The position numbers were made by a program, and so were the translations under genes. From Bdellovibrio sp. ZAP7 (GTDB lineage Bacteria > Bdellovibrionota > Bdellovibrionia > Bdellovibrionales > Bdellovibrionaceae): 64,000 bases of DNA. The DNA is taken from positions 2,170,001-2,234,000 of the forward strand of contig NZ_CP030082.1 of NCBI RefSeq assembly GCF_006874645.1, given 5' to 3'. Shown here in pieces: positions 1 to 64,000 of this stretch. The notes under the pieces are model-generated. The model was not told the origin of the DNA and did not search any database. It worked only from the letters and a program-made list of their open reading frames with translations. Each line of letters begins with the position of its first letter. Within the stretch, counting starts at the first letter, position 1.

Positions 1-637
1 CGGCATTTTTTTTACTGCGTCCGCGCCCCTTGGACCAGATTTCTTCTTTAACTTTCACACACACTACAAACTGACGATCATGAGGAGGTCCCTCCTCGGC
101 AAGAACCTCGTACTTAGGCGTTTCTTTCATCGCCTTTTGCACAAGCTCTTGCAGTCTTGTTTTATAATCGCGCTCGAAGTCTTCATTCGCACAGGTCTTA
201 TCACAAAGTGGTAAGAACTCTTTGCGTACAAAAGCTTGAGCAGCGGCAAAGCCGCCATCCAAATACATCGCCCCAATGACTGCCTCCAACGAAGAAGCCA
301 AGAGACGTGGCTTTAAGGCACCACCTGTAAGTGCTTCACCCTTTCCCAATTGAAGGATTTTGTTCAGCTCCATATCGCGAGCCAGTTCAAACAAAATCTC
401 TTCATTTACGATCGAAGCACGTTTTTTAGACAAACCACCTTCGTTGTCTTGAGGATACTTTTCATACAAAAACTCCCCGACAACCAAATCCAGAACGGCG
501 TCACCCAAGAACTCAAGCTTTTCATTATGCTCAGTATGGTTCTTAAGCTCATTGGCATAACTCTTATGAGTTAAAGCGCGCGCTAAAAGCGCCATGTTTT
601 TAAATTTATATCCCAGGCGTTGTTCTAGAGAATTCAT
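1..637 (-). CDS. rnc: Ribonuclease III, 3' end cut by window edge
   Basis: Endonuclease that cuts double-stranded RNA during rRNA and mRNA maturation. 212 residues are visible. The family signature NEKLEFLGDAV is at residues 38-48 with catalytic D45, and the second helix with E118 lies in SLEAVIGAMYLDGG. The aspartate that E. coli has three residues before this glutamate is a serine here. The double-stranded RNA binding domain starts near residue 155 and runs off the window at base 1. The start ATG at 637 overlaps the TGA of mtaB as ATGA, so the two are translationally coupled at the end of the desulfurase-mnmA-mtaB operon. The frame is open to the window edge and has no stop inside. Confidence 0.96.
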   Translation of the reverse strand, partial: MNSLEQRLGYKFKNMALLARALTHKSYANELKNHTEHNEKLEFLGDAVLDLVVGEFLYEKYPQDNEGGLSKKRASIVNEEILFELARDMELNKILQLGKGEALTGGALKPRLLASSLEAVIGAMYLDGGFAAAQAFVRKEFLPLCDKTCANEDFERDYKTRLQELVQKAMKETPKYEVLAEEGPPHDRQFVVCVKVKEEIWSKGRGRSKKNA

Positions 638-2013
638 GACAGAACCTCCCCGATCAAATGACCTTCCATATGATTTTTATTGGAATGATCATAACCTGTG
701 ATTTTCACTTCTACCTCTTGCCCCGCCCAGTGAGTCAGGAACGCTTCTGCGCCCGCAATATCCACTGGCCAGTAGTCATGACTTAAACCTTGACCACCTT
801 TAGCAGCGTTTTTCAAAACCAGAACTTTCTTAATTGTTCCAACTTGTAGATTCGCCTGCTCCGTATAACGAGCGATACTAAGATCACGAAGCTTCGCTCC
901 GCGCTCTGCACGCACGTGAGGATACACAGAAACATTCATCGCTGCGGCACGGGTCCCCTGACGTTCGCTGTAAGGAAAAACATGCAGCTTCGTCCAAGGA
1001 AGTTCGGCCAGACAGTTATAGGTATCTTCAAACTGCTCTGCGGTTTCCGTTGGAAAACCCGTGATCACATCCATACCCACGAAAGAGTTTGGAACGCGTT
1101 TTTCAATCGCTAACAATGATTTGCGAACATCGTCTTGAGTGTACTTGCGCTTCATGTGGTGAAGCACATCGGTATTCGCACTTTGAATACTCATATGGAA
1201 ATGAGGGCAAAGTCTGGAATCAGAATAAAGATCCAAAAGTCTTTCAGAAACTTCCACTGGCTCCAATGAAGACAAGCGGAAGCGTGGCATTTTAGTTCTA
1301 ACCAAAAGATTTTCGATCAGATCTTCCATCACCATTTTTTTACCGTTCACTTCGTCTTCGTAGTCACCGATATGAACACCGGTCAACACGACTTCACGGG
1401 AACCTTCCGCGTAAAGATCATTGATACGCTGAACCAGGTTCGCAATAGAGATCGAACGAGACTTACCGCGAGCATAAGGAATAATGCAGTAAGTGCAGAA
1501 ACTGTTGCAGCCATCTTGAATTTTTAAGAACGTACGAGTGTGGTGTTTTTCAATACCGCCACCCATTTCCAAATCTTCTTTTTTAAAGATATTGGATTTA
1601 AAGACTTTCTCTGTCAGCTCGCCCCGGAAATGCTTATTGAGCAAATCCGGTAAGCTTCCTTTATGAGAATTCGCCACGATCAGATCCGCCCCCGGCAAAG
1701 ACGAGAATGAACCCGTATCCACCTGAGCCGCACAGCCCGTTACCACGATCGTGCAAAAGGGATCTTTGACTTTTAAACGACGGATATAGCGAACTGCTTC
1801 CTTCGTCGCCTCTGCGGTCACCGCACACGTATTCAAAACGTGAATGCGTGCGTCTTTTTCGCCACGGATCACCGGAGCAAAACCGTTCGCATTTAGGTTC
1901 TTTTGGATAAGACCTGCATCGTAAGTGTTCACCTTACAGCCAAACGTATGAACCTGATATTTCACATCACGGTTCACTTGTGAAGGAATCGGCGTCTCTA
2001 CAGAGTGATCCAT
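634..2013 (-). CDS. mtaB: tRNA t6A37 methylthiotransferase, MtaB-type radical SAM enzyme
   Basis: Adds a methylthio group to C2 of N6-threonylcarbamoyladenosine-37 in tRNAs reading ANN codons. The 459-residue protein has the three-part methylthiotransferase layout. An N-terminal cluster domain has C26 in TFGCKVN, C63 in NTCAV and C94 in VTGCAAQ. The radical SAM triad C169-x3-C173-x2-C176 is in [10 protein letters not shown], and a C-terminal TRAM-like RNA-binding part covers about 395-459. GCKVN favours MtaB over MiaB, which usually shows GCQMN. Its substrate base is made by the pathway that includes TsaE, encoded 5 kb away. It overlaps mnmA by 16 nt upstream and rnc by 4 nt downstream. Confidence 0.9.
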
Positions 2014-3107
2014 CCGCCTCCCACCAATTCGCGTTCGCGGTAAAACACAGCCGCTTGACCCGGAGTCACGGCACGCTGAGGTTGTTGGAATTTTAATTTG
2101 AACCCAGTTTCAGTTTTGAACACCAAAGCCGGAGACCCTTTGTGTTGATAACGGATTTTTACGTTCATCAACTCGCCATCCTGCAAATCACCCAACATGT
2201 GAGGATCCACAACATCGACTTCATGGGCAAACAAATACTCTTCATCACCCACCCACACGGTGTTGTCAGCAGAGTCGATTTTGATCACGAAAAGCTTTTC
2301 GTGGTGATCCATACCCAGACCCTTACTTTGACCGTAAGTGTAGTTATGAATACCTTCGTGCTTAGCCATCACTTCACCAGTTGGGAAGCGCTTGATCAGA
2401 CCTTTTTTAGAATCCAAAACAGCTTTTGGAACTTGGCCTTTGATAAAGTTTTGATAGCCCATGCCACCCACAAAGCAAATGCCTTGGGAGTCTTTTTTCT
2501 TAGCCGTCACCAAGCCCATTTTCTCAGAGTACTCACGCACCTGAGGCTTTTTCATGTCGCCAATCGGGAATAACAGTTTTGGTACCAGCTCGGGGTCAAT
2601 CGTGAACAAGAAATACGTTTGGTCTTTCCAGTCATCTGTCGATGTGTGGATTGAAGACTTGCCGTTTTCATCGGTTACGATTTTTGCGTAGTGACCCGTG
2701 GCCAGGTAATCACACTCAAGCTCTTTCATCTTTTTAACCAGATGGTCGAACTTTAAATACGTGTTACAGTTCACACACGGAAGTGGTGTTTGCCCTTCAA
2801 GATACGCTTTCAAGAAAGGATCAATAACGGCCGCGCGAAATTTCGCTTCGCAATTCAGTACATAAAATGGAATGCCCAAACGATCCGCTACTGAGCGCGC
2901 ATCATCCACATCGATAGAAGAACAGCACGTGCCGTTGCCTTCTTCGATATCACAAGTTGAGTAATCCCAAACTTGCATAGTGGCCCCGATAACTTCATAG
3001 CCTTGTTCGACTAACAGCGCAGCCGCGGCGGAACTGTCCACGCCTCCGCTCATAGCAACAAGTACCCTACCCTTCGACTCCGTCGAAGTAGTCATCCCTT
3101 TAGACAT
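1998..3107 (-). CDS. mnmA: tRNA-specific 2-thiouridylase MnmA
   Basis: ATP-dependent thiolase that makes 2-thiouridine at wobble position 34 of tRNAs for Lys, Glu and Gln. The adenylating PP-loop SGGVDSS is at about residues 20-26. The two redox cysteines are in [13 protein letters not shown] and in [11 protein letters not shown] chose the ATG at 3107 (protein MSKGM...) over the in-frame ATG at 3128, because the purine-rich run GAGGGAGAGA sits just before 3107 and would itself be coding with the longer start. The gene overlaps the upstream cysteine desulfurase by 8 nt. That order puts the sulfur donor and acceptor in one transcript, so persulfide sulfur is probably handed over directly or through a small carrier. 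Confidence 0.95.
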
Positions 3108-4305
3108 GATATGTCTCTCCCTCTTCATGTTCGATCGATCGTAAACGAGTCACGACCGCCTTTAATGCTTCCACGAATCCATCGACCTCAGCCAAAGTCG
3201 TCTCCCAACCCAAACTCACACGCAAACTGTTTTGCGCTTCTTGACGGGAAAGCCCCATCGCAAGTAACACCGGACTTGGTTCTGGATTCCCACTTGAACA
3301 AGCAGCCCCTGTGCTGACCGCATATCCCTTGATATCCAAAGACATCAACATTGTCTCCCCGTCAGCTCCTGGAATTACCAGCGAACTCGTATTACCCAAA
3401 CGTGGAGTTTCTACCGCTGTAATCGTGACATCTGAAATCTCGGACAAGATGCGAGCTTCCATGTGATCGCGCAACTTGCTCACTTCGAATGCTTTATCAG
3501 CAACCAATGGAGCTCTTTGCGCCATCAAGCCAAGACATGCAATACCTAGTGTGTTTTCAGTGCCACCACGACGATGACGTTCTTGACCGCCACCATGAAT
3601 CAGCGGACTTACGTTGGTGCCCTTTTTCATATAAAGCACGCCCGTCCCTTTGATCGAATAAAACTTATGACCCGAGATCGAAGCGAAATCGACATTGAGC
3701 TCTTTCAAATTCAATGGAGCTTTACCAAAACCTTGAACGGCGTCAGTGTGAAACAAGGCTCCCTTGGCGTGAGCCATCTCCGCCATTTGCTTGATCGGAA
3801 ACAATGTGCCTGTTTCATTATTCGCAAACATCACAGACACCAGAGCTGTTTCTTCAGACAAGTGCTCTTGATAGAATTTCATATCGATCACGCCTTCGCG
3901 GCTGACAGGGATGTAGCTGACTTTGGCACCCATCGCTTCCAGATGAGACATCGTCTTCATGATACTTGGATGCTCAACCGCAGAGCACATGAAGTGCGTG
4001 CGACGGCGCTGTTCAGGAGTTAAGAATTGAGCTGTGTGATAGTAATCAAACAAACCTTTAAGAACGGTGTTGTTCGCTTCACTGCCGCCGGAGGTGAATA
4101 CGATTTCCAGCGGAGAAATATTTAAGGCTTCAGAGATGGATTTACGCGCATCACGAATCAGATTTTTTGGTTGTCTTCCGCCCCAGTGAATGGAGCTGGG
4201 GTTGCCACCAGCGGTCGCAAACTCAGGCAGAGCTGCAATCACTTCCGCGCACACCGGAGTGGTCGCATTGTGGTCGAAATAGTGAAGAATTTTGGTCTGA
4301 AGCAT
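3100..4305 (-). CDS. Cysteine desulfurase, NifS/IscS family (class V aminotransferase fold)
   Basis: PLP enzyme that removes sulfur from cysteine to give alanine and an enzyme persulfide. The 401 residues show [10 protein letters not shown] at 9-18, the cofactor-phosphate region TSGGSEANN at 71-79, histidine 112 in EHPS, the Schiff-base lysine K214 in SGHKF, and the catalytic C336 in [14 protein letters not shown]. It is the first gene of the operon leading to mnmA and mtaB, so its likely main job here is tRNA thiolation. No Fe-S scaffold gene is adjacent, so a role in cluster assembly is possible but not supported by context. The start ATG at 4305 has no clear ribosome binding site. Confidence 0.93.
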
Positions 4306-4459
4306 AAGTGGGCGGAGACTACCACATTTGCTAAGTATTGAAAACCTCTATATTTTTAGCGTCTATTCAGTACGCAATGCTGCAAAAAATTCAAGCAATC
4401 TAAGCTTGGACCTCGACCTAGACTCAGGTTTCCCCCCTTTTAAGCCGATAAACAGAACA

Positions 4460-5959
4460 ATGAGCACTTTAGAATGGTTTGAGCATTTTAAACATAAACT
4501 TCAAGGACTTACCGAATCTCACACGGCAGGTGGATCGCCTTTGAGCCTTCTCGCCTATGCCTTGAAGGAAAATCAACTCACTGCTGAGGAATATTTTCCT
4601 TGGGCCATGGCTCATTATAAACTACCTCGTCTTCAGGCAAGATTTTTTACAGAAACTCCTCCTCGCAAGGAAATGTTAGCTAAGTGGGCGACTCATTACT
4701 CATGGACGGTGGAGTGTCTGCCTGTGGCGGAGTGGGATGGCATTCTTGTAGTGGCATGTCTACAACCGCCGCAGGATTTCCCTTCTTCTCCAACTTGTGT
4801 TTTTGTTTTGGCTCCTCAGGAAGCTTTGGAACAATGCTGGAATACTTGGCACCCCCAAGTGGCGGCAAAAATCCCAAGCTCTGCTCCTGAAAAATCAGCA
4901 GCTGTTGAATCTGAAATGCCAGAAGGCCTTGCGGGTCTTAAAGCCCCGGCTGCTAAAAAATCTGGCGACAGTTTTTCATTCGAAGATTTGGGTGATGTGG
5001 GTTCTGATGAATCACACAACGAAGAGGCTTCTTCTGAAGAACACAGTGAATCTGCCGGTGAAGAAATGGGCGGACTTGAAGGTCTGTTCGATGCTCCCGT
5101 CGTAAAACTTCAATCTTTCGGTTCAGATGAAGCGGCTTCGACAACTCCTCCAGCATCAGTGCCAGAGGAAACTCCGGTAGACCAAATCCTAAATTCTAAA
5201 TCAGCTTCTGAAGAAGAAGCAGCAAAAACTTTCGACAGAACTGTGGTGGATTCCCGCCCAAGTCTCTCCAAAGTAGAACCCGTTTTAGAAAAGAAATCTG
5301 AACCAGCTCCAGCTGTGGCAGCTTCCATTCCAGCAGCGGCGCCTGCTGCTTCTAAAGCTGGCGGCCCACCGCCTCCACCCAAAGACGATTTGCCGGATTT
5401 GACGGAAGAAAGCTTCGGTAACAAACCGATTGCTCCTATCGTAACTCGCCCAACGGGCGTGGCGAAACCGACTATGAATCCAGTGGCGAGCGGCAGCTTT
5501 TCACTTGAGAAATTGAAAAAGAAAAACAGTGGCATCATCGCCGACAAAGTAAAACGCGTTCTTTCAGAAATGAAAGCGCACTTTGAAAAATCCATGATTT
5601 TGACTCTGGACGAGCAAGAATCTCAAGTGACAGCGTTCGCGTGGGATGAAAACTTCCAGGAAATCAAAGACACTTCGATGCGAATTCCTTTGGAATCACC
5701 AAGCATCTTTAAAATCGTGGCTTCAACTCAAAAACCTTTCCATGGTTACATCTCTTTGAATGATCTGAACGAGAACTTCTTTGAGCAATGGAACCAAGGC
5801 GCGATCCCTGATCATGTGACAATCACGCCGATTGTTATCAATGAAAAATTGGTGGGGATGCTGATGGGCTTGGCAGAAAAATCTGCTTATAACAAGGCAT
5901 CCTTGGGTCTGGCAGAAAGACTTTCCACTGAGTTTACAAAAGGACTTCAAGCAGCGTAA
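4460..5959 (+). CDS. Large acidic, proline/alanine-rich protein of unknown function
   Basis: I do not recognise a family. The 499-residue product has a compact N-terminal part (about 1-140, rich in W, F and L). A long acidic then Pro/Ala/Ser/Glu-rich middle (about 150-350) looks disordered and includes GGPPPPPKDDLPDL. A folded C-terminal domain of about 140 residues begins near SLEKLKKKNSGIIADKV and is somewhat like a GAF or light-chain fold sensor, which is a guess. The ATG at 4460 is preferred; an in-frame ATG at 4328 would add 44 residues of implausible leader lying in the divergent promoter region of the desulfurase gene. There is no signal peptide, so it is probably a cytoplasmic adaptor or regulator. 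Confidence 0.8.
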   Translation: MSTLEWFEHFKHKLQGLTESHTAGGSPLSLLAYALKENQLTAEEYFPWAMAHYKLPRLQARFFTETPPRKEMLAKWATHYSWTVECLPVAEWDGILVVACLQPPQDFPSSPTCVFVLAPQEALEQCWNTWHPQVAAKIPSSAPEKSAAVESEMPEGLAGLKAPAAKKSGDSFSFEDLGDVGSDESHNEEASSEEHSESAGEEMGGLEGLFDAPVVKLQSFGSDEAASTTPPASVPEETPVDQILNSKSASEEEAAKTFDRTVVDSRPSLSKVEPVLEKKSEPAPAVAASIPAAAPAASKAGGPPPPPKDDLPDLTEESFGNKPIAPIVTRPTGVAKPTMNPVASGSFSLEKLKKKNSGIIADKVKRVLSEMKAHFEKSMILTLDEQESQVTAFAWDENFQEIKDTSMRIPLESPSIFKIVASTQKPFHGYISLNDLNENFFEQWNQGAIPDHVTITPIVINEKLVGMLMGLAEKSAYNKASLGLAERLSTEFTKGLQAA

Positions 5960-5995
5960 GGCGGCTCCGGCTTCGACTGAGCCGAGACCAATCTG

Positions 5996-6553
5996 CTAAG
6001 CTGACTCCCATTCACGACGAAGCTTTCCAAACACTTTTGTACTGCGATACTCGCCGTTAATCAGTGAGTCTTCGCGCAATTCGCCTTCGAGTTTATAGCC
6101 ATTTTTAAGAGCGACACGAGCCGATGCTTCATTAAAACCCGCACAACGAATTTCCACTCTGTGAAAACCCTGTTTAAAACACGCGGACTCCAAAAGTTTA
6201 ACGACTTCACTGACAATGCCGCGACCCTCGAACTCTTTGGAAATCCAGTAACCCAGCTCGCAATTTTTAAACTCCCAATTGATACTGTGAACCCCGGCAC
6301 TGCCTACGTAGCGACCTTCTAAATAGATTCCGTAATCAAACAGGGACAAATTATCCCACTCGGCCAAGGTCACATCGATCCATTTTTTAGAGTCATCCGC
6401 GGTCTTAGTGAACTGAATCCAGGGCATGAATTGTAAGTGCTCACGATTGGCATCAATCGTCGCAAACATTATGGGCGCCAATGATGAGGTATGGCGTTCA
6501 AGAGTGATTCTAGGGCCTTTTAGAGCGGACGGCAGGGGTTTTTGCGTGAACAT
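5996..6553 (-). CDS. GNAT acetyltransferase, RimJ/RimL type
   Basis: Probable N-acetyltransferase of 185 residues using acetyl-CoA. The RimJ/RimL pattern is plain: GPRITLERHTSSLAPIMFA near the start, YVGSAGVHSINWEFKNCELGYWI in the middle, and the acetyl-CoA binding turn as KEFEGRGIVSEVVKLL, followed by RVEIRCAGFNEASARVALKNGYKLEG. Family members acetylate ribosomal protein N-termini, drugs or small molecules; the substrate here is unknown. I chose the ATG at 6553. The frame remains open to 6697, but the extra residues do not match the family. It is downstream of tsaE, separated by about 300 bases. Confidence 0.85.
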   Translation of the reverse strand: MFTQKPLPSALKGPRITLERHTSSLAPIMFATIDANREHLQFMPWIQFTKTADDSKKWIDVTLAEWDNLSLFDYGIYLEGRYVGSAGVHSINWEFKNCELGYWISKEFEGRGIVSEVVKLLESACFKQGFHRVEIRCAGFNEASARVALKNGYKLEGELREDSLINGEYRSTKVFGKLRREWESA

Positions 6554-6851
6554 ACTGACAGGGTATTTGGTCAGACCACTCAGCGCAACTTTAACGCGTT
6601 GTTTGTGCAAAAACCGGCAGGCACCTTTTGCAGCGGTTATGTTACAGAAAAAAACCTTTTCCGTGCTCCCCGGCCTGGAGAAAAATGCGCCATGCAAACT
6701 GTTTGGGATTCTTGATTTTATTCTCTAACACGAGTGGTTTTTCAGAGGAGTTGTTATCCATAAATTTCCTCCTGATGCCTATGATTTTACTCCTGAGACT
6801 GCAGAGCCACGAGGGTGCACAATGCGGTATGAGGAAAAACAAAATGCAGGC

Positions 6852-7304
6852 TTAACCTAAGACTCGGGAGGTAATAATACGCTCAGTTTCCGAAGGACCT
6901 TTGGTGATACTGACTTCGATTCGCTGCCAGTTTAATGGAAGATAGTCGTAATCCAAACGCTGTGCCCATTCGATCACAACCAGACCTTGTTTGGGTGCAA
7001 ACAAATCCCAAAATCCTGAACTTTCCAAATCATCGTCGTCGTCCAAGCGGTACAAATCCAGGTGATCCATCGCTTTGCCTTGGGCGTTTTCGTAACGAAG
7101 GTGAATTGCGAAAGAGGGTGACTGCACATCTTTCATCCCCAAAACTTCGGCAATGGCCTGAACAGAAGTTGTCTTCCCTGCCCCGACGTCACCACTTAAA
7201 AGTAAAACACAGCGATCACTTAAATGTGGCAGGAACTCCTGCCAAAACACTTTAAGTTCTGGCACGGTTTGTATGTGGCGTTGAGAATTCAGGATAGAAG
7301 ACAT
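6852..7304 (-). CDS. tsaE: tRNA threonylcarbamoyladenosine biosynthesis ATPase TsaE
   Basis: ATPase partner of the TsaB-TsaD complex that installs the threonylcarbamoyl group at A37 of ANN-decoding tRNAs. The 150 residues carry the Walker A motif GDVGAGKTT at 38-46, the family motif SPSFAIHLRYE and the DHLDLYRLDD stretch. Length is typical. It follows pdxJ by 6 nt in the glmM operon. The modified base it helps make is the substrate of MtaB in this window, so both steps of ms2t6A formation are represented. About 300 bases between this gene and the GNAT gene hold no gene I can support. Confidence 0.95.
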   Translation of the reverse strand: MSSILNSQRHIQTVPELKVFWQEFLPHLSDRCVLLLSGDVGAGKTTSVQAIAEVLGMKDVQSPSFAIHLRYENAQGKAMDHLDLYRLDDDDDLESSGFWDLFAPKQGLVVIEWAQRLDYDYLPLNWQRIEVSITKGPSETERIITSRVLG

Positions 7305-7310
7305 AAAGTT

Positions 7311-8036
7311 TTACTTTAAGATCTTACGCATCTTTTTAACGGCTGTTTCCATACCGTCTTCAAGTGCATAACAAACCAAAGAGTGACCGATGTTCACCTC
7401 TTGAAGGTATGGCAACTTGTTGATTTCTTTTGAGTGTGCGTAATCTAGACCATGCCCCGCATGCACATTCAAACCCAAGTAATTCGCCCACTCTGCGGCC
7501 TCAACCAGGCGTTTCCATTCTTTGGCTTTCGCGGCCCCTTTAAGATGAACCCATTTGCCGGTATGAAACTCAACGGCATCAGCACCCACTTCAAAAGAAG
7601 CTTCAACTTGTTGGATGGAAGGCTCGATAAACATGGAGATTTCAATACCGATGCGTTGAAGTTTCTCAACCATCGGAAGCATTTTCTTATAACCTTTTTT
7701 TACATCAAGGCCACCCTCGGTCGTTAATTCAGCACGCTTTTCCGGAACGAAACAAACCCACTGAGGACGGTACTTTTTAGCAAATGCCACCATTTGAGCT
7801 GTCGCAGCCATTTCCAAATTCAAAGGCACCGGGCAAGACTTAGAAAGCGTTTTCAAATCATGCAACTGGATGTGACGACGGTCCTCACGCAAATGAATCG
7901 TGATTTGCTCAGCACCGCCCTTAACAGACTTTTTCACCATATCCAGTAAATTAGGATAAGACGTGGTTCCACCACGAACCTGACGAAGTGTAGCGACGTG
8001 ATCAACGTTCACGCCCAAGCGAATTTTATGTTTCAT
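7311..8036 (-). CDS. pdxJ: Pyridoxine 5'-phosphate synthase
   Basis: Condenses 1-deoxy-D-xylulose 5-phosphate with 1-amino-acetone 3-phosphate to give pyridoxine 5'-phosphate, the last ring-forming step of DXP-dependent vitamin B6 synthesis. The 241-residue protein is full length, with the N-terminal signature GVNVDHVATLRQVRGG (about 8-23), QITIHLREDRRHI, LEMAAT and the C-terminal LNVHAGHGLDY. The start ATG overlaps the TAA of glmM as TAATG, so the two are coupled. The product cofactor is needed by the NifS-type desulfurase at 3.1-4.3 kb. Confidence 0.97.
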   Translation of the reverse strand: MKHKIRLGVNVDHVATLRQVRGGTTSYPNLLDMVKKSVKGGAEQITIHLREDRRHIQLHDLKTLSKSCPVPLNLEMAATAQMVAFAKKYRPQWVCFVPEKRAELTTEGGLDVKKGYKKMLPMVEKLQRIGIEISMFIEPSIQQVEASFEVGADAVEFHTGKWVHLKGAAKAKEWKRLVEAAEWANYLGLNVHAGHGLDYAHSKEINKLPYLQEVNIGHSLVCYALEDGMETAVKKMRKILK

Positions 8037-9436
8037 TAGCTAAGTTCTTTCTCGAGGAATGCCGCAATCTCGTCAGCATAAGTGGAGATTTCAGTTTTGT
8101 CTTTGCCTTCAACAAGGACGCGGATCACAGGTTCAGTTCCAGAGAAACGAACAAAGACGCGACCGTTGCCAGCAAGTTTCTTTTCGATGTGCGCAATCAA
8201 ATCATGGTAACCCTTGATGTCATCAAGCTCCATACGACGTTTCACGCGAAGATTGATTAAAACCTGTGGCATATCATCAAAGACACGCGCAAGGTCGCTC
8301 ATTTTCTTATCTGTTTGCTTCATCACTGCAAGAACACTCAAAGCCGCGATACAGCCGTCACCCGTTGTGGTGTGATCAAGGAAAATAATATGACCAGATT
8401 GTTCGCCACCCAGGTTATAACCATTTTTGCGCATCTCTTCGACAACGTATTTGTCACCCACACCGACTTTAACAACTTTGATACCCGCATCGTTCATGGC
8501 TTTTTCAAGACCGAAGTTCGACATCTGTGTAGCTACCAACGTGTTGTTTTTCAAAAGACCACGCTCTTTCATATGCAGAGCACTGATTGCTAGAATACGG
8601 TCACCATTTACGATCTGACCTTTTTCATCAACCATGATCACACGATCAGCGTCACCATCAAGACTGATACCCACGTCAGCACGGTACTGAACCACTGCTT
8701 CCGCAAGTTTGGCTGGATACAAAGCACCAACTTTATCATTGATGTTTGTACCATTTGGATCGTCACCCAATTGGATCACTTCCGCACCCAACTCTTGGAA
8801 AATCGAAGGCGCCACCTTGTAAGCCGCACCATTCGCCGTATCCAGAACGATACGCATCCCATCCAATGTGTATTCCAATGGGAAAGTGGATTTTACGTAA
8901 ACGATATAACGGCCTTGGGAGTCGTCGATACGACGAGTACGACCGATCTCTTTGCTTGGAGGCAAAAGAGCTGTCAGATCTTCTTCCAGAACCAGGCGCT
9001 CGATTTCGCGCTCCATCTCTTCAGAAATTTTAAAACCATCCGCACCGAAAACTTTAATACCATTATCGTGGAATGGATTGTGGGAAGCGGAAATCACGAT
9101 ACCCGCCACCGCACGCATAGTACGAGTCAGATAGCCGATACCGGGAGTTGGAAGTGGCCCCACCAATTGTACAGCTACCCCCATAGAGTTTAGACCACTC
9201 GCCAAAGCTTGCTCAATCATGTAACCGGAAAGACGCGTGTCTTTACCTATAACCACTTTACGAAGCGAGGGATGGGCATTGTATTTTTGTTTTTGCAAAA
9301 TGTAACCGATCGCTTGACCGATTTTTACTACCATATCCGGAGTCATTGGATATTGATTGGCAGTTCCACGGATTCCATCCGTACCAAAAAGTTTTGCTGA
9401 TTTCTTTTCCACTTTACTGACCTTTTTGTTCGTCAT
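8036..9436 (-). CDS. glmM: Phosphoglucosamine mutase
   Basis: Converts glucosamine-6-phosphate to glucosamine-1-phosphate for peptidoglycan and lipopolysaccharide precursors. The active-site phosphoserine is S117 in ISASHNPFHDNG, the metal loop is DGDADR, the sugar loop is GGEQSGHII, and the phosphate-binding loop RFSGTEPVIRV is near the C-terminus. The protein has an N-terminal extension of about 14 lysine-rich residues before KLFGTDGIRG. The start at 9436 lies inside cdaR, overlapping by 23 nt. The order cdaA-cdaR-glmM is the known c-di-AMP operon in which GlmM and the diadenylate cyclase interact in Gram-positive bacteria. Confidence 0.97.
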   Translation of the reverse strand: MTNKKVSKVEKKSAKLFGTDGIRGTANQYPMTPDMVVKIGQAIGYILQKQKYNAHPSLRKVVIGKDTRLSGYMIEQALASGLNSMGVAVQLVGPLPTPGIGYLTRTMRAVAGIVISASHNPFHDNGIKVFGADGFKISEEMEREIERLVLEEDLTALLPPSKEIGRTRRIDDSQGRYIVYVKSTFPLEYTLDGMRIVLDTANGAAYKVAPSIFQELGAEVIQLGDDPNGTNINDKVGALYPAKLAEAVVQYRADVGISLDGDADRVIMVDEKGQIVNGDRILAISALHMKERGLLKNNTLVATQMSNFGLEKAMNDAGIKVVKVGVGDKYVVEEMRKNGYNLGGEQSGHIIFLDHTTTGDGCIAALSVLAVMKQTDKKMSDLARVFDDMPQVLINLRVKRRMELDDIKGYHDLIAHIEKKLAGNGRVFVRFSGTEPVIRVLVEGKDKTEISTYADEIAAFLEKELS

Positions 9437-9836
9437 TTTCGTCGCCTTTAATCTTCACTACTTCAACCTGAATCTGATTTGGACGAACCCCCAGGATTTT
9501 AACTCCCAGTGGGACGTCGATCTTATTCAGTGGAATATCGACATAAACTACGCCTTCGCCTTTTTGAGAGATATCAAGATTGATATTCTGAGACAAAGAG
9601 CTTTCCATAAACTTCTTTAAAGCAGCTCGGGGCCCTGAAACCTTTACCTTGATGTGGTCAGTTGTCTGCGCCACCACATGGGTGCCGGGGGCTGTCACCA
9701 GGTCGACTTCGACGTTTTTGCTTAAAACAAAATCGCGGCGGCCCAAAATGGTCAACCACAGAATCAGGGAAATAAACAAGGCTACTACTTTGTAACTAAA
9801 ATTTTCAGTCACAGCATTGGTCCAACGGCGTCTCAT
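9414..9836 (-). CDS. cdaR: YbbR-domain membrane protein, CdaR-like regulator of diadenylate cyclase
   Basis: A 140-residue protein with one N-terminal membrane helix (about 14-30, FSYKVVALFISLILWLTIL) and a single short YbbR-like periplasmic domain in which SGPRAALKKF and VYVDIPLNKIDVPLGV stand out. Firmicute CdaR carries several YbbR repeats, so this is a reduced version. It sits between cdaA (4-nt ATGA overlap) and glmM (23-nt overlap), which is the main reason for the name. In Gram-positives CdaR modulates CdaA activity at the membrane; the same role is inferred here. Confidence 0.8.
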   Translation of the reverse strand: MRRRWTNAVTENFSYKVVALFISLILWLTILGRRDFVLSKNVEVDLVTAPGTHVVAQTTDHIKVKVSGPRAALKKFMESSLSQNINLDISQKGEGVVYVDIPLNKIDVPLGVKILGVRPNQIQVEVVKIKGDENDEQKGQ

Positions 9837-10645
9837 GACAGATCCCCCTGCTGCGAGAAAGCTTTATATTTAAGACCAAACGTCTCATACAAGGCCTTAC
9901 GAATATCACCCAACTCCACGTTCGGGCTTAAATGACCACCCTGTACGATACCAATGGATTTGTTTTCCTCAGAAACCACAAACACCAGAGCATCCGTTTC
10001 TTCCGTTAAACCAATCGCAGCACGATGACGTGTCCCTAAGTTTTTATCCAGAGCTGGGTTTTTAGAAAGCGGCAGGAAACATCCGGCAGAATGGAGCTTA
10101 CCGTTTCGGATAAGCACGGCGCCATCATGCATGGGACTTTCAGGATGAAAAATAGAAGCCAGAAGCTCCGCCGAAACTTTTGATTCCATCTCAGTTCCAA
10201 ACTCAATGTGATAATCGATCACGATCTCACGCTCCACCACGACGAGGGCTCCAAAGCCCTTCTGTGCTGTGAGGATGATCCCTTTAGCAATCTCTTCGAT
10301 AACTTGAGTTTCCTGGATTGTAGAGGCATCTGTGAAGAATGGATTAGATCCAATGTGAGCCAAGGCTCTGCGAATCTCGGCCTGGAACAGAACCACCACA
10401 ATCACGAATAAATTAGAGAAGAACTTTTCCAAGATCCAGTTGAAGGTAAATAGCTCAAGCCAGATGCTTAGGATATAGCCGATAGCTAACACGCCTAGCC
10501 CGGAGAGCATTTGAATCGTTCCCGTTCTTTTAATCAGAACCAGGATACGATACACAACCATCCACACCAGGATCATGTCGATCGCATCTTGCACACGCAA
10601 ATGCTGAACGATGAAGATGAGGTTGTCGAAAAACTGCTGCAACAT
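9833..10645 (-). CDS. cdaA: Membrane diadenylate cyclase CdaA (c-di-AMP synthase)
   Basis: Makes cyclic di-AMP from two ATP. About 80 N-terminal residues form three membrane helices, followed by a DisA_N cyclase domain. The catalytic DGA motif is in SPMHDGAVLIRNGKL and the RHR motif in LGTRHRAAIGLTEETDAL. I place the start at the ATG at 10645; an in-frame TTG at 10657 would add four residues. It is the first gene after ftsH, with an intrinsic terminator between them. c-di-AMP signalling is best known in Gram-positives, so the complete operon here marks one of the lineages outside them that keeps it. Confidence 0.94.
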   Translation of the reverse strand: MLQQFFDNLIFIVQHLRVQDAIDMILVWMVVYRILVLIKRTGTIQMLSGLGVLAIGYILSIWLELFTFNWILEKFFSNLFVIVVVLFQAEIRRALAHIGSNPFFTDASTIQETQVIEEIAKGIILTAQKGFGALVVVEREIVIDYHIEFGTEMESKVSAELLASIFHPESPMHDGAVLIRNGKLHSAGCFLPLSKNPALDKNLGTRHRAAIGLTEETDALVFVVSEENKSIGIVQGGHLSPNVELGDIRKALYETFGLKYKAFSQQGDLS

Positions 10646-10684
10646 CAAGATGCCCAATCAAAAAAAGTAATGGGGTTAAAGCAC

Positions 10685-10714
10685 AAAAAGCTCCGAGTTT
10701 CCCCGGAGCTTTAA
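10685..10714 (-). terminator. Intrinsic terminator after ftsH
   Basis: Read on the minus strand, AAAGCTCCG, a loop of about 8 nt, then CGGAGCTTTTT. It lies 9 nt past the ftsH stop codon and ahead of cdaA. It suggests that ftsH is transcribed separately from the cdaA operon, or that read-through is partial. Confidence 0.75.
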
Positions 10715-10722
10715 AAGATTCA

Positions 10723-12678
10723 TTAAATTGTCACTGGCCCGGTGTTCCCAACTGGATCGGACCCAGAGGAATCATCCTTTTTACCGACACCCGAAGCTGC
10801 CGCCAATGCCAGATTGGTGTCACGGCGATTATTTCTGTATTTTTCAATTTCAGAAACCGCAGCACCGTTGATCATCATATCAACTTCATGACCATCAATC
10901 GTTTCATATTCAATAAGTGCTTGAGTGATAGACTCAAGAGCTTGCTTGTTCTCAGTCAAGATACGAACTGCAGTTGCGTAACCTGTATTGATGATTTTTG
11001 AAACTTCCGCATCGATCTCTTCAGCTTTCGCTTCAGAGTATTCTTTGTGGCCTTGATGACCGTATTGCATACCCAAGAACACTTCGCCGCCAGATTTTTC
11101 AAACGCCAAAGGTCCAAGTTTCGACATACCCCATTCGCAAACCATACGGCGAGCGATGGAAGTGGCGCGTTCGATATCGTTGCCAGCGCCCGTCGTTACA
11201 TCCTTAAAGATCACTTCTTCAGCCGCACGACCACCGAACAAGAATGCAATCATGTTCTCAGCAGTGGATTTCGACAAAGACACGGATTCTTTTTCTGGAA
11301 GCGTTTGAGTAACTCCCAAAGCCATACCACGAGGGATGATCGTAACTTTATGGATCGGATCCAAACCTTGAAGTTTTCTGTTCACCAAAGTGTGACCCGC
11401 TTCATGGTATGCGGTCACTTTTTTATCTTCATCCGAGATAACCATAGATCGTCTTTCAGAACCCATGATCACTTTGTCTTTAGCTTTTTCAAAATCTTCC
11501 ATCTCAAGATACTTTTTGTCTGTACGAGCCGCCACAAGGGCTGCTTCGTTCACCAGGTTTTCAAGGTCTGCACCCGAGAAGCCTGGAGTACCACGAGCGA
11601 TTTTAGAAGTATCCACGTCAGGCCCAAGTGGAGTCTTACGCGTGTGAACGGCCAAGATTTGCTCACGACCTTTAAGATCTGGTTTATTCACAACAACACG
11701 ACGGTCGAAACGACCTGGACGCAACAACGCTGGATCCAGAACGTCAGGACGATTCGTCGCTGCGATCATGATCACACCTTCAGATGACTCAAAACCATCC
11801 ATCTCAACCAAAAGCTGATTCAGAGTTTGCTCACGCTCGTCATGACCACCACCCATGCCGGCACCACGATGGCGACCTACGGCATCGATCTCGTCGATGA
11901 AGATCAAGCAAGGAGCATTCTTTTTACCTTGTTCAAACAAGTCACGAACACGGGACGCACCCACACCCACGAACATCTCGACGAAGTCAGAACCAGAGAT
12001 CGTGAAGAATGGAACACCTGCTTCACCCGCGACGGCGCGAGCAAGCAATGTTTTACCTGTACCCGGAGAACCCACCAAAAGAACACCTTTTGGAATGCGG
12101 CCACCCAGTTTTGTATATTTCTTAGGATCTTTCAGGAAGCTTACGATCTCTTGCAGATCGTCCTTCGCTTCGTCAACGCCAGCGACCTCTTTGAACGTCA
12201 CACGGTTTTTGTGCTCAGTTAAAAGACGCGCACGCGATTTACCAAAAGACATCGCCTTACCACCACCGACTTGAATTTGGCGCATGATAAACAGGAACAT
12301 CGCCACGATCAAAATCAATGGCAACCAGTTCACGATCAATGATTGGAAGAAGCCACCATTATCAGCACGCTCGTAATTTGGCGTGATGCCGTTAGCTTCC
12401 AAGAATTTGAAACCTTCATCTTGCGTGTTACCGACGATTTGGAAATGAGTGCCGTTGTACTTTTTCTCAAAGTCAGGCTTCATCTCACCGATAATTTCGC
12501 TGGTCTCTTGACGGAAAGTTACGGAAGCTACTTCTTTAGCTTTTACCGCTTCTGTAAATTTAGAATAATTAAACTCGCCAATCAGTCTTTGGTGTTTGCT
12601 CTCATAGGCTTGAAACAAAAATACAGCCATGATGATTAGGAAAAACCATAAGGCGAGTGTTTTCTGTGTAGATCGCAT
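10723..12678 (-). CDS. ftsH: ATP-dependent zinc metalloprotease FtsH
   Basis: Membrane AAA+ protease that unfolds and degrades membrane and short-lived cytosolic proteins. The 651 residues hold a first membrane helix (about 8-24), a periplasmic FtsH_ext domain, a second helix (about 113-133), the AAA module with Walker A GSPGTGKT (about 203-210), Walker [17 protein letters not shown] and SRH region RFDRRVVV, and an M41 peptidase domain with zinc site HEAGH. The C-terminal tail contains a Gly/Ser/Asp stretch. Full length. It is flanked by tilS upstream, as in many bacteria. Confidence 0.98.
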
Positions 12679-12818
12679 TTCGATTCCTTTCGCTCACTTC
12701 TCTCATCCAGATAGAACCATCTTAGACTAACAGAAGCCCCGAGCTAATTAAAGCAACTTTACGCAGTTTTCTCGAGAGGGAATGTCTCCGCCTAAAGGGC
12801 GGGCAACTTGGACTCAAT

Positions 12819-13799
12819 TCAAGACTCGACCTTGATTTGCTGCGCGTTAATTTCCCAATCACAACCACTAACCTTAAAGCTGATCACTTTTTGCGGTTTG
12901 TCTAGGCGCTTTTGAATTTCTTCAAGCTGAGATTGTGAAAAATCTCGTTTTCCGAGGGAGAATAAATACTGTGCGAGAAGACGCCGTTGCTCAAATGGAG
13001 ATAATGTTAAATAGAAAGCTCTAGAGAGTCCTTTGACGTCCTGTGGTTTATTAGCCTCATTTTGACTCAGCAAATCAGTCCCTGGCTTGTGCTCCAAAGA
13101 ATGCAGCTCCTGAGCCAACGTTTCGAGCGAACGAGCCAGACTGTTCACAGCCCCTTTCTGACGCTTCTCCAAGGACTTTAGCCAGTCTTCACGGACCCAG
13201 TTTCTGAAAGGGTCCAGGAGCGCATTCGAGGGATCTTCAAAAGCGCGAAGCTTTTCGGAACGTAAATATTTACGAAGTTCCGATTTAGGCGTTTCCAAAA
13301 ATGGTCTAAATACGCCGCCACTGTAGTAAGACATAGCAACCAAACCCTGAGCCCCTGTGCCGCGCACGATACGCATCAGACGTGTTTCCAAAAGATCATC
13401 AGCATGATGTCCTGTCGCCAAAACTTCGAATCCTTGCTCTTTTTGCAAACGAGCCAAAGCCTCATAGCGCTGATCACGGTATTGAGCTTCGGATTTTGCC
13501 AGGGAGCGGGATTTTAAAACAAAAAACTCCACATGTAATTTCTTGCACAGTTTCTCGCAAAAAAGCTGCGCCTCTTTGCGGTATTCCTGATTTTTATCGT
13601 CACCATGGTGAAAGTAACAAGCTCCCAGATTTTCGGGCTTCACAACTTTCGCCAACACGGCAAGAGTTGCAACAGAATCTGCCCCACCCGATAAAGCCAC
13701 TAAAATTTTCTTGTCTTGCAGATCAAATTTTTTAATTAATTTCCAAACGTGATGATCCAAATCCTGCTTGGGGCGCGCGCTGCCCGTCAATTTCTTCAC
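12819..13799 (-). CDS. tilS: tRNA(Ile)-lysidine synthase TilS
   Basis: Attaches lysine to C34 of the CAU-anticodon isoleucine tRNA so that it reads AUA. The 326 residues include the ATP pyrophosphatase loop LSGGADS (about 36-42), HHGDD and the ATGHHADDLLETRLMRIVRG motif. The C-terminal part is short and resembles the compact TilS forms. The start ATG overlaps the stop of the aldehyde dehydrogenase gene as ATGA, so translation is coupled. About 140 bases separate it from ftsH; they hold a small GC-rich inverted repeat but no gene. Confidence 0.93.
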   Translation of the reverse strand: MKKLTGSARPKQDLDHHVWKLIKKFDLQDKKILVALSGGADSVATLAVLAKVVKPENLGACYFHHGDDKNQEYRKEAQLFCEKLCKKLHVEFFVLKSRSLAKSEAQYRDQRYEALARLQKEQGFEVLATGHHADDLLETRLMRIVRGTGAQGLVAMSYYSGGVFRPFLETPKSELRKYLRSEKLRAFEDPSNALLDPFRNWVREDWLKSLEKRQKGAVNSLARSLETLAQELHSLEHKPGTDLLSQNEANKPQDVKGLSRAFYLTLSPFEQRRLLAQYLFSLGKRDFSQSQLEEIQKRLDKPQKVISFKVSGCDWEINAQQIKVES

Positions 13800-15145
13800 T
13801 CAACTGCTCCCACGCCGACGGTCTTGATGTTCACAAATTCCATGATTCCGAAATGACCCAGCTCACGGCCGTAACCAGAATCTTTCACTCCGCCAAAAGG
13901 AATGCGGGGATCTGATTTTACAAAATCATTTACGACAACAAAGCCCGCTTCCATTTCTTTCTCGATGAGCTCTTTCCCTTTTTGCAGATCGCGTGTGAAG
14001 ATACCACCGCCTAAGCCATAGGGTGAAGAATTAGCGATCGCCATCGCCTCGTTGGCGTCTTTCGCCACAAAAACCAAGGCCACCGGCCCAAAGACTTCTT
14101 CGTGATGAACTTCGGAATTATTTTGCTCAAAAAGCACCATGGACGCCGGATAAAAAGCCGCAGGCCCTTGCGGAGCTGTTCCTCCAAAGACGACTTTACC
14201 ACCCCAGTTTTTCAATTTTTCCACTTGAGTAATGATGGTGTCTTGAAAACGCTTACTTGCTAAAGGAGCCAGAGGCAGGATTTTCATCTCATGCTCCATC
14301 GCTGATAAAAATTCTTTCAGGACTTTTTCGACGACGATAAAGCGTTTCCCGGCAACACAGCTTTGTCCACAGTTTTGCAAACGCGTTTTAGCACAAGCTT
14401 TTGCAGCCTTATAAATATCTGCATCCTCCAAAACAATGTAGGCATCGCTGCCACCAAGCTCCAGAACGATTTTTTTCAGATTCTTGGCTGCCGTTGTTGC
14501 GACAGCACGTCCACCCTCAGTGCTTCCGGTGAAGGTGATCCCTCGAACCATCGGGTGAGCGATGATTTTTTCGGCGACCGCATGGTCCACCTGACAATTG
14601 CGTAAAAGAGTCAGGTCAGATGTCAGGTCTTTAAAAATCTTGCCGATTTTTTCAGCGACCCCAGCCGTTAAGTCTGCATGTTTTAATATAATCACGTTCC
14701 CCGCCATTAAAGACGGAGCCGCAAAACGAATCACCTGCCACAAAGGAAAATTCCACGGCATCACACTGAAAATCACACCCAGAGGGGAAAAGCTGACTTC
14801 GGCATCTTTATAGGGAGAGGCGCTTTTTTGATTGGCCAGCATCCCGGCTGCTTCTTTTGCATAGTACTCGCAAGTGACAGCACACTTTTCAACTTCGGCC
14901 TTGCCTTCGGGAATCAATTTCCCCATTTCCATATGCATCTGCAAAGCCAGATCATCACCGTGTTTACGAAGGCTTGCGGCGAGATTGTGAAGAACTTTCG
15001 AGCGCTCTGCGAAAGAATATTTACGCCATTTTTCGAAATCTTTTTTAGCATCCAGAATCATCAACTCGGCTTGATCCCAAGTGACGTGATCAAATTTTGA
15101 AAGCTGTTCGCCTGTTGCCGGATTAACCGTAGAGAATGATGCCAT
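13796..15145 (-). CDS. NAD(P)-dependent aldehyde dehydrogenase, succinate-semialdehyde dehydrogenase type
   Basis: Oxidises an aldehyde to the acid with NAD(P). The 449-residue length and the layout fit the short succinate-semialdehyde dehydrogenase group (Sad/GabD1-like). The cofactor region is MPWNFPLWQVIRFAAPSLMAGN, the Rossmann turn is TFTGSTEGGRAVA, the catalytic base E229 is in LELGGSD and the nucleophile C263 is in CGQSC. The adenine-side motif usually reads KPA or KHA; here it is LKHADLT. A GGGAGG ribosome binding site precedes the ATG at 15145. Its 4-nt coupling to tilS has no obvious metabolic logic. Confidence 0.9.
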   Translation of the reverse strand: MASFSTVNPATGEQLSKFDHVTWDQAELMILDAKKDFEKWRKYSFAERSKVLHNLAASLRKHGDDLALQMHMEMGKLIPEGKAEVEKCAVTCEYYAKEAAGMLANQKSASPYKDAEVSFSPLGVIFSVMPWNFPLWQVIRFAAPSLMAGNVIILKHADLTAGVAEKIGKIFKDLTSDLTLLRNCQVDHAVAEKIIAHPMVRGITFTGSTEGGRAVATTAAKNLKKIVLELGGSDAYIVLEDADIYKAAKACAKTRLQNCGQSCVAGKRFIVVEKVLKEFLSAMEHEMKILPLAPLASKRFQDTIITQVEKLKNWGGKVVFGGTAPQGPAAFYPASMVLFEQNNSEVHHEEVFGPVALVFVAKDANEAMAIANSSPYGLGGGIFTRDLQKGKELIEKEMEAGFVVVNDFVKSDPRIPFGGVKDSGYGRELGHFGIMEFVNIKTVGVGAVE

Positions 15146-15204
15146 CGAAACCTCCCAACGCCGAACGGATCCACCGATCGTTCACTAGGATAGTCACATA
15201 GGAT

Positions 15205-15438
15205 TTAGAGAGTTGTAAACACTTGATAAAATGACACAGCGGTGCCGACTAAAAACACGGACGTCATGAGGGCCCACGCCATTATTTTGTAGCCCTTGCC
15301 AAGTTGCATGGCTCTGTGGGCGTAAGGTCTTTGATTGGCAAAAACTGGGATGGGTGCCGTCACCGTATGAATCAACTGGCGGCAGCAAAAACAAAATAAA
15401 ACAACCGATATAAATGTCAGGATTTCTGTTTCCATCAT
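15205..15438 (-). CDS. Small two-helix membrane protein, unknown
   Basis: A 77-residue protein starting MMETEI, with two hydrophobic stretches (about 6-20 containing FCFCC, and about 52-72 ending FYQVFTTL) around a basic loop with QRPYAHRAMQLGKGYK. Both termini may face the same side of the inner membrane. A different frame overlapping the same bases is less convincing because it lacks this membrane pattern. It lies upstream of the aldehyde dehydrogenase but 60 bases away. No family recognised. Confidence 0.55.
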   Translation of the reverse strand: MMETEILTFISVVLFCFCCRQLIHTVTAPIPVFANQRPYAHRAMQLGKGYKIMAWALMTSVFLVGTAVSFYQVFTTL

Positions 15439-15485
15439 GACATTCTTATCGGTTTTATTTTTCCCAACTTGAGACGGACAAGAGT

Positions 15486-15857
15486 CTAGGCTTCGTCAGT
15501 CTTCGTGTCTTTGGAATCTTTTTTAATAATATCGATTTCGGCAGAGATTTTGAATTTATGCGTCTCTGCGAATTTAGAAAACTCTTTAACGAAATCAATT
15601 TTTTGAATGATACCGACGACTTCTTTGGTCACACGCTGGGTGATTTCGTCCTTGGATTTATTCGCCCCCTGAATCAGCAAGTTCAGAGCTTCTTTAGGAA
15701 GTTTCAGTTCAGAAAGATAACTTTTAAGGCCTTCTTCGCTCATGAAAGCGGCAGAAACGCCCGCCGTAAAAACTTTCTTTACGGTGTCACCCAAAAGACC
15801 TTTGATGTCTGTCGGGCTTTCTTTTTCATCTTTCTTGGAACCGGAATCAGACGCCAT
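15486..15857 (-). CDS. Small charged cytoplasmic protein, unknown
   Basis: 123 residues, lysine- and aspartate-rich at both ends (SDSGSKKDEKESP and KKDSKDTKTDEA), with an amphipathic helical middle TVKKVFTAGVSAAFMSEEGLKSYL. The middle resembles short chromosomal helper proteins seen next to START-domain genes, but I do not recognise a named family. Its start overlaps the end of the START-domain gene by 11 nt, so the two are co-expressed. Confidence 0.75.
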   Translation of the reverse strand: MASDSGSKKDEKESPTDIKGLLGDTVKKVFTAGVSAAFMSEEGLKSYLSELKLPKEALNLLIQGANKSKDEITQRVTKEVVGIIQKIDFVKEFSKFAETHKFKISAEIDIIKKDSKDTKTDEA

Positions 15858-16278
15858 ATAGTTGCTTCACTCGTTTGTGATAAGAGCTCATCATGTTCGG
15901 CAAATTTACACTCACCAAGGCATTGGCAATAGGGCCCGGAACAAACATGTTAAATGTCGCTTCAACAGTGTATGTGGCACGTGTCTTACCAGCCTCATCT
16001 TGAAGTTTCCAAGAGCCCACAGATGTTTTAAACATATCACCGGAAGCGAACTCCCAAGTGATGCCAGTGGACGGCGTTTCCGTCATCCACAATGCATATT
16101 TGAAGGTTTTAACGACCGCGACGTTGTATTCAACGAGTTTACGATTACCTTCAGTTTTTAGGACTTTGCATTGTTTAACCTCTGCCAAAAACTCATGATA
16201 TTTTTCATAGTCAGAGATGATTTTAAAGAATTGTTCAGGGGTGCAGTTGAAAACTTCTGTGGTTGATGCTTTTGCCAT
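15847..16278 (-). CDS. START/SRPBCC-fold protein, RatA / coenzyme Q-binding type
   Basis: A 143-residue hydrophobic-pocket protein. The COQ10/RatA-like pattern is visible: TPEQFFKIISDYEKYHEFLAEVKQ at the start, a TFKYALWMTE strand, WKLQDEAGKTRATYTVEATF and a closing amphipathic helix. Members bind quinones or lipids, and RatA affects ribosome subunit joining; which applies here cannot be told. The start at 16278 (MAKAST) is preferred over the in-frame ATG two codons upstream. It is first in a two-gene unit with the charged protein that follows. Confidence 0.8.
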   Translation of the reverse strand: MAKASTTEVFNCTPEQFFKIISDYEKYHEFLAEVKQCKVLKTEGNRKLVEYNVAVVKTFKYALWMTETPSTGITWEFASGDMFKTSVGSWKLQDEAGKTRATYTVEATFNMFVPGPIANALVSVNLPNMMSSYHKRVKQLYGV

Positions 16279-16451
16279 ATGCAATCACTGTGACTTTCGG
16301 ATCACATACAGTCAACGCTAGCCTAGACCACATCCTACAGATGGCTTAAAATGCTTATGTTACATCGACTTAATCTTGCGTTCGACGTCAGGCTCTTAAC
16401 TGGACAAGGTATAAAAGCTTGCATATACCGGAGGCAGAAAGGAGTTTGATC

Positions 16452-16817
16452 ATGAAACACAAGATTCTCATCGTAGATGATGAAAAAGACTTACGTGACT
16501 TGATCTCCTACTTTCTGACTCGGGCCAACTACGACGTTGCGCTGGCTGAAGACGGCTGCGTGGGCTTTGAGAAAGTCCAATCCTGGAATCCCGATTTAGT
16601 TATCAGCGACATCCGGATGCCTGTTTGCGATGGCTTTGAACTCCTAAAGCGCATTAGTGCCGTTCCTGACGATGAAACCCGTGTGATGTTTATCTCAGGC
16701 TATGTGGGTGGCGACGAAGACGAACTCAAGAAAAATCCCCATTGTGTCGGCTTCATTCCCAAGCCCGTCAACAGAGCCGAACTTTTGGAAATGGTCAAAC
16801 AAGCTCTGCCCGCTTAA
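16452..16817 (+). CDS. Single-domain response regulator (CheY-like receiver)
   Basis: A 121-residue stand-alone receiver domain with no DNA-binding output. Acidic pocket DD at 9-10 (LIVDDEKD), phosphoacceptor D53 in VISDIRMP, and the conserved lysine in FIPKPVN. AAAGGAG lies 8 nt before the ATG at 16452, which fixes the start against the upstream in-frame ATG at 16419. It points toward the histidine kinase on the opposite strand, with only 9 bases between the stop codons. The pair may be cognate, with output by protein contact rather than transcription. Confidence 0.93.
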   Translation: MKHKILIVDDEKDLRDLISYFLTRANYDVALAEDGCVGFEKVQSWNPDLVISDIRMPVCDGFELLKRISAVPDDETRVMFISGYVGGDEDELKKNPHCVGFIPKPVNRAELLEMVKQALPA

Positions 16818-16826
16818 TTTTAATTA

Positions 16827-18194
16827 CTATTTTGGAAGTCGAATCACGAAAGACGTGTGTTTGTGGTCGGTATCGACATAAAGCTGCCCGTGGTGCGCCT
16901 CGATCAAGCCGCGGGAAATACTTAAACCCAACCCCGTCCCCTTGCCAATTTCTTTGGTCGTATAAAACGGCCTAAAGATTTCCGCCTGAATCGAAGGATC
17001 AATTCCCTCGCCACTGTCAGTGATGCGAATTTCAATTTGGTCCCCCAAATCAAGCACCTCAATCGCGATCCATTTTTTAGGCAAATCACGAATCGCCTCA
17101 AAAGAATTATTTAAAAGATTCAGCATCACCTGTGAGATCTGAACAGGACGGCAGCGCAAAACTAAATTCGTTGGCGGGGGTAAACGCAGATCCACATTCG
17201 CTAGTTTAAACTTCTCATAGCAAAGCGAGAGCGTGTTATCGATAAGGGTTTGCACCGGAATCGCTTCAATCGGATCCTTCGCACCATCACGAGCAAAAGT
17301 ACGAAGACCGCGCACAATCGTTGCAATTCGATTTGTCGTTGATTGAACCTTTTCAATCGAAGCCTTCATGGTCTGACGATCCATATGGCTGTCTTCTAAA
17401 AGTTCCATCTGCTGTTCGGCGGAAAGCAAAATCACATTAAGTGGTGTATTGATTTCGTGAGCAATCCCCCCGGCCATCTCCCCCAGGGAGGCCAGTTTGG
17501 CAGAGTACTCGGCACGGGATTTCTGGTTTAACAATTCGTCCTGGGTATTTTCCAATTGTTGAATCGCCAAAGTCAGATTTTGTTTTTCGATAGTCAGCGC
17601 TTCTTCTGTTTCATAGCGCGTGACCATACTTTGGTAAAATTCGCGCGAGTTTCCGTAAACGTAGACCACAAACGTAAAGACGAAAACTGTCCAAACTCCG
17701 TAGGGTAGATCACCCTGATGGTTGGAAAACGCCAAGAAAAGCCCGGGAATGACTCCAACCCAAATTAAGAAGTAGGCTGAAATGCGCGGACTTAAAGAAA
17801 GGGATGTCGCAGACCCTGCCATGATCGCACTGACCAAAAAGCTTGTGACAAAGATTTTTGAGTCGGGATTTTGTGGATCCCAAAAACCCATCGAACAAAG
17901 AATTCCCAAACAAGTTGAACTGATCAGAATCAGAACGCCATGAAGTCCAGCCCATTTATAAAGTGCTTTCAAGCCATCACGGCTAACAATGATACCAATA
18001 ATCAAGCGCAGAGTACTGCAGCCCAAAGCAAGCCCTGCTGCCAACTGATGCCAGATATAAAAAGAAGGAGTGGTCGCTACGGGTTTGATTAATAAAATCG
18101 TAAAAACAACCATAAAGCCGACGGCGGCCGCTTTACTACGACGGCAAAAATCCAGTTCAATATTATCCAATACGGCACGGCTCAGAGCTTTCAT
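16827..18194 (-). CDS. Membrane sensor histidine kinase
   Basis: 455 residues. Residues 24-180 form about six membrane helices with short loops, acting as a membrane-embedded sensor. A coiled stretch (about 195-235) leads to the HisKA dimerisation helix with phosphorylated H246 in GEMAGGIAHEINTPLN. The ATP-binding domain shows the N box MLNLLNNSFEAI, G1 ITDSGEGID, F box IFRPFYTTKE and G2 GKGTGLGLSISRG. The signal sensed is unknown. It faces the single-domain receiver, its most likely partner. Confidence 0.93.
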   Translation of the reverse strand: MKALSRAVLDNIELDFCRRSKAAAVGFMVVFTILLIKPVATTPSFYIWHQLAAGLALGCSTLRLIIGIIVSRDGLKALYKWAGLHGVLILISSTCLGILCSMGFWDPQNPDSKIFVTSFLVSAIMAGSATSLSLSPRISAYFLIWVGVIPGLFLAFSNHQGDLPYGVWTVFVFTFVVYVYGNSREFYQSMVTRYETEEALTIEKQNLTLAIQQLENTQDELLNQKSRAEYSAKLASLGEMAGGIAHEINTPLNVILLSAEQQMELLEDSHMDRQTMKASIEKVQSTTNRIATIVRGLRTFARDGAKDPIEAIPVQTLIDNTLSLCYEKFKLANVDLRLPPPTNLVLRCRPVQISQVMLNLLNNSFEAIRDLPKKWIAIEVLDLGDQIEIRITDSGEGIDPSIQAEIFRPFYTTKEIGKGTGLGLSISRGLIEAHHGQLYVDTDHKHTSFVIRLPK

Positions 18195-18291
18195 CTGTCT
18201 AGACCTTAACAGACGTACGAAATGCTGTCACCAGCGCGACTCCAAAATAGAAATTTAGTGTGGTAACTTGCCGGGATATTTGTACGCATGG

Positions 18292-18331
18292 CTAAAAAAG
18301 AAAATGCACGACTTAAAAGGCCGTGCATTTT
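18292..18331 (-). terminator. Strong intrinsic terminator of the 18.4-18.8 kb gene
   Basis: A perfect 10-bp stem, AAAATGCACG paired with CGTGCATTTT around an 11-nt loop, followed on the minus strand by CTTTTTTAG. It lies about 50 bases past the stop of the hydrophilic protein gene. Confidence 0.85.
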
Positions 18332-18383
18332 CACTCGAGCGTCCGTCGTTAGCTTAAATCTTTCTCATCATTCAATTTCTTGT

Positions 18384-18758
18384 TCAATGAGTTGATTTTT
18401 TACTACGTCTTTCGCTGGAATTTTCATCTATTAAACTTTCGCGTCCAGTTCGCTCAAACTCGGTCAGATCATCATCTTCTTCCGGCTGTTGTCTGCTTCC
18501 AGTTTTAGCCTGATTCACTTTCGAACCGCGCAGTGAACGATCGGCTTCCGTGGCGCCAGGGGGATTTCGTTGCGAAGCATTTTGCGCCGAAGACTCATCT
18601 TCCTCGGGCCAATTGCTGTCTGCTTGGAATTCCTCATCAGGCAGCTGACCGGATTGATCGGAATGATATTTTTTATGAGTGTCCTCGGAAAATTTCGGAG
18701 GCACATCGGATTTTGGCATACTACTATTTTGTTTTTGAGGCATCTCTCTGTTAGGCAT
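18384..18758 (-). CDS. Hydrophilic, disordered, acidic/basic protein of unknown function
   Basis: 124 residues with almost no hydrophobic residue; rich in Q, S, E, D, K, P and R, ending ENSSERRSKKSTH. This looks intrinsically disordered. A near-consensus ribosome binding site AAAGGAGGG precedes the ATG at 18758 and a strong terminator follows, so it is a real, well-expressed single-gene unit despite the low-complexity product. Similar hydrophilic proteins are often stress- or desiccation-related; that is inference only. Confidence 0.8.
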   Translation of the reverse strand: MPNREMPQKQNSSMPKSDVPPKFSEDTHKKYHSDQSGQLPDEEFQADSNWPEEDESSAQNASQRNPPGATEADRSLRGSKVNQAKTGSRQQPEEDDDLTEFERTGRESLIDENSSERRSKKSTH

Positions 18759-18980
18759 CTTACCCTCCTTTAAGAAAACTCGCAGTTACAAGTACAATCT
18801 TAAACACGAAAAGCGATAGTGGCTATGGACGGAAGCCCCCTTTTACATTTCGATTAAGCAAAAGAAAAACCCAAAAGTCCAAGAACTCCAGCCCAAAGCC
18901 CCCAAAACAGCGAGCGCGCAGCGCAAGCTCTAAAAGCGAGTGCGCCAGCACAAGCTCCCCACTCCCCCAACGCAAAACAG

Positions 18981-19103
18981 AAATGGTCAAAACAATGCAA
19001 GCGCAAGGCGGAGGGTGCTCGCTGCCACGCAGGCGTACTCCCAGTACGCCGAAGAGCAAGCGAGTGCCCGACAACGCAGTCGATTGCGTTGTTTTCACCA
19101 TTT
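18981..19103. repeat. 123-nt imperfect inverted-repeat (hairpin) element
   Basis: The ends are 20-nt inverted arms (18981-19000 and 19084-19103) matching at 18 of 20 positions, beginning AAATGGT and ending ACCATTT. The centre is a perfect GGCGTACT-CCC-AGTACGCC hairpin (19032-19050), with partial pairing between (GCTCGC/GCGAG). It starts 1 nt past the stop of the zinc-ribbon gene. It resembles a MITE or BIME-type dispersed element and might also act as a terminator. The adjoining 18820-18980 is GC-rich and holds no gene I trust. Confidence 0.7.
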
Positions 19104-19104
19104 C

Positions 19105-19401
19105 CTACTTTTTAAAATTGAAAAGTGCTTCGGCGGCGGCTTTTAATTTGGCAGCTTGGTCTTCTTGACCTGCTCCACCTTTGCGCGGAGTGAAGTAGTC
19201 GCAAAAGTTCGCGCGATCTTTTTCACGCACGACATCGGCCGAAGTTTCACGGCATTCGTTGTAAACTTTTGGATCATAGAAATCGCAATTTTTGCAGACA
19301 TGCACATCGGCGCGACAGTGAGGGCATTCCTCACGACGGCCAATGTTTCCTGCGAAGGACATCTCTTTTTTGCAACTGAAACAAAAAAGCTGCACACTCA
19401 T
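19105..19401 (-). CDS. Small multi-cysteine zinc-ribbon protein
   Basis: 98 residues with four CxxC-type pairs: C7/C10, C26/C29 in CPHC, C36/C39 in CKNC, and later C49 and C67. The first half can bind one or two zinc ions. The tail is Lys/Ala-rich (AAKLKAAAEALFNFKK). The stretch CKNCDFYDPKVYNECRE is a conserved-looking pattern, but I know no function for it. The gene follows glpX by 3 nt, so it is co-transcribed with gluconeogenesis and thioesterase genes. Confidence 0.8.
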   Translation of the reverse strand: MSVQLFCFSCKKEMSFAGNIGRREECPHCRADVHVCKNCDFYDPKVYNECRETSADVVREKDRANFCDYFTPRKGGAGQEDQAAKLKAAAEALFNFKK

Positions 19402-19404
19402 GAC

Positions 19405-20373
19405 TTAGCTCTTCTTGTTTTTCTTCCAAGTGAAATCATGGAACGATTCAATGGTACGGATAGTGCCCGTTTGAGAACGCATCACGATCGAGTGGCTTTT
19501 CGCCTTTCCATCTGGAAGGAAGCGAACACCCTTAAGCAATGAACCATCTGTGATCCCTGTGGCGACAAACATAACAGAGCCACTTGCAAGTTCATCACAA
19601 GTGAATTTTTTGTCCAAGTCTTTAAGACCCATTTTAGAAGCACGAGCTTTTTCTTCGTCGTTTCTCCATTTCAAGCGACCTTGAAAGTCACCACCCAAGC
19701 ATTGCATTGCGGCTGCGGAGATAACGCCTTCTGGGGCGCCACCGATACCGATAAGCAAATCGATACCCGAGTCAGGCCAAGCTGCAGAAACCGCAGCAGA
19801 AACATCACCATCACCAATCAACTGGATGCGAGCACCCGTTTTACGAACTTCATCAATCAATTCTTTGTGACGAGGACGGTTCAAGATCACAACCGTCATG
19901 TCGCTGACTTCTTTACCCAAGGCCTTAGCGACGGCCTGTACGTTTTCAGTCGGAGATTTGTCGATATCGATTTTACCCTTTGCCCCAGGACCACATGCAA
20001 TTTTATCCATGTAAGTATCAGGCGCATGAAGGAATTTTCCTTTTTCAGCCACCGCGATCACAGAAATAGAGCCCGGGCCACCGGTTGCGCAGATTGTAGT
20101 ACCTTCAAGCGGATCCAAGGCGATATCCAATGCCGGAGCATCGTCTGTTTTAGTTCCTACTTTTTCACCGATATAAAGCATTGGAGCTTCATCACGCTCC
20201 CCTTCGCCGATGACAACAGTGCCGTCCATACGAAGAACATCGAAAGCTTTTCTCATGGCATCCACGGCTGCCGCATCGGCGGCTTTTTCATCGCCTCTTC
20301 CCATCCAACGAGCGGATTCTAGTGCTGCTGCTTCGGTGACACGTACAAATTCTAAAGCCAGGTTTCTGTCCAT
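19405..20373 (-). CDS. glpX: Class II fructose-1,6-bisphosphatase
   Basis: Gluconeogenic hydrolysis of fructose-1,6-bisphosphate to fructose-6-phosphate. The 322 residues are full length for GlpX, with N-terminal ALEFVRVTEAAALESARW, metal site GEGERDEAPML, ALDPLEGTTICA and the catalytic-region GIGGAPEGVISAAAM. There is no class I FBPase in the window. The ATG at 20373 lies inside the thioesterase gene (22-nt overlap), so the thioesterase, glpX and the zinc-ribbon gene form one unit. Confidence 0.97.
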   Translation of the reverse strand: MDRNLALEFVRVTEAAALESARWMGRGDEKAADAAAVDAMRKAFDVLRMDGTVVIGEGERDEAPMLYIGEKVGTKTDDAPALDIALDPLEGTTICATGGPGSISVIAVAEKGKFLHAPDTYMDKIACGPGAKGKIDIDKSPTENVQAVAKALGKEVSDMTVVILNRPRHKELIDEVRKTGARIQLIGDGDVSAAVSAAWPDSGIDLLIGIGGAPEGVISAAAMQCLGGDFQGRLKWRNDEEKARASKMGLKDLDKKFTCDELASGSVMFVATGITDGSLLKGVRFLPDGKAKSHSIVMRSQTGTIRTIESFHDFTWKKNKKS

Positions 20374-20762
20374 GATTCTTTCTCCACTGCGGCCTTAATC
20401 CCGGCCGGTAATCTCATCAATTTCAAATCTTTATCCAAGGCCACATGCACTGTTTGGGCAACAGAACACGTCGTGCCTCCACGCCCGCGCATGCGGTACT
20501 GGAAAATCAGACGGCTCAACTCCACACGAGCTTGGACCTCGATTTCCAGATCATCGCCAAAAAATGTCGGCTTCAAATGCTTAACCTGGGTTTCATAAAC
20601 TGCAAAGTAACTGGCGGATTCCGGTTTTTGATAGTCGATCAAACCCTTGTCGATGGCCCACGCCACCCGCGCTTCTTCGTAAAAACGCAGGTAATTGCTG
20701 TGATGGACAATTCCCATGAGGTCTGTTTCGTAAAACTGCACTTTATGACGATGAATAAACAT
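20352..20762 (-). CDS. Acyl-CoA thioesterase, YbgC/4-hydroxybenzoyl-CoA thioesterase family
   Basis: Hot-dog-fold thioesterase of 136 residues that cleaves acyl-CoA. The catalytic pattern YETDLMGIVHHSNYLRFYEEAR contains the active-site aspartate and the HxNYxRxxEEAR helix typical of YbgC. In other bacteria YbgC works with the Tol-Pal system and phospholipid synthesis; here pgsA, also a phospholipid gene, is the divergent neighbour 69 bases away. Confidence 0.9.
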   Translation of the reverse strand: MFIHRHKVQFYETDLMGIVHHSNYLRFYEEARVAWAIDKGLIDYQKPESASYFAVYETQVKHLKPTFFGDDLEIEVQARVELSRLIFQYRMRGRGGTTCSVAQTVHVALDKDLKLMRLPAGIKAAVEKESWTETWL

Positions 20763-20830
20763 TGATTATTTCTAGACTAAATTGTTAGTTTAAGTCTACG
20801 CATTATTTTTTCGTGCGATTTGGAGAATGC

Positions 20831-21394
20831 ATGCAAGTCACTGAGTGGCAAAAAAAGCTTCCCATGAGAATTACCATGAGCCGCATCTTTATGGTGCCGT
20901 TTGTTGTCGGGGCCATGTACCCCGACAAGCTGGCTTGGAATATCGTCGCGGCGCTTATCTTTATGCTCGCTTCTATCACGGACTATTTTGACGGCTACTA
21001 TGCTCGTAAATACGGCGCCGTCAGCAATTTCGGTAAATTCATGGACCCAATCGCCGATAAAATCCTGGTGACCAGCATCCTCGCAATGCTGCTGGCTTTG
21101 GGTAAAATCGACGCCTGGATGGTGATCATTATCCTGGCCCGCGACAACTTTATCGGAGGCATCCGTTCCGTTGCTGCGGCAGATCAAATCATCATTGACG
21201 CCAAACCAGCGGGAAAATGGAAAACGGCCATGCAAATGGTGGCCATTCCCTGTGTAATTATTGGAAACATTGACCAATACATCCCTTATTTGGACAAAGT
21301 TGGCTACGGGGTCTTGTGGGTAAGCGTCATTTTGAGTATAACTAGCGGTATTGAATACTATGTTGGTTACTTAAAGAGCAAAAAAAGCTCCTAG
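20831..21394 (+). CDS. pgsA: CDP-diacylglycerol-glycerol-3-phosphate 3-phosphatidyltransferase
   Basis: Makes phosphatidylglycerol phosphate, the precursor of phosphatidylglycerol and cardiolipin, in the inner membrane. The 187-residue protein has the full CDP-alcohol transferase motif as DYFDGYYAR, then an 8-residue spacer, then GKFMDPIAD (pattern D-x2-DG-x2-AR-x8-G-x3-D-x3-D), and about five membrane helices. I start it at the ATG at 20831, because GGAGA lies 4-8 nt before it; the GTG at 20813 is in frame but has no ribosome binding site. Confidence 0.95.
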   Translation: MQVTEWQKKLPMRITMSRIFMVPFVVGAMYPDKLAWNIVAALIFMLASITDYFDGYYARKYGAVSNFGKFMDPIADKILVTSILAMLLALGKIDAWMVIIILARDNFIGGIRSVAAADQIIIDAKPAGKWKTAMQMVAIPCVIIGNIDQYIPYLDKVGYGVLWVSVILSITSGIEYYVGYLKSKKSS

Positions 21395-21400
21395 GAACGT

Positions 21401-21556
21401 ATGCTTTTACACCTTTCACCAAGCAATTGGTTTTTCATCTTCTTGGCTCTTCTTTTGAGCAGCTACTTGAAGATCGCTTCTGCAAAAACGCAGAAGCCGG
21501 TGTTTTTTGCAGCAGCCGGCACTTCTGTTTACCGCCTTCTTTCCTCTGATCGCTAA
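21401..21556 (+). CDS. Small putative membrane protein, 51 residues
   Basis: An ORF too short for routine calling: ATG at 21401, AGGA 4 nt upstream, stop at 21554-21556. Residues 9-24 (NWFFIFLALLLSSYLK) form one hydrophobic helix, followed by a short basic tail. It begins 6 nt after the pgsA stop and ends 3 nt before the stop of the convergent exported protein, filling the gap exactly. That supports it weakly; codon content is unremarkable. No family recognised. Confidence 0.45.
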   Translation: MLLHLSPSNWFFIFLALLLSSYLKIASAKTQKPVFFAAAGTSVYRLLSSDR

Positions 21557-21559
21557 AAT

Positions 21560-22516
21560 CTAAAACAAAGACGTTAATTGCAGCTTCAGGTAAGGACTTG
21601 TTCCCAAGTGAATCGCATTCTTGGGGCTGATATCATAGTTCTCATCCTGAAAATAACGGCGATCAAATGAATATCCCGCTTCCACTTCCGTCATAAACTG
21701 CATAGACAGTGGAGTTTTAAATCCGACGTACACACGCTTTTCATCATAAAACAGACGCTCTTTACGGTTCGCTCGTCCATACAAATAATAAGTAGACTGA
21801 GAAAAATCCAATCCCAAGGAAGCCTTCATTGGCCCCGCGATAGAGTAATCCACTGAAGTTTTAATCACCCAAGGAATCAACGTGAAGAAGTTAAGAGACC
21901 ACCGGTCGACAAACTCCCAATAGATCGTCGCGAAGGGAGCCCCGAATGTCCCGCGGAAAGTTTTCGAAGGCGTGTACATATAAGCAAAACCCGGAAGAGG
22001 AATTCCATTCAGGATCGGGCGATTGTTCGAATAATTCACCAAATAAACCCAGCTGCCAGTTTCATCCACCGGATCGATATAAAAGAAATTTCCGCCGATA
22101 GTATCTACCGAAGGATCTTTAAACGGTTTATCACTGGCAGAACCAAAGTTTCCGTTCAAAGCCCAATAAGCTTTTTCATCCACCATGCGAGTGTACGTCA
22201 ATCCCACGTCAAATTGATAAAGATCCGGCATAGCTGCTTGGTCAGGATACAAATCCATCCAATGTCCCAACATGCTAACGCCATAACTTTCTTTTTCAGT
22301 CTTATAAACCGGAACGCTGGTGATGACCGTGCCACGATTTAAGCTAGCCTTGCCGTCCGTTGAATTGAACGTCGTATCTGGCTGGATGGAACCTGTGTAA
22401 GTTAAAACTCCGCGCTGCTTCGAAGGAGGCATCAAGCCTGAAAACATTTGCGCATGAGCCGCGAATGAGCAAAAAATCAGAACAGTAAAAATAACTTTTG
22501 AAAAACAATTCTTCAT
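21560..22516 (-). CDS. Exported outer-membrane-type protein, probably a beta-barrel
   Basis: 318 residues with a clear signal peptide (MKNCFSKVIFTVLIFCSFAAHA, cleavage after AHA). The mature part is rich in aromatic residues with alternating hydrophobic strands (YQFDVGLTYTRMV, YWALNGNFGS, STYYLYGRAN, VYVGFKTPL) and ends in F, as outer-membrane barrels do. It looks like the alginate/DUF-type or copper-resistance-like barrels but I cannot name it. Its ATG overlaps the stop of the upstream 107-residue gene as TAATG. Confidence 0.75.
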   Translation of the reverse strand: MKNCFSKVIFTVLIFCSFAAHAQMFSGLMPPSKQRGVLTYTGSIQPDTTFNSTDGKASLNRGTVITSVPVYKTEKESYGVSMLGHWMDLYPDQAAMPDLYQFDVGLTYTRMVDEKAYWALNGNFGSASDKPFKDPSVDTIGGNFFYIDPVDETGSWVYLVNYSNNRPILNGIPLPGFAYMYTPSKTFRGTFGAPFATIYWEFVDRWSLNFFTLIPWVIKTSVDYSIAGPMKASLGLDFSQSTYYLYGRANRKERLFYDEKRVYVGFKTPLSMQFMTEVEAGYSFDRRYFQDENYDISPKNAIHLGTSPYLKLQLTSLF

Positions 22517-22839
22517 TAAAAATCCTGCAGTCCTAAAATGTCTTTACAAATATCCATCTGACGATCAATTTCAGCGACGGCTTTTTGCAATCGCAACGCA
22601 TCTCGCGCATCGACTTCCGCCTCCATCGCAGCAAGGACGATGGGGTGTTTCTTAAGCCAGGCCCCTTGCTTAGAAGCATAATTTTCGGGAACACCGGAAC
22701 GAAACGCCGCCAAGCGAGCGTTGCCATCACGAAGATATTCCACGATGAATTTCAAAGTCTCCAAAGTCAGGAGCTTGCGATGAGCTTTTAAGCGAGATGA
22801 GAAACCAACTTGTCGGATGCGCATACGATGATGATACAT
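22516..22839 (-). CDS. Small helix-turn-helix-like protein with terminase-small-subunit resemblance
   Basis: 107 residues. The stretch LKFIVEYLRDGNARLAAFRSGVPENYASKQGAWLKKHP has the shape of the DNA-binding part of phage terminase small subunits (a variable-residue helix, an xAAxxxG turn and xxxxGxxLLxxP). No other phage gene is near, so a chromosomal DNA-binding protein is more likely. It is translationally coupled (TAATG) to the exported barrel protein gene. Neither candidate start (22839 or 22824) has a ribosome binding site. Confidence 0.6.
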   Translation of the reverse strand: MYHHRMRIRQVGFSSRLKAHRKLLTLETLKFIVEYLRDGNARLAAFRSGVPENYASKQGAWLKKHPIVLAAMEAEVDARDALRLQKAVAEIDRQMDICKDILGLQDF

Positions 22840-22961
22840 AGCAAGAAGGGGTACGCAAACATCTGACGTTTAGCATGACAGATTATTTTTCGTTAAACTC
22901 AAGTCCTTTACAGTCTGAAACAAGTCCTTTACGCTAGTTTTATTCAAGCGAAAGGATTCTC

Positions 22962-24401
22962 ATGAATAAAGATCAGGAAATGAACTATAAGGCCTGGCTC
23001 GCAGTGGTTATTTTAGGCGGTCTTATCTGGATCACTCCTCCCCCTGCCGGACTGAAAGAAGGTGCCTGGCATTTATTTGCGATCTTTATTTCAGCGATCT
23101 TTGGTATTGTTATCAAAGCCGCGACCATGGGAAGTATCTCGATGATTTCGATTGCCTTGGTGGCAGCCCTGCAGTTGCGCGCCCCGGGTGATATTTCTCA
23201 ATCAGTGAAATTAGCATTAAGTGGATTCGGCAACGGCACCATCTGGATGATCACCATCGCCTTTTTTATTTCTCGTGGTTTCATTAAAACAGGTTTAGGA
23301 AAAAGAATTGCTTATTGGTTTATCGTAAAATTGGGCGGCACACCTTTGGGTATCGCTTATGGTTTGGCGTTTTCGGATTTGGTGTTAGCTCCCGCCACTC
23401 CAAGCAACACGGCTCGGGCCGGTGGTATTTTGATGCCAATCATGAAATCCATCTCGATGGGATTTGGTTCTGATCCTGCCGATCCTAAAACTCACCGTCG
23501 GATGGGTGCGTATTTAACTTTGAATTCTTATTACGCCAATCTCTTGGGTGCGGCGATGTTCATCACAGGAACCGCCTCCAACTCCATGTGCCAGAAGTTT
23601 GCAAAAGACTTGGGCGTGGAAATTTCCTGGGGTGGCTGGGCGATGGCAGCTTTGGTGCCGGGACTTGTTTGCTTGGCCTTAACACCGTGGTTATTATTTA
23701 AAATCTATCCGCCGGAATTAAAAGACACTCGGTCGGTTCAACAGGAAACCAAGGGAAAACTAAAAGAACTCGGCACGGTCACCCGCAATGAGTGGTTGAT
23801 GGTGGTCGCGTTCGTGATGCTTTTGGTGATGTGGATTTTCGGACCACAATTAAAAATTGATGCGACTGTTGGCGCGATGATTGGACTTTCATTCCTGCTG
23901 TTAAGCGGAGTTCTAACTTGGGAAGATGTAAAGGGTGAAAAAGGCGCGTGGGATACGATGGTGTGGTTTTCAGCCCTCGTGATGATGGCTGAAGGCCTTA
24001 ATCAATTGGGCTTCGTCAGCTGGTTTAGCGGCATTGTGAAAGGCGAACTTGGACATCTTCCGTGGTACTGGGCTTTCCCTGCTGTGATCTTGGTCTATTT
24101 TTATACTCGTTATTTGTTTGCGAGTGCGACCGCTCACGTGGCGGCAATGTATTCAGCGATGCTTGCAGTTGCGCTCGCCGTTGGCATCGAAGGAAAACTA
24201 GTGGCGCTGATGTTGGGTTTTACGGGTTCACTCTCTGGAGTTCTGACCCACTATGCCCATGGACCTGCACCGATTTTATACGGCGTCGGTTACGTCGAGC
24301 TAAAAGACTGGTGGAGAATCGGTTTCATATTCTCCATCGTCTACATCATTATTTGGATGGGCTTAGGCGCCGTTTGGTGGAAGGTCTTGGGTATTTACTA
24401 A
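22962..24401 (+). CDS. DASS-family anion:sodium symporter (dicarboxylate / 2-oxoglutarate transporter)
   Basis: Inner-membrane importer of di- or tricarboxylates, SLC13/CitT/SodiT1 group. 479 residues and about 12 helices. The two family SNT-type hairpin motifs are visible as APATPSNTARAGGI and ITGTASNSMCQKF. GIVIKAATMGSISM and the C-terminal LTHYAHGPAPILYG fit the 2-oxoglutarate/malate translocator branch. AAAGGA precedes the ATG. For a predator, uptake of prey C4/C5 acids is plausible. A perfect intrinsic terminator follows at 24449, inside the convergent gene. Confidence 0.92.
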   Translation: MNKDQEMNYKAWLAVVILGGLIWITPPPAGLKEGAWHLFAIFISAIFGIVIKAATMGSISMISIALVAALQLRAPGDISQSVKLALSGFGNGTIWMITIAFFISRGFIKTGLGKRIAYWFIVKLGGTPLGIAYGLAFSDLVLAPATPSNTARAGGILMPIMKSISMGFGSDPADPKTHRRMGAYLTLNSYYANLLGAAMFITGTASNSMCQKFAKDLGVEISWGGWAMAALVPGLVCLALTPWLLFKIYPPELKDTRSVQQETKGKLKELGTVTRNEWLMVVAFVMLLVMWIFGPQLKIDATVGAMIGLSFLLLSGVLTWEDVKGEKGAWDTMVWFSALVMMAEGLNQLGFVSWFSGIVKGELGHLPWYWAFPAVILVYFYTRYLFASATAHVAAMYSAMLAVALAVGIEGKLVALMLGFTGSLSGVLTHYAHGPAPILYGVGYVELKDWWRIGFIFSIVYIIIWMGLGAVWWKVLGIY

Positions 24402-24418
24402 CAAGACCTCGCTCGTAT

Positions 24419-24730
24419 TTATATGACCTCGTCAGACACAGCTTCCCAGAGCTCCTCTTTGAGGAGCTCTTTTTCATGCAGCCCCAGTTCTTTCATATAG
24501 TCTTTGATCAGTTCAATTTTTAGCATCTTGGATGTGTGAGCATCCATTTCCAGCGTCTGAATGATTTGCTCCAACCGCGAAGTTGGGACCGTTTGTTTTC
24601 CAGTCAAAATACGAGAAACAAAACTTGGATTGACCGCAAGGTCTTTAGCGAAATTGCGTAACGAATATTTAGGATTTAGATTCTGTCTTCTCTCCAAAGC
24701 AGATCTTAAGATATGATGCACTCGACTCAC
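24419..24730 (-). CDS. Helix-turn-helix regulator related to the N-terminus of TIGR02147 proteins
   Basis: 103 residues from the GTG at 24730, which has AGGGA 7 nt upstream; an in-frame TTG at 24772 would add 14. The region NPKYSLRNFAKDLAVNPSFVSRILTGKQTVPTSRLEQI matches the helix-turn-helix of the TIGR02147/DUF4423 regulators (compare the 249-residue protein at 35974-36723), but the long C-terminal domain is absent. It may be a stand-alone repressor or a truncated paralogue. Its 3' end contains the terminator of the opposing transporter gene, which encodes ELLKEELW. Confidence 0.75.
   Translation of the reverse strand: MSRVHHILRSALERRQNLNPKYSLRNFAKDLAVNPSFVSRILTGKQTVPTSRLEQIIQTLEMDAHTSKMLKIELIKDYMKELGLHEKELLKEELWEAVSDEVI
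24449..24474 (+). terminator. Intrinsic terminator of the transporter gene, inside the convergent gene
   Basis: Perfect GAGCTCCTC-TTT-GAGGAGCTC stem (9 bp, 3-nt loop) followed by TTTTT on the plus strand, 48 bases after the transporter stop. The same bases are codons of the HTH gene on the other strand. Confidence 0.9.
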
Positions 24731-24804
24731 TTGTTGTTCCCTACCCCTCAGTGTCACTTTGCTCCCCTGCAAAGCTCATGAAAGATAAAAAGCAAATCGT
24801 GTAC

Positions 24805-24836
24805 CAACAGTACATGGAGCCGTTTTAATACTGTTG
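24805..24836. promoter_or_regulatory. Inverted repeat, candidate operator
   Basis: CAACAGTA and TACTGTTG form a perfect 8-bp dyad with a 16-nt spacer, 75 bases upstream of the start of the HTH gene at 24419-24730. Position and spacing suit a dimeric repressor site, possibly autoregulatory. This is inference from position. Confidence 0.4.
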
Positions 24837-24860
24837 CGATTCAGAGCAACAGCGTAAAAA

Positions 24861-24893
24861 GAAAAACCCGATACATTTCTGCATCGGGTTTCA
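24861..24893 (-). terminator. Intrinsic terminator after the 41-residue exported peptide gene
   Basis: On the minus strand AAACCCGATGCA, loop, then TATCGGGTTTTT and a further T-rich run. It ends the unit regulator (25078-25869) plus small peptide. Confidence 0.85.
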
Positions 24894-24921
24894 TAAATTG
24901 TATATCAAATGTTTGATAACG

Positions 24922-24967
24922 GCTATCTACCGTTTCCTGATATCGGAAACAGCTATCTGCCGTTTCC
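24922..24967 (-). repeat. In-frame tandem duplication of the peptide gene's 3' end
   Basis: The 16-nt unit GCTATCTrCCGTTTCC occurs at 24922-24937 and 24952-24967, identical at 15 of 16 positions, 30 nt apart. On the minus strand each copy reads GGAAACGGyAGATAG, that is G-N-G-R-stop, and 30 nt keeps the frame. So the peptide's C-terminus and stop codon are duplicated. Confidence 0.75.
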
Positions 24968-25078
24968 ATGCGGAGGTTGGTTACCAGAACCACCAGAAGA
25001 TCCGCCACCTGCGTATGCACTTTGGCCAGCGCCAATAACTAGAATCGAAGCAATAAGTAGTGCGATAAATAGTTTCAT
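24953..25078 (-). CDS. 41-residue exported Gly-rich peptide, coupled to a regulator gene
   Basis: Too short for routine calling. ATG at 25078 shares its A with the TAA of the upstream regulator (TAATG). Residues 1-23 are a clean signal peptide (MKLFIALLIASILVIGAG, then QSAYA for cleavage). The mature peptide is only about 18 residues: a GGGSSGGSG run, then NQPPHGNGR. After the TAG, the frame continues nine codons to a second G-N-G-R-stop. A good terminator follows. Export plus coupling to a regulator suggests a signal peptide or a small envelope protein; no homologue family recognised. Confidence 0.7.
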   Translation of the reverse strand: MKLFIALLIASILVIGAGQSAYAGGGSSGGSGNQPPHGNGR

Positions 25079-25869
25079 TATTCATTCTCCAAAAGCGTGT
25101 CGATCGCCGTGAAAGCAAAAACCGGAATGTTTCCTTTTGCTTCAGGTTTTTCGAGAAGCTTTACGCGTTCTTTAAAAGCGCGCTCTTCAATCAAAATCCA
25201 TTCACGATATGTCTCTTCGCTAATTGATTCGAAGTAAACATTCATTAAGTTCGCGAAGTTAACGTCGGAGTTACCCGGCTTTAAATATCGCTCTGTGAGC
25301 CTGATTCCCACGGATTTAATAGTTTCCGCAGAAAATGGTGCTCTCACCTCACCTTGCCCATAAAGTCCATTCCCGAGGGGTCGGAGAACTTTTTGGTCAA
25401 TCATGCGTTCGAGCACGCCTAAACCATAAGAACCGAATCTCTGTTGGACAAAATTAGCATCGAAGGGGCGAGTTTCAGCCAGAACATAAAGCTCCGTGAA
25501 ACAAGGATCTTTCTGCAAATCTGCTTCAAGATCAAAATTAAAACGATGAAGGGGCGAAGACTTTAATTGTGGATCCGTCTTTTCAAGCTTTTCGCGAACC
25601 GAAGGCGGAACCTTCGTAACCAGATGAGTAAGATCGCGAGTATCAAGCAAGCAGGAATACAATTTGTAAAGAGTGGAGTAATTTGGATTGTGAGATTTCT
25701 CTCGCAATCTGTTCAGCGTCTTTACATGAATCTGGGACTTCGTCGCCAACATACTTAGACCCTTTTTCGGGTCCTTGAAACGCAACAAGTAAGTCTCAAT
25801 ATCCTGGGACACTTGGTCCGGAATTGAACTTACCGTTTGGCGCTCGTTTAGTTCGACGTTAATTTCCAT
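25078..25869 (-). CDS. Predicted transcriptional regulator, TIGR02147-like
   Basis: 263 residues. An N-terminal helix-turn-helix of lambda-repressor type is seen in KGLSMLATKSQIHVKTLNRLREKSHNPNYSTLYKLYSCLL (about 37-76). It is followed by an all-helical region with a second winged-helix-like part (RFGSYGLGVLERMIDQKVLRPLGNGLYGQGE), as in the TIGR02147/DUF4423 family that is expanded in Bdellovibrio and Fibrobacter. The assignment is from overall plan, so moderate. It is coupled by TAATG to the 41-residue exported peptide, which makes the peptide a likely partner or target. Confidence 0.75.
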   Translation of the reverse strand: MEINVELNERQTVSSIPDQVSQDIETYLLRFKDPKKGLSMLATKSQIHVKTLNRLREKSHNPNYSTLYKLYSCLLDTRDLTHLVTKVPPSVREKLEKTDPQLKSSPLHRFNFDLEADLQKDPCFTELYVLAETRPFDANFVQQRFGSYGLGVLERMIDQKVLRPLGNGLYGQGEVRAPFSAETIKSVGIRLTERYLKPGNSDVNFANLMNVYFESISEETYREWILIEERAFKERVKLLEKPEAKGNIPVFAFTAIDTLLENE

Positions 25870-25938
25870 TGTTCCCCATCAATCGATGGCTTTCACTATC
25901 TCAGGACGGGGTTCAATGCAACGAGACAAACGACTTTC

Positions 25939-25958
25939 GGGGCTTGGTGTCAAGCCCC
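25939..25958. terminator. Compact hairpin downstream of the 155-residue exported protein
   Basis: GGGGCTTG-GTGT-CAAGCCCC, a perfect 8-bp GC-rich stem with a 4-nt loop, 25 bases past the stop at 25983 on the minus strand. No T-run follows, so it may be an RNA-stabilising 3' structure or a Rho-assisted terminator. Confidence 0.5.
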
Positions 25959-25982
25959 GGAGTCCTTACTAACAGTAAGTAA

Positions 25983-26450
25983 TTACTGGCAGTTTGGTAC
26001 GTTCAATTGTTTTGTGAACAAGAACTTTTCGTAACCGTTTTTAGTGTTAAGAACTTTAGAAACTTTAGCGTCTACAGTTAGAGCGTAAGTTCCAGAGATA
26101 ACTTTGTCAGCGCAAGTGCGGTGTTTACCGTTAACGTTCCAGTCACATTCCCAAGCAGTACGAGTGTAGTTGATTGGAGTCGTCAAGAATTTAGAACCTT
26201 TGTAAACTTCTTTACGGTAGTTGTCACCGATAGTGATAACGTCGTATTGAGCTACTGGTTTTTTAGTACGTAGGTTAGCGCCATCAACACACACGAAAGT
26301 GTAGTCAATTGCAGAACCCATGAATACTGTGCCAGCTTCGATTTTGATTGTTGGGTCTTTTTCAAGAACTTCCCAAGAAGTGTCAGCAGAGTAGTTAGCT
26401 GCGAATGCAGAAGAAGAAACCAATAGAGCGATGATTGCTACGAATTTCAT
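25983..26450 (-). CDS. Small exported protein, unknown
   Basis: 155 residues with a short textbook signal peptide (MKFVAIIALLVSSSAFA, then ANYS). The mature part has four cysteines (VCVDG, WECDW, RTCAD and C154) that could make two disulfides, and a beta-rich sequence with WEVLEKDPTIKIEAGTVFMG. AAAGGGAA precedes the ATG. The codons are notably regular, suggesting good expression. No family recognised. It probably sits in the periplasm or is released. Confidence 0.8.
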   Translation of the reverse strand: MKFVAIIALLVSSSAFAANYSADTSWEVLEKDPTIKIEAGTVFMGSAIDYTFVCVDGANLRTKKPVAQYDVITIGDNYRKEVYKGSKFLTTPINYTRTAWECDWNVNGKHRTCADKVISGTYALTVDAKVSKVLNTKNGYEKFLFTKQLNVPNCQ

Positions 26451-26564
26451 TGTTATTCCCTTTGTTAAAAGTGTTTTTGTTTTAAAAACTTGTTCGTTTC
26501 GAATGAGAAGGTGTTTCTACTTTTCCGCCGGAAATGTAAATTCGAAATTAAAGGGGTTATTTTG

Positions 26565-26620
26565 ATTGTTGGACAGACCAAACTTTGTCCAAAGTTTGTC
26601 TGGACAAAGTTGGATGTGTC
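26565..26620. repeat. Cluster of TTTGTCC-type inverted and direct repeats in a promoter-sized gap
   Basis: Within the 252-base gap ahead of the 155-residue exported protein gene, CAGACcAAACTTTG is followed after 2 nt by CAAAGTTTGTCTG (one bulge), then a further GGACAAAGTT and GTGTCC. Repeated half-sites of this kind usually bind a regulator or form an RNA hairpin. The rest of 26451-26702 holds no gene; a GCCCG/CGGGC hairpin lies at about 26685-26702. Confidence 0.45.
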
Positions 26621-26702
26621 CAGCGTCAGGCGCGATTTTTAAGGCGCGCCGCGAAGGGATCTTGAGAAGATTTTGATAAACGGCGCCCGATTTTAACGGG
26701 CT

Positions 26703-27323
26703 TTAAGAGTTCGCTTTTCTTTCAAAGTATTGAAGGTCGATGAAAATCGCGGAAGCCAGGATCAAACTGCGCTCTTCTTCGCTAAGCTCGGCGCGACCAA
26801 ACTCCACTAGGAAGTTATCCGCATCCATAAAGGCTTCTTTAAATAAGCCTGACCATTTCTTTCTGATAACGGCGGCTTCCTGGGAGTTTTTAAAGATAGG
26901 GAATGTCCAAAACTGCAAAAAGCCCGACTCCATTTTCATGATCACTCGGCCTTGGGGAGTTTCAATATCAAACTTCTTACGAAAGATACCAAAGCGCTGC
27001 TGAAGAGCACCTATATATTGCCCCCGCACGGAGAACACTTCCAGACGTTGAAAAAAGATCTTAAAAGGATGTTTTACGGTAAAGACCTGCTGCCGTTGAT
27101 TATCAAAGAAATGCAGTTCAAAGCTGCGCCAGTGACCCAAAAACTGTCTTATTAAAAGACCAAAAAAACCTTTTTGTTGTTCAGCGCAGAAGCCAATCAC
27201 CTGCCCGTTTTGATCGCAAATTTCATACTTATTGCGAGTTTCAAAACCGATCAACTCAGCCAATTCCTTGCGCTGACGAATGATCAATTGATTTTGGTCT
27301 TTAAGGGTTTCCAACAACGACAT
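26703..27323 (-). CDS. Phospholipid scramblase-related / LURP-one-like protein
   Basis: 206 residues with the tubby-like scramblase pattern: YEICDQNGQVIGFCAEQQKGFFG, RSFELHFFDNQRQQVFTVKHPF, LEVFSVRGQYIGALQQRF and FDIETPQGRVIMKMESG, each a strand pair around a D/N-G turn. Bacterial members are uncharacterised; the eukaryotic name does not prove lipid movement. There is no signal peptide and no obvious C-terminal membrane helix. It stands alone between two exported-protein genes. Confidence 0.8.
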   Translation of the reverse strand: MSLLETLKDQNQLIIRQRKELAELIGFETRNKYEICDQNGQVIGFCAEQQKGFFGLLIRQFLGHWRSFELHFFDNQRQQVFTVKHPFKIFFQRLEVFSVRGQYIGALQQRFGIFRKKFDIETPQGRVIMKMESGFLQFWTFPIFKNSQEAAVIRKKWSGLFKEAFMDADNFLVEFGRAELSEEERSLILASAIFIDLQYFERKANS

Positions 27324-27370
27324 AGATCGATCCTTCGTTAGATAATCTAGTAAATCGTAATTGAAGTTTC

Positions 27371-27730
27371 TTATGGCGACAAGGTGGCGTTACGAATCAA
27401 CGTCGATTCATCACAGGTGCTGTCATACTCATCCAAAGCCGTAGAACTCACGGTTTGATATCCTGATTTGGAAAATACCAAATGCGCCCGCCCCATCCGT
27501 TGAGACGCGCCAGGAACGTGGTGATATTCGCCGTTTGCATCCGTGATAGTAATGGGCTCTTGGCGCCCATAATGAGAGACAAAATCGACCTGCACATTAG
27601 AAATTGGATTTCCCAGGGTGTCCGTGACGACTCCCGTAAGAATCCAAGTCTTGCCGCATTTTTGCTCTGGACAGTCCGTTAGACATCCCGACAAAAATGG
27701 AAGAGTAAGCAGTAGATATCGAAGGCCCAT
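27371..27730 (-). CDS. Lipoprotein with carboxypeptidase-regulatory-like (CarboxypepD_reg) domain
   Basis: 119 residues. A lipobox LSGC at about 13-16 predicts lipid attachment at C16. The mature part is a single CNA-B/CarboxypepD_reg-like sandwich: LTGVVTDTLGNPISNVQVDF, then ITDANGEYHHVPGA, then AHLVFSKSGYQTVSS. Four cysteines follow or flank it. Such domains are structural or adhesive. Monocistronic in appearance. Confidence 0.8.
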   Translation of the reverse strand: MGLRYLLLTLPFLSGCLTDCPEQKCGKTWILTGVVTDTLGNPISNVQVDFVSHYGRQEPITITDANGEYHHVPGASQRMGRAHLVFSKSGYQTVSSTALDEYDSTCDESTLIRNATLSP

Positions 27731-27802
27731 TCCCTAAGTATAAACCAGGGACGCACTAAACATGCGGTTATTTTATCTTAACCGGGTCGTATTGGGACGG
27801 GC

Positions 27803-28225
27803 TTACTTACCCACCTGTGGGTACCACTTAAATTCTTTGCCATCCCAGTACAGAGTGCCCGAGGTCGCAAATTCTTCGGAGAGCTTTAGAGTATCACCTT
27901 TGGCAGAAGGAGCTTTGCCGGAGCCTTTGATCGTGGCTTTTTCGATAGGTCCTTTATGTAGCTCCCAAAGGTTCATCCACATTAAGTCCGTAAGGCCTTT
28001 GATAGACTTTTCCCCCGCACCGATAATGACCTGCTTGCCGCTTCCAAATTTGATGCGAATGCCCCGCTTATTAGAGTTTTCGACGAGGTCTGCGACGTCT
28101 TCCTTTGTGTCGCCATCGAAGTCTCCTTTGATGGAACATGGCTGCGCAAAACAATGGGGTTTTATTTGAGCATTTAACATTGCTGGAGCAACTAAAAGAG
28201 CAAGTGTTATGAAGGCTGATTTCAT
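27803..28225 (-). CDS. Exported protein with an FG-GAP/EF-like Asp loop
   Basis: 140 residues from the ATG at 28225 (MKSAFITLALLVAPAMLNA signal peptide); an upstream in-frame ATG at 28240 is less likely. The segment IKGDFDGDTKEDVADLVEN is an aspartate loop of the VCBS/FG-GAP sort, which may bind calcium. Two cysteines flank the mature N-terminus (HCFAQPC). Function unknown. Confidence 0.75.
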   Translation of the reverse strand: MKSAFITLALLVAPAMLNAQIKPHCFAQPCSIKGDFDGDTKEDVADLVENSNKRGIRIKFGSGKQVIIGAGEKSIKGLTDLMWMNLWELHKGPIEKATIKGSGKAPSAKGDTLKLSEEFATSGTLYWDGKEFKWYPQVGK

Positions 28226-28425
28226 AGATTCATGATTCAAAACTTAGTCTCCAATGTCACATCCAAAACCGGGCGGCTGGACTGAAAATGACTTCTTAGG
28301 GACGGTTGGCATTTGAAAATATTCCCACGCCGTTTTTGGGCCCTATCCTATAAACTTCCAGGTTCGTTCCGGAGCCCACGAGATTAAAAGATTTTTATCT
28401 GTTTGCGAGGTTAATTTCAGACGCG

Positions 28426-28499
28426 GCCCCGTTCTAGGACATTTGTTGACGCCTTGCTTGATCTGGATTACAAATCTGCCACTTAAAAAACAACGGGGC
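28426..28499 (+). promoter_or_regulatory. Probable promoter of the pga operon with flanking dyad
   Basis: TTGACG (28446-28451), 17 nt, then TACAAA (28469-28474) is a reasonable sigma-70 match, about 88 bases before pgaB. It is framed by GCCCCGTT (28426-28433) and AACGGGGC (28492-28499), a perfect inverted repeat, one arm upstream of -35 and one in the leader. The remainder of 28241-28561 holds no gene and no riboswitch I can recognise. Confidence 0.5.
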
Positions 28500-28561
28500 A
28501 ATCCCCCGTAAGCGGTGTAAAAACGATGACTTCCGTCCAAGACGTGAACTTACTAAATTTG

Positions 28562-30166
28562 ATGCTGAAATCAGCCCGATTTCTTATCTCATCGCTTGCC
28601 CTGCTTTGCAGTGCTGTCGCGACAGCGCAAGTTCTGAATTCGCCCGCAATGACATCCGCTCCACCAAATTCTTTTGCAGTTCTTTGCTACCATGACGTCA
28701 GCACGGGCTTTGTCGGCAACGAGTTCAGCATCCGCAAAAAAGATTTGGTCGACCAATTCGATTATCTTAAAGCTCACTATAACGTCGTAAGCCTGCAAGA
28801 CATCATCGATGCCAATCACGGCAAAAAAACTCTGCCACCAAAAGCTGTTCTTATCACAGTGGATGACGGCCTGGCTTCATTTTATGATAATGTCTATCCA
28901 TTGCTAAAACAGTATAAGTACCCAGCTGTCTTTGCTGTTGTGACGAAATGGACAGAAGACGGCGCGGCTCCTGATTATGGCTTTAAAGATTCCAATCCTA
29001 AGATGGCGAACTGGAAGCAGCTTAAAGAAATGCAAAAATCAGGATTGGTTGAGATTGTCTCTCACACTCACGACCTGCATCAGGGCCAAGTTTTTAATCC
29101 TCAAGGTAACCAGGCAGCTGTTGCAGGTTATTTTAAATACGATCCAACGACAAAGTCCTATCAATCCGAAGAGGAATTTGTAAGCCGCGTTCAAGCAGAT
29201 CTTAAAAAGAGCAACGAGGCCCTTAAGAAGCACTTAGGAAAAGACAATACCGTCATCGTTTGGCCTTACGGCCAATCCAATGGGCTGTCACGCAAAGCTG
29301 CAGAAGACGCTGGCATGAAAATCCAGATGAGCTTGCGCCCTGGCCTCAACAACGCCAATGATATTTCTCATATCGGCCGCGGCCTTGTGATGTCGACGAT
29401 GGAGATCCCTCAATTTGCGACAGCTCTTGAGAATGCCTTCAATGATCAATTTCCGATGCGGATGATTCGCGTCGACATTGATAGTTTCTGGAAAAACACA
29501 GAGTCCGAAACCGAACAAGGCTTGGGAGATTTACTGGAAAAGGGCCTTGCCCTGGGTCCAAGCGCAGTTTTGATTAAAGCACTGTCTGATTCTGGCGAAG
29601 CTTATTTTGCAACAGATAAAATGAAAATGCATGGCGACTATTTAAATCGCACAGCACACACGATGAAAAATCGCGCTCGCGTAGCATACGCGTATGCGCA
29701 GTTTCCTCAGTCATTCGTGAAAAACACGGAACTCGCAACCGCTGCAATTCGTGACATGGCTAAGTTTACAGATTTGGATGGCGTCTTTTTTGAGGTTTCT
29801 CCGAAAGACAACTTAGAGGAGCTTCCACTTCAAACCTTGATCTCGACGGCTCAATCGATTCGTCCCCGCTGGAAGTTTGGCATCATTGGTCAACAGCCTT
29901 TGAATCCCAATATGTTTGACTATGTTATGCTGACGAGCGCTCAACTGGAAAAGGCGAAAACCTTGCCAGGAGCTGGCATTATCCCGGCCAAAGAAGTCGT
30001 GTCTTTACCAAAAGATTATAAATCAGATGCCGCTCACCTGATTGCCCAAGGTTACTTGAATTTATATTATGATGTGAACTTTAAAGGATTTGAACCGGAT
30101 CCAGAATTTACCAATCTGTTCTCGGTGATTAAAAGCGTCCCTCAACACAAGGGAGAGGCAAAATGA
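28562..30166 (+). CDS. pgaB: Poly-beta-1,6-N-acetylglucosamine deacetylase
   Basis: Partially deacetylates the exported PNAG polymer in the periplasm, needed for its secretion and adhesion. 534 residues from the ATG at 28562, with a signal peptide (MLKSARFLISSLALLCSAVATA). The NodB-type deacetylase domain shows YHDVS, the catalytic aspartates in ITVDDGLASF and the histidine motif SHTHDLH. The second half, after about residue 300, fits the glycoside-hydrolase-like C-terminal domain of PgaB (DIDSFWKN, VFFEVSPKDN). It overlaps pgaC by 4 nt (ATGA). Confidence 0.88.
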   Translation: MLKSARFLISSLALLCSAVATAQVLNSPAMTSAPPNSFAVLCYHDVSTGFVGNEFSIRKKDLVDQFDYLKAHYNVVSLQDIIDANHGKKTLPPKAVLITVDDGLASFYDNVYPLLKQYKYPAVFAVVTKWTEDGAAPDYGFKDSNPKMANWKQLKEMQKSGLVEIVSHTHDLHQGQVFNPQGNQAAVAGYFKYDPTTKSYQSEEEFVSRVQADLKKSNEALKKHLGKDNTVIVWPYGQSNGLSRKAAEDAGMKIQMSLRPGLNNANDISHIGRGLVMSTMEIPQFATALENAFNDQFPMRMIRVDIDSFWKNTESETEQGLGDLLEKGLALGPSAVLIKALSDSGEAYFATDKMKMHGDYLNRTAHTMKNRARVAYAYAQFPQSFVKNTELATAAIRDMAKFTDLDGVFFEVSPKDNLEELPLQTLISTAQSIRPRWKFGIIGQQPLNPNMFDYVMLTSAQLEKAKTLPGAGIIPAKEVVSLPKDYKSDAAHLIAQGYLNLYYDVNFKGFEPDPEFTNLFSVIKSVPQHKGEAK

Positions 30167-31392
30167 TTATTTCGTACCTGCCTGCGATTTTGAAATTCCT
30201 GTTTTTAGTTATTCCTTTCATGTTGCCGATGATCTGGATCATGGGCGCTTTCGTTTTCTATTTTAAAAGAGAACGCAAACGCCTGGAGCTGACTGAGTTT
30301 TCAGATCAGCCCTACACTATTTTGATTCCTTGCTATAACGAAGAAAACTGCGCGGAAGCGACGATCCGTTCGTTGGATCATTTGCCTGCTGATAAATGCG
30401 AAATCATCGCCATCAACGATGGAAGCCGCGATAAAACGCAAATGGTTCTGGAAAAATTGGCGATGACTCGTCCCCACATGCGCGTGATCAACCTAGTGCA
30501 AAACCGTGGTAAAGCCGCTGCTTTGACTTTGGGAGCGATGGCCAGCCGTTATGAATTCATCCTATGTATTGATGCGGATTCAGAGCTGGATTCGCAAGCT
30601 CCACGCATTATGCTTGAACACTTCCGTGACGAACACGTGGCCGGCGTAACTGGCAATCCACGCGTAAAAAACCGCGGGACACTTGTGGGTCGATTGCAGG
30701 TTGGCGAGTTCTCGGCACTCGTGGGCATGATCAAACGCTATCACCAGACTTTGGGTCGTTTATTTGCGTTGTCTGGCGTATTGGTGATGTTCCGTAAATC
30801 TGCAATTGAAAGCATCGGCTACTGGGACACGGACACTGTGACTGAAGACGTCGGTATCAGCTGGAAATTGCAAACCTCTGGTTGGTCATTGAAGTACGAA
30901 CCCAAAGCAAAATGCGACGTCTTGATGCCAGACACTTTGAAAGGCTTGTGGAAGCAAAGACTTCGCTGGGCCCAAGGTGGTTTTGAAGTTGTTCTTAAAC
31001 ACGGCAAATCTGTCTTAAACAGCCGCGACGTGGGCTTACGTTTGATCCTTTTGGAATATATCTTTTCTGTGACTTGGGCCTTTATGTTGCCGGTGACGAT
31101 TCTGTGCGCGGTATTCGGAACGAACTTGCACGACATCAACCCAAGTTATGCGATTTTATTGACTGGCGTAATGAGCTTCACCCAATTCTTGGTGGGCTTA
31201 TTTCTGCATGGTCGTTACGAGCGTTCGACGGGCCTGGGCTTTGTGGCCATCTGGTATCCGTTCGCTTATTGGATGATTAATAGTTTTGTTTTATTTGTGG
31301 CGATCCCGAAAGTGCTGTTTGGCCCAAAACGCCAATTCAGTTCATGGATCAGTCCCGATCGAGGCGGAGTAACTTATGCGAAAATTGATTGA
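30163..31392 (+). CDS. pgaC: Poly-beta-1,6-N-acetylglucosamine synthase, GT2 glycosyltransferase
   Basis: Processive inner-membrane synthase using UDP-GlcNAc. 409 residues with an N-terminal membrane helix (about 8-32). The GT2 domain has ILIPCYNEENC, INDGSRDKT, the DxD motif in CIDADSELD, the TED motif in VTEDVGISW and the product-binding QRLRWAQGG; about three further helices follow at 290-395. In other bacteria PgaC with PgaD is activated by c-di-GMP. It overlaps pgaD by 17 nt. Confidence 0.92.
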   Translation: MIISYLPAILKFLFLVIPFMLPMIWIMGAFVFYFKRERKRLELTEFSDQPYTILIPCYNEENCAEATIRSLDHLPADKCEIIAINDGSRDKTQMVLEKLAMTRPHMRVINLVQNRGKAAALTLGAMASRYEFILCIDADSELDSQAPRIMLEHFRDEHVAGVTGNPRVKNRGTLVGRLQVGEFSALVGMIKRYHQTLGRLFALSGVLVMFRKSAIESIGYWDTDTVTEDVGISWKLQTSGWSLKYEPKAKCDVLMPDTLKGLWKQRLRWAQGGFEVVLKHGKSVLNSRDVGLRLILLEYIFSVTWAFMLPVTILCAVFGTNLHDINPSYAILLTGVMSFTQFLVGLFLHGRYERSTGLGFVAIWYPFAYWMINSFVLFVAIPKVLFGPKRQFSSWISPDRGGVTYAKID

Positions 31393-31822
31393 AACTGGTT
31401 GCACACTAATTTTATGGGCTGTGTTCATCAGCGGTAGCAGTATTGCTATTTTTGATTTCTTCTTTAACGTCGAGGCGTCGGAGAAGATTACTTCTCACAT
31501 GCTTGTGATTGGCTGGGCACCCTTTTTCGCGGTCTTGATCTTTGGAGCGATGATGTTCCTGGTGCGTGTTTCAAAATACGATAACACTAAGAAAGCTATC
31601 GCAAGCGAACACACGGTCCAGTGGACTTCTGAAGAACTAGCACTTGCTCAAAATGGGAAAGTCGTGGATTTACATTTTGCTGGAGCAGGGCTTGCTTGCC
31701 AAGTAGTAACTCGTGATGAAGTTGCGGCAGTTTTGCATGCTGAAAACAAAACTGTGCATGTCACGGTTGCAGCTCAAACGACGGAAGAATCCGTTATGGG
31801 CCTAGTTCGCCAAGCATTCTAA
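31376..31822 (+). CDS. pgaD: PgaD-like accessory membrane protein for PNAG synthesis
   Basis: 148 residues with two membrane helices (about 8-27 and 41-64) and a C-terminal cytosolic part. PgaD is poorly conserved, so the name rests on topology and on its place overlapping pgaC by 17 nt. PgaD stabilises PgaC and helps bind c-di-GMP. No pgaA outer-membrane porin is found next to the set, so export must use another channel or pgaA lies elsewhere. Confidence 0.72.
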   Translation: MRKLIETGCTLILWAVFISGSSIAIFDFFFNVEASEKITSHMLVIGWAPFFAVLIFGAMMFLVRVSKYDNTKKAIASEHTVQWTSEELALAQNGKVVDLHFAGAGLACQVVTRDEVAAVLHAENKTVHVTVAAQTTEESVMGLVRQAF

Positions 31823-31852
31823 TTTTCGATATTTATTTTTTAAATGATAATC

Positions 31853-31884
31853 AGCCTGTCTTTAACTAAGACAGGCTTTTTTTT
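31853..31884 (+). terminator. Strong intrinsic terminator of the pga operon
   Basis: AGCCTGTCTT-TAACT-AAGACAGGCT, a perfect 10-bp stem with a 5-nt loop followed by eight T. It may also serve the opposing small gene that ends at 31888. Confidence 0.95.
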
Positions 31885-31887
31885 CGT

Positions 31888-32070
31888 CTATCGTCCAAAA
31901 GATTCAGCGACGGCGGTTGTGAATAGCACCAAAAAACAACCAGAAAAGAAGACGTGAAAATCTGTTGTCTCGAGTTTATCGATAAGACTGATACCACTGC
32001 CCAAGGCAATCATACCGGCGAAATAAATTGATTCTTTTCTACGTAATAGATGAAGTCCCACAGATGTCAT
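31888..32070 (-). CDS. Possible small two-helix membrane protein
   Basis: 60 residues: a basic N-terminus (LHLLRRKES), helix one about 16-30, a DKLETTD loop, helix two about 38-54. This positive-inside pattern looks real, but there is no ribosome binding site before the ATG at 32070. No family recognised. The 180 bases between it and the protease gene hold short hairpins (GACCC/GGGTC) only. Confidence 0.4.
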   Translation of the reverse strand: MTSVGLHLLRRKESIYFAGMIALGSGISLIDKLETTDFHVFFSGCFLVLFTTAVAESFGR

Positions 32071-32249
32071 GTAAACAAACTAAAGCTTGTTGTCATGAGA
32101 TTTTGTTTAGATGCGGCTTGTAAATTGCTTAGCCTTATCCGAGATCTATTAAAGACCCTTAGGGGTCAATAAATCGCACTTGAGGCTATCAAGGGACGCC
32201 ACTTTACGTCCTTTGATCAATCTTTATTCACGTTGGCGGAGTACCTGGG

Positions 32250-33602
32250 ATGACAAATAGCATGTTTTTGGTGATTTCGGTTTTAATGACACTGACAGCC
32301 TGTACGAACTCCCAGGGCAATGGCAATTTGGCTAAATCTAAAGCCCGTGACAATATCTACGATGGCGAACTGACCCGCGAAGAAGACCTTATTTCAAAAA
32401 CGACAGTATTAATACATACAGGCAATGGCGTCTGCACAGGCAGCTTGCTAAGCCCCACGATTATCATTACTGCCGCGCACTGTGTGACCGAAGAAAAGTC
32501 TCCACGTACACTTATCCCTGCAGAGAATTTCACGATCCTAGAGCCGTCGAATGCCAGCACCTTTTCTGAGTGGATGAAAAACCCGGTGCCTGTTGCAAAG
32601 GTCGAAAAAACCATCGCTCATCCCATTTATTTGGGCTTAACTCAAAGCACTTCACATTACGATAAGGGATATGACGTTGCTTTGATCAAGTTGAAAACTC
32701 CGATGCCAGCGAAGTATAAAGCCGTAGTGATCTCTGACAAGTATGAAGCGTTGACGCGGAATCAAATTCGCATCGCAGGTTTTGGTACACACTCGAATGA
32801 CGTTGAATTGGAGACCTCGCTGGATGGTCGCCTTCGTAACGGCAATGCGACTTTGAATTTAAATGATATTGCTATCACAGCTCCGATAGATTCTCCTGGA
32901 CACCCCAAAGAGATTCCTTATTTGGTTACAAATAGACCGGAGTCATCGATTTTGTCTTTGGTCAAAAGCCCCTCCGACACCAGTCTTTGTCACGGCGACT
33001 CGGGCGGCCCGGTGTACTTTGAAAAAGATGGCAAAATCAACTTGGTTGGCGTGAATCAAGGCATGAATGCGAAGGCCGGCGATAAAAACTGCGCCACTGA
33101 CGGTATTGCACAGACTATCGTGAACTTGGCGGGCCCGTCCCTTCGCTTTGTACTCTCTTCCTATAAGGAACTGACGGGCGAATCTTTACCAAACAAAGTC
33201 GTTCCAGCGGAAGAAGATTCCTATACTTTTGAATTCCAACTGAAGAACAATGAGCTTCATCCGAAAAACGAGGACACAAGCATTGAAGGTTTGTCCGTTC
33301 TTCATGATGATACGACCGGCGAATCGGCATTTATGGAAAACGACAGAGTGGAAGACATGTGTAAGACAGGAAAATTCTTCGGCAAGTATCCATCACTGCT
33401 GCTCTTGTTTCAGAAAACCCAATTTGACGGGAAACTGCCTCTAGCTTTGATGGTCACAAGGGACAACGTATTTCAACAGCTGGTGGAGGCTCGTATTGAA
33501 GCTCGTGGTGACAAGGTAAAAACCGTTATCCTGACGTCGAAAGGATACTTGTCTGCAGAAATGCCTTTCATCAAGTGCAACCCTCCCGCTGATTCCAAAT
33601 AA
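32250..33602 (+). CDS. Trypsin-like (S1) serine protease lipoprotein
   Basis: 450 residues. The lipobox LTAC places the lipid anchor at C18. The S1 domain has the full triad: H77 in TAAHC, D142 in YDVALIKL and S251 in GDSGGPV, with paired cysteines (C62/C78, C247 and later ones). After the protease domain (about 310) there is an extra 140-residue region of unknown fold with two cysteines. A surface protease suits prey attack or envelope turnover. A terminator follows within 25 bases. Confidence 0.93.
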   Translation: MTNSMFLVISVLMTLTACTNSQGNGNLAKSKARDNIYDGELTREEDLISKTTVLIHTGNGVCTGSLLSPTIIITAAHCVTEEKSPRTLIPAENFTILEPSNASTFSEWMKNPVPVAKVEKTIAHPIYLGLTQSTSHYDKGYDVALIKLKTPMPAKYKAVVISDKYEALTRNQIRIAGFGTHSNDVELETSLDGRLRNGNATLNLNDIAITAPIDSPGHPKEIPYLVTNRPESSILSLVKSPSDTSLCHGDSGGPVYFEKDGKINLVGVNQGMNAKAGDKNCATDGIAQTIVNLAGPSLRFVLSSYKELTGESLPNKVVPAEEDSYTFEFQLKNNELHPKNEDTSIEGLSVLHDDTTGESAFMENDRVEDMCKTGKFFGKYPSLLLLFQKTQFDGKLPLALMVTRDNVFQQLVEARIEARGDKVKTVILTSKGYLSAEMPFIKCNPPADSK

Positions 33603-33622
33603 GAAGTTTTTTTCCAGAACAG

Positions 33623-33650
33623 CCCCAGAGAGAAATCCCTGGGGTTTTGT
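33623..33650 (+). terminator. Intrinsic terminator after the protease gene
   Basis: CCCCAG, a 10-nt loop, CTGGGG, then TTTTG. It lies 20 bases past the stop and overlaps the upstream region of the PAS gene. Confidence 0.75.
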
Positions 33651-33700
33651 TCTTGAAACTTGAGCTGAAATTATGCTCCAATGCCGTTGTGAGGGGTCAC

Positions 33701-34693
33701 TTGGATTCAAATCAAAAGAAAAAGCCGATTGAGTATTTCAATTTTTGGCAGATTCAAAACAAAATGACTTTGCTTTCTTTGATTGCCGTGTTGGTTTTGG
33801 CGGCGCTGTATGCAATTGGCAACGTCCTTTTACCTCAATACAGAACATTCCAATTCGTTGCCTTCATCGTCTTGATACCGACCTTCGCCTGCTTTGGGAT
33901 TGCAACCTGCCATGCCTCTAATCTTGAATCAGCAAAGGCAAAACGCGTTTACGGTATTTTATTAGAGCGCCTTTCTGAAACTGAGAGCTCGCAACTGACA
34001 CTGGATCGCTTTTTTTCCATTTCCAGTGACCTGATGGCCGTGGCCGGGAAAGATGGCTTGTTGAAAAAAGTCAGCTCCTCCCTGATAAATACATTGGGTT
34101 ACAGCGAAGATGTTTTACTTACCACTCCCTTCTTCGAATTCATTCATCCCGACGACAAAGAAGCCACTCGCAAAAATATCGATGCGCTGAACTTGGGGTT
34201 GCGCACGATTGGCTTTGAAAACCGCTACCGCGCAGCAGATGGTAATTTTCGCACACTAAGTTGGAGTGCGGCAGCTGATAAAGAGCTTGGTGTTCGATTT
34301 GCTTCGGCTCGTGATGTGACTGAAGAGCGCAACTATCAAATTCGCATGCAGCAGATTATGGATGCAGCCCCCTTTATTTTAATGATCAAAGATATCGAAG
34401 GGATCATTACTGGCTGCAACGCTGCCTTGGCGGAGTCTTTGAATGTTTCTAAAGAGCAACTTCTGGGACAAAACGCGAAAAACTTAATGACGGCAGAAAG
34501 TTATGCGGTCATCCAGGTCCAAGAAGATCAAGTACTGAAATCACAACGACCACTATCATTTGATGAAGTTTTGTATGATCAGGGCGATGCCAGAACTTAT
34601 CGTTCGACGATTTTCCCGATCTTTGATCAGGCAGGGAAAATCGTCTCAGTGGGTAAAGTCTCGATAAATATCGCGGGTGGCAATCGTACTTAG
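33701..34693 (+). CDS. Membrane protein with two PAS domains and no output domain
   Basis: 330 residues from a TTG at 33701 preceded by GAGGGG; the frame opens at another TTG at 33647, so the start is uncertain. Two membrane helices cover about 22-70 (LLSLIAVLVLAALYAIG and FVAFIVLIPTFACFG). The first PAS domain (about 105-215) has GYSEDVLLTTPFFEFIHPDD and ends in the usual DVTEER; the second (about 220-325) contains MKDIEGIITGCNAALAESLNV. The protein stops after the second PAS with no kinase, cyclase or methyl-accepting part. It may signal by protein contact or be a decayed kinase. Confidence 0.82.
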   Translation: MDSNQKKKPIEYFNFWQIQNKMTLLSLIAVLVLAALYAIGNVLLPQYRTFQFVAFIVLIPTFACFGIATCHASNLESAKAKRVYGILLERLSETESSQLTLDRFFSISSDLMAVAGKDGLLKKVSSSLINTLGYSEDVLLTTPFFEFIHPDDKEATRKNIDALNLGLRTIGFENRYRAADGNFRTLSWSAAADKELGVRFASARDVTEERNYQIRMQQIMDAAPFILMIKDIEGIITGCNAALAESLNVSKEQLLGQNAKNLMTAESYAVIQVQEDQVLKSQRPLSFDEVLYDQGDARTYRSTIFPIFDQAGKIVSVGKVSINIAGGNRT

Positions 34694-34704
34694 TATAAAA
34701 TAAT

Positions 34705-35331
34705 TTAAGGGTAGATCGGAATTTCAAGTCCTTGAATGAATTTCCAGAATTTTTCACTGTCGTACTTTTCGCCAAAGACAAATCTATTAAAGGCTCTGGC
34801 TTTCACGGAATCCGTTGCCCCCAACTTCATCAGATGTTCATAGATGATTTCATGAGAAATCATTCCTGCTTGTTGCACTGGCGACAGGCGATCCCAAAGA
34901 TCCTGGCTGATAATGAATGTCTTTTCACTAGGCAATGGCGAACGTTTACGGATCACCACCTGAAGCACTTCACAATGGGCCTCTGCTGGCTTAAAAAGGT
35001 GATTAGAGTCTTTGATGTTTGTTAGCGCAACACCCGCTTTAAAATCAATTTCTGAACGGATGGCCTTGAGACGACTTAGATACTGCTCACCCAATTTTGG
35101 TGCGACACTTTTAAGGTCAGTAAACTTCTTCTCAACTATCGCGTAGGGATCTTTCTCGCTCGCATTGGGTTTTAAATTCCCTTCATAGAAATCCAGGATC
35201 TGCGCGGACTCATTCGAGCCTTTGCAAAAAACACCATCCCCACCATTGCCGACTTTATTGCCTTCCGCCTGCACCAGACATACGGAAAGCAAAATCAAAA
35301 TAGAACTGCTAACGGGATAACGGAATTTCAT
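34705..35331 (-). CDS. Exported NGGDGV-type protein with metalloprotease-like HE motif
   Basis: 208 residues from the ATG at 35331, with a signal peptide (MKFRYPVSSSILILLSVCLVQA). The mature N-terminus NKVGNGGDGVFCKG and then ILDFYEG are a pattern I associate with a recurrent exported family in Bdellovibrio. Later, the stretch QQAGMISHEIIYEHLMKLGA carries an H-E-x3-E-H arrangement reminiscent of, but not equal to, a zinc-protease HExxH. Activity is unproven. It overlaps the upstream lipoprotein gene by 23 nt and so belongs to the TIGR02147 regulator operon. Confidence 0.78.
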   Translation of the reverse strand: MKFRYPVSSSILILLSVCLVQAEGNKVGNGGDGVFCKGSNESAQILDFYEGNLKPNASEKDPYAIVEKKFTDLKSVAPKLGEQYLSRLKAIRSEIDFKAGVALTNIKDSNHLFKPAEAHCEVLQVVIRKRSPLPSEKTFIISQDLWDRLSPVQQAGMISHEIIYEHLMKLGATDSVKARAFNRFVFGEKYDSEKFWKFIQGLEIPIYP

Positions 35332-35974
35332 ATACGCCTCTTTTACCATCCACAGTCATCACGTCAATTACCAGGGTTGTCAGCTCTGCATTCGGTGGTT
35401 TGTTAAGCAAAAGCCAGCGGCGCAAAAACATTTTTGCAGGGACAGACACTGGTGCATACAGATGAGTACTTGGAACTTTGATCACTTCGTTTGCGTGACG
35501 CTGGTCTGCGGTGATTCCTGCGACCGCCGCCCATCCAATCCCTCCCAGTGCCGCTGCAGACCCTAAAGAAGATACAGTTGAATTTTTACTGGTTGCAGCC
35601 AATACACCCGCACCCATTAATGAAGCCTGAATGATATCCTGATTTAACTTATCGACTTTTGCTTGAGCTTGTTTTGCCTCAGCCCAGTCCACTAAGTCTT
35701 GCCCTAAGACGGCGCTGACTTTGCTTTCTGCAGGATTTGGCAAGCGTGGGCGAATCGACTCGATACGAACCCACTCTTCGGAAGTGTTTTCGATGGTTAC
35801 TTCGATCAATTGGAAGCTGTCTCTTTTAGAGTAATCCAGATTTTCGGCACTGACGTTAATTTTGATGGGATTTGGTTCATCATACGAATGCCCCATAGCG
35901 CCGGGATGAACGCTGGCGCAGGAAACCAGTAAGCTTGATAAGAAGATTGCCAAGGTGATGCTTAGATTTTTCAT
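35309..35974 (-). CDS. Lipoprotein of unknown function, coupled to a TIGR02147 regulator
   Basis: 221 residues with lipobox LVSC (C19). An immunoglobulin-like early part (FQLIEVTIENTSEEWVRIESIRPRLP) is followed by an Ala/Gly-rich hydrophobic segment (ASLMGAGVLAATS...AAALGGIGWAAVAGI) that may insert in a membrane, and a beta-rich end. Its ATG overlaps the regulator stop as TAATG, and its end overlaps the NGGDGV gene. Regulator, lipoprotein and putative exported enzyme are thus one unit. Confidence 0.8.
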   Translation of the reverse strand: MKNLSITLAIFLSSLLVSCASVHPGAMGHSYDEPNPIKINVSAENLDYSKRDSFQLIEVTIENTSEEWVRIESIRPRLPNPAESKVSAVLGQDLVDWAEAKQAQAKVDKLNQDIIQASLMGAGVLAATSKNSTVSSLGSAAALGGIGWAAVAGITADQRHANEVIKVPSTHLYAPVSVPAKMFLRRWLLLNKPPNAELTTLVIDVMTVDGKRGVYEIPLSR

Positions 35975-36723
35975 TATTTCTCCAAAGGGGATGTAACGGG
36001 AACAAATTGAACATTTAAACTGTAAACTTCGGTACCAGCAGACTTACCAGAAAGGTCCGAGGCATTTTCCAGGAAATCATCGATCAGCTTTTTAAAGGCC
36101 TCGATCTTTTTTGGATTGATCGGCAACGACATGGATTGAATCTGGCGCAGACTGTTTTCGACTGTATCTATTTTCTCGATAGCCAGGTCTAAATTCTGTT
36201 TGTGGTATTTGCGGATGGCTTCAGAAGGTATTTCCGAATCCACATCCAACAAATTACCTACTTGCTTGAACTTAGGCTTAGTCTGCAGAATCCCCATGCG
36301 TTCCATTCTAAGAACAGCCTGATGGGCCTCTTCCACACTGATTCCCAGCCGACGCGCTATCCAGCGAGGGTCAGCCTTTGAATCCTTGATGCGGGTCAGA
36401 CTTAAGATCGCGAAGTGATACCAGTCTGAAATCACGTGAAAGCGATCTTGATCTAATTTCACTCGATAAACCTCTTGAGGTTGCCGAGAGCCGTCTTTTA
36501 AAAGAGCCTGGGCAATCTCGCTTTTTTCTGTTGGCGAAAGATCCAAACGGGAGCCCATTTTTTTCATGGTTTTTACCGTAATGGTTCGTTTGCCCGTCAT
36601 CATCTGTGACAGCTGTGCTGGGCTGACTTCCAGATATCTGGCAAACGCTCTGAGGGAGAAATTTGGATTTCTCTCGCGGCGTTTATCAAATTCCAGTTTT
36701 AATAGCTCTTGTGCTGTTTGCAT
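35974..36723 (-). CDS. TIGR02147/DUF4423-family regulator
   Basis: 249 residues. The helix-turn-helix NFSLRAFARYLEVSPAQLSQMMTGKRTITVKTMKKM (about 20-55) and the later DWYHFAILSLTRIKDSKADPRWIARRLGISVEEAHQAVLRMERMGIL are both typical of this family. The second motif is the DUF4423 start with a winged helix. The family is expanded in Bdellovibrio and Fibrobacter and is largely uncharacterised. It heads a coupled unit with a lipoprotein and an exported protein. Confidence 0.9.
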   Translation of the reverse strand: MQTAQELLKLEFDKRRERNPNFSLRAFARYLEVSPAQLSQMMTGKRTITVKTMKKMGSRLDLSPTEKSEIAQALLKDGSRQPQEVYRVKLDQDRFHVISDWYHFAILSLTRIKDSKADPRWIARRLGISVEEAHQAVLRMERMGILQTKPKFKQVGNLLDVDSEIPSEAIRKYHKQNLDLAIEKIDTVENSLRQIQSMSLPINPKKIEAFKKLIDDFLENASDLSGKSAGTEVYSLNVQFVPVTSPLEK

Positions 36724-36934
36724 GAAGTGAGTTGTATAAAGCCCTTAAACCACGGTCAATAGACTTTTTGAAACAGTGTTTCAGCTTCTGAAACACCCCT
36801 AGAACAAGAATCCTTTACACTGAGACCCCCGGGGCTTGCAACATATGCTGGAGACTGGAGCGTACTGTTTTCAACAAACGTACATTTGTCTAATATCGAT
36901 TTACAAATCGCGGATTTGGCGTTATCTCCTCCCA

Positions 36935-37585
36935 ATGGAAAATGCTGTAGAGTCCTTTAAAGCCAATGCCCTTAAGCTTTCTGAAGTGCTTAGGGAACGC
37001 GGTATTCATACGCCGGCATTTTCCCCTTCCAGTCCATTTATTCGCGCAAGTCATGAAATCCAAACCAAAGCGATCGAGCGAACTCAAAACCAAATAAAGC
37101 AGATGGAAATCGTTCCGGTCCGCCTGGAGGAGTTTGAAAAGCTTCGCATGATTTGTCGCTTCCATGGCGTGAAACCTGTTTCCACCGAGGTCTATGAACG
37201 GCTAACGAACGACATGGCTTGGGAGATCTTGGATTTCGGCTTAAACCAGCTCTACAGAAACGAAACGATCTTTAAACTTGGTAATTACTCTATCGAAGAC
37301 TATGAGTCTTACACCCCGGCGGAGCTCTTCAGCCGTCCGATGTCTGTTTTAAAGCCTTTGGTGGAAAAAACTTTGGAAGTTAAAGCAAGTACGACGGTTG
37401 TGGATCTAAGCAGCATTCCGTCTTATGTGATCGAGGAAACTCAAACTCGTCTAAAAGCGCAATATCGCATCACGCATGCCTTCGCTTGCGCACTGAAGTC
37501 GATTTCGAGCCATGAAAACACGATGTTTGTGTTTGCATCTTATATCGAGCCCATCGACCCCAGTCGCCGCGTTTCAATTATGTAG
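36935..37585 (+). CDS. Unknown cytoplasmic protein
   Basis: 216 residues from the ATG at 36935 (MENAVESFKAN); in-frame ATGs at 36836 and 36845 would add a leader without coding character. There is no signal peptide or membrane helix. It is helical at the N-terminus, then mixed, with the notable stretch LGNYSIEDYESYTPAELFSRP. It ends 2 bases before the stop of the diiron-protein gene on the other strand. I do not recognise it; its place beside a putative small-molecule operon might be meaningful. Confidence 0.65.
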   Translation: MENAVESFKANALKLSEVLRERGIHTPAFSPSSPFIRASHEIQTKAIERTQNQIKQMEIVPVRLEEFEKLRMICRFHGVKPVSTEVYERLTNDMAWEILDFGLNQLYRNETIFKLGNYSIEDYESYTPAELFSRPMSVLKPLVEKTLEVKASTTVVDLSSIPSYVIEETQTRLKAQYRITHAFACALKSISSHENTMFVFASYIEPIDPSRRVSIM

Positions 37586-37587
37586 GT

Positions 37588-38217
37588 TTAAGCAGAAGCA
37601 ACTAGCTTCTGATAGCTACACTCATTCACGGTTCTTAAGATATTAAAATACATCTCGCAGGCTTGATAGAAATTCTCTGTCGCACCGGCTTCGTTTTCTG
37701 GCGGGAATGATTTGATTGTCTTTACCGCTTTTTCAACGTGGTCCACGTCTTCAAAAGCATGGATCTTTACGAACAGCGCTGCTTTTTCGCCGTGGGCTTT
37801 TCTAACTGTTTCATACATTTTTGCGCCGACCTCAACCGAGAAGGCCTCAAGCATTAGGATTTGGCCCAAAAGGTGATATGGGTGTTCAAACATCACTTTG
37901 AAGTATTGAGATTGATAGAAGGCACTTGTCACACCGAATGGTGGGTATTGCGTGATTTTCTTACCCATGGCTTCCATATCTTTAACAGCCACAGTGTGAT
38001 GACCCTTTTCTTCGCCGATATGGGCCAGCATTCTTCTGCCCACAGGATTATCGATTGGCAGACGGCCCGCACTTAGGGACATCAAACGCACCGAGTGGGA
38101 TACAAAGTGGTACGTTTGCGCCAGCCAGTTTGCGTAAACCTCGGGGTTAGAGAAATCCATTGTGTTGAAATATTCTACGACCGCTCGAAATTCTTTAGAT
38201 TTATGCAACTCGTTCAC
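37588..38217 (-). CDS. Haem-oxygenase-like diiron protein (TenA/HDO fold)
   Basis: 209 residues, all helical. Candidate metal ligands are spaced as in haem-oxygenase-like diiron oxidases and oxygenases: H41, E70 with H73/H74 (HIGEEKGHH), E124 and E129 (LEAFSVEVG), H153 and E156 to H160 (HAFEDVDH). Such proteins oxidise fatty or amino acids. The start is a GTG at 38217 with AGG upstream, overlapping the acyltransferase-like gene by 17 nt. The substrate is unknown. Confidence 0.78.
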   Translation of the reverse strand: MNELHKSKEFRAVVEYFNTMDFSNPEVYANWLAQTYHFVSHSVRLMSLSAGRLPIDNPVGRRMLAHIGEEKGHHTVAVKDMEAMGKKITQYPPFGVTSAFYQSQYFKVMFEHPYHLLGQILMLEAFSVEVGAKMYETVRKAHGEKAALFVKIHAFEDVDHVEKAVKTIKSFPPENEAGATENFYQACEMYFNILRTVNECSYQKLVASA

Positions 38218-38875
38218 GTCTTGCCTGACCTTTCTTAACTAGTTCATTGGAATTAAACGTCTCTAAAACATAATTTGGAAATTTGTGACTTGTTTGGATG
38301 ATCTTTGCTTTTTCGAACGTGAAAAGATCCGTGGGAACACCGTTATGGGTGACTGTTTCCAGCGCATCCCCGCCCCACATTTTGCCTAAGGAATTCATCG
38401 AGCGATTGTTTCTCATCATACCCAGCATCAGATCAAAACCTAAGTGCACTTGATAAAGCACTGACAGGCAGCCGGTTAGAAATGCGGTGTTGATGTTTCC
38501 GCCCTCGATGGTTCTGCGGTGGTCTTTGTGAACGGTAAAATAGGAGTTCACCAAGGCATGGTCATTCCCTTGCGCCACAAAGGTTTCAAAATGCTTTTGC
38601 TGCCAGGGTTGGAACCAGGAATCCTGCGTCTGGACATAGCTTTTTAGTGAAACCTCGCGCATGCAATCTAAAGCGACGCAGGTGTCGTCTTTATAAAGCG
38701 CTACGATGTAATCCTGGCGTGTGAAATCGTTGGAGGGCATGACCATGGCTTGCCCTTTGATCGAGGAAAACTCCTCGCTCCATGTGGATTTAAAGGTCTC
38801 GTACGCTTGCTCATAGCGATTCGTTAATTGAGCGTCGTTGAAACGTCCGTTTAAAACGTGAAACTCATACTGCAC
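38201..38875 (-). CDS. GNAT/FeeM-like N-acyltransferase
   Basis: 224 residues from a GTG at 38875 with GGGGAG upstream. The strand-helix region VNSYFTVHKDHRRTIEGGNINTAFLTGCLSVLYQVHLGFDLMLGMMRNN has the plan of a GNAT core, with the larger size and layout of N-acyl amino acid synthases (FeeM) and acyl-homoserine lactone synthases. It forms a two-gene operon with the diiron protein. Together they could make an oxidised acylated amine. This is inference from fold-level resemblance. Confidence 0.6.
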   Translation of the reverse strand: MQYEFHVLNGRFNDAQLTNRYEQAYETFKSTWSEEFSSIKGQAMVMPSNDFTRQDYIVALYKDDTCVALDCMREVSLKSYVQTQDSWFQPWQQKHFETFVAQGNDHALVNSYFTVHKDHRRTIEGGNINTAFLTGCLSVLYQVHLGFDLMLGMMRNNRSMNSLGKMWGGDALETVTHNGVPTDLFTFEKAKIIQTSHKFPNYVLETFNSNELVKKGQARRERVA

Positions 38876-39074
38876 TAGGCGCTCCCCTGTTATGCGACAA
38901 GCACAGATTAGTTTACTAGCGTCTTATTTGTTTATAGTTATGTTAAATGCGGGTGGAAAACTGTCCTTAGAGATTGATTTGGGGACAGGTGGAGACAAAA
39001 GGATCTAGGAGCGTTTGCTGTGGGGTTATGGACTAAAGGCTTTTATAAATCCTACGAGTACTATTGAATTTTTA

Positions 39075-39563
39075 TCACTTCACCAGCCATTCAATACGTT
39101 CATTACAGATAACCTCTAGGGGATCTTTTTTCAGCTTTGCTTCATCAGAGGGCAGCCTACATCCTGCCCAACCTTCTTGAACTAACTTTGCTTCTTTTCG
39201 AGCGCAGCAAACATTGTCGCTCGACTCCAGGGATAACTTAACTTTATCACCCACTTTTTTATGACATCGACTATCCTTCAAATAAATTACGTAGTCACTT
39301 TTGGTATTTACCTCTGTTCTCTGCAGCGTCACTCTACAACCTGTTACTTTTATCGCGATAGTCTGACGATCCTTCAGTGACGCACCGTCTTTTAAACAAC
39401 TGATTTGTAAATCTTCAATATTCGTAATTCTAAACCACCCTAAAACCGGATCTGCTTTTTTAGAATCACAATGTCCATAAGATGTTGGGCAATATACAGC
39501 AATTGTCACTAATAGAATATAAAAGTAGTTCTTCAAGTTTAAAATCCTTACAGCTTCATACAT
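39075..39563 (-). CDS. Exported cysteine-containing protein, unknown
   Basis: 162 residues. A hydrophobic N-terminus (YFYILLVTIAVYCPTSYG) serves as a signal peptide, and the mature chain has about eight cysteines, including a CC pair in DNVCCARKE. Several are spaced for disulfides (SCLKD, GCRVT, RCHKK, GCRLP, ICNER). It marks the beginning of the A+T-richer island. No family recognised; it might be a periplasmic immunity protein. Confidence 0.65.
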   Translation of the reverse strand: MYEAVRILNLKNYFYILLVTIAVYCPTSYGHCDSKKADPVLGWFRITNIEDLQISCLKDGASLKDRQTIAIKVTGCRVTLQRTEVNTKSDYVIYLKDSRCHKKVGDKVKLSLESSDNVCCARKEAKLVQEGWAGCRLPSDEAKLKKDPLEVICNERIEWLVK

Positions 39564-39638
39564 CAGCTATCGTTTGATCTTCTTTTGGTGTCCATTACAA
39601 CTTTTTTATGATTCGAATCTTTTTTGGCAAAGATATGC

Positions 39639-39926
39639 CTAATTTTTCAAATTTATTAAGAGTGTTATAGACAAAATGACTAAGAATACACAGACCATCC
39701 ACCACTTGAATCGATATCCAAAAAGTTTATCCGCTAGAATAGATAGAAGAAAATAAACTAGAGCTATACAGAATGTAACAACGGCGAGCATCCCAATTAA
39801 AAGAATCCCTGGCCCCAAAATCTCCCGTACCATCCACAATCCCACCACCACAAATGGAATCCACAGTGCAGCCCATATTACAAAGGACTGCTTCACAAAA
39901 ATTCGATGGTTTTTAGATATTTTCAT
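39639..39926 (-). CDS. Three-helix membrane protein, unknown
   Basis: 95 residues with helices at about 12-32, 35-60 and 72-92 and very short loops. Its ATG overlaps the stop of the upstream gene as TAATG. Like its neighbour it consists almost only of membrane segments, as immunity proteins against membrane-active toxins often do. Confidence 0.65.
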   Translation of the reverse strand: MKISKNHRIFVKQSFVIWAALWIPFVVVGLWMVREILGPGILLIGMLAVVTFCIALVYFLLSILADKLFGYRFKWWMVCVFLVILSITLLINLKN

Positions 39927-40213
39927 TATTTACCATCCAAGAACTTCAGCAATATACAAATCGTAAGCGCTAGGCCAATTACTCCCCAACCAATTCTGTA
40001 GGAAACTCTTTCTTTAGAACTCATGGATGCCGAGCCCCATTCAATCAATTTCTTTGATCTCAATTTTGAACTGACTTTTGATTTAATAACAAACCAGGCA
40101 CCGACAAATCCCAGTACACCGACCGGATGAATCAGCATTAGAACTAACGGAATCAAAAACGGTCCATACAATAGCCACACTTGCACTTTCGCTGCTTTTT
40201 CAAAGTTCGGCAT
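39926..40213 (-). CDS. Small membrane protein, unknown
   Basis: 95 residues, with helices at about 12-40 (LLYGPFLIPLVLMLIHPVG, then VLGFVGAWFVI) and 72-92 around a basic loop KSKVSSKLRSKKLIEWG. It is coupled to the following gene by TAATG and starts 2 bases after the upstream cysteine-rich gene's stop. Confidence 0.65.
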   Translation of the reverse strand: MPNFEKAAKVQVWLLYGPFLIPLVLMLIHPVGVLGFVGAWFVIKSKVSSKLRSKKLIEWGSASMSSKERVSYRIGWGVIGLALTICILLKFLDGK

Positions 40214-40215
40214 TT

Positions 40216-40782
40216 CTACTCCTTACAATATTCTCGAGGTTCGCCTTTAATGGTTTTCATATTCCATTTTCCGGACTGGTCTTGCTCAAAACTGTATTGC
40301 GTCTTTCTTGGGGCATATCCGCCACGCTCGCAGAACAAATACCAAGAATTATCTGAATCCCTACAAGCTAAGAGCAACTGAGCATTAGGACGTCGATCCC
40401 AAACGTCACTGAAGTTATAGTCTTCGTGCCTGTCAGCAACCCGTCCACCATTGTCAAAGCAGACTTTAATAATCTCAGCAGGAACTTTATCCTTCCGGAC
40501 AGAATTAATATCTACCGCTTTACAGGATTTGTTTTCACAAACTGCTCTGTAATATTCTTTCCATTGCGGCTTAATTCCCAATTCACACCGCATCTTGGTA
40601 TGAGACATGTAGTCTTTATGCTTTTGAATATTTGAGTTACTTATAGCCTTAACGCGATAACAATGAGTATCGACTATCACGCAGTCGCGATCACTTTCAC
40701 ATCCAGCCAGATCCTCAATTTCCAAGGCTAATAAAGTCTGCGGAAAAATCAAAACAGAAAAGACAAAACTCAGAAATTTCAT
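40216..40782 (-). CDS. Exported cysteine-rich protein, unknown
   Basis: 188 residues with a signal peptide (MKFLSFVFSVLIFPQTLLA). Early cysteines sit in GCESDRDCVIVDTHCY, a pattern seen in several small delta-proteobacterial exported proteins. Others are in MRCELG, AVCENKSCKAV, VCFDNGG, ACRDS, LFCERGG and EYCKE. It is first in a tight run with the two membrane-protein genes, suggesting one unit. Function unknown. Confidence 0.7.
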   Translation of the reverse strand: MKFLSFVFSVLIFPQTLLALEIEDLAGCESDRDCVIVDTHCYRVKAISNSNIQKHKDYMSHTKMRCELGIKPQWKEYYRAVCENKSCKAVDINSVRKDKVPAEIIKVCFDNGGRVADRHEDYNFSDVWDRRPNAQLLLACRDSDNSWYLFCERGGYAPRKTQYSFEQDQSGKWNMKTIKGEPREYCKE

Positions 40783-40815
40783 TTAATTTCCATCTCCCGG
40801 TAAAAACAGATCGAT

Positions 40816-41022
40816 TCAACTAGAGACTTTAAAACTCACCGGACGCACCCACTTCAAGACGCCTAAAGAACTCAACTTTTTCTGGATCTTTTGTTTTCCA
40901 AAAAATGGAATGTTAAACCCGCGATGGCGTCCCTTAATCCACCCCGGTAATGACATTGCCATCGTCAAAAGGCTAATCAGGAATAAAACAAAAACTAAAC
41001 GTGGTTCATTCGCTATGTGCAT
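40816..41022 (-). CDS. Small single-helix membrane protein
   Basis: 68 residues from the ATG at 41022 (MHIANEP), with GGA about 8 nt upstream; a GTG at 41034 is also in frame. One helix at about 10-28 is followed by a strongly basic tail (GRHRG, FFGKQKIQKK). It overlaps the upstream two-helix gene by 17 nt. Confidence 0.55.
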   Translation of the reverse strand: MHIANEPRLVFVLFLISLLTMAMSLPGWIKGRHRGFNIPFFGKQKIQKKLSSLGVLKWVRPVSFKVSS

Positions 41023-41389
41023 CGAATTTTCCACACTTTCTATTCACTCCAACATCACTGGATACATTTATTTGAGCACAAGGCTTCATCACTACCGGAA
41101 CTTGCGCAATCAAATATATAACCGTAGCGATAATGCAGTTTAATATAAGAACTCCAACTAAGGTTCTCGTTAGAGTTCTATTTAATTTTAGCTTCGGATA
41201 TTGCTCGGCAAAGATTTCTTTTTCATGTGGAAGTTCGACCAGGGAAACTTTCAAACGATCCAGGTATTTAAGTTTGCGCATATTTTTAGGCTTAATAAAC
41301 ATCACGCCAATAAGCAAAACTATACTTATTCCTCCAAGAGCAATATTCACATAAGAACCATATAATACGAAATCCACCGTCCAAGGCAT
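41006..41389 (-). CDS. Two-helix membrane protein, unknown
   Basis: 127 residues with helices at about 14-32 (ALGGISIVLLIGVMFI) and 77-95 (LVGVLILNCIIATVIYLI). A charged cytoplasmic loop between them contains LDRLKVSLVELPHEKEIFAEQYPKLK, and a short cysteine-bearing tail follows. No family recognised. It is part of the island's small-membrane-protein string. Confidence 0.6.
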   Translation of the reverse strand: MPWTVDFVLYGSYVNIALGGISIVLLIGVMFIKPKNMRKLKYLDRLKVSLVELPHEKEIFAEQYPKLKLNRTLTRTLVGVLILNCIIATVIYLIAQVPVVMKPCAQINVSSDVGVNRKCGKFDAHSE

Positions 41390-41405
41390 ATCAACTACTT
41401 TCTCA

Positions 41406-41690
41406 CTAAAAAATCACTGAGACCTGACCTGCACATACTGTAACCTTGCGGCCATCTTGGGTAGGAACTTCATAATCAACATCGTCCTTTCGCACATAGG
41501 ACGACAAAATCTTGAGATCACCAGGACCGTCGATGAAGCCTAGAAAAGCTGGAGATTTTACGGCGGCTTCATGCATCCAAATATCCAAACGATTACTTAC
41601 TCGGTTGAGAACCATTTCAAAATCAAATTGAAGAATTTGGCAATCGTGAAATCCATTTGGCAAACTTTCAGAAATTGTTTTTAAGCTCAT
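41406..41690 (-). CDS. Small immunity-like protein with GFHD motif
   Basis: 94 residues from the ATG at 41690 (GAGAAG upstream); a GTG at 41696 would overlap the upstream stop as GTGA. SLPNGFHDCQILQFDFEM has the phenylalanine-histidine-aspartate motif followed by beta strands that recurs in small proteins next to polymorphic toxins. The protein at 59746-60150 has a comparable HDAE motif after its first strand. It is coupled to the upstream immunity-like gene. An immunity role is inferred from motif and context. Confidence 0.65.
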   Translation of the reverse strand: MSLKTISESLPNGFHDCQILQFDFEMVLNRVSNRLDIWMHEAAVKSPAFLGFIDGPGDLKILSSYVRKDDVDYEVPTQDGRKVTVCAGQVSVIF

Positions 41691-41692
41691 TA

Positions 41693-42076
41693 TCACTTCT
41701 CAACGCGCCAAAACTTAAATACAGACTTTATCTTCCTTAGCCAAACATCGAAAATCGGCTCGTTCAAAAATGGTTTTACAAGCAATTCATCATAATGACT
41801 TTCAATGTATTCCAGGTGGTATCTAAGCTTAGAGATTGCTTCGTCAATTGACGAATAATCCAAGCGTTCAATATAGCAATTATATATCGGTCCGTAAATC
41901 TCAAGCTGTCCGTCGTCCAGAAGCACAACCTTAGTTTCACCAATATCAATCAACAATAACTGATCATTTTGCTCAATTTTACATATCTTCGCGACACCAA
42001 ATTTTTTAAACTCTATTTGTTCGAATATGAGTTTTTTAACTGCTTCAACTAAGTTAGCCTTCTCAATTTCTACCAT
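41693..42076 (-). CDS. Probable immunity protein for a lost toxin
   Basis: 127 residues from the ATG at 42076 (MVEIEKANL), with GGGA 9 nt upstream; the frame is open to 42145. It starts 4 bases after the stop of a 48-codon toxin-tail remnant. The sequence is acidic/basic mixed without signal or membrane segment, with the pattern LLIDIGETKVVLLDDGQLEIYGP. Position immediately 3' of a toxin tail is what suggests immunity; the family is not recognised. Confidence 0.65.
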   Translation of the reverse strand: MVEIEKANLVEAVKKLIFEQIEFKKFGVAKICKIEQNDQLLLIDIGETKVVLLDDGQLEIYGPIYNCYIERLDYSSIDEAISKLRYHLEYIESHYDELLVKPFLNEPIFDVWLRKIKSVFKFWRVEK

Positions 42077-42080
42077 TTCC

Positions 42081-42227
42081 CTATGTCCCATAAATAATGT
42101 GTCCCGTTTTAGATTTCTTAATGCCGACTTTCCCCAACCGGTCAACAGACTTACCTGGCACTCTTAAAACCTTGCGCCCATTGTGTCGACCAGCTCCAAT
42201 GCGCAAGTACTTTGATATTTTCTTAGT
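42081..42227 (-). pseudogene. C-terminal remnant of an Rhs-type toxin
   Basis: An open frame of 48 codons with no start codon, bounded upstream by TAG. It reads as a basic protein end (GAGRHNGRKVLRVPGKSV, then DRLGKVGIKKSKTGHIIYGT). Basic, Gly-rich, with conserved-looking H and R, it looks like the last part of a nuclease-type tip. The stop at 42081 is 4 bases before the start of the probable immunity gene, the same geometry as intact modules in this island. The Rhs body is missing. Confidence 0.6.
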
Positions 42228-42240
42228 CTAGATCACGTTA

Positions 42241-42693
42241 CTACTGTTCGATCCCTTGCAACTTCTTTATGTAGTCTTCCGTTCGCCTACACTCATTAAG
42301 AACCTCTTTGCAGAAGGATTGCTTTTGAGGACACTTATTTTTAGCGTTTGCACAGATTTCATTAAAGACTGTATTCGTGGAACCATCATTAACCATAAGA
42401 AGTAAAGATTTTCTGAAGCCAGAATCTTTAAGCTCTTTCGCCAAAAGGACTTGATCCCACTGCTCAGCTAAAAGCCGATTGGATTTTTCTTGATAGCCTT
42501 CGGCAACCCCACCATCCATCGCATTACAAGAATCGATTTGTTTGTAGTAGTGATAAATGTCACCTAAGGATATTTTGGTCTTACTAAAGATGCTATCAAT
42601 TTCTATGATTCTTTCCGTAGAGCATTTGGATTTAGACCACCCAACATTACCTACAAAGAAAATGACTATAGTGAGTATCGCATGAATTCCCAT
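42241..42693 (-). CDS. Exported cysteine-containing protein, unknown
   Basis: 150 residues with a signal peptide (MGIHAILTIVIFFVGNVGWS). The mature part is helical, with six cysteines (KCSTE, SCNAM, ICANAKNKC, FCKEV and ECRRT) and the stretch DGGVAEGYQEKSNRLLAEQWDQVLLAKEL. Its size, export and place suggest a periplasmic protective protein, but I recognise no family. Confidence 0.65.
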   Translation of the reverse strand: MGIHAILTIVIFFVGNVGWSKSKCSTERIIEIDSIFSKTKISLGDIYHYYKQIDSCNAMDGGVAEGYQEKSNRLLAEQWDQVLLAKELKDSGFRKSLLLMVNDGSTNTVFNEICANAKNKCPQKQSFCKEVLNECRRTEDYIKKLQGIEQ

Positions 42694-42769
42694 GCCTTAA
42701 GTTATACAACTATACTTTGTTTATAGATACTTCTTGTTTTTGAACTGGACGCTTTGGTACGATTTCCCC

Positions 42770-43087
42770 ATGCAAAAAAAATTTATTATTCTTAATCTGT
42801 TTTGGTTCGCTCTTGTAATAGCCTCGAACATCGTCACATTTGACAAAACCAAACGTGCTTATGAAAGCTATGACCACACTAAAGGCATGATCGATACTAA
42901 GTGGGAAATCTTTAGACGAATCGAAAAGTTTAGTCCGGTCACATGTAAATTAGATCCCGATGATGATCCCAATCTTCTTTTTTCGTTTAAAGACACGATC
43001 GTTGGCGTAAAGACCATTCAGGGAAATACATATCAATTTTGCATCGATGACCTTACTCCTGTCATACCAGAGATAACGCCTCAATAG
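42770..43087 (+). CDS. Small membrane-anchored protein, unknown
   Basis: 105 residues from the ATG at 42770 (MQKKFIILNLFWFALVIASNIV), a signal anchor or signal peptide. The rest is soluble, with two cysteines (VTCKL and QFCID). It is the only plus-strand gene with any support in this part of the island; no ribosome binding site is visible. The following 265 bases carry a 72-codon plus-strand frame that I do not trust. Confidence 0.45.
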   Translation: MQKKFIILNLFWFALVIASNIVTFDKTKRAYESYDHTKGMIDTKWEIFRRIEKFSPVTCKLDPDDDPNLLFSFKDTIVGVKTIQGNTYQFCIDDLTPVIPEITPQ

Positions 43088-43352
43088 CCTGAAGCAAGGT
43101 CAATTTGGACAGGTCTTGCAAACAAAAGAGATGGCAATATCCCGACCTTTTAGTTAATTCTTTTTTTCTAATTTATACGTCGACCGAAAGCACTGAAGCT
43201 CAAATGGGTCCAAAGCTTTCTTTTTCGCTAAATCCTCACAAAGCTTCAATGGATTATTTCGATACTGCCCCTCAAGCGCAGTACAACAATGATCAACGAT
43301 TACGTATAAAAAAGAAGAGATGAATCTCTCCTTCTCTTCTTTAACTTTTGGC

Positions 43353-44372
43353 CTATTTTTTTACCAAAGTTACCCGAACAACCGAATCCTTTTTCCCATA
43401 GACAGTAACTTTAATTTCATTTTTCTGTTTCAAGTTTACTGTGGCATAAACGTCTTTTTTGGACTTACAACGCTTACAACGATCAATATCTGCATCATCG
43501 TCATCGTCTCGACCTGCCCACTTTTCTTTATCTTTCTTATCAGGCTGCGTCCCTACACAGAAATCCTGGGAGTTAAGAACTTTACTACCATTGACAGAAA
43601 TTTGAGCTCGAACCGCACGATCATGATTACTCAATACATTCGCCTCAAGAGTGTACTCGCCATCTAGCGGGAACTCAGGATTAAATGTTACTTCGCTGCC
43701 CACTGGAATGAACGATACCATATCGTATTCCCCAACCAGCTTAATACTATCTCCTTCTTTAAGATAAATACGCTTTTTTGCAAATTTATCATTAGGATCT
43801 ACATCTACAATCAGTAGCTTTTTACCAATCGGCTTTGCTGAAACCGTCATTTGACGAAACTTTTTGACCAATTTTCCACTTTTGTTTTCAACCGGAGTAA
43901 TTTCCACCAGTTGACGACCATTCCATCTTAAAATTGAAGGAATTCCCACTTCTCTCCCAAAAGACGTTGAGACAACTAATTCGGGTTTGCCATCCTGATC
44001 TAGATCTTTCTGCTCGACTTCAAAACAACCATTGAGGCTTGTCGGATACTGTTGAACTGTTTCTTGAGTGAGAGAAAAAGTATTTCGTTCTTTCTTCAGA
44101 ACTCTAAACGCGCATCGATCCAATCTGTCGAAATATTGTAATACAATATACTCCGTTTTATTCCCGTCGAGTTTAATATTGTACGTTGAAACCTGAATGC
44201 CATCATCTAGACTCTGAATCGAGTTTGTATCTGGTTCCTTCTTAAGAAACTCGGGCACATACTTTTCCAGTATTTTATCGTCAAGAGCTTCGCGATTAGC
44301 CGTGACTGCTAACGAGATTATCGGAAACAGCGATGTTGCTACCAAAACTAAGCACTTCAGTATTTTTCCCAT
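43353..44372 (-). CDS. Exported protein with FG-GAP/VCBS-like loop and calcium-type acidic tail
   Basis: 339 residues from the ATG at 44372 (MGKILKCLVLVATSLFPIISLA signal peptide). DLDQDGKPELVVSTSFG is a clear FG-GAP/VCBS aspartate loop. A beta-rich domain near 215-270 (PLDGEYTLEANVLSNHDRAVRAQISVNG) follows, then a run GRDDDDDADIDRCKRCKSK with a CxxC. It lies after the Rhs1 gene and its membrane neighbour on the same strand and may be an accessory of that module. Function unknown. Confidence 0.7.
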   Translation of the reverse strand: MGKILKCLVLVATSLFPIISLAVTANREALDDKILEKYVPEFLKKEPDTNSIQSLDDGIQVSTYNIKLDGNKTEYIVLQYFDRLDRCAFRVLKKERNTFSLTQETVQQYPTSLNGCFEVEQKDLDQDGKPELVVSTSFGREVGIPSILRWNGRQLVEITPVENKSGKLVKKFRQMTVSAKPIGKKLLIVDVDPNDKFAKKRIYLKEGDSIKLVGEYDMVSFIPVGSEVTFNPEFPLDGEYTLEANVLSNHDRAVRAQISVNGSKVLNSQDFCVGTQPDKKDKEKWAGRDDDDDADIDRCKRCKSKKDVYATVNLKQKNEIKVTVYGKKDSVVRVTLVKK

Positions 44373-44687
44373 AATAGTCTCCATTATTGTCCCGAAAGGT
44401 GCGACGGTTGATTAATCATATACTTCTTAACAAGACAGCTGAGGACGCAACAAGGATCGCCGCTGATTTTCTCACTAAAACCATCGGCGGACAGATCGTC
44501 ATAAAGAACCTCAAGGAATATGGCGGACTAACATGGAAGCTCGCCACATTCCTGTGGAAAAAGATTTTATAGTCCACTCTTTTATCCGGACTACTTCATG
44601 CTTAGGAGAAGCTCAGAAGTGGCGTGTTAAAAACGCCGAGTTCAATCGTCATCATTTCCAACAAGTACTTTAATAAGTTCCAGGCAT
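44373..44687. other. Intergenic, 315 bases, no supported gene
   Basis: Contains a 61-codon plus-strand frame (44387-44572, TTG start) whose end reads like a protein C-terminus (GGLTWKLATFLWKKIL), perhaps a gene remnant, and a GGCGT/ACGCC hairpin near 44622-44638. Nothing else seen. Confidence 0.5.
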
Positions 44688-45743
44688 TTATTGTTTTTCA
44701 GACTTCCGTCTGAAGATCATAAATGAGAATACAATCAGAACCACGACAACCACCAACCAGATCAAATTTTCGAAAAAAGAAAATTCCGAAGCGGCGTGTT
44801 TGCTCTTAATATTTTTAATCTGCAACAGCTCTTCCTGACTATACCAACTTTGCCGATCTTCCACCCGCTTTGCTTCTCTCTCAAATACAATTCTGTCGTC
44901 CAACTCAGTAGCGGAAACTAAAAGAAATAAGTTAACATACGGTGACACATATTTTCTGGTACTGATTGTCCGCTCCAGGACTGGCTTTGCTTCTAAATAT
45001 TTTTTTTGAGCTATCAATTGTTGAGCAAAAACTATCACAAACTCTTGATTGAATGGACATTTTTGATATGCGGATTCGAATCCCTTAAAAACACTCAAGC
45101 TAACATCACTTGACGTCGCACGATCTTTTGCAACTCTTAAAATATCAAGCTTACTCAAAAGATAGAGTTTATATGGATCTTCGTCACTCAACCCTTCAAC
45201 TTTATCGACATACTCAGCCGCTAAAGATTCGCGACTGCCCGCCACTACATCCGCATCAATCATCTGTGAGAAAATCGATGGGTCAAAATAACCAAGAGCA
45301 CTCAATACATCCTTAAAATTTTCCACTTCTGTTTTTCCAGGGCTCTTAATTCTTAGACTCTGAAGAAGCGCGCGCCGTAACCCCTCCACCATATTTGATT
45401 TGGATTTAAAGTTTAGAATACTTAAAACATCATTAGGGAACCTTAGGCTGCTTCGCGCTTTAGCTGATGCGACAACAACTTTTTCTGGCTCAGAAATTCC
45501 TTCTAAATTAACTTTTGAATATCTTTCCAGGATTTGATCCACGATTTTATCGGATTGTAATGCGTTTAGATATATAGGCAAATTGGTAGGATCGGCTATA
45601 TCAAGATTTAGAATAAAATTGAAAGAATCTATGCTTCCAGAGCAAAATTCTTTATTTGCTTCCGAAATCTTACTAACTGCGCTCGCATCTATGCAAACGC
45701 AGATTTGAATTAAAATAATCGCCAATAGTCTAAACATATTCAT
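44688..45743 (-). CDS. Helical-repeat protein with signal peptide and C-terminal membrane anchor
   Basis: 351 residues from the ATG at 45743 (MNMFRLLAIILIQICVCIDASA). Helical pairs fill the middle (YKLYLLSKLDILRVAKDR, AYQKCPFNQEFVIVFAQQLIAQKKYLEAKPVLERTI), resembling tetratricopeptide repeats. A hydrophobic helix near 325-345 followed by RRKSEKQ anchors it, so the bulk is periplasmic. It follows Rhs1 by 18 bases, where other Rhs genes have their immunity gene, so it could protect against or assemble Rhs1. Confidence 0.7.
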   Translation of the reverse strand: MNMFRLLAIILIQICVCIDASAVSKISEANKEFCSGSIDSFNFILNLDIADPTNLPIYLNALQSDKIVDQILERYSKVNLEGISEPEKVVVASAKARSSLRFPNDVLSILNFKSKSNMVEGLRRALLQSLRIKSPGKTEVENFKDVLSALGYFDPSIFSQMIDADVVAGSRESLAAEYVDKVEGLSDEDPYKLYLLSKLDILRVAKDRATSSDVSLSVFKGFESAYQKCPFNQEFVIVFAQQLIAQKKYLEAKPVLERTISTRKYVSPYVNLFLLVSATELDDRIVFEREAKRVEDRQSWYSQEELLQIKNIKSKHAASEFSFFENLIWLVVVVVLIVFSFMIFRRKSEKQ

Positions 45744-45761
45744 GAACAATTCTATATACAA

Positions 45762-48700
45762 TTACTTAATTGGACACATATTTCCTGGAGGTTGCGGAGG
45801 TGGCCAATTGCACGTGACAGGACTCACTGCACATCCTGGAGGAACAGGGCTCTGAACTGGTGGTCGATAATCTGAACCAAAAGCAGAAGAGCAATAGTTT
45901 TTATCCGGGAAATAGCACCAGTCATCAAGATCAAATGGCCCCTGATCAGTAGGCCACCCCCAGCTTCCCGCGGGAGGCATCGGCCGAGGTATGACAGATT
46001 GTAAACCAGTGATATCGATTAAATTTACTGGATCATTAATCACATAACCGAATAAATTTGAATCTCCACCTTTAAATATTATTGGATCTTTGGATGTCCA
46101 GCGACCATACTCTGGATCGTAGTCGCGCGCACCGAATCTAACGATCCCCGTTTGATAGTCATATACCCCACCAGCAAAACCAAAGGGCGTAAATCCCGGG
46201 TTTGTATCTTCGATCACACGTCCAAACTCATCATGATCCATGCGCTGAGTAATTGTTCCGTCTGATTGCTTCACTACCAATCTAGGCGAACCTAGGTGAT
46301 CGGAAATGATTCTATACTTCACGCCTGATGCGATCATGTAATCTGGGATATTTGATTTTGAACCATAGATGAAACGCTTTGTGATTGTGCCTGCAGAGTT
46401 TAATTCTGCAGCAATACGGTACTGATCCATGTATACAAATCGGCGCTGAACTGTACTTCCAACTTTTTTGCCAACTCTACGGTTTAGGCCGTCGATTTCA
46501 TACGTGATGGTTGTGGGAGTTGCGCCAGGAAGAACAACTTGAGTGAGGTTACCAAAAACATCATACGTGTAAGACGTGGTCTGACTTGTCGTTGAGTTCG
46601 TTTTTGTTAACAAGTCCCCGTTCGCATTATAAGTGAACGACAGCGTGTTGTACGTGAGTAAGCGGTCTTGATCGTCATAAGTGGCCGTTGTGGTTTGTGC
46701 GCCGACATTTCCCGAAATGCGATTAGAATTTGAATCGTAACTGTAGTTGCTTGCCACAACCGAGTTCTTAGTTACTTGATCCAATCTTCCTGAACTATCG
46801 AAATTATAAACATAAGCATTGGTCGTGGAATTCATTGTTTGTGATTTTCCACTGATACGTCCCATGCCATCACGAGTAAGTGTCAGATCATAAATTATCG
46901 CCGTTCCGCGTTTTGCTTGATAGCCAGTCACTTCTCCATACGTGTTATAAGTGTATGTATCGGTGAAACCTGTGGTACCCGTGCCCATTGTGGTTCCCGT
47001 GATGTAACCATTTGGAACGTGATACGTGATGTTTACGTCACCGGCTTTACTGAGTTCAGCGTCGTTATTGTAAAGGTAAGAGATCGGTGAAGTGGTTGAG
47101 CCAGCACCGCCGCTTTGGACCGAATCAGAATCAACACGCTCATTGACTCCAAAGACTTTGCTATAGGCGCCAATTGAAGTTCCGCTAACATTCGTCCCGA
47201 TCCATGCCATGTTTGTGCCGACATAGCTTGCGTTGATTGCGATATTCGATGGTGTAGTAATCGAGTTCGGCAAACCAGTCACAACGTCAAAGTAAAATGG
47301 ATAATTTCCCGCAGGCGTATCGAGACTCTCAAGAACACCTGTTGATGAATTGTAATTAAAAGAAACATAGCCACCGTCTGGACGACTAATATTTGTAACC
47401 TGTTTATCAAGGTTGTACGTGTAAGTGGTATTAACAGTTGAAACACCACTCAGAGTTGGGGGCTGATAACTACCAACCAAACCATGTGCATTGATAGAAA
47501 AACCGTGCACGGGTCTACTTGGAGGAGTTAAACTTGTTAAATTTCCAACTCCGTCATAGCCGTAGTTTACCACACGACTATCAGGGAATACTTTGGTAGC
47601 AATTCTATTTGCTGAGTTATAAGTATATCCAGTTGTTTGTGAAAGTGGATTTGTCACACTCTGTAGCAATCCGAGCGTGTTATAGCCTAAAGTCGTCGTT
47701 CTAGTCCCCTGAACCATCGACGTGAGATTTTCATTCGTATAGATCAAACTCGTTGCATTTAGGCTTCCAACCTTAAATCCAACAGTACGCTCGTACGTGT
47801 CTATAGTGCGTTCAGATGTTTTTCCCATATAGGAACTCGAAGAAAACTTTTTTGTTACTGGATCAAACGATGTGGTGATCAACGTGTTTGTTCCACTAAT
47901 TCCGGCTGATTTCGTCGCGGCCGTCACGGAGAATGGATCCGCCGGGTTGGATAAAGTCACGGAATCTGTGAAGTCGTAATAGGTTGCTGCCCCACCACCA
48001 CTTGGCGTCACAATCATTTGCCCGAGGGATTTTGCTGAACTGCCCAGTTGAGGATCATTTGCAGCATTAAACTGCAATGAATACCCACCACTATTGATAC
48101 TCTTTTGTGTATTGTTTCCGTCCGTGTAGAAAGTTGATGTGTATACCGATCCGTCCGGATTGTTAACAGTTTGCGATGAGTTCTCATCAGAGTACTTTGT
48201 AAGTACCTGAGTCGATCTCCCCATGACCGTCAGATGCTGAACATCCCAGTCATGGGCATCATTCAAGGTTCGAATCAGATCAAAGAAATATCCACCTGAA
48301 TGGGAGTCCTTAATCAAATATCCGTTAGAATCAAAAGTAAAAGTATTCACTTCGGTATTCGGCTTTGTAAATGTCTGCATCAAACCAAAAGCATTATAAG
48401 TAACGCTGTAAGTTTCAGAATTTGGATTTGTAAGTGAACTTAAGTATCCATTTGAATCAAGACTAACATTCGATACCTGACTGTTCGGGGCAGTGACGGA
48501 TGTAAGAGCTCCCGAGAAATTACGATTGAAAGTTGTTACTTTACCGAACGGCTCTGTAATCGAACTCAGACGTCCACTTGAATCATAGGCAAAGGCTTGA
48601 ATAGTTGTTCCCAAAAGACTCGTTTTAGTTTGAACATGTCTCCCATTAGAATCAAATATATATACTCTTGATCCATTCCCTTCAGCTACATACAGTTGCG

Positions 48701-49676
48701 ACGTACCATAGGGTATTGCTGTTACTTTACGGAACTCGCCATTTGCGTAATAAAGCCTTTTCGCTTGTACATCATATGATGTAAGACTAGTGGGGACCCA
48801 ACCACCAAGGCCTAATTTAAAGACATTCCAATGCCCGAGAATATATTTATATCCGATTGAAAAGGTACCGCTTGGTGAGGTCTCTTTAACCGTAACTTCG
48901 AAAGTTGAAGTATCGACTGGACTACCCAGTGAATCGAGTCCGTTCCAATTATATGTGTAAGTTTGATTTGCCACATTTGAAAAAGTAGCAGAATTTACTA
49001 GAGTACCGCCCCTTCTAGCTTCTACAGTAAAAGAAGTCACATAGGATCTAGGAGTCGCACCTGAAAGTGGAATTTCTATTATATAGTCGGAAGCTCTACC
49101 TGCTTGATGTGCTGAATAATAATATAAAGATTGATTCGAGCCAATAATCGGCAAAATCTCACCCAATGCTCTAGATTCTACAGTAACAATTGAGCCTGAT
49201 TTAACTAATGGACTATTTGGACCGCCAGGATTCGACGGACAGCAAGCACCACTACAATCTCCGGGACCACCCGCGCCTCCGGAAGCTCCAGGGCCTCCAC
49301 CTGCCCCCGGTGGGCTATCAGGTTTTGGACGAGGTGGTGGCGGCTGGTTTAAGCATCGACGAACGGTGCCACCGATGACCGAATCTTCTGATACGTCCAT
49401 GATCTGTTCATCATTTTCCCATTTCCGTGTGCGAACAGTTCGCACGCATTCATATCTGTCTTGTTCGGGCTGGTGCTCCACAGCAGCAATTCCAGAGTAA
49501 GAATAGCAAATTATGGTATTCCATCCTGGAGTACCTTGTTCATAGCATCCTGCATTTTGACTACAAGCCAAATTCAAAAGCGCCAAATCATCAGCCCTGG
49601 CTTGTTCGCAGGTTGGGTCTGCAAAAGATTTTAGAGATATCGAGAACAACACTACGAATAGAAATAGGACTTTCAT
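45762..49676 (-). CDS. Rhs1: Sec-exported Rhs/YD-repeat protein
   Basis: 1,304 residues from the ATG at 49676 (GAGGTGG upstream). There is a signal peptide (MKVLFLFVVLFSISLKSFA), a cysteine-bearing N-terminal region and a Pro/Gly linker. The LGEILPIIGSNQSLYYYS strand motif is typical of Rhs N-termini, followed by a FlgD-like Ig fold (YNWNGLDSLG). Many YD repeats (FTYNANGDL, YDSNSNR) form the shell, and the core box is DPEYGRWTSKDPI...GYVINDPVNLIDITG. The last 80 residues are a Pro- and Cys-rich tip (PPAGSWGW, NWPPPQPPGNMCPIK) without a recognisable toxin. There is no PAAR domain, so export is Sec-based. Confidence 0.92.
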   Translation of the reverse strand: MKVLFLFVVLFSISLKSFADPTCEQARADDLALLNLACSQNAGCYEQGTPGWNTIICYSYSGIAAVEHQPEQDRYECVRTVRTRKWENDEQIMDVSEDSVIGGTVRRCLNQPPPPRPKPDSPPGAGGGPGASGGAGGPGDCSGACCPSNPGGPNSPLVKSGSIVTVESRALGEILPIIGSNQSLYYYSAHQAGRASDYIIEIPLSGATPRSYVTSFTVEARRGGTLVNSATFSNVANQTYTYNWNGLDSLGSPVDTSTFEVTVKETSPSGTFSIGYKYILGHWNVFKLGLGGWVPTSLTSYDVQAKRLYYANGEFRKVTAIPYGTSQLYVAEGNGSRVYIFDSNGRHVQTKTSLLGTTIQAFAYDSSGRLSSITEPFGKVTTFNRNFSGALTSVTAPNSQVSNVSLDSNGYLSSLTNPNSETYSVTYNAFGLMQTFTKPNTEVNTFTFDSNGYLIKDSHSGGYFFDLIRTLNDAHDWDVQHLTVMGRSTQVLTKYSDENSSQTVNNPDGSVYTSTFYTDGNNTQKSINSGGYSLQFNAANDPQLGSSAKSLGQMIVTPSGGGAATYYDFTDSVTLSNPADPFSVTAATKSAGISGTNTLITTSFDPVTKKFSSSSYMGKTSERTIDTYERTVGFKVGSLNATSLIYTNENLTSMVQGTRTTTLGYNTLGLLQSVTNPLSQTTGYTYNSANRIATKVFPDSRVVNYGYDGVGNLTSLTPPSRPVHGFSINAHGLVGSYQPPTLSGVSTVNTTYTYNLDKQVTNISRPDGGYVSFNYNSSTGVLESLDTPAGNYPFYFDVVTGLPNSITTPSNIAINASYVGTNMAWIGTNVSGTSIGAYSKVFGVNERVDSDSVQSGGAGSTTSPISYLYNNDAELSKAGDVNITYHVPNGYITGTTMGTGTTGFTDTYTYNTYGEVTGYQAKRGTAIIYDLTLTRDGMGRISGKSQTMNSTTNAYVYNFDSSGRLDQVTKNSVVASNYSYDSNSNRISGNVGAQTTTATYDDQDRLLTYNTLSFTYNANGDLLTKTNSTTSQTTSYTYDVFGNLTQVVLPGATPTTITYEIDGLNRRVGKKVGSTVQRRFVYMDQYRIAAELNSAGTITKRFIYGSKSNIPDYMIASGVKYRIISDHLGSPRLVVKQSDGTITQRMDHDEFGRVIEDTNPGFTPFGFAGGVYDYQTGIVRFGARDYDPEYGRWTSKDPIIFKGGDSNLFGYVINDPVNLIDITGLQSVIPRPMPPAGSWGWPTDQGPFDLDDWCYFPDKNYCSSAFGSDYRPPVQSPVPPGCAVSPVTCNWPPPQPPGNMCPIK
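46090..46990 (-). repeat. Rhs core repeat, copy in Rhs1
   Basis: About 0.9 kb encoding the segment from TGFTDTYTYNTYGEV to GRWTSKDPI. At protein level it is nearly identical to the Rhs2 copy and clearly related to those of Rhs3 and Rhs4. Boundaries are approximate. Confidence 0.8.
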
Positions 49677-50015
49677 TACCACCTCAACAAAAAGTGTGAA
49701 GCAGCAATTCTGACTAAACAAATATTATTTTGTTTTATTTAAATCGTGACGCACTGGAAAATCAAACAAGATCTCTTGATCTGTTTCCTAAATTTAAAAA
49801 TAAGAATTTGTTGGTGATGGCGTTGCCATGAAGGCCGGGCCACCCGGTTTCTGGTTCAGACAGATTCTTTTTCCGATATAGAAGCTTCTTTAATTATTCG
49901 CGATGTTCAAATTAGGCAAGATTCGAGGCGGAGTAGATGAAGTTACCACAGGCGTACACCTTGGTACGTCGAGGACAGATTCGAGTGCGACAACAAAGCA
50001 GTTGCTTTCACAAAC
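49677..50015. other. Intergenic, 339 bases, upstream of Rhs1
   Basis: No gene supported. Near 49740 it becomes strongly A+T-rich, suiting a promoter for Rhs1. A GGCCGGGCCACCCGG GC-rich patch (about 49834-49850) may form a hairpin. A plus-strand frame here is antisense to the VirB2-like gene and not credible. Confidence 0.5.
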
Positions 50016-50282
50016 TCACAGAGAGGTGCCAATAATAGATGAAAAGATCTTCAGAATCGCCGCCCCTATCCCCATTAGTAAGCAGTGTCCGCCCCCAATG
50101 CCGAGCCCAAAGGAATACAGTATTCCGGCAATCGTGATAACAATTCCGACAGTTGCAACACCAATTCGAAGAAAATAGATTTGAGCAGATACGCCCATTT
50201 CAACAGCATCACGAGCAAGAGCTGCGTCTGTGACTAAAAATGTAAGTGATATGAAAATAAATAGAACAATGAATGATTTCAT
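50016..50282 (-). CDS. Small VirB2/TrbC-like hydrophobic exported protein
   Basis: 88 residues. The signal peptide (MKSFIVLFIFISLTFLVTDAALA) is followed by DAVEMGVSAQ and two membrane helices (IGVATVGIVITIAGILYSFGLGIGG and LLMGIGAAILKIFSSIIG). Size, helix pair and the GILYSFG turn recall type IV secretion pilins of the VirB2/TrbC kind; no other secretion gene is in the window. It precedes Rhs1 on the same strand. A shortened homologue precedes Rhs2. The start codon follows a perfect hairpin holding its ribosome binding site. Confidence 0.65.
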   Translation of the reverse strand: MKSFIVLFIFISLTFLVTDAALARDAVEMGVSAQIYFLRIGVATVGIVITIAGILYSFGLGIGGGHCLLMGIGAAILKIFSSIIGTSL

Positions 50283-50283
50283 T

Positions 50284-50309
50284 AAGCACCCTCCGCGATG
50301 AGGGTGCTT
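50284..50309 (-). promoter_or_regulatory. Hairpin burying the ribosome binding site of the VirB2-like gene
   Basis: On the minus strand AAGCACCCTC-atcgcg-GAGGGTGCTT-A-ATG: a perfect 10-bp stem ending 1 nt before the start codon, with the GAGGG ribosome binding site in the 3' arm. No U-run follows, so a plain terminator is less likely than translational control. Confidence 0.65.
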
Positions 50310-50385
50310 TGAAACTTAAGAGACTAAGTAGATTCAAATAAAACAGCGGCGAAAGACAAAAGAAGGAAAAGACAAACCAGGAACT

Positions 50386-50658
50386 TTAGATTCTACCAGA
50401 TTTCCTTTTTTGAAAATCATTCAATATTTTCTCTGCAACCATCTTCGCTTTACGATCATCAACTTTTACCTCTAGCTCATCCTTTTCGACTGACATTAAA
50501 TACTCAGCTATCGTGCCGCTATTTGCACCATTATGAAGCATCCCTACCACTCTAAGTGCATAGCAATCATACTCTGCTGACGCATGAGGATTATCTCTAA
50601 CGCCAATCGGATCCCAATCAGACAATAGAATATTGCTAACGACGCCTTCGAACTTCAT
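50386..50658 (-). CDS. Probable immunity protein for Rhs2
   Basis: 90 residues starting 28 bases after the Rhs2 stop. The pattern LLSDWDPIGVRDNPHASAEYDCYALRV, then a small-residue turn and EYLMSVEKDELEV, matches a family of small cytosolic proteins regularly found after polymorphic toxins (the DWDPIGV...EYD signature). It has no signal peptide, which fits a toxin acting in the cytoplasm, such as an RNase. The naming of the partner rests on position. Confidence 0.78.
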   Translation of the reverse strand: MKFEGVVSNILLSDWDPIGVRDNPHASAEYDCYALRVVGMLHNGANSGTIAEYLMSVEKDELEVKVDDRKAKMVAEKILNDFQKRKSGRI

Positions 50659-50686
50659 ACATCACTCCTGAAAAAATGATTGTAAA

Positions 50687-53600
50687 TCAATTACCCGGAC
50701 TTCCCCTAAAAGAACCAGAGCCTGATGGAATAACTGTAATAACTTTTCCGGATGAATTCAATACTACAGTTCCACTTGGACCGTTGTAAACGATCCCCCC
50801 ACCCGGATTTGGAGAAGTAGAGGTCGGTGATTTAACTGTGTTTAGAATTGCTCTAGGACTCATACTACCCCCGTCTGCACGTGAAATCGCCGTATTGATG
50901 CCATGCTTAGTGTAACCTGAAATGGGACACGTCTCTCCAGTAACTGGAGCCTTGGGAGCGACAGGCTGAGAAGGAGGAACACGCGGAGCTGGACCAGGCT
51001 TAGCTCCTCCGATTGGCGCACCACCTCCACCACCTGCATCTGGTATCCGTAAAGCTCTTGATTTACTAGCACCATTAATGTCTATCCAGTTAACAGGCTC
51101 ATTTTCAACGTAGCCGTACAAATTAGCATCACCGCCATCAAAGTCGATCGGATCTTTCGCTGTCCACCTTCCAATTTCCGGATCGTAGTCCCGGGCACCG
51201 AATCTCACGATGCCGGTTTGATAGTCATAAAGTCCACCGGCGAAACCGAACGGAGTAAATCCTGGATTTGTATCCTCAATCACACGACCAAACTCATCAT
51301 GATCCATTCGCTGAGTGATTGTACCATCCGACTGTTTTACGACTAATCTTGGCGAACCCAATTGATCCGAGATGATTCGATACTTCACTCCTGATGCGAT
51401 CATGTAGTCTGGAATATTTGATTTAGAACCATAAATGAAACGCTTCGTAATTGTACCCGCAGAATTAAGTTCTGCAGCGATACGGTATTGATCCATGTAT
51501 ACAAATCGGCGCTGAACAGCACTACCAACCTTTTTACCGATTCTGCGGTTTAGGCCATCGATCTCATAAGTGATCGTCGTTGGCGTCCCGCCTGGCAAAA
51601 TTACCTTCGTCAAGTTTCCAAAAACGTCATATGTATACTGAGTAGTTTGGCTCGTAGTTGAATTTGTCTTAGTTAATAAGTCACCGTTTGCATTATACGT
51701 GAACGACAACGTGTTGTATGTAAGTAAGCGGTCCTGATCGTCGTATGTTGCAGTTGTTGCTTGCGCACCAACATTTCCGCTAGTACGGTTGGAGTTAGAG
51801 TCATACCCATAATTACTTGCGACAACTGAATTCTTAGTTACTTGATCCAATCTCCCCGAACTATCGAAATTATATACGTAAGCATTGGTTGTGGAATTCA
51901 TCGTTTGAGATTTTCCACTAATACGACCCATGCCATCACGAGTAAGCGTTAGATCGTAAATGATCGTCGTTCCTCGTTTTGCTTGATAACCAGTCACTTC
52001 ACCGTAGGTGTTGTATGTGTAGCTATCCGTGAAGCCAGTTGCCCCCGTACCCATCGTAGTGCCAGTTAGCTGCCCGTTCGGAGTATTGTAAGTAAGAGAA
52101 ACATCACCCGCTTTTTTTAAGTATTCATCATTATCATAAAGATAATTAATTGCCGAAGTTGTGCCTGTCGGATTAGTTACAGTATCTGTCTGAATTAACC
52201 CCGTTGACGCCATACTTTGGGAATATGAGCCTAGCAAGCTTCCGGTCGAACTATAAATAGAGGTGTCGCCAAGACTAGTTTGAATGTAAGTGATCGACGT
52301 CGAAATCCCCGCAGCAGTAGTTATGCTCGACGGCAAACCAGTGGAGTAGTCCATCGACTGACTGTATACTCCAGCTGGCGTGTCATAAGTTTCTAATACA
52401 CCTGTTGTCGGGTTATAATAAAAGTTAATTACCGCTCCATCTGGTCGAGTAATAGATGTAAGTTGCTTGTCTGCATTGTAAGCATATGTAGTATTGACCA
52501 CGGAAACGCCACTTAAAGTGGGAGGTTCATACGAATTGATCAATTCTGAAGAATTAAAACCAAAATTATGAGCCGGTCTTCCTGGTGGCGTAATGCTGGA
52601 TAAATTCCCGTTACTATCGTAAGAATATCCAATAACACGAAGATCTGGCAATACTTGCGAAGTCAATCTTCCAGCTGCATCGTATCCAAATATCGTGGTT
52701 TGAGAAAAAGGATTCGTTACCGACGAAAGAAACCCAGTAGTTGCATCGTATGCGAACTGCGTCTGACGTGTTCCTTGATTTATTTGTGTTAAATTCGCGC
52801 CGGTGTATGTGAATGTTGTAGAATTTAGATTTCCTTGTTTTTGCGAAATAATTCTTTCATATGAATCAAGACCAACTTTATTGGTTTTCCCCATACTGGT
52901 ACTATTGGTCCACTCTTTTGTAGCGGGATTGAATACGGAGTTTACGACCAAACTGTCTTTAGTGGACTGATATGCCAATGCAGAAATAGAAAATGGATCG
53001 TCAGGATCCAATAAAGTAAAGTTGTGAGTCGTATTAATAGTGTAAGAGGCAGACGCGTATGTAAAATACTTAGAAGCTTGATAATAAGCGCCGTTTGAAT
53101 ACCGCTCATTCCTATAAGAAGTCGTATTTACGGTTACACCATCCTCATAAACCGTTTCGTATAATTGATATGGATCTATGCTGTAACCAATACTGCTTTG
53201 CACGCCGGACGGATAACTATGGTAAGTATTTGCCGACGATCCAGTTCCATTCAAGGTATAAACATTTGTTCGCCCTAAACCCGTGGTAACAGAAACTTGT
53301 GCATATGGAGGGTTTATTCCTTTTATTAGATCGAAAAAATACCCACCGGAATGAGAATCTTGAGTCAAATACCCATCCAAATCATATGTGAACGTATTTG
53401 TCTGCAAACCGGGCTTTTGAAACGTGACAAGCAGTCCGCTGGTTCCTGAGTATGACATCTGATAAGTTTCGCTATTTGGATTGGTGACCCCTGTTAGGAA
53501 ACCATTTGTATTTAGTGAAACCGTTGACGTTTGTCCTTTTGGAGCAACAATCGAGGTTAAATTACCAGAACCATCACGCGTAAATGTTACGACTCTGGCG

Positions 53601-54577
53601 AATGCATCCGTTATTGAACTTAATAGCCCATTGCCGTCATAAGAGAATGTCAGCAATGTCGTTCCAAGCAAACCAGATTTTGTATTTACGAGCTTCCCTT
53701 GACTATTGAAAACATAAGCTAAGGAACCATCTTCCTCAGGAACTAAATACTGCCCAGTACTCAAAGACTTTGCTTCAACATTGCGAACACTGCCGTCTGC
53801 TTTATAAATTTTCTTAGCATTTACATCATAATATACAAAATTACTAGGAATCCATCCCCCGAGACCTAAAGACTTCGCTTTAAAAGTTCCCAAAGTGACA
53901 AAAGTTTGCGATGGCACCGTCATCCCTGGCGATACTTGACTAATAACGACCTTGAATGTTTTCGTTCCATTAACTGGATTTCCCGAAATATCCAGACCAT
54001 TCCAATTAAAGCTATAGTTGACGTCACTCCCTGACGGATAAAACGTTTGCGTATCATATGTGCCATCGGTCGATGTTACTGAGACATTCACCTGAGTAAT
54101 GCTCGATGGAAAATCAGAAGCAACGACGGGCGCCGAAATTTTATAATTTGCTCGGTATGCATCAGTCCAATGAGTGAAATAAGCCAAAGAAATATCGGTT
54201 CCTACAATTGGAATGTCTTCTCCAAGCTGTTGACTTTCTGTGTTAACAACAGACCCGCAGGTCAAAGATGATCTGAGTCGATTTGTCTCCTCAAATTTCA
54301 CACGCAGACTTGGACATACATAGAGACTCCAATAACTACCCGTCTCCTCACCATTTGGATTACAAGCTGTGGTGTTACATCCAGAAATCATATTGCTGGG
54401 ATCGTGACCTTCAATAAAGTCAGGTCCTACGTAGAATGTTGCACAAGGCTGAGACGCAAGACAACTATCTTTGGATGCATTCAAACCGTTCAACAAATCT
54501 TCGTCACAACCAGCATGCGCAGATTTCACTGCGGTCATCGTTAAAATAAATATAATCAAAACAAAAACCATTTTCAT
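50687..54577 (-). CDS. Rhs2: Sec-exported Rhs protein with RNase-like tip
   Basis: 1,296 residues; ATG at 54577 with AAGGAAG upstream and a signal peptide ending SAHA. The N-terminal motif LGEDIPIVGTDISLAYF, an Ig-like region, YD repeats and the core box [39 protein letters not shown] follow. A linker LRIPDAGGGGGAPIGGAKPG (close to that of Rhs3) leads to the tip: SGYTKHGINTAISRADGGSM, then SPRAILNTVKS and TVVLNSSGKVITV. The tip order HG, R-D-G-G, I-L, VVLN..GKVIT resembles a widespread toxin domain thought to be a BECR-type RNase; that name is by pattern only. Confidence 0.9.
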   Translation of the reverse strand: MKMVFVLIIFILTMTAVKSAHAGCDEDLLNGLNASKDSCLASQPCATFYVGPDFIEGHDPSNMISGCNTTACNPNGEETGSYWSLYVCPSLRVKFEETNRLRSSLTCGSVVNTESQQLGEDIPIVGTDISLAYFTHWTDAYRANYKISAPVVASDFPSSITQVNVSVTSTDGTYDTQTFYPSGSDVNYSFNWNGLDISGNPVNGTKTFKVVISQVSPGMTVPSQTFVTLGTFKAKSLGLGGWIPSNFVYYDVNAKKIYKADGSVRNVEAKSLSTGQYLVPEEDGSLAYVFNSQGKLVNTKSGLLGTTLLTFSYDGNGLLSSITDAFARVVTFTRDGSGNLTSIVAPKGQTSTVSLNTNGFLTGVTNPNSETYQMSYSGTSGLLVTFQKPGLQTNTFTYDLDGYLTQDSHSGGYFFDLIKGINPPYAQVSVTTGLGRTNVYTLNGTGSSANTYHSYPSGVQSSIGYSIDPYQLYETVYEDGVTVNTTSYRNERYSNGAYYQASKYFTYASASYTINTTHNFTLLDPDDPFSISALAYQSTKDSLVVNSVFNPATKEWTNSTSMGKTNKVGLDSYERIISQKQGNLNSTTFTYTGANLTQINQGTRQTQFAYDATTGFLSSVTNPFSQTTIFGYDAAGRLTSQVLPDLRVIGYSYDSNGNLSSITPPGRPAHNFGFNSSELINSYEPPTLSGVSVVNTTYAYNADKQLTSITRPDGAVINFYYNPTTGVLETYDTPAGVYSQSMDYSTGLPSSITTAAGISTSITYIQTSLGDTSIYSSTGSLLGSYSQSMASTGLIQTDTVTNPTGTTSAINYLYDNDEYLKKAGDVSLTYNTPNGQLTGTTMGTGATGFTDSYTYNTYGEVTGYQAKRGTTIIYDLTLTRDGMGRISGKSQTMNSTTNAYVYNFDSSGRLDQVTKNSVVASNYGYDSNSNRTSGNVGAQATTATYDDQDRLLTYNTLSFTYNANGDLLTKTNSTTSQTTQYTYDVFGNLTKVILPGGTPTTITYEIDGLNRRIGKKVGSAVQRRFVYMDQYRIAAELNSAGTITKRFIYGSKSNIPDYMIASGVKYRIISDQLGSPRLVVKQSDGTITQRMDHDEFGRVIEDTNPGFTPFGFAGGLYDYQTGIVRFGARDYDPEIGRWTAKDPIDFDGGDANLYGYVENEPVNWIDINGASKSRALRIPDAGGGGGAPIGGAKPGPAPRVPPSQPVAPKAPVTGETCPISGYTKHGINTAISRADGGSMSPRAILNTVKSPTSTSPNPGGGIVYNGPSGTVVLNSSGKVITVIPSGSGSFRGSPGN
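51145..52070 (-). repeat. Rhs core repeat, copy in Rhs2
   Basis: Matches the Rhs1 copy almost residue for residue (NTYGEVTGYQAKRG, NAYVYNFDSSGRLDQVTKN) and less closely Rhs3/Rhs4. Boundaries are approximate. Confidence 0.8.
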
Positions 54578-54605
54578 GGAAACTTCCTTGTAAACAATAA
54601 TCTAT

Positions 54606-54624
54606 ACCGTAAACAATTTACGGT
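54606..54624. promoter_or_regulatory. Perfect dyad 29 bases upstream of Rhs2
   Basis: ACCGTAAA-CAA-TTTACGGT, an 8+3+8 inverted repeat just before the Rhs2 ribosome binding site. It could be an operator or a leader hairpin. The rest of 54625-54858 is A+T-rich and holds nothing else I can name. Confidence 0.55.
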
Positions 54625-54858
54625 CTATTCAAAGATCCCGATAGGCTAGATTCTTATTAAGATACTTATAACAATATTTATGACTATTGATTGATCACGA
54701 AAGTCTTGGTTAAGAACTGGTGAAGGCACTATTCCCTAAGCAAGAATTCATCCAACGAGAACACTAGAAACGAACTTAATTTTGCCAATGGGTATAAGCG
54801 ATAAACCGAAAAACATCCTAATCGTACTTATTCAGAAGACAGTCACCAAGATCAGAAC

Positions 54859-55017
54859 CTATCCGATGGTGATTCCGAGCCCAACAGTCGCAACGCCAAT
54901 TGGAAGAAAATCGGTTTGGGCTGATACGCCCATTTCAACAGCATCGGGAGCAAGAGCTGCGCCTGCAAATAAGAATGTTAGAAATGTTAAAATATATAAA
55001 AAAAAGACATGCTTCAT
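54859..55017 (-). pseudogene. Shortened copy of the VirB2-like gene before Rhs2
   Basis: 52 codons: signal peptide (MKHVFFLYILTFLTFLFAGAALA), then PDAVEMGVSAQTDFLPIGVATVGLGITIG and a stop. It matches the intact 88-residue protein at 50016-50282 (ALA-DAVEMGVSAQ, IGVATVG) but ends inside the first membrane helix, so the second helix is lost. It may be dead, or a short membrane peptide. It keeps its own upstream hairpin. Confidence 0.65.
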
Positions 55018-55045
55018 AAAGTACCTTTGGTAGTTAAGGTTCTTT
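55018..55045 (-). promoter_or_regulatory. Hairpin at the start of the shortened VirB2-like gene
   Basis: On the minus strand AAAGAACCTT, an 8-nt loop, then AAGGTACTTT directly followed by ATG: 9 of 10 pairs. Same place and stem length as at 50284-50309 but with different bases, so pairing is kept while sequence changes. Confidence 0.6.
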
Positions 55046-55115
55046 GCGATTCCTAGTGAGCCAAGTCGGCGGGTTTGTGTATACACCAGAGCCGCCTGAC
55101 GAATCTAAATACATG

Positions 55116-55424
55116 CTAATTTTTTTTACTAAACCAAATTTCATCTTCGGGATTGGGAACTCTATCAAGGACCGACCAATATTGATCAATTTTAGTCACT
55201 ATTTCAAGTGAACTTCCAGTCCAAGGAGTAAAACTCTCCCCGTCTAATTCGCCAACTTGAATAAGATCGCTGCTCAATAAGCAAGTCACAGCATCCAAAA
55301 CCGCAGGTTTAACTTGGCTATCTTTATAACCACAGTTTTCCGCAACACCACACAAAACCCATAATTGAACCCAGTCCTCTTCGAGGAAACCAAGAATCTC
55401 ACGCTCAAATTTTTTATCTATCAT
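55116..55424 (-). CDS. Probable immunity protein for Rhs3
   Basis: 102 residues from the ATG at 55424, with GGAG 6 nt upstream, beginning 12 bases after the Rhs3 stop. The plan FLEEDWVQLWVLCGVAENCG, LLSSDLIQVGELDGESFTPW, then IDQYWSVLDRVPNPEDEIWFS is that of a small immunity family: a helical start, an LI.VG.L strand and a W..L.R.PN..D..WF end. It is cytosolic by sequence. After its stop a 25-codon frame (55039-55113) runs to the next hairpin; I do not call it. Confidence 0.78.
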   Translation of the reverse strand: MIDKKFEREILGFLEEDWVQLWVLCGVAENCGYKDSQVKPAVLDAVTCLLSSDLIQVGELDGESFTPWTGSSLEIVTKIDQYWSVLDRVPNPEDEIWFSKKN

Positions 55425-55436
55425 CTCAAGCTCCAA

Positions 55437-58400
55437 TTATTTTGAATCTGTAAACTTTAATTTAATTTGCTGCGTTCCAATGTGGATATCAATTGTTGGT
55501 GGTCCTTTGTTGGACGATACCGGTCGATACTGCAAAAAGGTTCCGTCGGGATAGACTACTGCTCTACCATTCTTGTTAGCAAGAGGTTTCCCACCTTTAC
55601 ATAGACGCTTAAACAATTCTACTGCGGCATCTTTGCCTCCATTAAGCAGTCGAATTAAGTTTGAGTTCTTACTTGCTTCCCCAATAAGCTTACCGTCTGG
55701 CTTTATGATTTTTGTAATTCTAGGAGTTGCTCCGGAAATCGGAGCACCGCCGCCGCCGCCCCCATCAGGAATTCTGAGCGATCTTGACCGATTAGCTCCA
55801 TTAATGTCTATCCAGTTAACAGGCTCATTCTCAACATATCCGTATAAATTATTGTCTTCTCCTTCGAAATCAATCGGATCTTTCGCCGTCCATCTTCCAA
55901 CTTCCGGGTCGTAGTCGCGGGCGCCGAACCTCACCAATCCAGTTTGATTATCATACAGCCCCCCAGCGAATCCGAATGGCAAATATCCGGGATTAGTATC
56001 TTCTGTAACTCGGCCGAACTCATCATGGTTCATCCGCTGTGTGATCGTACCATCAGATTGCTTCACCACCAGCCTTGGCGAACCCAATTGATCTGAAATG
56101 ATTCTGTATTTTACACCGGATGCGATCATGTAGTCTGGAATATTTTCTTTTGATCCATACACGAATCTCTTCGTGATCGTACCACTGGCATTCAGCTCAG
56201 CTGCGATTCTATACTGATCCATGTAGACCCAACGTTTTTGAAGGATGTTATTAACTTTCATTCCTACACGGCGATTGAGTACGTCAATCTCATACGAAAT
56301 CGTAGTCGCTCCCCCTGGTAGAACGACCTGAGTTAGATTACCAAACACGTCGTAAGTATATTGAGTTGTGGTGTTCGTAACATTATTGGTTTTAGTTAAT
56401 AGGTCACCATTTGCGTCATACGTAAATGTAAGAGAATTATACGCCGTCAATCTATCTTGATCATCGTAGGAGGCAGTTGTCGTTTGCGCTCCGACGTTTC
56501 CTGCATTTCTATTAGAATTCGAATCGTAACCGTAATTTGCAATCACCGCTGCATTCTTAGTCACCTGCTGCAGTCTTCCGGACAGGTCAAATACATAAGA
56601 ATATGCATCCGTAGTGCTATTCATTGTTTGAGTTTTAGTATCAATACGACCAAGAGCATCCCTGGTTAGAGTCATCGTATAGATAGTTGTTGAACCACGC
56701 TTAACCGTATAGCCAGTGACTTCTCCAAAAGTGTTATAAGTATACGTATCTGTGAAACCAGTTGTTGAGCTTGTCCCCATCTTAACAGTCGTAAGCTGAC
56801 CGTTGGGAGTGTTATAGCTCAAAATCATGTCACCAGCATTAGTCAGATCCTGATCGCTATTGAAAGTATAAGAAATTGAAGACTGAGTCCCGCTAGGGTT
56901 TTCTACGACATCGCCCAAAAGGACACCGTCATACTGGTAGTTTTTTCTATAAGCATAAATTTGGCCGTAAGAGGCATTTCGATATTGATTATAGACAATC
57001 TCGTCACCAGCCCATTCAATGTAGTTATTGCTTCCATTAGGCATGATAATTGTCTTCGGCTTGTCGGAAGTTGTCCACCTCTCAACGGTGTACGAACCGA
57101 GGGGGGTAGAATATCCGGCAAGCACTCCGGTCGTTAAGTCATAGTCATAAGAGATAGTTTGCCCCGTAGGCTTCGTTATTTGCGTGAGTTGTTTATCATT
57201 GTTGTATGTATAAGTAGTATTTACATTTGAAACGCCCGTTAACGACGGTGGTTGATATCCAGATAAAAGTTCATTTGCATTACTGGTGAACTGATGGACA
57301 GGACGTCCAAAAGGCGTAATGCCCGTGACATTACCATTAGAATCTCGTGTATATGCAACAGATCGCAAATCAGGTCCTATTTGACCGATCAATTGACCTG
57401 CGCTGTCATAACTAAACATGGTGGTTTGATTTAAAGGATTAGTTATCGACTCAAGATAGTTTGTCGTCGAATTATATCCAAATGAAGTCGTTCTTGGGCC
57501 TTGAGCAACAGTAGTTAGTTTTTCGTTCGTATACCCATATTGAACTGGGCTTAGATTTCCTTGTTGCTCCGACACTATTCTTTCATAACCATCAATAGTT
57601 GTAGTACTTACTTTTCCGATCCCAGTTGTATTAGTAAATGTTTTTGTAGTAGGATTAAAAGAACTTACAAGTGAATAAGAATTCGGACCATATATTTCAT
57701 CTCTATATGAAACAATTGAAAATGGATCTGATGGATCATTTAAATCAACGAATTTTTGCAAGTAATAACTTACACCACCTCTTACTTCATCACGATAGGT
57801 TACAGAATTTGCGTATGATCTGTCGACAAATCTTGGATCAGGATTCGTAGAGATAGCAGAAGTAATCCCCCGATCTAAAGTTTCAATCGCCTTATTCAAA
57901 CCATATGTAGTTTTCGTCTGACTTCCACTTGGGTAAGTAGTTGTAACGACGCCGGTTCCATCATTTTCGATACTTCCGGAGTAATTCGTCTTCCGAGACA
58001 TCGGTGTGGACATAGACGCATTGATATTTGATTGGCCATCAATTTCCTTAAAGAGATTGTAAAAAAAACCTCCAGAGTGCGAGTCTTGAGTCAAATTTCC
58101 CAACCAGTCATAAGCAAATGAGCTTACTTGCCCTCCAGGTTTAGTAAACGAACTCAAAGCACCTTTAGTACCATAGTATGTAAATGAATATATTTGATTT
58201 TTTGGATCTGTAATAGAGGACAAATAGCCATTCACGTCAGTCGTTACTGTTGTTACTTTACCATTCGGTGCAGTTATAGAAATAAATTTTCCATTGGCGT
58301 CTCTATTGAACAGGGTTATCTTTCCAAACGGCTCAACAATTGAAATAAGATACCCTGAAGAGTTGTAATTGTACGTAACAAGTGTCGCACCGAGGAGTCC

Positions 58401-59345
58401 GCTTTTAATTTCAATGATTCTTCCTACCGAGTCGAAATATAAAACTGAGGACGCATCATCGATTGCGACATAATACCCACCTGAAGGGATCTGGGTAGCT
58501 TTTACCTTCTCAGTCTGTCCATTACCTTTATACAATGATTTACTGTGAATATCATAAAAGTAGTAGTTGCTCGGTAGCCACCCACCCATTCCTAAGTAAA
58601 TGGCCTTGAGGCTTCCGACTGTGATTTCTGATTCAATCTCAATGGGTCCTGACGTAGTTTGAAATGTAGTTGTAACCTTTGCAGGTACAGTTCCCAACGT
58701 TGTATTTCCGTTTTGATCAAGCCCATCCCAGCCATAACTATATTCATCTGTTGAAATATTACTAGCAGAAGACTTAACACTTCCAAACATGGAAATTTTT
58801 CCGTCGTAAGTGACCGGCACAGCATAGTTGTATTGGCCAAGCCTAGCAGAAATTAATCTAAATCCAGCCATATAGTCACCGTATCGACCCTCAACCCAAG
58901 TCGAGAAGTAATTCATCGAGAAGTTTGTATCCACTATTGGGACAGACTCTCCCAACACACCTGACTCTGGATTAATAATTGATCCACAAACATTGGTTGG
59001 TTGGTCCATATTTTTAGTTAATGTCCCGGGCTCTACTCCTTGCATCGAAGGGCACTTGGTGACGTACGCAGGAGAAGAAACTTGTAGCCACTCTTCTCCC
59101 GTGCAGAGGACATAAAAACACTGCATCTCAATATAAGTAGGAAAATCGAATTTCTTAATAACGGTCCCGCCAATGCCGCTAATCGCACAGTTATGTCCTG
59201 CACCTACGTCATTACAGAATGATGTAAATGAAGACATTTGAGCAATGAGCGACGTTTCGCACTCTTGATCTTCGGCAAATCCAATTGAGACGATAAAAAT
59301 AGATATAAATGACGTAACAACAGCTTTGAACAAACAAGAATGCAC
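55437..59345 (-). CDS. Rhs3: Sec-exported Rhs protein with nuclease-like tip
   Basis: 1,302 residues from a GTG at 59345, fixed by GGAGG 5 nt upstream. A signal peptide (CLFKAVVTSFISIFIVSIGFA) precedes a cysteine-bearing N-terminus. LGESVPIVDTNFSMNYFSTW, an Ig-like part, YD repeats and the core box [39 protein letters not shown] follow. The linker LRIPDGGGGGGAPISGATP nearly equals that of Rhs2. The tip ends KNGRAVVYPDGTFLQYRPVS, then SNKGPPTIDIHI; the YRP-S-(x)3-PPTIDI pattern is familiar from polymorphic toxins, probably an RNase, by pattern only. Confidence 0.9.
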   Translation of the reverse strand: MHSCLFKAVVTSFISIFIVSIGFAEDQECETSLIAQMSSFTSFCNDVGAGHNCAISGIGGTVIKKFDFPTYIEMQCFYVLCTGEEWLQVSSPAYVTKCPSMQGVEPGTLTKNMDQPTNVCGSIINPESGVLGESVPIVDTNFSMNYFSTWVEGRYGDYMAGFRLISARLGQYNYAVPVTYDGKISMFGSVKSSASNISTDEYSYGWDGLDQNGNTTLGTVPAKVTTTFQTTSGPIEIESEITVGSLKAIYLGMGGWLPSNYYFYDIHSKSLYKGNGQTEKVKATQIPSGGYYVAIDDASSVLYFDSVGRIIEIKSGLLGATLVTYNYNSSGYLISIVEPFGKITLFNRDANGKFISITAPNGKVTTVTTDVNGYLSSITDPKNQIYSFTYYGTKGALSSFTKPGGQVSSFAYDWLGNLTQDSHSGGFFYNLFKEIDGQSNINASMSTPMSRKTNYSGSIENDGTGVVTTTYPSGSQTKTTYGLNKAIETLDRGITSAISTNPDPRFVDRSYANSVTYRDEVRGGVSYYLQKFVDLNDPSDPFSIVSYRDEIYGPNSYSLVSSFNPTTKTFTNTTGIGKVSTTTIDGYERIVSEQQGNLSPVQYGYTNEKLTTVAQGPRTTSFGYNSTTNYLESITNPLNQTTMFSYDSAGQLIGQIGPDLRSVAYTRDSNGNVTGITPFGRPVHQFTSNANELLSGYQPPSLTGVSNVNTTYTYNNDKQLTQITKPTGQTISYDYDLTTGVLAGYSTPLGSYTVERWTTSDKPKTIIMPNGSNNYIEWAGDEIVYNQYRNASYGQIYAYRKNYQYDGVLLGDVVENPSGTQSSISYTFNSDQDLTNAGDMILSYNTPNGQLTTVKMGTSSTTGFTDTYTYNTFGEVTGYTVKRGSTTIYTMTLTRDALGRIDTKTQTMNSTTDAYSYVFDLSGRLQQVTKNAAVIANYGYDSNSNRNAGNVGAQTTTASYDDQDRLTAYNSLTFTYDANGDLLTKTNNVTNTTTQYTYDVFGNLTQVVLPGGATTISYEIDVLNRRVGMKVNNILQKRWVYMDQYRIAAELNASGTITKRFVYGSKENIPDYMIASGVKYRIISDQLGSPRLVVKQSDGTITQRMNHDEFGRVTEDTNPGYLPFGFAGGLYDNQTGLVRFGARDYDPEVGRWTAKDPIDFEGEDNNLYGYVENEPVNWIDINGANRSRSLRIPDGGGGGGAPISGATPRITKIIKPDGKLIGEASKNSNLIRLLNGGKDAAVELFKRLCKGGKPLANKNGRAVVYPDGTFLQYRPVSSNKGPPTIDIHIGTQQIKLKFTDSK
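55870..56800 (-). repeat. Rhs core repeat, copy in Rhs3
   Basis: Nearly identical to the Rhs4 copy (NTFGEVTGYTVKRG, YVFDLSGRLQQVTKN) and distinct from the Rhs1/Rhs2 version. Boundaries are approximate. Confidence 0.8.
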
Positions 59346-59745
59346 GAGTCCTCCGGACCATTAGAAAGTAATGACCCTGACTTCTCGACATGCGCTGATG
59401 GCTTCTTAAGCACTAAATAGTCTGGTATTTAGAATATTTTGTTTCACAGAAAGACAAAGAATGGCGTGGAGAACCTTGTAATCAAGAACCCAACAAAATG
59501 CCTCAAGATTTGTGGATATCCTTGAAGACGAGTTGTAATTCTATCTTTAATCGGAAGTGAGTTCCAATGCACCAAATCCCATCTGATTCGCGGAAGCCAA
59601 ATTAGTACCGACATATCGTCCGGCATTTTTTTAAAAAGACAATTTCATCAAAAAATACATTTCGGTATATTTTCGATCATAAAACAGAATACACTAAACG
59701 TAATCCTCTGCCGAAAGACTTTCAGATACCTTAGATTGAAATATA
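59346..59745. other. Intergenic, 400 bases, upstream of Rhs3
   Basis: No gene supported. No copy of the VirB2-like gene or its hairpin is seen here, unlike upstream of Rhs1 and Rhs2. A 26-codon minus-strand frame around 59540-59625 (NAGRYVGTNLASANQMGFGA and a few more) could be another protein tail. The part near 59630-59720 is A+T-rich and may carry the Rhs3 promoter. Confidence 0.45.
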
Positions 59746-60150
59746 TCACTTCAAAAGATCGATCCGAACCTCATGCGCAATAACGAATACTTCACAACCG
59801 ACTGAAGGAAAAACATTGAAAAGTGAATAATTGGTTTCCTTAATCAACTTCAATAAAACTTTAAACTTCTCATCACCTATTTCAAATGACTTTCGGGCTT
59901 CATTTATCACGTCTTCAGGGGCATCGTCGTTGAAATATTGGACATTCAGAATAACATTCTGAGTTTGAAATCCAAAGCATGACATCTCCACGACATCCAG
60001 GAAAATTAATTTAAAGTTTACGTCAGAAGAAGAAATGCAAGTCAAAATGAGGTTTTTATCTTTAAACCGATTATATTCAACTCCAACAATCTCAGCGTCA
60101 TGCAAGTATGAATGTATTACGATGTTGTCTTCAAGTTTGATTTCATTCAC
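59746..60150 (-). CDS. Probable immunity protein of the orphan Rhs cassette
   Basis: 134 residues from a GTG at 60150 that overlaps the toxin frame's TGA (GTGA) and has GGAG 7 nt upstream; an ATG at 60156 is too close to that site. SYLHDAEIVGVEYNRFKDKNLILTC has the HDAxIxxxEY motif then strands, as in small toxin-linked immunity proteins. It has one long acidic helix (DDAPEDVINEARKSFEIGDEK). Coupled translation with the toxin tail supports the pairing. Confidence 0.75.
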   Translation of the reverse strand: MNEIKLEDNIVIHSYLHDAEIVGVEYNRFKDKNLILTCISSSDVNFKLIFLDVVEMSCFGFQTQNVILNVQYFNDDAPEDVINEARKSFEIGDEKFKVLLKLIKETNYSLFNVFPSVGCEVFVIAHEVRIDLLK

Positions 60151-60758
60151 GGACATTCTCCTTTATTAGGTGGGCGAGGCTTTCCTCTTTCATCCGGGCC
60201 CCAATCGTGGACATGTGGCTTTCCTTGGCCATGATCGTGTCCATAATCAATATCCTTTATAGGGCACCTTTGTCATCATAGAATCGCTCCTGCCACTTCT
60301 TGCTTGGATCCTTGCTATCTGGGATTACTAGTGAATCATTAGGAGGTCCGTTCTCTTTCGGAAGTTTTCGGCTTTCAACATAGTAGTCTATCGCCTTAGA
60401 GATTCCGTATCCAACAACAACAGCAGATGCCGCAGATGCAACAAATGCAGCCCCAGCTATAACCGTCAGCGCTGAAACAATTGCAGCACCCGTCGTAATT
60501 ACAATCGCGAGGGTTTCATCACTACCTCTCATATCGAAGTAGTTTATCGGATCAGAATGAACACAAGCATATAGATTTACATCTCCGCCCCTAAATCTAA
60601 TAGGATCTTTCGCAGTCCATCTTCCAATTTCAGGATCATAATCACGCGAACTAAATCTCAGCAGACCCGTTTGACTATCATACAGCCCGCCAGCAGAACC
60701 GAACGAAGTAAATCCTGGGTTTGTATCTTCGATCACACGACCAAATTCATCATGATCC
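60147..60758 (-). pseudogene. Orphan Rhs C-terminal cassette with a frameshift
   Basis: Begins abruptly inside the Rhs core (GTGATCGAAGATACAAACCC region) and runs through the core box [26 protein letters not shown] to a distinct tip with an Ala/Val membrane-like stretch ([21 protein letters not shown]). The first frame stops at 60257 after RFYDDKGAL. The adjoining frame continues KDIDYGHDHGQGKPHVHDW, then GPDERGKPRPPNKGECP, to 60147. CCTATAAAGG at the break suggests a TA insertion. The His-rich end is a known style of Rhs toxin tip. Confidence 0.75.
60590..60758 (-). repeat. Partial Rhs core repeat in the orphan cassette
   Basis: Only the last part of the core ([13 protein letters not shown] to GRWTAKDPI) is present, with more changes than in the full genes ([20 protein letters not shown]). 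It is the recombination target that an orphan cassette would need. Confidence 0.7.
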
Positions 60759-60858
60759 CTTCGCGCACATCGCGCAGGATACGGAAAGCCGCATGGCTTG
60801 GGAGTTCAACTATGCCGAAACCTTCGCCCACATTTTTCAACGAAATAATGTCAAATAG
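60757..60858 (+). pseudogene. 3' fragment of an unrelated plus-strand gene at the Rhs breakpoint
   Basis: An open frame ending in TAG at 60858 with higher G+C than its surroundings, reading [20 protein letters not shown], then ETFAHIFQRNNVK. It looks like the end of a normal chromosomal protein. It joins the orphan Rhs core exactly where Rhs homology stops. The source gene is not recognised. The remaining 60859-60971 is A+T-rich with no gene. Confidence 0.5.
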
Positions 60859-60971
60859 AGAAGCTTCGAATTAATAATCAAAATAAAAAAGAGATGCCGA
60901 GGCATCTCTCAAATTCAAATTAATGTTTAGATTATTGTAACGGAATAAAATATTAAGACTATTTGTACTTC

Positions 60972-61202
60972 CTAAGAAGCGGATAGAGCGACAGCAACTT
61001 TGCACGCTTTTCCTTCTAAAACTTTTTCCTCCACTCTAACAAATGATCCCGGAGAAAACTCCCACTCTTCTTCGTTTGAAAAGTTACCTTCTCGTTCCGT
61101 TAGGATTTGATACTCAAATTCATTTGCGCATTGTTTTGCTTTTACAGGACGCCAAACATCCAAGTCTTCATCAAGCAACTTTATATAAATAGTTTCAATC
61201 AT
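60972..61202 (-). CDS. Probable immunity protein for a lost toxin
   Basis: 76 residues from the ATG at 61202, with GAGGAG upstream; an in-frame GTG lies at 61235. It is acidic, with a beta-rich pattern (TIYIKLLDEDLDVWRPVKA, YQILTEREGN, WEFSPGSFVRVEEK) typical of a small barrel. It starts 26 bases after the stop of a toxin-tail remnant. No signal or membrane segment. I recognise no named family. Confidence 0.7.
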   Translation of the reverse strand: MIETIYIKLLDEDLDVWRPVKAKQCANEFEYQILTEREGNFSNEEEWEFSPGSFVRVEEKVLEGKACKVAVALSAS

Positions 61203-61228
61203 AAACTCCTCAATATTTAAATCCTTTA

Positions 61229-61306
61229 CTACCAATATGGAAATCTGTGCGCCTTAGCGTAGATAACAACAGATTGCCCAGTTCCAGGATGTACATGAAA
61301 ATAATA
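61229..61306 (-). pseudogene. C-terminal toxin tail fused to a VirB2-like gene start
   Basis: A frame without start codon, reading YYFHVHPGTGQSVVIYAKAH, then RFPYW and TAG. The His/Pro start and aromatic end look like the last strand pair of a secreted toxin tip. Immediately upstream the bases are those of the VirB2-like gene's first ten codons, in another frame, so a deletion or exchange joined the two. The immunity-like gene follows. Confidence 0.55.
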
Positions 61307-61352
61307 GGACAATGAATGATTTCATTAAGCACCCTCCGCGATAAGGGTGCTT
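61307..61352 (-). promoter_or_regulatory. Third hairpin plus truncated start of the VirB2-like gene
   Basis: AAGCACCCT, an 8-nt loop and AGGGTGCTT (61327-61352) precede ATG (61325) and about 18 further bases of the VirB2-like gene before the break. The stem is almost identical to that at 50284-50309. 61353-61463 holds no gene. Confidence 0.6.
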
Positions 61353-61463
61353 TGCAAAAAAATTAAAAGGTAAAAAGTGGAATCAGGATCAGCTCTATAT
61401 TTCGGAAAAGAATCTGACCGGCAGTCTAGTACAATTCAAAATTAATACAACCGCTGAAACTTC

Positions 61464-61589
61464 TCAATTCGCAAATAGCCCCGGTGCTTCTTTAAAATAT
61501 TTAAGCCAAATCACATATAGCACAATTAAAATGATTATAATCATCAGAAAAACTTCTAAAATATTTATTTTATTTTTCTTATGACTCAT
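61464..61589 (-). CDS. 41-residue membrane protein after Rhs4, candidate immunity
   Basis: Too short for routine calling. The ATG at 61589 is 3 bases past the Rhs4 stop. Sequence: a lysine/asparagine start (MSHKKNKINI), one strong helix (LEVFLMIIIILIVLYVIWL), then KYFKEAPGLFAN. Other Rhs genes here have their immunity gene in this position. A single-helix inner-membrane protein would suit a toxin acting on the membrane. No ribosome binding site is evident, so translation may be by coupling. Confidence 0.5.
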   Translation of the reverse strand: MSHKKNKINILEVFLMIIIILIVLYVIWLKYFKEAPGLFAN

Positions 61590-61592
61590 AAT

Positions 61593-64000
61593 TCAACAGA
61601 TTTTACCACGAGGTGGCTCCCAGCGAAATGGCTTATAGAGATTTTTTTTCTTGGGGACTGACTCATTCTTTTTACCCCTAAGTACGTTCAACTTAGCTTT
61701 CACATTATCAAACTCTTTCTTTTCTTCATGCAAGTTAATAATCTTACTTCTCCAGGCCTGATCCTTAACACCCTCTACGAGCCTATCTCGATTATCAATT
61801 AGATAGATAACTCCTCCAACAATAACGACACGCACTGCCACAATCGCACTCTCTCCGCTTTGATCAAAATAATTTACCGGATCAAAAAAGGAGTAACCGT
61901 ATAGATTTTCCATCTCACCATCAAAGTCGATCGGATCTTTTGCGGTCCATCTTCCAATTTCAGGATCGTAGTCACGAGCACCAAATCTCACTAAGCCAGT
62001 TTGATTATCATACAGCCCCCCAGCAAATCCAAATGGAGTAAACCCTGGATTTGTATCCTCGATAACACGACCAAATTCATCATGGTTCATTCGCTGTGTG
62101 ATCGTACCATCAGATTGCTTCACCACCAGCCTTGGCGAACCCAATTGATCTGAAATGATTCTGTATTTTACGCCGGATGCGATCATGTAATCTGGAATAT
62201 TACCCTTAGAACCATAAACGAATCGTTTCGTAATCGTACCCGCCGAGTTCAACTCTGCCGCAATACGATACTGATCCATGTAGACCCAACGTTTTTGTAG
62301 AACGTTATTTACTTTCATTCCTACACGGCGATTCAACCCGTCAATCTCATACGAAATCGTAGTCGCTCCCCCTGGAAGAACTACCTGAGTTAGATTACCA
62401 AACACGTCATATGTGTACTGAGTTGTGGTATTCGTAACAGTATTGGTTTTAGTTAATAGGTCACCATTTGCGTTATACGTAAATGTAATTGAATTATAAG
62501 CCGTCAATCGGTCTTGATCATCATATGTCGCAGTTGTCGTTTGTGCTCCGACGTTTCCTGAATTTCTATTAGAATTCGAATCGTAACCGTAATTTGCAAC
62601 TACCGATGCATTCTTAGTTACCTGCTGCAGCCTTCCGGACAGGTCAAATACGTAAGAATATGCATCAGTGATACTATTCATTGTTTGTGTTTTGGTATCG
62701 ATTCTTCCCAAAGCGTCACGAGTAAGATTCATCGTATAGATAGTTGTTGAACCACGCTTTACCGTATAGCCAGTAACTTCTCCAAAAGTATTATATGTGT
62801 AGGTGTCTGTGAATCCAGTTGTTGAGCTGGTGCCCATTTTCACAGTCGTAAGCTGACCGTTGGGAGTGTTATAGTTCAAAATCATGTCACCAGCATTAGT
62901 GAGATCCTGATCGCTATTAAAGGTATAGGAAATTGAAGACTGAGTCCCGCTAGGGTTTTCTACAACATCATTTAAGAGTACGCCATCGTACTGGTAGTTC
63001 TTGCGGTAGGAATATATCTGCACATCAGATGCATTCCGATACTGATTATATACAATATCTTCGTTAGCCCAATCGAATCGATTTTTAAAGTTGTTAGGGG
63101 TCGTAATTTCCTGAGGTCTTTCAGATTGTGTATTCATCTGAACCAAATATGTGCCTATAGAGGTAACATAGTCTGTTAGCAATCCCGTCGTTGCATCATA
63201 GTTATATGTAATCGATTGACCATTCGGCTTAAGGATTTGCGTCAGCTGCTTATCCAAATTATATGAATAAGAAGTATTAACATTCGGAACACCAGTTAAA
63301 ACAGGCGGCTGATAGCCGGATGGAAGCTCACTTGAATTAGCAGAAAACTGGTGTATCGGTCGACCAAAGGGAGTGACGCCAGTTAAATTGCCATTGGCAT
63401 CGTAATTATACGTAATCAATCTTAAATCAGGCCCAATTTGTCCAATTAATTCACCAGCATTGTTATAACTAAAAAGTGTTGATTGACTTAAAGGATTCGT
63501 GACTGACTCCAAATATCCTGTTGTAGAATTATACCCGAAGGTACTAACTCTGGCACCTTGGGTGACTGATGTTAATTTCTCATTTGTGTACCCATACTGA
63601 ATAGGCGTAAGGTTTCCAGTAGTTTCTGAAACAACCCGTTCATAGCTATCAATAGCCAAAACCGATGTTTTGCCTACTCCTGTTGTCGTAGTAAATGTTT
63701 TCAACGTCGGATTATATTGCTCAGTTGCCGTAAATGAAGGCGCAGCATAGTAATCCAAAGAATAACTTAAGATAGAAAAAGGATCTTGAAGATCTTGAAG
63801 TTGCGCTTGGCGAATGACCCCTGAGACAACGCTAGTCCTTACTTGGTCCCTATAAGTTATACCACTTGTGTAGCGAGAGGTCGGAAATCTTGGATCAGCA
63901 TTCGTCCCCTCGCTCCAAGTAACTTCCAAAGTTTTACGATCAAAATTATTCTGATCTCGCTGATAAGTATTCGTAGCTCCAGAAGGGAGCACCTCGCGAG
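61593..64000 (-). CDS. Rhs4: Rhs/YD-repeat protein, 5' part beyond the window
   Basis: The last 802 codons are present; the frame is open to the right edge. YD repeats and a core nearly equal to Rhs3 (VNTSYSYNLDKQLTQI, GAQTTTATYDDQDRLTAYNS) are followed by [38 protein letters not shown]. The tip is about 85 residues: a hydrophobic helix (AIVAVRVVIVGGVIYLID), a charged helix with EEKKEFDNVKAKLNVLRGKK, and a basic end KPFRWEPPRGKIC. No family recognised. The short membrane gene at 61464-61589 follows directly. Confidence 0.9.
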   Translation of the reverse strand, partial: REVLPSGATNTYQRDQNNFDRKTLEVTWSEGTNADPRFPTSRYTSGITYRDQVRTSVVSGVIRQAQLQDLQDPFSILSYSLDYYAAPSFTATEQYNPTLKTFTTTTGVGKTSVLAIDSYERVVSETTGNLTPIQYGYTNEKLTSVTQGARVSTFGYNSTTGYLESVTNPLSQSTLFSYNNAGELIGQIGPDLRLITYNYDANGNLTGVTPFGRPIHQFSANSSELPSGYQPPVLTGVPNVNTSYSYNLDKQLTQILKPNGQSITYNYDATTGLLTDYVTSIGTYLVQMNTQSERPQEITTPNNFKNRFDWANEDIVYNQYRNASDVQIYSYRKNYQYDGVLLNDVVENPSGTQSSISYTFNSDQDLTNAGDMILNYNTPNGQLTTVKMGTSSTTGFTDTYTYNTFGEVTGYTVKRGSTTIYTMNLTRDALGRIDTKTQTMNSITDAYSYVFDLSGRLQQVTKNASVVANYGYDSNSNRNSGNVGAQTTTATYDDQDRLTAYNSITFTYNANGDLLTKTNTVTNTTTQYTYDVFGNLTQVVLPGGATTISYEIDGLNRRVGMKVNNVLQKRWVYMDQYRIAAELNSAGTITKRFVYGSKGNIPDYMIASGVKYRIISDQLGSPRLVVKQSDGTITQRMNHDEFGRVIEDTNPGFTPFGFAGGLYDNQTGLVRFGARDYDPEIGRWTAKDPIDFDGEMENLYGYSFFDPVNYFDQSGESAIVAVRVVIVGGVIYLIDNRDRLVEGVKDQAWRSKIINLHEEKKEFDNVKAKLNVLRGKKNESVPKKKNLYKPFRWEPPRGKIC
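61925..62860 (-). repeat. Rhs core repeat, copy in Rhs4
   Basis: Pairs with the Rhs3 copy; large blocks look identical at base level, for example around the MNHDEFGRV and QLGSPRLVVKQSDG codons. Boundaries are approximate. Confidence 0.8.

Follow-up and report, generated by a model that had tools for sequence, protein, structure and literature searches.

Why should a DNA-binding regulator be tied, through overlapping stop and start codons, to the gene of an exported peptide of only 41 residues? The question is raised by a locus on the minus strand of a 64,000-nucleotide stretch of the Bdellovibrio sp. ZAP7 chromosome (hereafter the window). Read along that strand, the locus consists of a gene for an exported protein (U), a 113-nt spacer with a GC hairpin, the regulator gene (R), the peptide gene (D) and a terminator (Table 1). 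Much of the initial annotation of this DNA is borne out by our analysis: the stop codon of the regulator and the start codon of the peptide overlap as TAATG, the peptide carries a signal sequence followed by a short mature part, and a hairpin with a T-rich tail closes the unit. The peptide reads MKLFIALLIASILVIGAGQSAYA followed by GGGSSGGSGNQPPHGNGR, and cleavage after AYA would leave 18 mature residues. Signal peptides were called from hydropathy throughout, and some ORF starts are approximate.

Table 1. Features of the U-R-D locus, with positions counted within the window
Feature	Position	Strand	Remarks
Operator-like palindrome 1, GGACA-N10-TGTCC	26602..26621	.	171-152 nt before U start codon
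Operator-like palindrome 2, GGACA-N10-TGTCC	26571..26590	.	31 bp from palindrome 1; candidate R site
U, exported protein, 155 aa, signal peptide, no Gly segment	25983..26450	-	ORF translation; kept upstream of R
GC-rich RNA hairpin in U-R spacer, no T tail	25938..25959	-	region z-score -4.0
R, regulator, 263 aa, TAA stop	25078..25869	-	Xre-type HTH ~14-93 and winged helix ~112-200
TAATG, overlap of R stop and D start (last A common to both)	25076..25080	-	
D, exported peptide, 41 aa	24953..25078	-	signal peptide ~25078-25010, then mature GGGSSGGSGNQPPHGNGR
Intrinsic terminator at end of R-D	24863..24892	-	13-pair stem, T-rich tail

The TAATG overlap is predicted to couple the translation of R and D. 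Nearly every U-R spacer that we folded contains a strong hairpin, which is probably the 3' end or an attenuator of the U transcript. A sigma-70 scan found no promoter.

Signal-peptide ORFs coupled in this manner lie behind just 3 of the 54 other genes of the window. Homologues of R were found in 14 of 60 relatives, and a coupled D follows every R homologue of at least 47% identity. Conservation of the peptide beside the regulator in relatives had been named as a check in the initial annotation, and wherever a close relative has R, D indeed lies next to it. Within the nearest group, dN values for D range from 0.03 to 0.15 against dS values of 0.4 to 1.8, and the mature part alone gives the same picture. 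With dN at about a tenth of dS, D is under purifying selection. Because dN lies far under dS, mature part included, we consider D to be translated and kept. The recurrence of the pair in all close R homologues, together with the dN/dS of D, argues that the association of R with D goes beyond chance. At one locus (L103, G098:C7) the R homologue contains one in-frame TAA and the D gene is intact. A look-alike of the peptide at genome position 457370 was discarded as an unrelated Gly/His-rich protein.

The pair extends well beyond the close relatives. A profile search with R returned matches in 85 of 369 genomes of the phylum, distributed over 34 genera. Within the genus the regulator is patchy, being present in 10 of 24 genomes, and the module is therefore not essential. 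An ORF with a signal peptide follows R in 83 of the 85 R frames examined across the phylum, a set that includes a few duplicates of one locus. Counted from the stop of R, the start codons of the 78 distinct D genes all fall within -20 to +15 nt, 33 of them at -4 (ATGA). The signal peptide is directly followed by GG in 74 of these 78 D proteins versus none of 36 U proteins, the Gly segments of D taking forms such as GVGGISGG, GGDYGGGP and GGGSAGGSG. Most D proteins are 85-230 aa long; the 39-49 aa form is limited to Bdellovibrio and near relatives, and a short D beside an HTH regulator is seen in 13 Bdellovibrio/Pseudobdellovibrio entries. The 41-aa peptide and R are the small form of a larger, phylum-wide module of up to three genes (U-R-D). 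A literature search, in which coverage of subscription journals was poor, found no description of this module, which is apparently undescribed so far, in line with the initial annotation's view of the layout as new.

The relationship between U and D clarifies what the small peptide may once have been. The gene upstream of R encodes the exported protein U, whose domain is also the domain of many long D proteins. Identity between U and D is 56% in L012, 24-27% in L011 and L016, and up to 66% in L096, and an iterated U profile recovers D genes throughout. Across 22 loci with both genes, U scored a mean of 213 against the D of its own locus versus 85 in permutations (p <= 5e-5). Since the two share a domain and U matches its own D within loci, D can be regarded as a copy of U with a Gly tip. 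Certain D proteins, for example those of the GGDYGGGP type, have domains other than that of U. In a tree of 69 R proteins, the entries with short D form one clade (support 100/99) and call for one change: the domain disappeared on a single occasion, and the Gly tip persisted. The 41-aa D is thus the long partner cut down to its Gly tip in Bdellovibrio. Because the short-D clade keeps the Gly segment under purifying selection, the tip seems to work without the domain, and a 41-aa form that persists with no domain at all suggests that the tip is of value by itself.

Searches of Pfam and NCBIfam matched neither U nor D to a family, the U sequence found no convincing match in the PDB, and a structure model of U (pLDDT 50) was too poor to interpret. 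This genome also holds two U paralogues without R, at G000:C1 1192969-1193433 (L173) and 3255866-3256321 (L178), which have neither a D nor the palindromes of Table 1; several Bdellovibrio genomes carry related U genes without an R.

The regulator had been annotated as TIGR02147-like, a label that holds at a distance only. The TIGR02147 model matched neither the window protein nor 14 members of its family at E <= 1, nor 52 members at E <= 0.1, and searches of R against Pfam and NCBIfam, DUF4423 included, returned nothing over cut-off. Comparison of a 52-protein R profile with the TIGR02147 profile using hhalign gave 77.5% (E 1.9e-5) over 150 columns spanning the HTH and the winged helix; a smaller R profile gave 42%. 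R is probably distant kin of the TIGR02147 proteins and not a member, and these searches point to an uncatalogued regulator family. An AlphaFold2 model of R, built from six sequences (pLDDT 71, with a poorly predicted C-terminal end), shows an Xre-type HTH at residues 14-93 and a winged helix at 112-200. Residues 14-93 align structurally to the HTH domains of DdrO, SinR and ComR with Z scores of 6-7. A TPR repeat array was not seen in the model, whose C-terminal end is poor, nor was a ligand-binding domain recognised in R, and Foldseek found no match to the model at E <= 0.001. Weak matches of R to antitoxin models concern HTH proteins; a reading of the pair as a small-peptide toxin-antitoxin system was set aside, the long D homologues being exported proteins with a further domain.

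If R is a DNA-binding protein, its operator should accompany the genes that it controls. The sequence GGACA-N10-TGTCC has two matches in the whole 4.12-Mb genome, both upstream of U (in the window, 2 observed versus 0.05 expected); the pattern GGACAA-N5-9-TTGTCC was too strict as an operator description and was replaced by this one. The dyad was first noticed by inspection in ten Bdellovibrio loci and then tested as GACA-N0-14-TGTC (0-14 nt spacing allowed) within 220 nt before U. It is found before U in 30 of 34 R-bearing loci, including 21 of the 24 outside the first ten, and the R-bearing loci hold 47 dyads versus 1.1 in dinucleotide shuffles. Among U paralogues without R, 1 of 16 has a dyad. 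Directly before R the dyad is present in 16 of 43 loci without a recognised U versus 2 of 40 with U. The dyad therefore goes with whichever gene leads the R cluster, which is what one would expect of the operator of R itself. It is very likely, from these distributions, that R binds the palindromes and controls U, and the position of the palindromes, about 125-171 nt before the start codon of U, would suit an activator. A generic scan that required exact tandem dyads missed the distant loci, because their spacing and arms vary. In one family (f12; L084-L092 and L100) the distance from the dyad to R is about 400-470 nt, and in most of these loci no exported ORF was found in the interval, which may represent an extended leader, an RNA or a gene that was overlooked.

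The distant relatives of R in the same genome follow a comparable plan. We counted 39 TIGR02147 matches corresponding to about 35 TIGR02147-type genes. In the combined list, R included, 15 of 36 are directly coupled to exported genes versus 3 of the 54 other genes of the window (Fisher p = 4e-5). The exported partners of the TIGR02147-type genes are mostly 220-430 aa long and mostly without a Pfam family, and they carry GNGG, SGGGG or GNAG shortly behind the signal peptide. We searched this genome for the exact motif GNGG: 61 coding sites were found, 7 of them in signal-peptide context. Six of the seven proteins are encoded directly behind TIGR02147-type regulators and the seventh (34705-35349) by the third gene of an overlapping operon led by the TIGR02147 regulator 35974-36723. 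Because all seven lie in TIGR02147-type operons, post-signal GNGG goes with these regulators and not with export in general. The TIGR02147 family (Fsuc_second, DUF4423) of Bdellovibrio and Fibrobacter thus resembles R in consisting of distantly related HTH and winged-helix regulators, and in being coupled in this genome to exported genes, most with a post-signal Gly motif; it differs in that R matches neither TIGR02147 nor DUF4423 and has exported partners of another family. Regulators of R's general layout form a large paralogous group in Bdellovibrio that is barely covered in the literature: in the literature that we searched TIGR02147 is not named, and DUF4423 is mentioned by one paper, in passing.

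Two of these operons deserve description in their own right. The operon at 34705-36723 (minus strand), an independent second unit in the window, comprises the TIGR02147 regulator, an overlapping lipoprotein-like gene and an overlapping exported protein with GNGGD after its signal peptide and also a HEIIYEH stretch. At L042 (G000:C1 943200-946900), the exported partner coupled to a TIGR02147 regulator is 432 aa long; it has a GNGG tip, and ankyrin repeats at its C-terminus.

Taken together, these observations led us to an explanation in which D is an input to R. R would sit on the tandem palindromes before U and control U. D would be translated with R, its constant part being a signal peptide and then, immediately, a Gly-rich segment; the long D would in effect be U plus a Gly tip, of which Bdellovibrio would export just the 18-residue tip. 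R, or a complex containing R, would recognise the signal-peptide/Gly segment of D, and the output of U would depend on whether D still waits in the cytoplasm, has been exported or has been consumed along with U. We put the chance that this explanation holds as a whole at about even. Its least certain part is the proposal that D is what R senses, which we advance with somewhat less than even confidence. The proposal, which is the simplest account and gives D its most likely role, draws on what does not vary: the overlap with R and the signal-peptide/Gly segment are always there, whereas the domains of D differ or are missing. The restriction of post-signal GNGG to operons of related regulators in this genome likewise suggests that D acts back on R, conceivably as a sensor of export, and some form of feedback by the exported partner is at least possible. 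The Gly segment could equally serve the assembly of U or a surface function.

The main rival takes up this last point. D may partner U in structure or assembly, either within the envelope or extracellularly, with the Gly tip anchoring, nucleating or spacing a U-containing structure; R would then just control expression, and the R-D coupling would set the dose of a minor component. Such a partnership would fit the paralogy of the two exported proteins and their matching within loci, and also the hairpin between U and R, which suggests that much U and little R-D is made. The initial annotation had likewise offered a small envelope component as its alternative, and this is possible for D. However, a whole clade has lost the very domain shared with U and yet kept the Gly tip, and assembly of U leaves unexplained why unrelated exported proteins bear a similar Gly motif only where their genes belong to operons of related regulators. 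We therefore consider the structural partnership rather unlikely.

The initial annotation had preferred peptide signalling as known in Gram-positive bacteria, in which the secreted 18-residue peptide would re-enter the cytoplasm of neighbouring cells and bind R in the manner of the RRNPP regulators (Rgg, ComR, PlcR, AimR). The 13 entries in which a short exported peptide is coupled to an HTH regulator, the conservation of the mature peptide and the N-terminal Xre-type HTH all recall those systems, where a short exported peptide gene adjoins the regulator gene. Nevertheless, D is a protein of 85-230 aa in most of the phylum, the ancestral partner of R is a full protein, and the model of R, with its poorly predicted C-terminal end, combines an HTH with a winged helix and shows no TPR receptor domain. 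D furthermore carries a signal peptide of the classical type, with an AxA-like site, and its mature part is Gly-rich, with a core that is common to several species, unlike species-specific pheromones; no importer is linked to the locus. Signalling of this kind is unsupported by our analysis and, we believe, improbable.

Still less probable is a function of the Gly segment as a tag for sorting or processing in an export route, independent of R. Its placement, nearly always directly after the signal peptide, is what a tag would show, but the 7 of 7 post-signal GNGG proteins of this genome that belong to regulator operons, and the U proteins of the same loci that never have the segment, speak against it. 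Finally, we reject the view of the 41-aa ORF as an artefact or as a decaying remnant kept just for its overlap with the end of R, which we hold to be extremely improbable even though D is a shortened form of a longer ancestor: dN is held by selection to about a tenth of dS, the mature part included, the overlap with R is merely 1-4 nt, and signal peptide and Gly core are retained across the one short clade.

For the preferred explanation, in which R responds to D, a parallel in working only is provided by FlgM-FliA, a case of secretion-coupled regulation. There as here, an exported partner may titrate or inform a transcription regulator; unlike FliA, R looks like an operator-binding protein rather than a sigma factor, the signal peptide of D is of the Sec type, and the interaction of R with D is putative. 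A more tentative extension, which we think doubtful, is that such circuits monitor export throughout the phylum: the regulator would take signal peptide plus Gly segment as its ligand, and the cell would thereby sense its own secretion. If true, dozens of HTH and winged-helix regulators of Bdellovibrionota would adjust a sister exported protein to secretion, and the 41-aa peptide would be the minimal natural ligand. The overlap, the Gly motif rule and the target-only operator turn unknown predator genes into testable sets of regulator, target and partner, and the domain-less 41-aa form makes the mechanism directly testable.

Further genes on the minus strand of the window are worth recording. 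Downstream of R-D, a 117-aa HTH protein (24419-24772) weakly matches the N-terminal part of TIGR02147 (E 1e-5) and the HTH models of AimR and HigA. We place it outside the module because it is seen in this genome and one other (G022) but not in the other close loci. At 21560-22839, the genes of a 107-aa protein and, behind it, of a 318-aa exported protein share one base between stop and start codon; here too a small cytoplasmic protein is coupled to an exported one.
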